Shown here piece by piece: positions 1-24,784 of a DNA stretch of 24,784 nucleotides (its first letter is position 1; every line of letters begins with the position of its first letter). This stretch comes from a virus. Where the stretch lies: the IMG/VR virus record IMGVR_UViG_3300009509_000102, positions 1-24,784 of that record; one strand, written 5' to 3'. The notes beneath the pieces are model-generated. The model saw nothing but the letters and a program-made list of their open reading frames with translations, had not been told where the DNA came from and made no database searches. Made by a program: the position numbers and the translations under genes.

Positions 1-2435
1 ATAGGAAGTTTTGCCATAAAGTTACCAAAACCAGTATTAGTCATTGCCATAGTACCAAGAGTAACAGGAGAAGTCTTTGCATCCCCAGCAAGATAAGCAG
101 TAATACTACCAGAGCTTTGAGCTACTCCAAAGAGAAAGATTCCACGCCATCCCCATTTATTGCCAAGCTCCTTCCAAAGATCAGAAATAATAACATAATT
201 ATCAATAGCTGTATTACTACCAGCGGAATCGACATCACTATAACTATTACATTCAAGATGATATAATCGACCATCAGTACCTCCACCATATTGTAGGTAC
301 TGAGCACTTCCACCAACCACTACAGCGCCACTTACTACATCAACTCCACGATACCAAGGTCCAGCCCACTTCCTATTCATTGTATCAAAGATAAACTCAG
401 TAATAGTAGGAGTAGAACCGCTGTAAATAATTAGATGATACTCTCCACGAAGTCTATCATACCAAGCTCTGGAGTCATCTAAATAGCCATCCTTAACAGC
501 TTCTGAATACGAGGGATCAAAGTAGTTATCAATATCACTGCTAATCTTAAATACCTTAATTCCATCACAAGCATAGACTCCATCATATGACTGAAAGAGG
601 ACAGCGTGTTGAAGAACTTGTCTACCTTCCTGGGCAGGAACTATCATCCTAACTAACTGAATCGTCTCAGGAGCAGGACAGCCAACTGTATCATCTACTA
701 ATAATGTACCAAAGGTCTCTGGACTTTCTCCCTCCATCATCCATACTTCAGTACGCTTAAATACAAGAGCTTCATTATAGAAGTTGACGGCTCCTGTAAT
801 CTTATCTTTATCTCCAAAGGTGACACGTGGCTGGACAGAGCTAGTATTGCCTCCAGAAAGTATAAAGGGATTCTTGTACTCACTATAGTCACCAGTATTA
901 GGAGCGTCCTCACGACCAAAGAGAAAGAGAAACTGCTTAAAATTAAGGCAGCAGGTATAGTTCTTGATCACCTTAGGAGCGGGAATCCCCTTAACTCTCC
1001 ATATCCGCATCTCATCATTGGTATCATTGTAACACTTAGCACTAAAGATTAGTTTATACCAGAACATAGGAACTGGCTTACCGCCAACAACATGGAGTCT
1101 AACAGTCGTACCCATATCATCAAAACGAATCTCTCCACTTTGATTCAGTGTTTTGCTGTTAGCAGAAGTCCCATCCTTCAAGTTAGTCCCAGTGGTATAA
1201 CTAGTCCATGCAGTCCCATTCCAATACTGAACAGTCAAGGTTGAAGCACCACCATCATTATTATAATTACTAACAATATCAATAACGATACCAGTCACAC
1301 GGATTGGAAACCCAATATAAATAGCATCACCAGCAGCTATATCGGTATCAGCAGTAGTATCTGTGAATCTTGCAACTGTCCCAAGCGACTCACTAGCAAC
1401 CTCAGCAACAAAGTCAACATATCGAGTATCTGTAGCATCGTACCATAGAAAGCCAGAGGGAGTTATATAATCACCTGAGGTAACATCCTTAATAGCGGCC
1501 CAAGGCTTAGTTACTGTCACCTTAAGAATATCAACAGCATCTAGTAGTGCAGAAGTAGTTATACGATACCAGAACAAAGTATAACCATTAATTTTTCTAG
1601 GAGCCTCAGTGCCATCAAATGTCCATGTCATAGAACCATCAATAGCAAGAGTAGCACCTCCAGACGCAGTATTATCAGTAACAGTAAGAGCAGACCAAGC
1701 TGAACCAGTCCATTTCTGGATTGTTATAGTTGCCGTATTATTGTTAACAGAAGTACCAAGATCAAAGACGATTCCTTCGATTGGCTGCCAGTAGCCAACA
1801 TAGAAAGCATTCACATTATCAGTAGTAAGAGTGTCAAGAGTAAATGTAGCCTTAGTATCAGTATCTTCATCCATCACTTCATCTGTGTAGATATAGAATG
1901 TCTTTCCATCTTCGGCTGAGCTAGTCGTAGCATTATCAATATCATTACCAACTAGAAAGCCAGCACAGTAAGGAGAAGATCCAGCGTAAGCTATTAGATC
2001 TTTACTATTACAGCCAACAGCTATATCCTCAATAGAACAGAACGATGGAATACTACCACCAGCAGTGAACGTGAATAAAGAGGAACCAAGACTACCAGCA
2101 CCATTACTGGCCTCGGGAACTGAGTCAGCCTTATATAACTTTCGCTCATCTGTCACAGCATAGACATCTTGATAATCAGTCTGGGCACGCTGGTAAAGAT
2201 GCTGCCATATCTTATCCACATCAGCACCACTACCAACAGCAGTTCCATTAAATCTCCTTGCTCCATTCCTGGTCTCAAGTCCTGCTCCCATCTTCATATA
2301 CCGCATATTATATAGGGAGACAAAGTTACTAGTACCAGCAAGGAATCCAGGAACACTCGTAATCAAGCGACCAAGGAACAGCTGATCCTCATACCCAGTA
2401 TCATCCAAGAAATTTTCATGATCTTGTAATGGCAT
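1..2435 (-). CDS. Tail hub / DNA-stabilisation-like virion protein (C-terminus beyond window)
   Basis: The frame is open from an ATG at 2435 to the left edge, giving at least 811 residues without a stop, so the gene is partial. Its start overlaps the stop of the adaptor gene by one base (TAATG). The N-terminus has an NMRYMK...GLETRNGARRF segment, resembling the 'N(M)R...G.x.xRxG' opening of P22 gp10-like DNA-stabilisation and hub proteins. Around residues 505-620 there is FLFGRED, then a VTFGDKDKITG / LVFKRTEVWMMEG block, VGCPAPETI and LFQSYDGVYACDG, the pattern of beta-propeller-type phage hub or stopper proteins. Two beta-rich repeats precede it, each with a tryptophan-centred 'WTGSAWSALTV' or 'WNGTAWTSYTT' motif (about residues 235-245 and 400-410), like carbohydrate-binding-type sandwiches. 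The position after the adaptor supports a neck or tail-hub role. The exact family is an inference. Confidence 0.85.
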   Translation of the reverse strand, partial: MPLQDHENFLDDTGYEDQLFLGRLITSVPGFLAGTSNFVSLYNMRYMKMGAGLETRNGARRFNGTAVGSGADVDKIWQHLYQRAQTDYQDVYAVTDERKLYKADSVPEASNGAGSLGSSLFTFTAGGSIPSFCSIEDIAVGCNSKDLIAYAGSSPYCAGFLVGNDIDNATTSSAEDGKTFYIYTDEVMDEDTDTKATFTLDTLTTDNVNAFYVGYWQPIEGIVFDLGTSVNNNTATITIQKWTGSAWSALTVTDNTASGGATLAIDGSMTWTFDGTEAPRKINGYTLFWYRITTSALLDAVDILKVTVTKPWAAIKDVTSGDYITPSGFLWYDATDTRYVDFVAEVASESLGTVARFTDTTADTDIAAGDAIYIGFPIRVTGIVIDIVSNYNNDGGASTLTVQYWNGTAWTSYTTGTNLKDGTSANSKTLNQSGEIRFDDMGTTVRLHVVGGKPVPMFWYKLIFSAKCYNDTNDEMRIWRVKGIPAPKVIKNYTCCLNFKQFLFLFGREDAPNTGDYSEYKNPFILSGGNTSSVQPRVTFGDKDKITGAVNFYNEALVFKRTEVWMMEGESPETFGTLLVDDTVGCPAPETIQLVRMIVPAQEGRQVLQHAVLFQSYDGVYACDGIKVFKISSDIDNYFDPSYSEAVKDGYLDDSRAWYDRLRGEYHLIIYSGSTPTITEFIFDTMNRKWAGPWYRGVDVVSGAVVVGGSAQYLQYGGGTDGRLYHLECNSYSDVDSAGSNTAIDNYVIISDLWKELGNKWGWRGIFLFGVAQSSGSITAYLAGDAKTSPVTLGTMAMTNTGFGNFMAKLP

Positions 2436-3289
2436 TAGTCATCATTCCTCATGTAGACACCACGGGCTTTCTGTTTCTGTCGATTCTCAATATAATCCAT
2501 GAGATCAAGTTCCAACTTACGATACCAAGTTATAAAGCGATCAAGCTTATTAAACTGAGCAACATCACCTTGGAGACATCTAATAGCAGCTCCGTAAGCA
2601 ACTATCTCATTATGACCAGGGGGAAGCTCAGACTCAGTAGCATACACAGATGTAGCATCTGGGGTAGTTGTGAAGTCAACAGTAGCAACACGTGTACCGC
2701 CAGCGAAATCAGTAATCTGCGCTCTCTCTCCTGCACCAGTACCAGATTTAAGTATGAGCCAGGAGAGATTATAGTAGTCATCTCTAACATCTGGCGGAGG
2801 AGAACTTGCAAAAGTCAAAGTAGTATCAGCACCAGCAGAGGCAGTTCCTTTAAGGAGAAGAGCAGGCCGCTTGGTATAATATAGACGAATGCTTTCACTG
2901 TAACTCTCAGAATTGATGTAAATATAGTTACCACCAATCCAATAGCCGAGTTGCAGATTGCGAGCAAAGGACACTCCAATAGCACTATAAGCACGTCGCT
3001 GCACTACAATAGGCTCAATAGGACGTCCATCAGTATCAGTCACATGGAGAATCTCCATCAACTCAGGCATAGTAGGAAGAGTAAAGATAGTATATTCCCA
3101 CTCAGATGAACCTGGAGTAAGTGTAGTATGCTCTTCGAAGTATCCTTCATTAACCTGCATAACCCTATTGCAGATTTGTTCGTACGACCGATTGATAGCT
3201 CTCAACCTCTTACTTGCATCCCACATAGAAGCTGTAGTATCATGAATTAGATCTTGCAAACATTCATCTATTTGGGCCGCATCACGCAT
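2435..3289 (-). CDS. Head-tail adaptor (P22 gp4 / tail-accessory-like), 284 aa
   Basis: This protein probably binds under the portal and connects the filled head to the tail. The N-terminal half is helical (DECLQDLIHDTTASMWDA, then a RAINRSYEQICNRV helix), followed by a beta-rich middle with YFEEHTT...WEYTIFTLP and MELMEILHV-like strands, and a C-terminal helix with ELPPGHNEIVAYGAAIRCL and a long charged tail. That layout matches head-tail connector proteins of short-tailed phages. The ATG has an ideal SD (AAGGAGGG, 4-5 nt away). The stop overlaps the start of the hub-like gene by one base. Gene order (143-aa protein, adaptor, hub) is typical of the neck module. Assignment rests on layout and motif resemblance, not on a database match. 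Confidence 0.8.
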   Translation of the reverse strand: MRDAAQIDECLQDLIHDTTASMWDASKRLRAINRSYEQICNRVMQVNEGYFEEHTTLTPGSSEWEYTIFTLPTMPELMEILHVTDTDGRPIEPIVVQRRAYSAIGVSFARNLQLGYWIGGNYIYINSESYSESIRLYYTKRPALLLKGTASAGADTTLTFASSPPPDVRDDYYNLSWLILKSGTGAGERAQITDFAGGTRVATVDFTTTPDATSVYATESELPPGHNEIVAYGAAIRCLQGDVAQFNKLDRFITWYRKLELDLMDYIENRQKQKARGVYMRNDD

Positions 3290-3397
3290 ATTACCCTCCT
3301 TATGATGGGCTGCCAGAGATAACGCTCATAACGAGTAAACCAAAGTCTACCTCTACCATTGACAAGGCAGTATAGATTCATAGGATGCAGTCCATGA

Positions 3398-3829
3398 TTA
3401 ACGTATGATAATGCCCTTTGGTTTCTGATACTCTTTCTCAGTCCTAACACCAATAGGCTTTTGAGTGAGCCTCTGCATGAGCTTTTCATCGTGCGCCGCC
3501 TCATGAGCTATCTGCTCGTTTTTAGCTTCCCATGCTTCCTGCTGTGCCCTATCCTGCTCTTCCAACATATTGATGATAGACTTAATTCCTATCTTATGCG
3601 CATCGCCAGCTCTGAGAATACCAAAGACTCTTTCAGTTAATGGTTCATAACGATGACCAGGTCCAACTATGAGAACTCGCTGCTTCTTACCATACCTATT
3701 CTTCCACCATATTTCCCAACGATTTCTTTTTTCATTCCACTTAAAGGACAAGTCACGGTCAATCTGCTTCAGTCTCTTATTGTAACCAGCAGGAACATTA
3801 GGACGAACGACTCTCTTAACCGTACCCAC
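3398..3829 (-). CDS. 143-aa basic/charged phage protein of unknown function
   Basis: The gene starts at GTG, 2 nt after the TAG stop of the 750-aa gene, with GGAGGT inside the last codons of that gene as SD. The first half is basic and tryptophan-rich, with LSFKWNEKRNRWEIWWKNRY around residues 28-47, reading like a small beta unit ('wn...rWeiw...r.gk'). The second half (about 85-130) is a charged helix with many E, Q, K and A. Small proteins of this pattern occur between capsid and adaptor genes of short-tailed phages, but I know no assigned function. A minor virion or assembly protein is the likeliest role. The 108 nt between its stop and the adaptor hold the adaptor SD and no convincing gene. 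Confidence 0.8.
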   Translation of the reverse strand: MGTVKRVVRPNVPAGYNKRLKQIDRDLSFKWNEKRNRWEIWWKNRYGKKQRVLIVGPGHRYEPLTERVFGILRAGDAHKIGIKSIINMLEEQDRAQQEAWEAKNEQIAHEAAHDEKLMQRLTQKPIGVRTEKEYQKPKGIIIR

Positions 3830-3831
3830 AA

Positions 3832-6084
3832 CTACCTCCAGGCTCTCTTCTTGAACGCTTCAAATGCTTTCTTGATATTGGACTCCGTAGGCTCACCAAG
3901 AACTGAGAATGTACTTCCTGTCACCTTATCTGTAAATAGGTGCATATCAGGAATCTTTCCCATTCCTTGCTGTGGCCCATTGTATATAATGCCAAGAGAG
4001 TCAGCTATCTTCTTAAGCCCTCTCATCTTCCTTCCAGCATACTCCTTGACAACATCTCTAAATCTTCCCACCTCTTCATCAATAATATCAAACTTGGACA
4101 TATGAGGAGGACGTCCAGCAGGAGAGCTAAGACCAGGCAACTCAATCTGCTCTCTCCATGTACCACCAGGAGACATCTCCATTATGGGTAGTTCCTGAAA
4201 TTCTTGCTGTCCCATCAACTCTTGTCTTGCTAATTCCCGCTCACCAATCTCAAGACCAACCTTAGGGGGAGTAGATAGTGGCGTAGGACTAGCAGCTCCC
4301 CTACTTCGTAGTTCGTCCATTATATCATCTAATCTATTCTGCCAATACTCTATATCAGACTGGCCAAGATTACCACCCTTGAGGAATCCTTTAGCAGCCT
4401 CCATCTCTTGGAAAAGTTCTTGATTACCCATGAATCTTGGTTGTATTACTCCCTGCGATGGAGACGCTGGATTCTCTATCTTTATCCCATATCTTGTTGG
4501 AGTATCTTTTAACCACTGAGGATGTCCCTTAATATCCATAGCCCTAGTAGGATCAAACGTCCCCTCCTCAAATCCAGCCATTAACCTCCTAGCAAGTCTA
4601 GCAGCAAACTCTTCCTGTTGAAACTTATTTAGATTCTCAGGAATATAAGGAACTTTTCCTTTTAACGTAACGTTATTCATAACTTGCAGTCTCTTCTTAA
4701 TCTTTTTGCCCCGTTTCTTAATCTTTTTGCTCCGTCCAGTTGCTGAGACCAATTTCTCTATTTCCCGTCTAACTAGAGGTTTAAAACTCCACCATCTACT
4801 TCTATCCGCCATTGTCACATTCCTTTTATCCATTATTCGAATATCTTCCCACTTAGGAATAGCTTCTAATGCTTTTCTAATATCACTGGGATCAAATAGT
4901 GGTTGGGACGGGAGAGGAGACTTGGCAGCAGTAGGTGATGTTCCAGGAGGTTGTGGAGACACTTGTCTTTTTGAACTAACACGCTCAAGAGGACGAAAAA
5001 CATCCTCGGCATTTGTTGGAGTAGTAGTAGGAACGCCTCCAAGATCTTCCCAAAAACTTGAAGACTTCAACATATCATCAGTTAGCTGTCCTTTATTCAA
5101 TAGCTCGACAGCCTTTTCACTCGCTTCAAAACTATTAAAATTGGGCCTAGCTCCATCTACCATATTCCAACGAGTTAATCCTACTAAGGATCGAAGTTGC
5201 GAACCAGCTGTGTGTTGTGGCTGTTGAGCAGCTGCAGCGGGATGATGTATACCAAGATCAAGTATCTTTGGTGCTCCACTTCTAGTCATAACAACATTCT
5301 TAGTTCCTATATCCCCAATCTCAAAGCCAAGTTCTCCCATTCTCTCAGCAAGCTCTTTAGCCCCTTTATACCAATTTATATATAATCTTCGCTGCTCCTC
5401 AATAGGTAGATGACGAATATCATCCCAATCAAGATGATCAATAGCTTCACTCATAAAATAACGGCCTTGACCAGGAGTGGTATACATCTTTGGCATATAC
5501 TTACGAAGAACAGGATCTGTATTAAATAGATACATTCCTGCCTTCTCTCCTGTTTTTCCATGTTCAGCCGCTAAAGTACCTAACATTCGTCGCTCACCCT
5601 CAGTAAAACCAGCCTTGACACCAGCGCCAGGGGCTTGTCCTTTGAATTTATAATACCGACCATATGCACCACCTTCAGGCTGAGAACCAGGAGGAGCTTC
5701 CCATAATCTTCCACGATACTTTGGGTCAAACCATTTCTCAACCTTCTGGATAATAGGAGTTCCCTTCTTAGTGAGCTCTCCTCTTTGAACTGCCTGAAAG
5801 ACTCTCTTAACACCAGGAATAGTACCTATCATCGGCTCATCTACTTCAAGGCCTATATCCTCTCCCTCTCTCAACTGTCTACCAATATCACGCCAATTTA
5901 ACTCACTCAACTTTGGCTTCTCCTCAAAAGCAGGATATAAAGCTCTATGAAGAGCAGCCTTGGGGCCAAAGTATTTAAAGACTTCAGGAGCTACTTCCTT
6001 GAGACCACTAGTAGTGGGTTCACTTCTCATGTAGTCTCTATAACCAGGACGCTTAGCTAATTCTTTTACAATATCATCAGCCAT
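3832..6084 (-). CDS. 750-aa virion-region protein with a protein-kinase-like domain
   Basis: I start at the ATG at 6084 (MADDIVKELAKRPGYRDYM). A longer reading from TTG at 6126 would begin inside a hairpin and has no SD. Residues ~145-290 look like a kinase fold. YYKFKG and EGERRML fit the beta3 lysine and helix C, MPKMYTTPGQGRYFMSEAID fits the strand-hinge region, and GDIGTKNVVM followed by PKILDLG matches the catalytic loop (D..xxxN, about D258 and N263) and the Mg-binding DFG as DLG (about D276). These are visible motifs; activity is not shown. The middle is proline- and serine-rich (low complexity), followed by a very basic stretch with a 7-residue repeat (KIKKRGK), then a helical C-terminus. 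Position between decoration and neck genes suggests a virion or internal protein. It could instead be a degenerate kinase fold used structurally. Confidence 0.85.
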   Translation of the reverse strand: MADDIVKELAKRPGYRDYMRSEPTTSGLKEVAPEVFKYFGPKAALHRALYPAFEEKPKLSELNWRDIGRQLREGEDIGLEVDEPMIGTIPGVKRVFQAVQRGELTKKGTPIIQKVEKWFDPKYRGRLWEAPPGSQPEGGAYGRYYKFKGQAPGAGVKAGFTEGERRMLGTLAAEHGKTGEKAGMYLFNTDPVLRKYMPKMYTTPGQGRYFMSEAIDHLDWDDIRHLPIEEQRRLYINWYKGAKELAERMGELGFEIGDIGTKNVVMTRSGAPKILDLGIHHPAAAAQQPQHTAGSQLRSLVGLTRWNMVDGARPNFNSFEASEKAVELLNKGQLTDDMLKSSSFWEDLGGVPTTTPTNAEDVFRPLERVSSKRQVSPQPPGTSPTAAKSPLPSQPLFDPSDIRKALEAIPKWEDIRIMDKRNVTMADRSRWWSFKPLVRREIEKLVSATGRSKKIKKRGKKIKKRLQVMNNVTLKGKVPYIPENLNKFQQEEFAARLARRLMAGFEEGTFDPTRAMDIKGHPQWLKDTPTRYGIKIENPASPSQGVIQPRFMGNQELFQEMEAAKGFLKGGNLGQSDIEYWQNRLDDIMDELRSRGAASPTPLSTPPKVGLEIGERELARQELMGQQEFQELPIMEMSPGGTWREQIELPGLSSPAGRPPHMSKFDIIDEEVGRFRDVVKEYAGRKMRGLKKIADSLGIIYNGPQQGMGKIPDMHLFTDKVTGSTFSVLGEPTESNIKKAFEAFKKRAWR
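4694..4730 (-). repeat. 16-bp direct repeat encoding a lysine/arginine-rich heptapeptide repeat
   Basis: The 16-mer TTCTTAATCTTTTTGC (plus strand) occurs at 4694-4709 and 4715-4730, a 21-nt period. It encodes consecutive KIKKRGK-type heptads inside the 750-aa kinase-like protein. The exact nucleotide match points to a recent small tandem duplication. The resulting basic patch could bind nucleic acid. Confidence 0.8.
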
Positions 6085-6113
6085 AGTATTATTCCAATAG
6101 GGGGGTCGAGCCA

Positions 6114-6155
6114 GGTAGCCAAGCAAGGAGGGGAACCTTTTATGACCTAGCTACC
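6114..6155 (-). other. Two-tier hairpin before the kinase-like gene
   Basis: GGTAGC (6114-6119) pairs with GCTACC (6150-6155), and inside it AAGG (6125-6128) pairs with CCTT (6136-6139). It lies between the stop of the 203-aa gene (6170) and the ATG at 6084 of the 750-aa gene. No T-run follows on the transcribed strand, so it is not a classic terminator. A processing site or translational control element is possible. Confidence 0.45.
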
Positions 6156-6169
6156 GGCCCGCCCGATTG

Positions 6170-6781
6170 TTAGCTGTCTACTCCAGTGTTAGTAGTTGGA
6201 GCATTGGATGTCCTCTTCCTAGTCCCCTCAGAAGCACCACCAAGAGTGTACTCCAACTCAAGGCCAATGAGACTGATTTCATTTGCAGACCCACTCATGG
6301 TATCACACTCAACAGCAATAGCCATTCCAAAATCAGCAGCGGCAATATCGTTCTGACTAGCAGACTCTTTCCACGCTGTAACTTCAAGAGTGTTCGCTGT
6401 TGTACTACAAGTATGAGCACCAAAAGTGATAGTCTCCTCAGTATTGGCAATAGCATCGCCCAGGGCTGCTTGCTTGGCAAAGAACTGATAGAATACCTTC
6501 CAGATTGGAGTGTCAGCGTCAGTAGATGTATGATGAAACCATATGCGGAACCTAATAGGCTCGTTCCTGTCAAGATCCCAGGGAATGGGAAGGAACGTAT
6601 AGATCTCATCTCCATCAGCAGCAATAGCCAACCCAGACAGTTCTGCCGCAGCAACCATCTCCTGAAAGACAGCAGCGCCAGCACCAAGAGACGCCAATCT
6701 ATCTACTGAGATTCCAAGAAAGTCAGCAGCAGGAATGAACGTCCTCTTGGTTCTCCATGCAATATTATAGTCTCGAATCAT
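6170..6781 (-). CDS. Probable capsid decoration / minor virion protein, 203 aa
   Basis: The gene follows the major capsid gene and begins with an ATG 6-7 nt after GAGGAGA. The sequence is mostly beta-strand with a WDLDRNEPIRFRIWFHH motif near residues 68-84, a FFAKQAALGDAIAN stretch, and ISLIGLELEY near 165-175. The pattern 'W.ld...p...r..w......d...W...Y' ending in 'E(I/V)xLxGLExEY' recurs in jelly-roll-like structural proteins encoded beside phage capsid genes. A head fibre or decoration protein on the capsid surface is therefore likely. This is an inference from position and pattern. The C-terminus is a loose Thr/Ser/Asn tail. Confidence 0.8.
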   Translation of the reverse strand: MIRDYNIAWRTKRTFIPAADFLGISVDRLASLGAGAAVFQEMVAAAELSGLAIAADGDEIYTFLPIPWDLDRNEPIRFRIWFHHTSTDADTPIWKVFYQFFAKQAALGDAIANTEETITFGAHTCSTTANTLEVTAWKESASQNDIAAADFGMAIAVECDTMSGSANEISLIGLELEYTLGGASEGTRKRTSNAPTTNTGVDS

Positions 6782-6806
6782 TGGTGTCTCCTCACCACAG
6801 TTGACC

Positions 6807-6844
6807 CCTCTAGAAGGAGGAGAATTAACTCCCCCAACTAGAGG
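6807..6844 (-). promoter_or_regulatory. Strong intergenic hairpin after the major capsid gene
   Basis: CCTCTAG (6807-6813) pairs with CTAGAGG (6838-6844), and within the loop GGAG/CTCC pair around AATTAA. It lies in the 77-nt gap between the capsid stop (6859) and the next start (6781). No run of U follows it on the transcript, so read-through is expected. A partial terminator, or a hairpin protecting the 3' end of abundant capsid mRNA, would fit the need for far more capsid than minor proteins. Confidence 0.5.
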
Positions 6845-6858
6845 ATACTAAGAGAAGG

Positions 6859-8268
6859 TTAGTAACTAATGTCGGTGAGAACGGCCTGAACATTACGCCG
6901 ACTACAGCCCAACTCCCAGTAACAGAAGAGGATGGCCTCATATGCGTCATATCCAGCAATCTTGGTAAGGATATGACCATCTTCTTCCATCCACTCCATA
7001 TCACTCATCATGTAAATCTGGAGAGCTGGTTCATAGAGGAACATCATCTCACCGTCAACCGCATCATTGTCAACGAACAGTGGAATGCCGTCAAACTCCA
7101 GGACTTTGAAACCACCATCCATGACCTTCCAGTCCACCCACCGTTTGTCAGCCTTTAACAGCTCGGCATACTTCCTACGGATAGCCCTAGTAGTCACCAT
7201 AGCTGTCGGCTGAAGAGCATTACCAGTATCGTCTGCCAACTGAGCCTCAACAGCGTCAACACACTCTTGCATCATCTCCGTAGTCAAAGCTCTCTGAGCA
7301 GCATATCTACCACTGGTATGGGAGAACACATTGGCCTTCCAGAACGAATATGTTGCTACCGGTAGTCCTTGAAGGCCAGCATCGTAGGTAAGGCCATAGT
7401 TGGTAGAGGTTAGTCCTGCAGTAGTAAAGACGGACCCAGGGTTAAGATCATTGACAATGCCGTGAAGTCCCATCATCTCATGACGAAGCACGGGGGCAGA
7501 GGAGGAAGCACCAGTACCAGATATAGTCGTAGTACCAGCCGCACTTCCCTTGATATACACAGTGCCAGCAGCCTCAGTTACTGAGGGGTCAGTCACGGTA
7601 ATTGTATCAGTAAGAGTACCTACGGTAACTGCAGAGGGCGCAAGATTACTGGCATCTACAGCAATGGTATTAGTACCACCACCAGTATAGACCACGACTG
7701 TAGAGTCCATACCAGTAGCTCCTTCGGGCATGATGTACTTGGAACCAAAGGTAGAGCCAAAACCAGCACCACCAGCAGCAGGAAGATAAGCCTTCTGAAG
7801 CTGGTATGCAGTACCACTATCAGTCACGCCCCATCTTGCAAGGATGCCATAGCCAGATCCCCAGAGCTGTCGATTGATGTCCTTGGAAACATCACGAATC
7901 AGCCCCTTCATTTCATAATCAATAGCTTTGGCAAATGCTCCCTTGTCAGTACGGGTAGCTTTGATAGTCGGACCAGACACGGTGATACGACCATAGTTGT
8001 ATTTCATGGGGACGATGGTTGTGATGACTTTCTGATAGCCAGCATCGGGAAGTGCCCCACCATCAGGGAGTGCCCTCGTCCCAAGGTTACGACCATAATG
8101 AGCTGCAATAGTAGCATCCTTGCCAGCAACATCCTCAGTATTCCTCTTCAACCGATTAAGGAGAACAGTAGCATTGTTGATCTGCTCTCTAATCGCAGGA
8201 AGATAGAAGGTCTTGAGAACGTAACTGTAGTTGCTCAATATCGCAGCCGTTGAACCAGTGTAAGCCAC
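6859..8268 (-). CDS. Major capsid protein (HK97-fold), 469 aa
   Basis: This is the main shell protein of the head. The start is a GTG at 8268, 8 nt after AGGAG. That SD lies inside the last codons of the scaffold gene, whose stop is a tandem TAATAG. The N-terminus (NYSYVLKTFYLPAIREQINN, ATVLLNRLKRN) resembles the N-arm region of HK97-fold capsids. MKYNYGRITVSGPTIKATRTD and the AIDYEMKGLIRDVSKDINRQLWGSG helix (about residues 87-135) are the spine-helix and adjoining strands common in short-tailed phage capsids. A Thr/Gly/Ala/Ser-rich beta insert (about 195-260) looks like a surface domain. The last third (MQECVDAVEAQLADDTG, DGIPLFVDNDAV) is the A-domain region. Position directly after the scaffold supports the call strongly. 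Confidence 0.95.
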   Translation of the reverse strand: MAYTGSTAAILSNYSYVLKTFYLPAIREQINNATVLLNRLKRNTEDVAGKDATIAAHYGRNLGTRALPDGGALPDAGYQKVITTIVPMKYNYGRITVSGPTIKATRTDKGAFAKAIDYEMKGLIRDVSKDINRQLWGSGYGILARWGVTDSGTAYQLQKAYLPAAGGAGFGSTFGSKYIMPEGATGMDSTVVVYTGGGTNTIAVDASNLAPSAVTVGTLTDTITVTDPSVTEAAGTVYIKGSAAGTTTISGTGASSSAPVLRHEMMGLHGIVNDLNPGSVFTTAGLTSTNYGLTYDAGLQGLPVATYSFWKANVFSHTSGRYAAQRALTTEMMQECVDAVEAQLADDTGNALQPTAMVTTRAIRRKYAELLKADKRWVDWKVMDGGFKVLEFDGIPLFVDNDAVDGEMMFLYEPALQIYMMSDMEWMEEDGHILTKIAGYDAYEAILFCYWELGCSRRNVQAVLTDISY

Positions 8269-8273
8269 TACTA

Positions 8274-9095
8274 TTACTCCTCTCTTGCTAACGCACCTTC
8301 AAGATACTTGGAGGCAGCCTGAGCAGGAGTCATCACTGATTTACCCTCGTGTCTCTCTGGCATCATACTGAATGTAACATCTTCAGTAAACAGGTCAACC
8401 CCTGGTTTTCCAGGTTCACGAGTCAGTGCATCTTCCTTCTCTTTCTGCTTTTGCTCCTCGTATCTATCAATAGCCGCCTGGTCCCTTTTCCTTAGCTTCT
8501 CTTCCAAAGCCTTGGCATATTCCATTGGAGTATAACGAGGATTATCCCGATGTTGGGCCTCTATGAAGTCCAGCATATCCTCGTCCATACCAGGATAGGC
8601 AGCGCGGAGATCACGCCGTGTCATGACCGCCAATACAGAGCCTAACCCTCTCTCCAGACTTTGGAGTCTATTCTGGAGTGCTTGCTCTTCACGAAGTTGT
8701 TCTGAGGTCTTCCTCCTTGACGTAGTAACAAGATCGTCATCATCATCACTACTAGAGGCAGCTTGTCTCAGAGCTTCATGAACGATACTACCATCTCTGG
8801 AGTTGAGAACACCTAACTCCTCCAGTTCAGCTAGAGTAGCAAGTCCTCCACGAAGAATATCGGCACCCTTCCTATGATCAGTAATGCCGAGATCGTTCAA
8901 CAACTTCCTCACTTCAGCTACCTCCGTTGTCTTCCGAGTATAGTCATCATGACGCATAAACCCAGACCTCGCTTCTGAGAGCGTGACTGTATTACCGTCA
9001 AAGTCTATCACTGGAAGCTCATCGGGTAACTGATCCAACACCTTACCATCAGCATCTTTGATGTCGACGGTATATTTACCCAACTTAATCGCCAT
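8274..9095 (-). CDS. Capsid scaffolding protein, 273 aa
   Basis: This internal assembly protein guides capsid subunits into a prohead and is usually lost before DNA enters. It starts at an ATG with GGAGGAGG close upstream. The N-terminus carries SEARSGFMRHDDYTRKTTEV (about residues 39-58), a 'G(Y/F)MR..DYTRKT' motif common in phage scaffolds. It is followed by an acidic SSSDDDDDL run, a coiled-coil-like EQLREEQALQNRLQSLERGL helix, a long charged helix (about 195-225) and a short C-terminal segment (MTPAQAASKYLEGAL) of the kind that binds capsid subunits. High charge, low cysteine and placement directly before the capsid gene fit the family. No protease signature is visible. Confidence 0.85.
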   Translation of the reverse strand: MAIKLGKYTVDIKDADGKVLDQLPDELPVIDFDGNTVTLSEARSGFMRHDDYTRKTTEVAEVRKLLNDLGITDHRKGADILRGGLATLAELEELGVLNSRDGSIVHEALRQAASSSDDDDDLVTTSRRKTSEQLREEQALQNRLQSLERGLGSVLAVMTRRDLRAAYPGMDEDMLDFIEAQHRDNPRYTPMEYAKALEEKLRKRDQAAIDRYEEQKQKEKEDALTREPGKPGVDLFTEDVTFSMMPERHEGKSVMTPAQAASKYLEGALAREE

Positions 9096-9109
9096 GAGTC
9101 CTCCTCCAG

Positions 9110-9511
9110 TTATCCCCCTGAGATATCAGTCCTCTTAGTAGTAGGAGAGCGTGAGACACCAATACTACCGTCCGCAGACTCAGTGCTCTGCTCTTTGTCG
9201 GTAGTAACCTTACCACTAATCGGTTGCTCGCTATCATCAGGCTGGGCTGTAGGTTCTGGTTGTTCAGGCGTAATGATAGAAAGATCACCGTATTGCACCC
9301 GAACTCTATGAATATCATCAAGTACATCTGCGGCACTCTTTCTATGTAGCCTTAGCTGATACACCATCTGAGTTCCGGGACCAAGGAAGTCTATTGGTAT
9401 ATCAGGGGCTATACTCTGAAACGCCATCAACTTATCAATGAAGTCACTGTAAGTATCTATCACCTCCCTCCATTTGGAATCTACTCTTTTACTTACCTCT
9501 CGTAAATCCAT
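9110..9511 (-). CDS. 133-aa phage protein of unknown function
   Basis: The gene starts at an ATG shortly after AAAGGAGGGG. That SD is inside the coding sequence of the 57-aa gene upstream, with which it overlaps by 23 nt. The first ~75 residues look helical (SKRVDSKWREVIDTYSDFID, then a KSAADVLDDIHRVRV helix). The rest is a loose tail rich in Q, P, T, S and D, probably disordered. It stands between portal and scaffold, so an assembly or head accessory role is plausible. I do not recognise the family. Confidence 0.8.
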   Translation of the reverse strand: MDLREVSKRVDSKWREVIDTYSDFIDKLMAFQSIAPDIPIDFLGPGTQMVYQLRLHRKSAADVLDDIHRVRVQYGDLSIITPEQPEPTAQPDDSEQPISGKVTTDKEQSTESADGSIGVSRSPTTKRTDISGG

Positions 9512-9662
9512 CCTTCCCCTCCTTTGTAGCGATTATCATAGCAGCTACCATATTCGCCTTTTGCCTAGAACTATGACAAGACTTGGTAGAACCATCTCTA
9601 CGCACCAGGCAGAACCGGCGATCTCTGGGATTGTCTTTGCGGTACTCCACCTTGTACGGCAT
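9489..9662 (-). CDS. Hidden 57-aa basic protein overlapping portal and the 133-aa gene
   Basis: This short gene has an ATG at 9662 preceded by AAGGAGGG at 4 nt, the best SD in this stretch. Its protein begins MPYKVEYRKDNPRDRRF, then CLVRRDGSTKSCHSSRQKA and a helix ANMVAAMIIATKEGK. It resembles the tiny 'MPYKV...(strand)...(strand)...K.KA..(M/A)..A' proteins seen near portal genes in many phages. The 5' 65 nt overlap the portal C-terminus and the 3' 23 nt overlap the next gene, all in different frames. It is basic and has two cysteines. Function is unknown. Confidence 0.7.
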   Translation of the reverse strand: MPYKVEYRKDNPRDRRFCLVRRDGSTKSCHSSRQKANMVAAMIIATKEGKDGFTRGK

Positions 9663-11565
9663 TTGGCCCTCCTTGTAATTGCATCATCTGCATCTGCCGT
9701 TGTTGTAACCTTTCAGTATGCTGTTGATTGTGCTGCATGAAAGCAGTCATTATATTATCTCCACCTGGCTTTCTTAACATAGCCTGCACCTCAGGACGCT
9801 TAATATCCCTATCATGCTCTGCCAAGTGAATCATATCATTATCATAACTATTAATAGGAATAGCCATACCTACACGCATCATAAGATTCTCATTCTGAGC
9901 AACATACTGATCTGCACTAACATCATCGTAGATATCCTCTTCAAGCGCATCATCAAGGAGTCTACGAACTTTGCTAGTAACTTGAGGATCTTGTGGAGGA
10001 CCATAGAGACCAGCTTGGAATCTCTCCATAATAAGAGCCTGCTTAGTCAGCCTGTTCTCAGGAAGATGTCTACCAGTCTCAACATGAACATCAGTGTTAT
10101 TCTTAAGATCAGCACCAACAAAAGATTGAACTCTCACATCATGTCCCTCACCCACTATCTTCAAAGTCCTAGTTGTTGAATACCTCTTCTGAGCAATCAA
10201 TAATACATGACGCCAAACAGCAGCCCACTGATCCTCAAAGTCTTGATATGTCACAGCCTGTGTAGTATCATCCTGCTCTAACAACATAGCTACCATAGAA
10301 GCAGATCGCAAGTCACTACGATTCTGTCCTTGAGTAACTTCGTGCTGAGAAAATAAATCCATCATAGACTGACGGTTAATCTCCATTGCTTGAAAAGTAG
10401 CTTGGGGCAGAGGCGTTATTCTGGCTTGTTGGGGGACAAACCCACGATGAAAGGAGAACTCAACAACCTCACCATGCTCATTATCAATAGCTGTCGGCGA
10501 AAGCATTTGGCCTTTAATTGCCAGCCACTTCCCTTTTGCCATAGTACGCACCCACTCAATAACACTACTACGTACTCGGTTCCAGTCCTTCTGCAAGTCT
10601 ATAGCTTGCTCCATCGTCGCCTGGCCCCAAAGTAATCCAGGTATAACTATATCCCTAAAGTGAGTAACAGGATACTCATATACTGGTTCCTCGGGAGTGC
10701 CATAATTAGGAAACTTTCCCCTATGGCACATAACATTGTTGGCTACTACAAAGTATTCTCCTTTGGGATACTTGTTGGTTGGCTTGATGTATATCTCCTT
10801 CACAATAGCAGATGGAACATGAGCGACTTCCATACCAGATACACTCATATCAAGATCACGCATTAACATCAGTATATTCTGATCTGCAGAAAAACTCTCT
10901 GGAGTAACATCCTTACCGTACTTATCTTTGATCCAATCAATAGTCCGTAACTTGGCTCTAATTCCCCACGGCATATCCTCAACTTCACAAGGGCCAAAGC
11001 TAATAGTTGGAAAATACCAGGAGAATGGACCGTCAACCTCAAGAGCAACTTCCTTCTTATCTTTATCCCAGAAATCTACAACAAAAGCATTACCACAAAT
11101 AGTAACCCAGTTAGCAAGATCTCTGGTAATCTTAGGAGCTTTCAACTTTCTATGAAGATGCTTAATGAGACTTGTACCAAGATTTGCAGCATCTATATCC
11201 TCTCTTGATGTGGTCTCAGGTAGTACCTCTGCCCGAGGACGAAGACGAAGTAACTTAGACTGCTGCTTGAGAACACGAGGGCGAATCTGATTATCAGTAA
11301 GACGTATCCTTCTTGTATCAGAAGTAAGATGTCTATTAAGACCACCATAACTGGTATCCCAATAGACATACTGCTCCCCTTTGTAAAAAGCTCTATTGAT
11401 ATACCAGCGAATTTCAAATATTCTACGAAGCTGTTTAGCAAGAGCAAACTTATTCCTAGAGAAGTCAAGAAGCTCCTTATCTCTAAGGGCAGCCTCCACT
11501 CTCTCAGCCTTAAGTTTCATCAATCGCTGAACAAAATTATTACCTTCCTTGACTGCCGTCGCCAT
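9598..11565 (-). CDS. Portal protein (P22-like), 655 aa
   Basis: The portal forms the ring at one head vertex through which DNA enters and leaves. Visible marks include a long N-terminal helical region, TDNQIRPRVLKQQSKLLRLRP (about residues 89-109), GNAFVVDFWDKDKK, the PVTHFRDIVIPGLLWGQATM segment, and the stem-like IDLQKDWNRVRSSVIEWVR helix. Later come ARITPLPQATFQAMEINRQS, LRSASMVAMLLEQDD and the FEDQWAAVWRHVLLIAQKRY helix. The C-terminus is glutamine-rich (barrel-like tail, MQHNQQHTERLQQRQMQMMQ). The length of ~650 residues fits short-tailed phage portals. The ATG overlaps the previous gene by 26 nt, and its SD is weak, so translational coupling is likely. Confidence 0.93.
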   Translation of the reverse strand: MATAVKEGNNFVQRLMKLKAERVEAALRDKELLDFSRNKFALAKQLRRIFEIRWYINRAFYKGEQYVYWDTSYGGLNRHLTSDTRRIRLTDNQIRPRVLKQQSKLLRLRPRAEVLPETTSREDIDAANLGTSLIKHLHRKLKAPKITRDLANWVTICGNAFVVDFWDKDKKEVALEVDGPFSWYFPTISFGPCEVEDMPWGIRAKLRTIDWIKDKYGKDVTPESFSADQNILMLMRDLDMSVSGMEVAHVPSAIVKEIYIKPTNKYPKGEYFVVANNVMCHRGKFPNYGTPEEPVYEYPVTHFRDIVIPGLLWGQATMEQAIDLQKDWNRVRSSVIEWVRTMAKGKWLAIKGQMLSPTAIDNEHGEVVEFSFHRGFVPQQARITPLPQATFQAMEINRQSMMDLFSQHEVTQGQNRSDLRSASMVAMLLEQDDTTQAVTYQDFEDQWAAVWRHVLLIAQKRYSTTRTLKIVGEGHDVRVQSFVGADLKNNTDVHVETGRHLPENRLTKQALIMERFQAGLYGPPQDPQVTSKVRRLLDDALEEDIYDDVSADQYVAQNENLMMRVGMAIPINSYDNDMIHLAEHDRDIKRPEVQAMLRKPGGDNIMTAFMQHNQQHTERLQQRQMQMMQLQGGPNAVQGGVPQRQSQRSPVLPGA

Positions 11566-11887
11566 AGTAATCCCATACCTTCTTTAATTGAGGTTCCTGT
11601 ATAAGCTGACCAAATTCATCAGTAACACTTACCTCTTTCGTAAGAGTCGTATATGCTGCTGCAGCCTCTGCTCTTGCTCTTATATCAAGCTCAGCAAATT
11701 TTTCATAATCGACAGACATCATCTTGGCATGCGCTCTATCAAGACTCTCTGTAAGCTGAGATATTTGTCTAGCTAATAACTTGATTACCCTTTCGTAATG
11801 CCAAACAATGCCAAGAAGCAAAAGAGTAGCCCAAGCAACAACAACGAACAATGCAATATACACATATTGAATTACCTCCCCATTCAT
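11540..11887 (-). CDS. Single-pass membrane protein with coiled coil, 115 aa
   Basis: I start at the ATG at 11887, 6 nt after GGAG. A TTG 12 nt earlier overlaps the previous gene and has no better SD. Residues ~6-30 form one membrane helix (YIALFVVVAWATLLLLGIVW). It is followed by a coiled-coil-like helix (KLLARQISQLTESLDRAHAK) and an alanine-rich helix. The arrangement of short N-terminus, one membrane span and then coiled coil is also that of inner-membrane spanins, but the place just before the portal is unusual for lysis genes, and no outer-membrane partner is visible. It could instead be a membrane-linked assembly factor or a structural protein. Function is unresolved. Confidence 0.8.
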   Translation of the reverse strand: MNGEVIQYVYIALFVVVAWATLLLLGIVWHYERVIKLLARQISQLTESLDRAHAKMMSVDYEKFAELDIRARAEAAAAYTTLTKEVSVTDEFGQLIQEPQLKKVWDYYGDGSQGR

Positions 11888-11888
11888 A

Positions 11889-12251
11889 CTATACTCCAAT
11901 CATCATAACATTATCAGGTAGTGTGGCATGACCAGAAGTAGCCCAAACCTCACTAGGAGCAGCTCCAGCAGCAGATTGAGTAGCTCCAGTCTTGAGAGTA
12001 ACAATTCTAAGAGTATTAAGCTTCATACTAGCCACAATAGCCACAATCTGTCCAGACAAGACCTCATCACCAACAATCGTTGTCTGCATCCAGATAAGAG
12101 CAAGAGCACCAGGGGCAATCCCAGAATACAGATAAGTAGACTGCATCCTATCATTAGCATTAAGAGTGCTGTCTGGAACTGGAGGAATTGTGAATAACCC
12201 GATAACTCCAGTAACACTCCTACGCTTATTCTCAGTATCAAGATTAGCCAT
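11889..12251 (-). CDS. 120-aa phage structural-region protein
   Basis: The ATG overlaps the stop of the 921-aa gene by one base (TAATG). The protein opens NLDTENKRRSVTGVIGLFTI, then PPVPDSTLNANDRMQSTYLY and SGIAPGALAL. This 'NLDT..KR.S......P...PDg....DR....YLY.GI' pattern occurs in small phage proteins found next to fibre-like genes. The remainder is mostly hydrophobic strand (VLSGQIVAIVASMKLNTLRI), ending in a short loose tail. It is probably a virion protein, perhaps associated with the fibre-like product encoded before it. No function is established. Confidence 0.8.
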   Translation of the reverse strand: MANLDTENKRRSVTGVIGLFTIPPVPDSTLNANDRMQSTYLYSGIAPGALALIWMQTTIVGDEVLSGQIVAIVASMKLNTLRIVTLKTGATQSAAGAAPSEVWATSGHATLPDNVMMIGV

Positions 12252-15016
12252 TAAGCGTGCTCACCCTTGGTAAAAGTAGTACCATCATCACTAACAGCAC
12301 AACTGAACAAGACACCAGTCCCAGCATCATCGTAGACCTTCTGAGTAGCTGATGTCGTTTCAATCTTATTCCTAAATATTGTATACAGATAATCAATCTT
12401 ACTACCTGTTGGAGCAGTAGCAGATGGAGCACCAGCACTTGGCTCTGCTGTAACAGGCTTAATACTAGCACCATCAAGAGTCGATAGAATATCACTAATG
12501 AGACCTGTATTCTGAGTAACAGCACTGTCTAACGGCCCATCAATAGTAGAAAGGATAGATTGTGTATCAGCCAGGATACTAGCCACAACTCCACTAAGAT
12601 CATCAGTTGCAATATTAGATATTGCCTGCGTATCTGTTAGAATTGAACTAGCAACTGCACTAAGGTCAGTAGTAGGAATATTACTAATAGTTGCCGTATC
12701 AGCCAGGATCGTATCAAGATCTCCCTGATTCCTATCCAAGGTTGAAAGAACAGGTCCATCAACTGTTGATAAGACATCACTGATTAAGCCAGTATTCTGG
12801 GTGATAGCAGAGTCAAGTGGACCATCTATCGTAGATAGTATCTTTGATGTATCATCAAGAATACTTCCAACAGCAGCACTCAAGTCCGTTGTTGGAATAT
12901 TACTAATTGTAGCAGTATCTGTCAAGACTGAAGCGACATCAGCTAGAAGTGAGTCAAGATCAGTCTGATTTCTATCAAGAGTAGAGAGCACTGGACCGTC
13001 AACAGTAGAAAGAACATCACTAATAAGTCCAGTATTTTGAGTAACTGCTGAATCAATAGGCCCGTCTAAGGTACTAAGAATATCAGAAACAATAGTCTCA
13101 AGAGCATTCAATCCATAAGTAGCATTATCCAATCTAGAATTAGTACCATATGCAGCTAGGGCACTTAGATCTCCAGTAACACCAAGAGCACTCCTTATCT
13201 GCTTACGCTCTGATTCTGTCCAGTCTGCAGCACCAGCAGTTCCCTGAGCTACTACTATTGATTCAATGTTAGATAGATTACTATCCACCGGCCCATCAAG
13301 AGTGGATAGTACGTCTGAAATTAAAGTTTCAAGAGCATCAAGACCATATACAGCATTATCTAGTCTTGAGATTGCACCATATGCTTCAAGAGCCGATGTG
13401 GCCCCACTGATACCTAATGCCGATCTTATTTGCGCCTTTTCTTTAGCTCCCCAATCACCGCCCCCAGCCCCCTCAAGGTAACTAACTGTAGATTCGATTG
13501 AGGACAACATCGAGGTAATCGGTCCGTCAATAGTGCTAAGAACTTCATCTATAGCAGACTTAACACCATAAGCCTCAAGAGCAGAAGTAGCACCACTGAT
13601 ACCAAGAGCACTTCTAATCTGTGCCTTCTCCTTTGCTCCCCAGTCTCCCCCTCCTGCCCCTTCAAGATAGCTTACAGTTGACTCTATCGAAGAGAGCATA
13701 GAAGTAATAGGCCCGTCTAATGTACTTAAAATGGACTTTGTATCTGATAAGATAGAGCTGATACTATCAGAGTCACCACCAAGAACGGCTACAATAGACT
13801 CAATATTACTCACATCACTAACAACTTGTGCCCAATCATCCTGTATATCTGTTGTATCTGCAAGAATACTTGTTGTCCTATTTTCAAGAGTAGTTCCTGT
13901 ATCAACTAGGATAGATGCTACAGTGCTAAGAATAGACTTAGTGTCAGACAGGATAGACGTAATATTATTTGTATCACCACCCAATACTCCAACAACACTT
14001 TCGATATTACTCACATCAGATACTACTTGCGCCCATTCTGGTTGTATATCAGCTGTATCAGCTAGGATAGATGTAGTCTTAGCTAGAATTGAACTAATAC
14101 TATCTGAATCACCACCTAATACACCAACAATGCTAGTAATATTTGAAAGATTGCTAGCAACTGGCCCATCAATTGTACTATCAATCTTATCAAGAGTGCT
14201 TAAGATAGGTCCATCAAGAGTACTTAGAATAGATTTTGTATCCGCTAAGATTGAACTAATACTATCAGAATCTCCTCCAAGAACAGCTACTATACTCTCA
14301 ACATTGCTAATATCAGATACGACCTGTGCCCAATTATCCTGGATATCCGTGGTATCAGCTAGTATACTCACAGTTCTATTCTCAAGCGTTGTTCCAGTAT
14401 CTCCCAGAATTGAAGTAACCGTACTCAGAATAGACTTAGTATCTGATAAAATTGATGTTATATTATTAGAATCTCCTCCCAATACTGTAACAATAGATTC
14501 TACATTACTAAGATCAGAGACTACCTGCGCCCAATTATCTTGAATATCTGTTGTATCCGCCAAGATACTAACAGTACGATTCTCTAGGGTAGTTCCAGTG
14601 TCAGCTAGTATCGAATTAACAGCATCCAGGATACTAGATTGTCGATTCTCCAAGGTTGTACCAGTATCCACTAAGACACTGGTAGTATCAATCAAAATGC
14701 TTGTAGTATCATTAAGAATGGAGCTTAACTTCGCAGCATAACCATCTTCAGGATAAAAGATAAGCCATTGAGCAGCACATCCAGTACCAGTCATTTGGAG
14801 AGCCACAACACCAGCATTGGTCTCAGTAGCAGCCAGTGTAATAACATACAAACCAGAAGTGACTTCACTTACAGTATTTGAGCAGGTAGATAAGCCTCCT
14901 CCATCCTTGGAATACTTTGCAGTTACAGATATTCCAGTTTCAGGAGTTGCAAAATCTGTCGCATCTACCATAAGCCATGATACTTTTTGACTTGCTACAT
15001 TCTTCTGGATAGACAT
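12251..15016 (-). CDS. 921-aa repeat-rich fibre-like protein
   Basis: The N-terminal ~90 residues form a beta domain (MSIQKNVASQKVSWLMVDAT, GISVTAKYSKDGG, SGLYVITLAATETNAGVVAL) resembling the head domain found on many phage fibre or baseplate-type proteins. Residues ~94-850 are a long repeat array built from SILADT, LSTLDGP, TTLENRT, ADIQ.xWAQVVSD and VLGGDS units. These give a regular spacing of I/L suited to a trimeric fibre or coiled coil. Three copies of a 'W...E..QIRSALGI(S/T)G' motif sit in the middle; it recurs in phage fibre proteins. The C-terminal ~45 residues (KIDYLYTIFRNK, KVYDDAG, VSDDGTTFTKGE) are a small domain also typical of these proteins. It is translationally coupled to the glycosyltransferase (TAATG). 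Confidence 0.85.
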   Translation of the reverse strand: MSIQKNVASQKVSWLMVDATDFATPETGISVTAKYSKDGGGLSTCSNTVSEVTSGLYVITLAATETNAGVVALQMTGTGCAAQWLIFYPEDGYAAKLSSILNDTTSILIDTTSVLVDTGTTLENRQSSILDAVNSILADTGTTLENRTVSILADTTDIQDNWAQVVSDLSNVESIVTVLGGDSNNITSILSDTKSILSTVTSILGDTGTTLENRTVSILADTTDIQDNWAQVVSDISNVESIVAVLGGDSDSISSILADTKSILSTLDGPILSTLDKIDSTIDGPVASNLSNITSIVGVLGGDSDSISSILAKTTSILADTADIQPEWAQVVSDVSNIESVVGVLGGDTNNITSILSDTKSILSTVASILVDTGTTLENRTTSILADTTDIQDDWAQVVSDVSNIESIVAVLGGDSDSISSILSDTKSILSTLDGPITSMLSSIESTVSYLEGAGGGDWGAKEKAQIRSALGISGATSALEAYGVKSAIDEVLSTIDGPITSMLSSIESTVSYLEGAGGGDWGAKEKAQIRSALGISGATSALEAYGAISRLDNAVYGLDALETLISDVLSTLDGPVDSNLSNIESIVVAQGTAGAADWTESERKQIRSALGVTGDLSALAAYGTNSRLDNATYGLNALETIVSDILSTLDGPIDSAVTQNTGLISDVLSTVDGPVLSTLDRNQTDLDSLLADVASVLTDTATISNIPTTDLSAAVGSILDDTSKILSTIDGPLDSAITQNTGLISDVLSTVDGPVLSTLDRNQGDLDTILADTATISNIPTTDLSAVASSILTDTQAISNIATDDLSGVVASILADTQSILSTIDGPLDSAVTQNTGLISDILSTLDGASIKPVTAEPSAGAPSATAPTGSKIDYLYTIFRNKIETTSATQKVYDDAGTGVLFSCAVSDDGTTFTKGEHA
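12467..14737 (-). repeat. Coding tandem-repeat array of the 921-aa protein
   Basis: About 757 codons are made of recurrent amino-acid units: SIL.DT (many), STxDGP (many), DTGTTLENR (four), DIQ.xWAQVVSD (four), VLGGDS/T (four or more), W...E..QIRSALG (three) and QNTGLISDxLST (several). Repeats are clear in protein but weak in DNA, because copies use different codons. The best pair is 13376-13528 and 13565-13717, 51 identical residues. Confidence 0.85.
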
Positions 15017-15936
15017 TAGATGAATCTCCTATATATGTCTATAGCTTCTTTAGCCATTGTCTCCGCACTAAGATTCTTTTCTGCATACTGTCTTTGATGA
15101 TTAGGCCTATCTTCCCAACACTGACTAATCTTCTCTGCCATATCGTCAGGATCATAAGGCTCGCATTTGTAATCAGCATGGGGATTAGTCTTATAAGCTA
15201 CCACAGGCTTATTACAAGCAAGAGCCTCTAAGCTGACACGGCCATAAGATGGAAAGACTGGACTTACTACAATATCAGCCATATTAATAAGTCCACACAT
15301 ATTAGACTGTCTCTTGAAAATACCAGGAGTAAATACAGTAAAGTGATTTGTCTTAATTAAACGCATCCAAAATTCTTGATCTCCCTCAGGACAGCCAAAT
15401 GGATAGAATCTCATGTTAGGAATCTTCCTACTAACCTTATCCAGAGCTACCAAAGCATGAAGAGGATGCCTAAATGTTCTCCAATGTTCACAATAAAGAA
15501 TAGCTGGCTTTCCTGTCAACTTCTTTTCAATCTTCTTAGGCTTAAATCTCTCAAGATCAATGCCTTTAGTAATAGTATAAGTTCTCATGAATGATGACCA
15601 AATTCTTGCCTCATCTGGATTAAAAGCTATAAAGGCGTCCATACGAGGCATGAGATCCATAATAGCTTGAGTACTAATCTTGTGAAGCATACCATAATCT
15701 GGCTCACCATGAAGGAATAACAACTTTGGCTTCTGATCTTTATAATAATATGGATTAATCTGACTATGAACACAGTGAATATCACAATCATCATCTGTGA
15801 AACCATAGAAAGTCTGATTCTCCTTCGGTGTGCGTAGAGCTACAGAATGACCTAACCGCTCCTCATACTTAGCCAACTCCACAGTAGTGTAAAATAATCC
15901 ACTATTCTCCTTTTTCAACCAGTGAAGTATCTTCAT
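15016..15936 (-). CDS. Glycosyltransferase, GT4 / GT-B type, 306 aa
   Basis: This enzyme transfers a sugar from a nucleotide donor to an acceptor; donor and acceptor cannot be read from the sequence. The N-terminus (MKILHWLKKENSGLFYTTVE) has the start of a GT-B Rossmann half with a glycine where donor enzymes bind acceptor. KGIDLERFKP near residue 125 is the classic 'NG(V/I)D...F.P' linker. PSYGRVSLEALACNKPVVAY (about 230-248) matches the GT4 E(x7)E region, with the second Glu (about 239) kept but the first replaced. Length is short for the family (usually ~350-400). Its ATG overlaps the previous stop (ATGA), and its stop overlaps the next start (TAATG). It is thus coupled between two virion-type genes, which suggests modification of virion proteins, or less likely of host surface sugars. 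Confidence 0.88.
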   Translation of the reverse strand: MKILHWLKKENSGLFYTTVELAKYEERLGHSVALRTPKENQTFYGFTDDDCDIHCVHSQINPYYYKDQKPKLLFLHGEPDYGMLHKISTQAIMDLMPRMDAFIAFNPDEARIWSSFMRTYTITKGIDLERFKPKKIEKKLTGKPAILYCEHWRTFRHPLHALVALDKVSRKIPNMRFYPFGCPEGDQEFWMRLIKTNHFTVFTPGIFKRQSNMCGLINMADIVVSPVFPSYGRVSLEALACNKPVVAYKTNPHADYKCEPYDPDDMAEKISQCWEDRPNHQRQYAEKNLSAETMAKEAIDIYRRFI

Positions 15937-16145
15937 GTTACCATCCTAAATGACTCCCCATGTCTCTGTCCTAGATTCCATGGATCTGTATTCTTAGTGG
16001 TCCTTCCTACTGGTGGAGCAGCAAATTCATGTCGAATAATGTCAACTCCATAACTCCAGACATCATCTCCATCAGAAATAGTTGCTCCACTGCTAGTAAT
16101 TAGCTTACAAACACCATAACTCCATACTGGATCGTTTACGGCCAT
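15933..16145 (-). CDS. 70-aa protein with duplicated WSYGV motif
   Basis: The start overlaps the stop of the 592-aa gene by one base (TAATG), and the stop overlaps the glycosyltransferase start (ATGA). The protein contains NDPVWSYGV and DDVWSYGV, 24 residues apart, separated by a polar stretch, then a Pro/Arg/Asn-rich tail (HEFAAPPVGRTTKNTDPW). It is probably a small virion component attached to one of the flanking fibre-like proteins. I do not recognise the family. Confidence 0.75.
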   Translation of the reverse strand: MAVNDPVWSYGVCKLITSSGATISDGDDVWSYGVDIIRHEFAAPPVGRTTKNTDPWNLGQRHGESFRMVT

Positions 16146-17923
16146 TAAGTAATCACCACCGCAGGATCTATGAAAAGCTCACCCGCTGCACCTGGATCAA
16201 AACTGGCATAACATTTTATTCTTACTTTGCTTGCTACAGCAGGAGCAATACTTGTTACTTCTAGATAATCCCAATCGTTCGCATTTTGTCTATTCGCTAT
16301 GGTTGCTTGGGTGGAATATTGCTTGGTGAATACATATTCAGTCGTATCGTCATAAGCAGACACATACTCGCATTCTAGGAATATATCTAGCTTGGCATTA
16401 CCATTGTTTATCGTGCTGCCAGTGTTGTTGAAGATCCAATACTTGTATGATTTACTGTCTGTGGTGGCTTCAAATTCGTGGGTGAAGATGGCTGGGAAAA
16501 CCTCTGGAGTTATATAATAATTATTTGCATCAAGACGAGTAATCTTGATTACATAATCAGAAACCTTCTTATTCGGATATTCTCCTGAGACTGCTGTCTT
16601 AGCAATAGTCATTCCAGTTATATAAGATGTATGTTCTCCCAAAACCTTTCCAAAATTCTCAAAACCAGCAGAATCTTCAAAATCAAAATAATAGGGTACG
16701 ACAGGATCAAATCCACCAATATAAGCACCTAACGCTACATCACTGCCTACAATATCATTTTCATTACCAGTCAGATTAATATCATCGTCACCATTTTGAA
16801 CTTCGATGCCAATATTAAGATTACTAAGATTCATCTGAGCTGCACCATCCAAACCTACATCACCCAAGTTATATATTGACCCATCCCAAAATCTCACATT
16901 ACTAGCAATCAAACCAGCCTTTTGACTTGTTCCTGCGCCACTTCCTTCTACAGTAAATCTAACGAATGTCACTGAAGTTCCCAAATATAAGGTTCGTGTA
17001 TTATTACTCTGGTAAAATAAGCACCCACGAAAAACTGTATAAGTACATGTTCCAGAGCTAACTACCATAGCTGAACTATTATTAGAATTAATAAGATCCA
17101 CACCATGAAATTCATGGCAACGAGCACTAGCAAGGTCAAGTCTAGCATTAGCACTATTCCAGTCTAGAAGCGGCAAGGTATGGTCGTCACTGTCCCAACC
17201 ATCCACATCAGCGGGTCTTTCTGCATACCATTCATCAGCTTCAATTTGAAACTTGCCATTTGTTCCAGTTACTGTAGATCCTACATATTCACGCTCTATC
17301 AGAAATCCAACCGCAGTTTCGCCACCAGAATCTATCTCTGCATCCCCACCGGAGCTTCCAGTTATGTTATGGTTATCTGCCCATGCTGTCATAGCCCTTA
17401 CATACTGAATGGTCCCAGTAGTGTCCTCATTATCTGTAAAACCCCACAGCTTACCATACTGTGCAGTCGTGCCATTATAAAGCCGCTCACCTACAGTAAA
17501 CTCAGAACCTCCTGCCATGCCGTCCACTCCAGCTTCCCACAAGACAGCAGTTATGAGATACTTATTACCGTCTGGAGCCGTGACCCATCGTGCCTGATGA
17601 TCTCTCCTTGTAGGAGTTATACCAACTACATTATCAACTACCCTGCTTCCATTAGTCCAATCTGCCTGAGTGATGGTAGTGTTAGGAATAGCAGGGCGGG
17701 GCCAACAAAGAACTCGGATAGGATTATTAACTTCACCATCATAAGCACAATCAATATCGGTAGCAAGTGTCTCACTATGATTCCTTCGCACCCACACATC
17801 ATAACCAGCAGACAAAGCCCCTGATTCCAGTGCATACTCAATAGTCGCCCATGCTAGAGCTTGAGTTGTGCCGTTGTCGCCATTGCTCCCAGTTGCGCTA
17901 TCTACATACCTGTTAGTAGCCAT
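16145..17923 (-). CDS. Beta-helix-like tail fibre / spike protein, 592 aa
   Basis: The N-terminus (RYVDSATGSNGDNGTTQALA then WATIEYAL) matches the opening of right-handed beta-helix surface proteins of the pectate-lyase-like type. Residues ~255-410 are rich in short strands with Asn/Ser ladders (LINSNNSSAMVVSSGTCTYT, GCLFYQSNNTRTLYLG, GLIASNVRFWDGSIYNLGDV), as in beta-helix rungs. From about 425 a different domain begins (YYFDFEDSAGFENFGKVLGE), ending in strand-rich WDYLEVTSIAPAVASKVRI, which resembles a carbohydrate-binding sandwich. No catalytic site can be named. It is most likely a host-surface-binding spike. The ATG overlaps the previous stop by one base. Confidence 0.8.
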   Translation of the reverse strand: MATNRYVDSATGSNGDNGTTQALAWATIEYALESGALSAGYDVWVRRNHSETLATDIDCAYDGEVNNPIRVLCWPRPAIPNTTITQADWTNGSRVVDNVVGITPTRRDHQARWVTAPDGNKYLITAVLWEAGVDGMAGGSEFTVGERLYNGTTAQYGKLWGFTDNEDTTGTIQYVRAMTAWADNHNITGSSGGDAEIDSGGETAVGFLIEREYVGSTVTGTNGKFQIEADEWYAERPADVDGWDSDDHTLPLLDWNSANARLDLASARCHEFHGVDLINSNNSSAMVVSSGTCTYTVFRGCLFYQSNNTRTLYLGTSVTFVRFTVEGSGAGTSQKAGLIASNVRFWDGSIYNLGDVGLDGAAQMNLSNLNIGIEVQNGDDDINLTGNENDIVGSDVALGAYIGGFDPVVPYYFDFEDSAGFENFGKVLGEHTSYITGMTIAKTAVSGEYPNKKVSDYVIKITRLDANNYYITPEVFPAIFTHEFEATTDSKSYKYWIFNNTGSTINNGNAKLDIFLECEYVSAYDDTTEYVFTKQYSTQATIANRQNANDWDYLEVTSIAPAVASKVRIKCYASFDPGAAGELFIDPAVVIT

Positions 17924-18399
17924 TATCCATCAACTCCCACAAACTGATGATTAATTACATACGTCTTGAACTGATCCCAAGTTGGAACATAACCAAGTTC
18001 CTGCCTTAACCACGCTCTGGCAGTATCGAAAAACTTACTTGCTTTGAAGGTTGCATCGGGATAATTGGTATCATACCAAGTCTGCGCTGCTTCAAACGTA
18101 ACTGCTGGACTGTTTCTAATGGCGACTATGCCAGCACGAATTATTTCCTCAAGCTCAGATGCCAGATCAGGATTGTTGATATAAAGTTGTGAAAACCCGT
18201 TTAGGACACTATACTTTAACTCCAGCTTGGTTTTCTTGTTTGCTATCCTTGCAGATTCCTCGGCAGTCCTCTGTGCAGCATTGTTATAACGAAATTCAGA
18301 ATACCTCACAGTTCCAGTGCCATCACGCACGAATTTATACTTCACATATAAACCTTGTGCAGTGTCATTGACACTTTCTACAGAATCAGTCCATGCCAT
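17923..18399 (-). CDS. 158-aa phage protein of unknown function
   Basis: I choose the second ATG (18399), 6 nt from GAGG. The first ATG at 18402 is only 3 nt away from it. The protein begins MAWTDSVESVNDTAQGLYVK, then a strand (YKFVRDG), then a long alanine-rich charged helix (NNAAQRTAEESARIANKKTK) and a second helical half ending in WLRQELGYVPTWDQFKTYVI. It overlaps the Cys-rich ORF before it and the 592-aa spike gene after it (TAATG). It is likely a virion or spike-associated protein. No family is recognised. Confidence 0.75.
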   Translation of the reverse strand: MAWTDSVESVNDTAQGLYVKYKFVRDGTGTVRYSEFRYNNAAQRTAEESARIANKKTKLELKYSVLNGFSQLYINNPDLASELEEIIRAGIVAIRNSPAVTFEAAQTWYDTNYPDATFKASKFFDTARAWLRQELGYVPTWDQFKTYVINHQFVGVDG

Positions 18400-18568
18400 C
18401 ATTCACCTCAAAATGCTTACATAAACTTGGCCTAGTACATATAACCATATCAAATGGAGCTTTTGAAGATGAATGCTCACAGACCCAATATGGACACCCA
18501 TCTTCATCGTAGACACCGAAATACTTGCATCCACCACGAATCCTGACTATTTCTGGTGGAGTAGTTAT
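18386..18568 (-). CDS. Cys-rich ORF, no canonical start (possible -1 frameshift product)
   Basis: This frame is open from 18613 to the TGA at 18386 and reads very protein-like: EIVRIRGGCKYFGVYDEDGC, then PYWVCEHSS..., ICTRPSLCKHFEVND. Five cysteines and two histidines suggest a small zinc-binding fold. No ATG, GTG or TTG precedes the conserved-looking part. The codon overlapping the previous stop is ATA. The previous 90-aa gene ends with a GGAAAGAAAGAGAAATAA tract, and a -1 slip on its A AAG would join the two into one ~150-aa protein. An ATA start or an assembly indel are alternatives. The listed limits run from the ATA to the stop. Confidence 0.5.
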   Translation of the reverse strand: MTTPPEIVRIRGGCKYFGVYDEDGCPYWVCEHSSSKAPFDMVICTRPSLCKHFEVNDGMD

Positions 18569-18837
18569 TTCTCTTTCTTTCCTACTTTCTTGGCCTTCTC
18601 GACCTCTCCAGGGTCAAAGCCAATCGCTTCCGCACCAGCAAAGCCAAAATCCACCAAAGTCTGGGCCAGACTCTCGATTGCTTGTATGACACCAGTGATC
18701 TGGAGATAATCCATGTTGAAATACTTGAGTTCAGGTCCGTGAAGCTCAAACCAAGGATTCTCACTGGTATCTCCAATCTTTGTGATTACAAGATCAATAT
18801 TTGCTACTACGTTGAATTTATCTTCTACTTTTGCCAC
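18565..18837 (-). CDS. 90-aa protein, Lys-rich C-terminus
   Basis: The GTG at 18837 is preceded by AAAGGAG at 6 nt, a good SD. The first half is beta-rich (KFNVVANIDLVITKIGDT, WFELHGPELKYFNMD) and the second helical (GVIQAIESLAQTLVDFGFAG), ending in a KKVGKKEK tail. I do not recognise it. Its stop falls at the ATA of the Cys-rich ORF in the -1 frame, so it may be only the first part of a frameshifted product. The rest of the small-gene run suggests a minor accessory role. Confidence 0.72.
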   Translation of the reverse strand: MAKVEDKFNVVANIDLVITKIGDTSENPWFELHGPELKYFNMDYLQITGVIQAIESLAQTLVDFGFAGAEAIGFDPGEVEKAKKVGKKEK

Positions 18838-18849
18838 TTTTTACTCCTT

Positions 18850-18945
18850 TCACCTATCTAACAAGGCAATCAGCATCAATGCCAATATTGGCAAGAAAAT
18901 CATTACTACAAACGACCAGAAAAGTTTTATCCCGACCTCAGTCAT
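18850..18945 (-). CDS. 31-aa single-span membrane peptide
   Basis: The ATG at 18945 overlaps the end of the zinc-ribbon-like gene by 8 nt and the frame closes at a TGA at 18850. The peptide is a membrane helix with charged ends: MTEVGIKLFW then VVMIFLPILALMLIALLDR. The SD is poor (AAGG directly at the start), so translation would depend on coupling with the gene before it. It could be a tiny holin-like or regulatory membrane peptide, but nothing else here points to lysis. It may also be a chance ORF. Confidence 0.5.
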   Translation of the reverse strand: MTEVGIKLFWSFVVMIFLPILALMLIALLDR

Positions 18946-19117
18946 CCTTACGCCCGTAAATCTGAAAACGATTGACTTTCAACTTTCCTAACAATTCTGG
19001 TGTCATTACAAGTATTCCACATCTTCTGCATACATGCACAATGAAGATCGCCCCATCACTTCTTTTCAATTCAAAGCGATCCTCACTCGTACAATGTCCT
19101 TTCTGTGGACAGCCCAT
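18938..19117 (-). CDS. 59-aa zinc-ribbon-like protein
   Basis: The ATG overlaps the stop of the 165-aa gene by one base (TAATG). The protein has MGCPQKGHC near its start and VCRRCG at residues 29-34. The CxxxxxC ... CxxC layout, separated by a short beta hairpin (FELKRSDGAIFIVHV), is that of a zinc ribbon. The C-terminal 25 residues are basic. It could bind nucleic acid or be a minor structural part. The gene is too short for routine calling, but the overlap and motif spacing make it convincing. Confidence 0.7.
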   Translation of the reverse strand: MGCPQKGHCTSEDRFELKRSDGAIFIVHVCRRCGILVMTPELLGKLKVNRFQIYGRKDD

Positions 19118-19614
19118 TACACACCAGTTCTACCAGGACCACTCACGATCTCCTGCGGGGAACTCTCTGGCAGATCCAGCGGAGTCGAGGGAACAATGTA
19201 ATCCTCTAGGAATCTCCTAGCCTTCTCAGTAATGGCCTTCAATCTTCCGGAGTCGAACATATTCAACTGAGCACCATCTCTTGCACTCTGGGAGTTGGTC
19301 AACTCATCTCTTGCCAAGGAGAACATTCGCATAAGATCGTTGACATTCTCATTTTCAGTATCCTCAACCTCAGGAGCAGCTTCAAGTGGATACTGTCGAG
19401 GATGTGTCTCGGGCAAGTCCAGATGCGGCTGATTCATCACCCAGGCATGATAAGCATCAATGGCATCCAGATACGTCCGGAGTCTGGTCTGATCAAATGC
19501 GTTGTATTGGCTTGTTGAGGAAGATACACTCTTGTAAACCTCCTCGATAAATCTGTTGATCCTATTGTAAAGACCAACGATGTCACTGTTATAAACAAAG
19601 ACCTCATCTGCCAT
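19117..19614 (-). CDS. 165-aa protein with an internal duplication
   Basis: It starts at an ATG 6 nt after GGAGGTGATTT, an ideal SD. It contains two copies of one helical unit: N-A-F-D-Q-T-R-L-R ... HLDLPETHPRQY (about residues 38-74) and N-M-F-D-S-G-R-L-K ... PLDLPESSPQEI (about 117-157). Each ends in LDLPE(T/S)xP. The N-terminal ~35 residues (VYNSDIVGLYNRINRFIEEV) are helical. Function is unknown. Two equal units could bracket a symmetric partner. A minor virion role is a reasonable guess from context. Confidence 0.78.
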   Translation of the reverse strand: MADEVFVYNSDIVGLYNRINRFIEEVYKSVSSSTSQYNAFDQTRLRTYLDAIDAYHAWVMNQPHLDLPETHPRQYPLEAAPEVEDTENENVNDLMRMFSLARDELTNSQSARDGAQLNMFDSGRLKAITEKARRFLEDYIVPSTPLDLPESSPQEIVSGPGRTGV

Positions 19615-19624
19615 AAATCACCTC

Positions 19625-19834
19625 CTACGCAGGAACATCATTGTCGGGAATGTCGAATGCCACACGGATCTGACTACAAAGAGGAAGTACCACCATATCG
19701 TCCCAGGTGTTCTCACTCTCTGCAACAGCATCCTCAATGGCATCAAGACCAGCGTCAGCAAATCTCTTCAGTGTCTCTGGATTCAACATCTGGAGTAACG
19801 CTCCCAGAAGCACAGCTATCAGTTGATTTTTCAT
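19625..19834 (-). CDS. 69-aa small phage protein
   Basis: The ATG at 19834 follows GGAGGGCAGG closely; that SD is in the 3' half of the 52-aa ORF upstream. The protein reads as one helix (NQLIAVLLGALLQMLNPETL, KRFADAGLDAIEDAVAES), then VLPLCSQIRVAFDIPDND. A similar 'L.P..L.R..D..LD..ED.V......D....LP....IR..FDIPD' pattern is seen in small phage proteins of unknown role. It is not a typical membrane protein despite the hydrophobic N-terminus. The stop is 10 nt before the 165-aa start. Confidence 0.72.
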   Translation of the reverse strand: MKNQLIAVLLGALLQMLNPETLKRFADAGLDAIEDAVAESENTWDDMVVLPLCSQIRVAFDIPDNDVPA

Positions 19835-19913
19835 CCTGCCCTCCTTCTAATAATTTGACTATCTTTGTTAATAGACGTAACACCTCATTACGCCAATGAA
19901 TATCCTGTGTCAT
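19755..19913 (-). CDS. 52-aa overlapping ORF
   Basis: The ATG overlaps the stop of the 93-aa gene (ATGA). The peptide begins MTQDIHWRNEVLRLLTKIVK, an amphipathic helix, then an E/D/S/T-rich tail. Its last 80 nt lie in another frame of the 69-aa gene, and it contains that gene's SD. There is no strong SD of its own, so coupling would be needed. It fills an otherwise uncoded gap of 75 nt. It is plausible but not proven as a gene. Confidence 0.45.
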   Translation of the reverse strand: MTQDIHWRNEVLRLLTKIVKLLEGGQDEKSTDSCASGSVTPDVESRDTEEIC

Positions 19914-20191
19914 AACTCAACCCAAGCACTTACTCCAGTCAACGCTCCTGAAGTATAAGAGAGAGTTCTTCTATAGGTAATTCCCCCTACAGTCATATCA
20001 ACTTGAGTAAGTGCACCATCTGTATAACTAAGAGAATACGATGGATTGGTAGCTGGAGCAGGACTACTTGTCGTTGGTTGCTCCATTACCTCAAACTCGC
20101 CACTATTCCGGTTGAATACAAGATTATGTACTACTTTTGAATAACCCTGTAATCTTTGATAATGAGCTACACTTGGCGGAGCTGTTGACAT
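19910..20191 (-). CDS. 93-aa protein with YD-like repeats
   Basis: The ATG at 20191 follows the upstream stop by 1 nt. The N-terminal half is helical (HYQRLQGYSKVVHNLVFNRN), then a Ser/Pro/Ala linker, and the C-terminus holds two copies of a strand-turn unit, LSYTDGALTQV and LSYTSGALTGV, each followed by another strand. These resemble short YD/RHS-type units found in phage and secreted proteins. It is possibly a virion surface part. No firm function. Confidence 0.7.
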   Translation of the reverse strand: MSTAPPSVAHYQRLQGYSKVVHNLVFNRNSGEFEVMEQPTTSSPAPATNPSYSLSYTDGALTQVDMTVGGITYRRTLSYTSGALTGVSAWVEL

Positions 20192-20192
20192 A

Positions 20193-20441
20193 TTACTTTA
20201 ACCATGTTGCGGGTTTAAGACCAACTGCAAATAGATCCTTTCTAAGATCCAAAGCAGCAGAAGTTATAGCAGCAGCTATCTCTTCATCCATCCTATTCCT
20301 AGAGAGAAACAACCTACGCCTAAAATCAGGAATCTCTCTTAGTACCTTTGAGATAAGAGTATTCATAAATCTATCATAAGCAAGATAAGAGACAACCCTA
20401 TTATCATCTCTTAACACTGCCACTCGTAACGATGGTGGCAT
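20193..20441 (-). CDS. 82-aa basic helical phage protein
   Basis: It starts at an ATG after AAGGAGGGGAG. The protein is mostly helix with many Arg (VAVLRDDNRVVSYLAYDRF, REIPDFRRRLFLSRNRM, EEIAAAITSAALDLRKDLFA). It may bind nucleic acid or pack against another head protein; neither can be shown. It is followed 1 nt later by the 93-aa gene. I do not recognise the family. Confidence 0.72.
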   Translation of the reverse strand: MPPSLRVAVLRDDNRVVSYLAYDRFMNTLISKVLREIPDFRRRLFLSRNRMDEEIAAAITSAALDLRKDLFAVGLKPATWLK

Positions 20442-20450
20442 CTCCCCTCC

Positions 20451-20822
20451 TTATTGCTTAAAAAATACTTCAAACTCTCTATTGGCTGTCTGAGCTACTG
20501 AAGTTGCTATTCTCATATGACAACCAGTAGGTAATCCCTCTAAATACGAGGATATATTAACCCAAGCAGGATCAAGCCCAAGACCAAGAACATCAGTATA
20601 ACCATCAGCATTATAGACTTGCAACCAATCAGTATCATTACTGGCTAGCAACTTAGCTAACGTTGCATCTCCCTTTGCAATTACTTCCACAGTTAGAGTA
20701 CAATTATCAAGACTAGGTACTCTAATAACAGCAGTCTTCACCCATCCAGGAATCTCTACAGATGAGGACTTCTGGTCATCTATTGTAATGTCAATACTGA
20801 AATCAAGTCCCTGAGTAATCAT
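20451..20822 (-). CDS. Beta-rich paralogue B, 123 aa
   Basis: The ATG at 20822 follows the tandem stops TAGTAG of the gene before it. Aligned with its neighbour it shares QK(S/T)....(I/V)P.W.K.A...VP and ND(T)xWL.VQ-type segments, plus the final F.V.F.(K/D) strand, so the two came from one duplication. The predicted fold is all strands (SIDITIDDQKSSSVEIP, TAVIRVPSL, TLTVEVIAKG), like small jelly-roll or sandwich virion proteins. Role is unknown; a surface or decoration protein is possible. Confidence 0.75.
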   Translation of the reverse strand: MITQGLDFSIDITIDDQKSSSVEIPGWVKTAVIRVPSLDNCTLTVEVIAKGDATLAKLLASNDTDWLQVYNADGYTDVLGLGLDPAWVNISSYLEGLPTGCHMRIATSVAQTANREFEVFFKQ

Positions 20823-20825
20823 CTA

Positions 20826-21200
20826 CTAATCCGAGAAGTTTACATACCACGTTGTTGCTCCAGACTGAGCAGCTGCAGAGAACCTTATATATCCATCACC
20901 AAGACCACGAATGAGCTTAGTGAAGTCAGCGCAGGCAGGATCAGCACCGCTGGCAAGGACAGCCTGAGCAGGCCCAACACTGTCAACAACAGCCTGTACT
21001 GTCAACCAACCAGTGTCATTAGTAGGAGCCAAAGTAGCTGCTGTTGCACTAGAAGCAGGAAGATACTCTAGAGTAACAGCTCCATCCGCTATCTGTGGAA
21101 CCTCAACAGATGCAGCCTTACACCATTCAGGAACTTGTGTAGCTGTAGTCTTTTGAGTATCCACAGTATTGTCCAAAGTTAATGCTACCTTTATCTTCAT
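20826..21200 (-). CDS. Beta-rich paralogue A, 124 aa
   Basis: It starts at an ATG with GGAGGAG close upstream, 12 nt after the large terminase stop. It shares QKTTATQVPEWCKAASVEVP with its neighbour's QKSSSVEIPGWVKTAVIRVP, and both have an ND(T/G)xW motif and a similar C-terminal strand. Low sequence identity and little DNA similarity suggest an old duplication. Sandwich-like strands dominate. Function is unknown; encoded right after the terminase, it may be a head or fibre component. Confidence 0.75.
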   Translation of the reverse strand: MKIKVALTLDNTVDTQKTTATQVPEWCKAASVEVPQIADGAVTLEYLPASSATAATLAPTNDTGWLTVQAVVDSVGPAQAVLASGADPACADFTKLIRGLGDGYIRFSAAAQSGATTWYVNFSD

Positions 21201-21212
21201 AAGACTCTCCTC

Positions 21213-22961
21213 CTAATATAAAGGGTCGGCTGTCCTTCGTAGCTGCTTCTTCTTTAAAGTATTCATACATCTATCATGAACTGTAGGTATCTTAGTCCTA
21301 TCCTTCTCAATAATATGAGGACCAACTAACTTCAGTATCCTCTTCTGCCTCAGAGGGGCAAACTGATGTACTACTAGAGCTATTCCAAGACCAATGACAA
21401 GATCATCAAAACATCCAGTATCTGCACCATATTTAACATTCTCACCACGACTTCCCATAACAACATATGTCATTAATTCATCAACTACGATCTTGGGAAT
21501 AAAGTAGTGAAATTGAGTAGCGTCAAAAAGATAGGACTCGATACTAGCTATCAGCACCCTCTTTGTTAACCGCGTTGTCCTCCACCCTAGTTGTTGTGTT
21601 ACTTTTTTTGTTGACAGATGTTCATGAGTGTGATAATAAAGATTTGGGTAATCCTGATTCTCACACTCTATAGCAGTACCGAGTCCTATCGAGTTAGTTT
21701 CTATACCGAGTAATGCTCCCCTCTCCTTATCTCTTCCACCATATATATAACCAAGAGTCATTAGATCATACGCAAAATGATCCGGCGGAGTTCTAGCATG
21801 ATACACGGCATCAATACTAAAAGTGTTACGATTAAGAACGATAGCAGCACTGTAATCAGCTCCTTCCACGCCCTCAGCACAGTCCGCACCGATGGCGTAT
21901 TGACATTCTGGATCTGGACGACGAAATAAGATATACTTACCTCGTTCATGTGGAATCCAGCTATTGTGAGCCAAGTTATATCTTTTACCTTTTTTCTCTC
22001 CACAAAGATTATTAATAGTCTTGAGAGATTCTGTACTGAACGCGGGACTACCAGAAGTGACGTAGTCAATATCTAGTTCTTGCCCAATGGAAAGAGGTGT
22101 TGCCTCTCTTCGTTTGCATTCTTGATCATACCAGGGAGATCGAACCTTCTTCGTCTCCAAATCACAGTATGCACCAATAGCTTTCTTGGGGTGTTTAGAC
22201 CAGTGGAAGGAGAGTACTCGAGTAGTCTTACTGAATCTGAGTCTTGAGAAATGTGTACCCATACCAAATGGAGTGGATACTGCTATTCGACAAGGCGTAG
22301 AGTCACCAGCAGATATCCATGCAGGCTCGGCAGTAGATCCCCACTTAGCAGCTTCATCAAAAAGAACAGCTCTATAACGACCACCAGTAGCAAAGTGCTC
22401 ATTAGTTGATTCACCGGTTATTGGACAACGAGACTCAGGATTGAATAGCTGAAGATGATTATCATGCTTATTAGGATCAAATCCTTTTGGAACAAGGAAG
22501 TCAGGGAGTTTATAAATATTATAACGACACTTCTCCATTAATGTGTCAAGGTTGCCTTTCTTATCAACAAGAGGCTCTTTTCGAGATCCTAGTAGAAAGT
22601 CATTACCTGCTTCAGGACGTAACCAGTTCCAGAGAAAGACTGTGGTTACAATCCAACTAACTCCCATATCACGGGACTTGTCTATAAGGAGATCAACACC
22701 ATTCTGAATATGATGGTTAAGTTCTAGTATTGCATCATCTTGAAATTCGGGATAGGTAATAAAAGGGAGGTGCTGGGGACGTGAACGAGGATCATATGTC
22801 CAGAAGATTACATTAAAAGCAAATAGAATATCCTTATAGAATTGTTCTTTGACGAACCGTTGTAGAGAAAGATCCGCCTTACAATTCCTCAGTAGTCTCT
22901 CCCTGAAGAGGATGTTCTGATCCATCTCCTTTGGATAATCTAGGCGTCCATCCGAAGACAC
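21213..22961 (-). CDS. terL: Terminase large subunit (ATPase/nuclease)
   Basis: This motor packages DNA into the prohead and cuts it. In numbering from the TTG at 23009: the Walker A variant KSRDMGVS is at 111-118, Walker B VLFDEA at 215-220, coupling motif STPFG at 245-249. The RNase H-like nuclease residues are GADC (D376), GIE (E437) and CFDD (D535/536). All are present, so the enzyme looks intact. The start is uncertain. I choose GTG at 22961, 10 nt after AGGAG. TTG at 23009 has no SD, and ATG at 22925 (MDQNILF) is the first family-like residue but has GGAG directly against it. The 5' region overlaps a 48-aa ORF in another frame. Confidence 0.93.
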   Translation of the reverse strand: MSSDGRLDYPKEMDQNILFRERLLRNCKADLSLQRFVKEQFYKDILFAFNVIFWTYDPRSRPQHLPFITYPEFQDDAILELNHHIQNGVDLLIDKSRDMGVSWIVTTVFLWNWLRPEAGNDFLLGSRKEPLVDKKGNLDTLMEKCRYNIYKLPDFLVPKGFDPNKHDNHLQLFNPESRCPITGESTNEHFATGGRYRAVLFDEAAKWGSTAEPAWISAGDSTPCRIAVSTPFGMGTHFSRLRFSKTTRVLSFHWSKHPKKAIGAYCDLETKKVRSPWYDQECKRREATPLSIGQELDIDYVTSGSPAFSTESLKTINNLCGEKKGKRYNLAHNSWIPHERGKYILFRRPDPECQYAIGADCAEGVEGADYSAAIVLNRNTFSIDAVYHARTPPDHFAYDLMTLGYIYGGRDKERGALLGIETNSIGLGTAIECENQDYPNLYYHTHEHLSTKKVTQQLGWRTTRLTKRVLIASIESYLFDATQFHYFIPKIVVDELMTYVVMGSRGENVKYGADTGCFDDLVIGLGIALVVHQFAPLRQKRILKLVGPHIIEKDRTKIPTVHDRCMNTLKKKQLRRTADPLY

Positions 22962-23025
22962 TATTGAATAACTCCTGCTTCTGCTCTTCTGTCCAATTGA
23001 TCTCTTCAACCCAAGGAACTATCAT
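22879..23025 (-). CDS. 48-aa nested ORF between the terminase genes
   Basis: The ATG at 23025 overlaps the stop of the small terminase (ATGA). The peptide reads MIVPWVEEINWTEEQKQELF and continues NSVFGWTPRLSKGDGSEHPL, a believable acidic sequence with several tryptophans. It runs ~83 nt into the large terminase in another frame. It could be a coupled small protein. It could also be a -1 frameshift extension of the small terminase from its AAAAAA tract, or part of the large terminase if the assembly has an indel. Confidence 0.4.
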   Translation of the reverse strand: MIVPWVEEINWTEEQKQELFNSVFGWTPRLSKGDGSEHPLQGETTEEL

Positions 23026-23684
23026 TTCGTGCCTTTTTTGAATCCAGTCATAAGTCGCATATATGCTTTTTTAGGATCACTCGTATCCAGCTCAACCTCT
23101 ACTCCAACCTGCGCTGAATCCTTACTATCCTTAAAGGAGAGTGCCCTATCAATCCTATCAAGCTCTGTTGAGGATAACTTGAGGAGAGTAGTCATTGATG
23201 TTTGCCGTAGTCTCTCTACCTCTAACTCCTTTCCAAGATAGCGACTTGGATCAAGCTCCAATAACTCCTCATGAGCTTTAATCATCTCATCACGCAGCTC
23301 TTGAAATTTCTGTCTCTCCTCCAGTATCTTAGAGTTCTCAAGCTGCTCAATTTCCAGTCTCCGCATATGATACTTAGCTTTATACATATCACTACGAAGA
23401 ATAGCACGAACTCGAGTAGGACTAAGACCAATGATATTAGCAAGCTGCTCAGCAGTCGCAGTGGGATTGAATAATTGGAGATACATAAGCCGTTGCATCT
23501 TTGGAGTTATCTCCTTGGGATCCCACTGTCTACCAGCCTCTGTTCTGTGCCTATTACCACCAGGAAGAGTCCCCATCTTAATACCAAGAGCTTCCTCCAT
23601 CGCAGCCTTATGAGCGACTATCTCTGGCGACACTTCAGGTATCTTAGTAATGAAACTCTTTACACTAACATCTCCCACCTTCAC
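23022..23684 (-). CDS. terS: Terminase small subunit, 220 aa
   Basis: This subunit recognises viral DNA and loads the large terminase. I start at GTG 23684, 5 nt after AGGAGG. A longer reading from TTG 23795 would place the start codon on the -35 box of the promoter, so I reject it. Residues ~77-98 (TAEQLANIIGLSPTRVRAIL) form a helix-turn-helix. Residues ~105-143 are a long coiled-coil-like helix (IEQLENSKILEERQKFQELR), which fits ring assembly. The C-terminus is charged, with FKKGTK and an AAAAAA tract just before the stop. It is the first gene after the late promoter and is coupled to what follows. Confidence 0.82.
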   Translation of the reverse strand: MKVGDVSVKSFITKIPEVSPEIVAHKAAMEEALGIKMGTLPGGNRHRTEAGRQWDPKEITPKMQRLMYLQLFNPTATAEQLANIIGLSPTRVRAILRSDMYKAKYHMRRLEIEQLENSKILEERQKFQELRDEMIKAHEELLELDPSRYLGKELEVERLRQTSMTTLLKLSSTELDRIDRALSFKDSKDSAQVGVEVELDTSDPKKAYMRLMTGFKKGTK

Positions 23685-23725
23685 GCCAACCTCCTCAGCA
23701 CTATGGTGGTTCCAAAAACAAGAAT

Positions 23726-23762
23726 ATACGGCTACCGCCGGATGGTTTGGCAATTTCCGTAT
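23726..23762 (-). promoter_or_regulatory. Leader hairpin in the late mRNA 5' UTR
   Basis: ATACGG (23726-23731) and CCGTAT (23757-23762) are perfect complements, with further GCC/GGC pairing in the loop. It lies from about the expected transcription start to some 35 nt before the small terminase SD. It could shield the mRNA end or control the ribosome's access. Confidence 0.45.
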
Positions 23763-23766
23763 TTCT

Positions 23767-23795
23767 ACTCTAACACACCCAACCGAGCTTGTCAA
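23767..23795 (-). promoter_or_regulatory. Late-operon promoter, sigma70-like extended -10
   Basis: On the minus strand the sequence has TTGACA (perfect -35, 23790-23795), a 17-bp spacer and TAGAGT (-10, 23767-23772) preceded by TGT, an extended -10. Transcription should start near 23760, giving a leader of about 75 nt before the small terminase GTG. All genes to its left are on this strand with no clear terminator, so it may drive the whole late cluster. Confidence 0.72.
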
Positions 23796-24008
23796 GATAA
23801 AAACTTTGTGTAATTCACTATTTTTTGAATTTTTTTGTTGTATATCTACTGGATATTAGGCGTACTGGGAGAGATAAGGCACACTCTCTCTGGTGGCAGG
23901 AACGGGACTCCTAAACCCCCCAAGGGCATACTCAAAACTAAGCTCTGTCACTTATCTTCAAACTAAAAAGCAATAAGGTATCTTGTCTATTAAAAGCATG
24001 GCAGCAAC

Positions 24009-24022
24009 GTGAAACTTTTCAC
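24009..24022. promoter_or_regulatory. Operator-like palindrome GTGAAA-CT-TTTCAC
   Basis: This is a perfect 6+6 bp inverted repeat with a 2-bp spacer, the form of a dimeric repressor or activator site. It lies ~215 bp upstream of the late -35 box. The binding protein is unknown. Confidence 0.45.
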
Positions 24023-24081
24023 AAAGTCTGCTTGCTTCTGAGTAGGGACGATGCCCGCTCCCTATGGTGCCCCATGTGAAA

Positions 24082-24102
24082 GTGATCACAATCACAAGTG
24101 AT
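24082..24102. promoter_or_regulatory. Paired operator-like palindromes GTGATCAC / ATCACAAGTGAT
   Basis: An 8-bp perfect palindrome GTGATCAC (24082-24089) is followed one base later by ATCAC-AA-GTGAT (24091-24102). The shared half-site GTGAT/ATCAC occurs four times in 21 bp. Such clustering suggests co-operative binding of a regulator. It is next to the T-run of the 151-aa gene's terminator. Confidence 0.5.
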
Positions 24103-24108
24103 AGTCTT

Positions 24109-24148
24109 AAAAAAACGGGCAGACCATGAATTGAGGTAGCCTGCCCGT
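24109..24148 (-). terminator. Intrinsic terminator of the 151-aa gene
   Basis: ACGGGCAG (24115-24122) pairs perfectly with CTGCCCGT (24141-24148), an 8-bp GC-rich stem with an 18-nt loop. On the minus strand it runs straight into seven T (24109-24115). The 151-aa stop lies a few bases before it. Confidence 0.88.
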
Positions 24149-24155
24149 CCGGTGA

Positions 24156-24611
24156 CTAACCTTCCCTAGCCTCTTCTATCCACTTGACCATGAGATCAGC
24201 AGGAATGGCCTCACCCGGATGTTTCTCACTGTAGGCCATCACACGTTCTGCCAGTGATTCCTTGAAGCTGGCTTCTTCTTTTGCCAGTCTCTTACTACGT
24301 TGCTCAGCCGTCTCGTATCTTTCCCTCAACTGTTGAGAGGCATCGTCTCGCCCCTCTTTGATAAGACCAGTGCGCACAAGGTGAAGTCTCCGGTCCGCAT
24401 CCATGCCCATGACCTCACCATCATCTGTCGGTAACTCAATAGGCAAGTAAATCAGAGCTTTTTCTGATCCCGTCCTCGAGCAGGAAACTTCATAGATACC
24501 AGGGGAAATAACGCCACTCTCGTCTGTCGGTGGGCTTTCCCAGGCAAACGGCTTCTTTGACATATCACCGTCCTTGAACCTCTGTTGTGCTCTAATGACT
24601 TTTGTTTCCAT
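24156..24611 (-). CDS. 151-aa protein in its own transcription unit, unknown function
   Basis: The ATG at 24611 is preceded by GGAGGG at 8 nt. The first half is polar with short strands (KKPFAWESPPTDESGVISPG, IYEVSCSRTG, LIYLPIELP). The second half is a charged helix (RERYETAEQRSKRLAKEEAS, FKESLAERVMAYSEKHPGEA), ending in ADLMVKWIEEAREG. It has its own promoter to the right and a strong terminator to the left, so it is set apart from the late operon. It may be regulatory or expressed at another time. I do not recognise the family. Confidence 0.78.
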   Translation of the reverse strand: METKVIRAQQRFKDGDMSKKPFAWESPPTDESGVISPGIYEVSCSRTGSEKALIYLPIELPTDDGEVMGMDADRRLHLVRTGLIKEGRDDASQQLRERYETAEQRSKRLAKEEASFKESLAERVMAYSEKHPGEAIPADLMVKWIEEAREG

Positions 24612-24702
24612 AATTCATGCCCTCCATAAGTAAAAGATTGAAGTTAATGGAATTACCGGCTCCCCTCCTTTCATGTGAATTGAAAACCAAAAATCTAAGG
24701 GT

Positions 24703-24730
24703 ATTCTAACAGATTGACCAGATAAGTCAA
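24703..24730 (-). promoter_or_regulatory. Promoter of the 151-aa gene
   Basis: On the minus strand the elements are TTGACT (-35, 24725-24730), a 16-bp spacer and TAGAAT (-10, 24703-24708) preceded by TGT. It resembles the late promoter (both have TGTTAGA(A/G)T). The start is expected near 24696, giving a leader of about 85 nt. Confidence 0.68.
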
Positions 24731-24731
24731 G

Positions 24732-24775
24732 AAAAAAAAAGCGTCTCGAGAAAAAAAAGTTTGAGCACTCAAGAC
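24732..24775 (-). terminator. Terminator-like hairpin with T-runs, for a gene to the right
   Basis: GTCTCGAG (24743-24750) and CTCAAGAC (24768-24775) form an 8-bp stem with one G-U pair on the minus strand. This is followed by nine T (24732-24740). A second eight-base T run (24751-24758) follows the smaller TTGAG/CTCAA inverted repeat in the loop. It abuts the -35 box of the 151-aa promoter and probably ends an upstream gene outside the window. Confidence 0.55.
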
Positions 24776-24784
24776 CAAAAAGAT

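Follow-up and report, generated by a model that had tools for sequence, protein, structure and literature searches.

What does a protein with kinase motifs do among the virion genes of a phage? We asked this of a 24,784-nucleotide stretch of virus DNA (IMG/VR record IMGVR_UViG_3300009509_000102, positions 1 to 24,784; hereafter the window), in which a sequence-only reading had proposed a kinase-like virion protein at positions 3832-6084. These coordinates proved right, with the gene on the minus strand, and the 750-aa product, P0002, carries the motifs at the residues given by that reading: MSEAID at 211-216, GDIGTKNVV at 257-265 (D258, N263) and DLG at 276-278. An alternative TTG start at position 6126 would yield a protein of 764 aa. 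The genes on the minus strand run in the order portal, scaffold-like, capsid, 203-aa protein, P0002, 143-aa protein, neck/ring-like and tail-like (Table 1), confirming that P0002 lies within the virion-gene cluster, between the capsid/decoration and neck genes, a placement shared with a sister phage (L002).

Table 1. Coordinates of the features discussed, in the window unless a related contig is named.
Feature	Coordinates	Strand	Basis
Neck/ring-like protein	2435..3289	(-)	Weak CrAss_Ring_2 match, E 0.013, below cut-off; same-order homologues in relatives
143-aa conserved gene closing the slot	3398..3829	(-)	Homologues in L002, L012; weaker in L015, L016, L017, L019, L020
P0002 gene, kinase-like domain protein	3832..6084	(-)	Open frame, ATG start, 750 aa; homologue at same gene position in L002
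C-terminal segment of P0002, about residues 660-750	3835..4107	(-)	Single-sequence model; faint similarity to C terminus of L012 HEXXH protein
Basic stretch SKKIKKRGKKIKKR, residues 452-465	4690..4731	(-)	Sequence
Kinase-like domain, about residues 130-345	5050..5697	(-)	Homology to P0003; profile matches to protein kinases, reversed control empty
LDLG metal-binding motif (D276)	5251..5262	(-)	D276-L-G278 kept in P0003
Catalytic loop GDIGTKNVV (D258, N263)	5290..5316	(-)	D and N kept in P0003; aligns with PDB kinase catalytic loops
Hinge-like MSEAID, residues 211-216	5437..5454	(-)	S212-E213 kept in P0003
GVKAG with candidate ATP-binding lysine K157	5608..5622	(-)	K157 kept in P0003
Glycine loop GGAYGRYY, residues 138-145	5650..5673	(-)	G139, G142 kept in P0003 (GHGAIGTF)
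203-aa neighbour, probably decoration or head protein	6170..6781	(-)	Homologues directly after capsid gene in L015, L017, L018
Major capsid protein	6859..8268	(-)	phrog_14242, E 2e-60
Scaffold-like protein	8274-9095	(-)	
Portal	9598-11565	(-)	
Cys-rich slot proteins	L015:12079-13002, L016:6976-7893, L017:10341-11249, L018:12169-12963, L019:6994-7833, L020:11519-12454		
Post-capsid proteins	Window 6170-6781; L002:11417-12337; L016:5799-6665; L019:5922-6923	(-) in window	

A divergent kinase-like domain shared with a sister phage

By itself, P0002 matched nothing in Pfam, PHROGs or NCBIfam. A tblastn search of 50,697 phage records gave no significant relative, and a PDB sequence search gave nothing useful among solved structures. 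One close relative of its phage, reached via the capsid gene, is IMG/VR contig 3300033149_003051 (L002), whose capsid and portal proteins are 71% and 57% identical, respectively, to those of the window. At the matching gene position L002 encodes P0003 (349 aa, L002:12732-13781), whose homology to P0002 spans residues 75-345 of the latter (blastp 3e-20, 27% identity). Kinase-domain scans of viral and genome contigs recovered this sister contig alone, and tblastn of P0003 against phages and against plasmids found no relatives. With P0003 the only homologue found, residue conservation is read here from two sequences.

The domains are 30% identical over 222 aligned columns and have G139, G142, K157, E164, S212-E213, D258, N263, K273 and D276-L-G278 in common. 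P0002 shows the kinase order of glycine loop, lysine, catalytic aspartate, asparagine and metal-binding aspartate, and this order is conserved in P0003, whose motifs are more canonical (glycine loop GHGAIGTF, catalytic loop DAHEGNIVF) and whose catalytic sequence is YTDAHEGNIVFDEDGILKIVDLG. All three residues that the sequence-only reading had singled out for comparison with homologues (D258, N263 and D276) are kept in P0003, the one homologue, as is K157 of its proposed lysine strand. The glutamate-bearing helix is the weakest item of that reading: E164 is conserved but lies only 7 residues after K157. In typical kinases the spacing from this lysine to the helix glutamate is wider. The assignment of the alpha-C glutamate in both proteins is uncertain from their sequences, and the HRD histidine is missing at its expected place in both.

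P0003 alone gave sub-threshold matches to Pfam ABC1 (E 0.012-0.031, 13.8-15.2 bits against a curated cut-off of 22.9), Pfam APH (E 0.07-0.12, 12.6-13.2 bits against a cut-off of 23.2) and a PHROG kinase family (E 0.0016). P0002 matched neither the ABC1 (PF03109) nor the APH (PF01636) model; RIO and HipA, for which there was no separate search, were absent from the Pfam matches listed for P0003. Against the PDB, the best kinase for P0003 alone was PERK (E 0.12), with PknA at 0.31. A two-sequence profile built from the P0002 and P0003 domains was then searched against 177,635 distinct PDB sequences up to E 10. All but one of its 44 matches (43/44) were protein kinases or kinase-like and aligned around the catalytic loop, the best being PknA (E 0.0019), and the reversed-profile control returned zero matches. 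The change for PknA from 0.31 with P0003 alone to 0.0019 with the pair indicates that adding P0002 strengthens the kinase signal.

A single-sequence AlphaFold model of whole P0002 was unusable (pLDDT 41). As the structure check suggested by the earlier reading, we modelled the P0003 domain with P0002 as its sole companion sequence. All 50 Foldseek matches listed were kinases (best E 0.006, TM about 0.3), but the model itself was of low confidence (mean pLDDT 55, pTM 0.57). Realignment of the model gave Z 6.7 over 163 residues at 4.5 Å. Unconvincing by itself, this weak model agrees with the sequence evidence. The claim of a kinase-like domain is backed by the homologue, by the profile with its clean reversed control and by this weak structure model, and we regard the kinase-like fold of P0002 as real, very divergent and, for practical purposes, established.

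P0002 consists of this one recognised domain and about 400 aa without known relatives, and the HEXXH motif is absent from its sequence. The basic stretch at residues 452-465 may possibly contact nucleic acid. The C-terminal segment was modelled, from the single sequence, as a helix, three strands and a helix, with pLDDT of about 62-83 over residues 681-750.

A variable slot between decoration and neck genes

We compared the position of P0002 with that in further relatives, fetched with a wider capsid profile. In L002 the slot holds P0003 followed by P0004 (347 aa, with HEMSH). Two other records, L006 and L012, are one phage and the contig ends inside the slot; the first bases of the L012 contig encode a HEMYH-containing protein of 526 aa, and the next genes are the homologues of the 143-aa gene and the neck gene. 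In L015-L020, whose capsid proteins are 45-52% identical, the slot is occupied by a Cys-rich protein of ~300 aa unrelated to P0002. A profile search detected no kinase domain in the records of these six distant relatives, all with a readable slot, an empty result that proves little alone. The content of the slot between decoration and neck genes varies from relative to relative.

Neither the HEXXH proteins nor the Cys-rich family could be placed by profile: the former matched no Pfam peptidase model above cut-off, and HEXXH alone is insufficient proof of a peptidase, while the Cys-rich members tested, which carry the motifs CxxCWK and LKRGCTE, had no Pfam match. Tblastn of P0004 and of the L012 HEXXH protein against phages found no relatives. 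The position directly after the capsid gene also varies, with the 203-aa protein in some phages and a longer protein in others (a beta-helix in L002); these are probably alternative decoration proteins.

Some slot proteins may resemble one another at their ends. The motif DxFGLxxxYPxL occurs N-terminally in both P0003 and P0004 (shuffle p 0.0005; this pair was chosen after inspection). P0002 and the L012 HEXXH protein have a faint C-terminal pattern in common that is suggestive only of a shared tag (shuffle p 0.03), and either terminal pattern could be a packaging signal. A shared middle region of P0002 and the L012 protein was rejected as not significant (p 0.46).

Proposed role of P0002 and its alternatives

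We lean towards P0002 being kinase-like accessory cargo of the polyvalent type, made late, packaged and injected with the DNA to modify host proteins. In phages, polyvalent proteins generally have genes close to those of the virion, and packaging followed by injection has been proposed for them; protein kinases and zincin peptidases are among them (Iyer et al. 2017, PMC5512222). Such proteins combine two or more domains of disparate activity in one chain, whereas in P0002 one domain is recognised. The sequence-only reading had held that kinase-like folds are usually not placed at such a position, but the placement is less unusual than this since phage proteins that carry kinase domains and have genes close to the virion genes were already described in 2017 (PMC5512222). 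P0002, in which a long C-terminal tail follows the compact atypical kinase-like domain (residues about 130-345), would belong to a tailed, podovirus-like phage. It would probably be made late alongside the capsid proteins, enter the virion and be delivered to the host together with the DNA. Inside the cell it would draw on ATP-Mg to modify host proteins early, by phosphorylation or in another way, and so favour infection. We infer its packaging, injection, catalytic activity and target. An injected host-takeover protein, one of two roles suggested by the sequence-only reading, would fit best, judging from gene position and the published polyvalent-protein pattern.

The other suggested role, assembly regulation, would have P0002 acting in the producing cell while particles assemble or mature, with capsid or neck proteins, for instance, as phosphorylation targets. 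Such a role would suit the location of P0002 and P0003 between capsid and neck genes in both the window and L002. However, other proteins fill the slot in relatives that share the capsid, portal and neck genes, with the kinase domain undetected: six distant relatives have no detectable homologue and a nearer one has an HEXXH protein in the slot. Since relatives can lack the kinase domain, it is unlikely to be needed to build the particle, and the variable slot content argues against a general assembly role and for accessory polyvalent-type cargo. We consider the assembly role disfavoured and distinctly unlikely.

No more probable is that P0002 is a pseudokinase, its fold kept for binding or structure and not for catalysis. 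The replaced HRD histidine, the presence of Gly-Thr-Lys in P0002 where P0003 has His-Glu-Gly, and the unclear alpha-C glutamate would be consistent with this, but two diverged copies both retain the lysine, the catalytic aspartate, the asparagine and the metal-binding aspartate; we regard catalysis by P0002 as likely. Its activity might instead be ATP-dependent transfer of the APH/ABC1 type, to a small molecule or another non-protein substrate, given that the nearest Pfam matches of P0003 are ABC1 and APH and that P0003 has the DxHxxN loop used by APH-type enzymes. We think this less likely still: both matches fall far below cut-off, and nearly all solved-structure matches are protein kinases. 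That P0002 has no kinase fold and resembles kinases by chance would be in keeping with its lack of any profile match alone and its poor single-sequence model, but is highly improbable in view of the conservation in the homologue and the kinase profile matches with an empty reversed control.

Beyond the accessory-cargo reading of P0002, a broader scheme seems conceivable if unlikely: an exchangeable effector slot by the capsid genes where proteins of the kinase, HEXXH-peptidase and Cys-rich kinds swap, with shared terminal virion-targeting tags and a new minimal protein kinase family. If true, the slot would be a phage counterpart of polymorphic effector cassettes. A virion-delivered kinase could alter host proteins ahead of any phage gene expression, and we know of no head-borne phage kinase whose target has been demonstrated. 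A variable slot holding a kinase domain so divergent that present profile libraries miss it suggests where to seek more such effectors, and the P0002 domain, at about 215 aa, offers a small unit for activity testing.

Comparison with known systems

Among the closest known systems is Kinase-PolyVal (PF18762), whose group features include a His-Asp insert and a glutamine (PMC5512222). Searched with an E limit of 10, neither the window nor the L002 record matched this model, and P0002 is not a detectable member by sequence search. Like Kinase-PolyVal, P0002 is a phage protein with a kinase-like domain and a gene among those of the virion; it also has an apparently reduced C-terminal part of the kinase and, in a relative, an association with HEXXH proteins. 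Unlike Kinase-PolyVal, P0002 has one recognised domain rather than several, and the insert between the conserved His and Asp of the phosphotransfer site cannot occur in the published form, the histidine being missing in both P0002 and P0003; at the glutamine position, P0003 has Q (YQLSE) and P0002 has F (YFMSE).

P0003 resembles ABC1 and APH (PF03109, PF01636) in its D-x-H-x-x-N loop and DLG, but scores well under the curated cut-offs and has a glycine-rich loop. In the profile alignment with the bacterial Ser/Thr kinases PknA/PknB, the hinge, alpha-E, catalytic loop and metal-binding motif follow one another as they do in those kinases, although similarity is very low (E 0.0019 at best), the HRD histidine is missing and there is no recognisable activation segment. 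The proposed delivery of virion cargo with the DNA is as for T4 Alt and P1 DdrB, injected head proteins (PMC5512222), but these are different enzymes and packaging of P0002 is a prediction. Literature searches turned up no report of a P0002-type domain or slot; what is new here is the divergent kinase-like domain and the variable slot, while the delivery idea is a published theme.

Other genes of the window and its relatives

Several further genes were observed in these phages. In L002, the end (GHLWKWVDGINV ... GGRPA) of a 425-aa protein (L002:4242-5519) without a Pfam match recalls the C-type-lectin fold of diversity-generating-element variable proteins. A sulfotransferase gene (PF13469, E 1e-24) lies between the portal and scaffold genes at L006:12292-13086. 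In the window, a glycosyltransferase gene (PF00534, E 7e-9; 15016-15936, minus strand) sits inside the morphogenesis cluster between structural-looking proteins of 592 aa and 921 aa; the latter (12251-15016, minus strand) contains many near-repeats (SILADT, LSTLDGP) and probably forms a long coiled or fibrous part of the virion.

Follow-up and report, generated by a model that had tools for sequence, protein, structure and literature searches.

Protein-identical repeats with synonymously saturated DNA in a putative rod or fibre-like gene of a tailed phage

Introduction

How can two parts of a single gene encode exactly the same 51 residues in DNA that differs at most of its codons? The question is raised by a long open frame in a viral record 24,784 bases long, analysed here over its whole length (hereafter the window), in which the genes for terminase, portal and major capsid protein all lie on the minus strand. 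The frame, its two ends and the protein that it encodes are described below, followed by the repeats, their relatives in other phages, and the explanations that could account for them.

The gene and its protein

The frame and its conserved ends are as follows.

12251 to 15016, minus strand: open frame for a 921-residue, repeat-rich, putatively rod or fibre-like virion protein
14741 to 15016, minus strand: conserved N-terminal domain, which in other phages is encoded by a small gene of its own
12254 to 12490, minus strand: conserved C-terminal domain, 76-80% identical in the homologues L044 and L072

Hydrophobic residues recur along the 921-residue protein with a periodicity of 3.5-3.6 residues. 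Its matches to PHROG and Pfam profiles, coiled-coil families among them, are weak, the Pfam matches falling under the gathering cut-offs. Structure models are helical, being poor for three units modelled without an alignment (pLDDT 42) and moderate for one unit modelled with 46 sequences (pLDDT 68, pTM 0.27); in these models of low to moderate confidence, a short helix is placed at the motif DW...E..QIR. The longer form of this motif, DW...E..QIR..LG, is found three times in this repeat-rich long frame, and STxDGP, which marks the starts of units in the sequence, is found about ten times. The architecture is likely that of a long helical rod with a conserved domain at each end, and the helical periodicity, the modular ends and the place among virion genes would be compatible with a role as tail fibre.

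Directly upstream, and overlapping the rod gene by one base at 15016, is a glycosyltransferase gene (15016-15936, minus strand; Glycos_transf_1, E 6.8e-9). An antisense open frame of 270 residues (13731-14543, plus strand) crosses the repeat region; it is probably a by-product of the repeats, and nothing marks it as a gene. A search for Rfam families and tRNAs returned no matches.

Two identical units in scrambled DNA

Near the middle of the protein stand two copies of one unit, which we call N and C, separated by a short linker.

13565 to 13717, minus strand: repeat unit copy N (DGPITSML...LEAYG; residues 434-484), codon usage typical for the gene (z -0.4)
13529 to 13564, minus strand: 12-residue linker between the copies, in translation VKSAIDEVLSTI, shorter than the linkers that follow other units
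13376 to 13528, minus strand: repeat unit copy C, the same 51 residues as N (residues 497-547), codon usage the most atypical in the gene (z -4.8)

The original prediction had counted 51 identical residues, different codons at 35 of 49 variable positions and no residue change, and a recount proved these figures exact: the copies agree at 51/51 residues and are separated by 39 nucleotide differences with zero amino-acid changes, the two codons outside the 49 being one Met and one Trp. The NG86 pS of the pair is 0.87, beyond correction. Independent draws from the gene's own usage would give 28.7-29.3 differing codons, or 28.0 if serine codon class is kept (P of at least 35 = 0.019); one of the eight serines has switched class (AGT/TCG). 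The longest run common to both copies is 11 nt, compared with 14 by chance, a shortening that is not significant. Neither a recent duplication nor recent gene conversion can explain the pair, given its 75% nucleotide identity and the randomness of its codons.

Repeats elsewhere in the gene

No identical-peptide repeat in the gene exceeds the 51-residue pair in length, and several others accompany it.

14513 to 14602, minus strand: 30-residue repeat DTGTTLENR...QVVSD, first copy (residues 139-168)
14312 to 14401, minus strand: 30-residue repeat, second copy (residues 206-235)
13145 to 13297, minus strand: third, divergent unit (residues 574-624), of 57% residue identity, whose stretch ADWTESERKQIRSALGVTGD is common to L044
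12965 to 13042, minus strand: 26-residue repeat TQNTGLISDVLSTVDGPVLSTLDRNQ, first copy (residues 659-684)
12725 to 12802, minus strand: 26-residue repeat, second copy (residues 739-764)

The two copies of the 30-residue repeat differ at 16/29 codons (15.4 expected), and those of the 26-residue repeat at 18/26 (14.9 expected). When all maximal identical-peptide pairs of at least seven residues in the gene are listed (46 pairs), 314 of their 510 codons differ, compared with 297 expected at random from the gene's usage; hence the repeats of the gene as a whole stand at synonymous saturation. Within the gene, Tandem Repeats Finder detected no tandem array, and exact DNA repeats reach at most 17 nt. 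The third unit has a synonymous divergence similar to that of the N/C pair despite its residue identity of only 57%, indicating that constraint differs strongly between units and is unit-specific.

Homologues and fibre-like relatives

Searches of INPHARED, PLSDB and IMG/VR with single-sequence or short-alignment patterns gave no homologue of the unit or of the whole protein, and a search of a genome collection also found nothing; the searches that did find relatives used the motif pattern and the C-terminal domain. N-terminal-domain relatives (L007-L016) are without these repeats, and L004, a relative with 72% capsid protein identity, has no match to the 921-residue gene. Two sequences are true homologues: L044, which is partial and has the same ends around a different middle, and L072, of 1071 residues. 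Both have the N- and C-terminal domains in common with the window gene and carry mainly repeats of the VYSALSDFEA type; in both genes, identical peptides are again encoded by random codons (codon-difference ratios 0.93 and 0.95). A 34-residue repeat in L072 differs at 18 of 34 codons, and one 29-residue stretch with the same protein sequence in both homologues has different codons at 21 of 29 positions.

The motif pattern DW...E..QIR..LG retrieved 54 stretches. For 18 motif-bearing genes the repeats were numerous enough to compare observed with shuffled codon differences; the ratio forms a continuum from 0.35 to 1.10, with the window gene highest. In a sample of 129 register offsets within fibre-like genes, each with a 51-codon pair identical at 36 or more residues, 86 pairs are synonymously saturated, and the residue identities of these 86 run from 36 to 51 without a gap. 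Two further 51/51 saturated pairs were found in L064 (ratios 0.98 and 0.92). The remark that natural phage genes rarely look like this is contradicted for this class of gene, as L044, L072, L064, L068, L036 and L028 behave likewise.

Motif-bearing modular fibre-like genes (L017-L070) share with the window gene the short motif, the long frame built of repeats and, in many of them, codon-saturated identical repeats (e.g., 57 and 52 residues in L064), but several also carry recent near-identical DNA repeats, which are absent from the window gene and from both homologues. In the more distant L050 and L048 the duplicates are recent, and DNA stretches of 84-119 nt recur exactly; in the window gene, L044 and L072 no exact DNA repeat exceeds 17 nt. 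Near-identical repeat DNA in related phages, which the original prediction had set against its own claim, is thus present only in the distant motif-sharing genes L048 and L050 and absent from the homologues L044 and L072. Elsewhere, the fibre-like genes L042, L067, L021 and L066, on different contigs, have 48-122 identical residues in common with many synonymous differences (e.g., 24/49 codons), and module identity across phages is therefore common in the fibre-like class.

Descent or design

Serine codons of the TCN and AGY classes cannot be interconverted by one synonymous step, and under independent codon assignment about half of homologous serines would be expected to share a class. In the repeats of at least 15 residues the class agrees at 22 of 24 serines (null 12.2, sd 2.4), and in those of at least 20 residues at 12 of 13 (null 6.5). 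Within TCN pairs, by comparison, the same codon is used in only 3/13 cases (repeats of at least 15 residues) and 1/8 (at least 20). As serine class was kept while the third base was scrambled, the copies descend from common DNA via synonymous steps. The class also agrees at 48/48 serines in L044 and at 167/219 in L072 (null 112), where the looser agreement suggests that some serines passed through other residues.

These counts bear directly on the likeness to designed repeat genes that had been pointed out for this locus. Random-looking synonymous codons with zero residue changes are indeed what would be seen if the repeats had been recoded or designed, or if engineered sequence had contaminated the assembly. 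However, serine class is conserved far above chance, which recoding would not give, and design or recoding is ruled out on this ground; moreover, the same pattern recurs in other contigs with different arrays, and the phage gene context is ordinary. The likeness to designed genes therefore fails the serine-class test, and we give an engineered origin almost no credence. Serine codon class is a simple test that tells descent from recoding.

Selection against DNA identity and the origin of copy C

The original prediction had offered two readings of the pair, extreme purifying selection on the repeat or selection against DNA identity between repeats. Under the latter, synonymous changes would be favoured as they block the slippage or recombination that shortens the rod. 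In the window gene, a class-preserving shuffle leaves an excess of codon differences (P about 0.002-0.012 gene-wide at several minimum lengths, and 0.019 for N/C), repeated 14-mers number 12 compared with 23 expected, and the absence of exact DNA repeats above 17 nt extends to all three homologous genes. However, the excess falls to P 0.01-0.05 once serine, leucine and arginine classes are kept and shuffles are made local, and to P 0.02-0.11 without the N/C pair, and repeated 11- and 14-mers are not significantly depleted (P 0.15-0.43). An excess is absent from L072, which offers three times the number of sites (P 0.92), and from L044 at k=9 (P 0.65); the few longer repeats of L044 do tend towards an excess (P 0.035 at k=12). 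In other fibre-like genes, moreover, exact repeats as long as 84-119 nt are tolerated. Because the window gene is the highest of 18 tested, we treat its excess as a hint only. With scrambling at about the random-codon level, a small excess in one gene (P 0.002-0.05 depending on the null), none in L072 and no significant k-mer deficit, selection against DNA identity is not needed, and we judge it unlikely; purifying selection, the other reading, is supported. The wider idea that phages with repeat-built rods are directly selected for non-identical repeat DNA, with synonymous codons keeping rod length fixed by hindering recombination and with the window gene as a case, seems to us equally improbable. 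The comparative gene set assembled here would allow a proper test of selection against DNA repeats.

The codon usage of copy C raises a different possibility, namely that recombination brought it in from a sister phage in which an identical protein unit was encoded by diverged DNA. Of all 51-codon stretches in the gene, copy C has about the most unusual codon usage. This deviation stops roughly at the limits of the unit and remains when conditioned on the difference from N (z -4.25). Set against the codon usage of the fibre genes compared, C comes closest to L072 and L044, and N to the window gene; the N-C linker is also shortened. Since the same module can be protein-identical and DNA-scrambled between phages, as in the 29-residue stretch of L044 and L072, import of C would give exactly the observed picture. 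N and C would then be orthologous alleles joined in one gene with no in-situ duplication, a sub-case of the explanation by old, constrained repeats. On the other hand, C is fitted just as well by a uniform codon model, searches of IMG/VR gave no donor, and identity at 51/51 residues would still require strong constraint. We regard import as a serious possibility, though one that falls somewhat short of an even chance.

Old repeats, probably under strong constraint

The explanation that we consider best, and quite probable, is that the repeats are old, their DNA being synonymously saturated and their protein sequence kept by very strong purifying selection. The protein would be a long rod of a tailed phage, helical for the most part, with repeated modules between conserved N- and C-terminal domains. 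The two 51-residue units would be old homologous copies, arising either from an ancient duplication within the gene or from a sister-phage copy of the same module; after their separation, synonymous sites would have mutated to saturation while purifying selection, perhaps for a structural reason, removed every residue change. As the DNA diverged, little homology would have been left for slippage or recombination, and the array would probably be stable as a by-product. Several observations fit this account less well: the third unit is only 57% identical, one N/C serine has switched class, codon differences in the window gene are slightly above random, and a simple old duplication leaves the unusual codon usage of copy C unaccounted for.

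Core genes provide a measure of the constraint. Orthologues of the window phage and L004 are synonymously saturated (ratios 0.84-0.99) at protein identities of 58-72%, and the longest identical runs in these core proteins are of 15-26 residues. Saturation is therefore normal at this distance, and the strong part is the constraint on the 51-residue unit, whose 51/51 identity is exceptional when measured against these genes. Saturation sets only a lower bound on the age of the copies.

Repeats within proteins usually diverge in residues quickly under relaxed selection (Persi, Wolf and Koonin, 2016; PMC5120217). The N/C pair resembles such repeats in that duplicated units inside one protein persist under purifying selection, and differs in that the usual rapid residue divergence after duplication is entirely missing. 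The closest known case is polyubiquitin, whose many synonymous differences Nei, Rogozin and Piontkivska (2000), as related in PMC10457151, attributed to strong purifying selection together with a birth-and-death process among the repeats. On that account, polyubiquitin likewise has head-to-tail repeats in one frame with identical protein and abundant synonymous differences; the present gene has both identical repeats with synonymous differences and copies related by DNA descent. However, here the units lie within a phage structural protein and other units of the array are divergent. Near-identical DNA copies, such as gene conversion would leave, are absent from the window gene and from its homologues, which may be a further difference. 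The pattern is real and extreme, but it is the tail of a continuous distribution and is mechanistically familiar rather than categorically new. Modules of rod or fibre-like genes, a class usually deemed fast-evolving, can be under polyubiquitin-like constraint while their DNA saturates.

Additional observations in the window and in L004

A 764-residue protein of the window (3832-6126, minus strand) has a stretch, GDIGTKNVVMTRSGAPKILDLG, that resembles a kinase catalytic loop and DxG motif, and a 349-residue protein of L004 (L004:12732-13781) contains DAHEGNIVFDEDGILKIVDLG and has a weak ABC1 kinase-like match (E 0.03, below the cut-off); judged by these motifs, the two are possibly phage kinase-like proteins. 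Inside the 764-residue gene, at 4694-4735, is a near-perfect tandem duplication of 21 nt (95%), the strongest tandem repeat of the window. Between terminase and portal in L004 (L004:4242-5519), a 425-residue gene product ending in ...AAWAANASSSYRDVNIGGRPAA resembles by eye the target of a diversity-generating retroelement. Finally, two adjacent genes of the window (20451-20822 and 20826-21200, minus strand), encoding 123 and 124 residues, appear by eye to be paralogues of each other.
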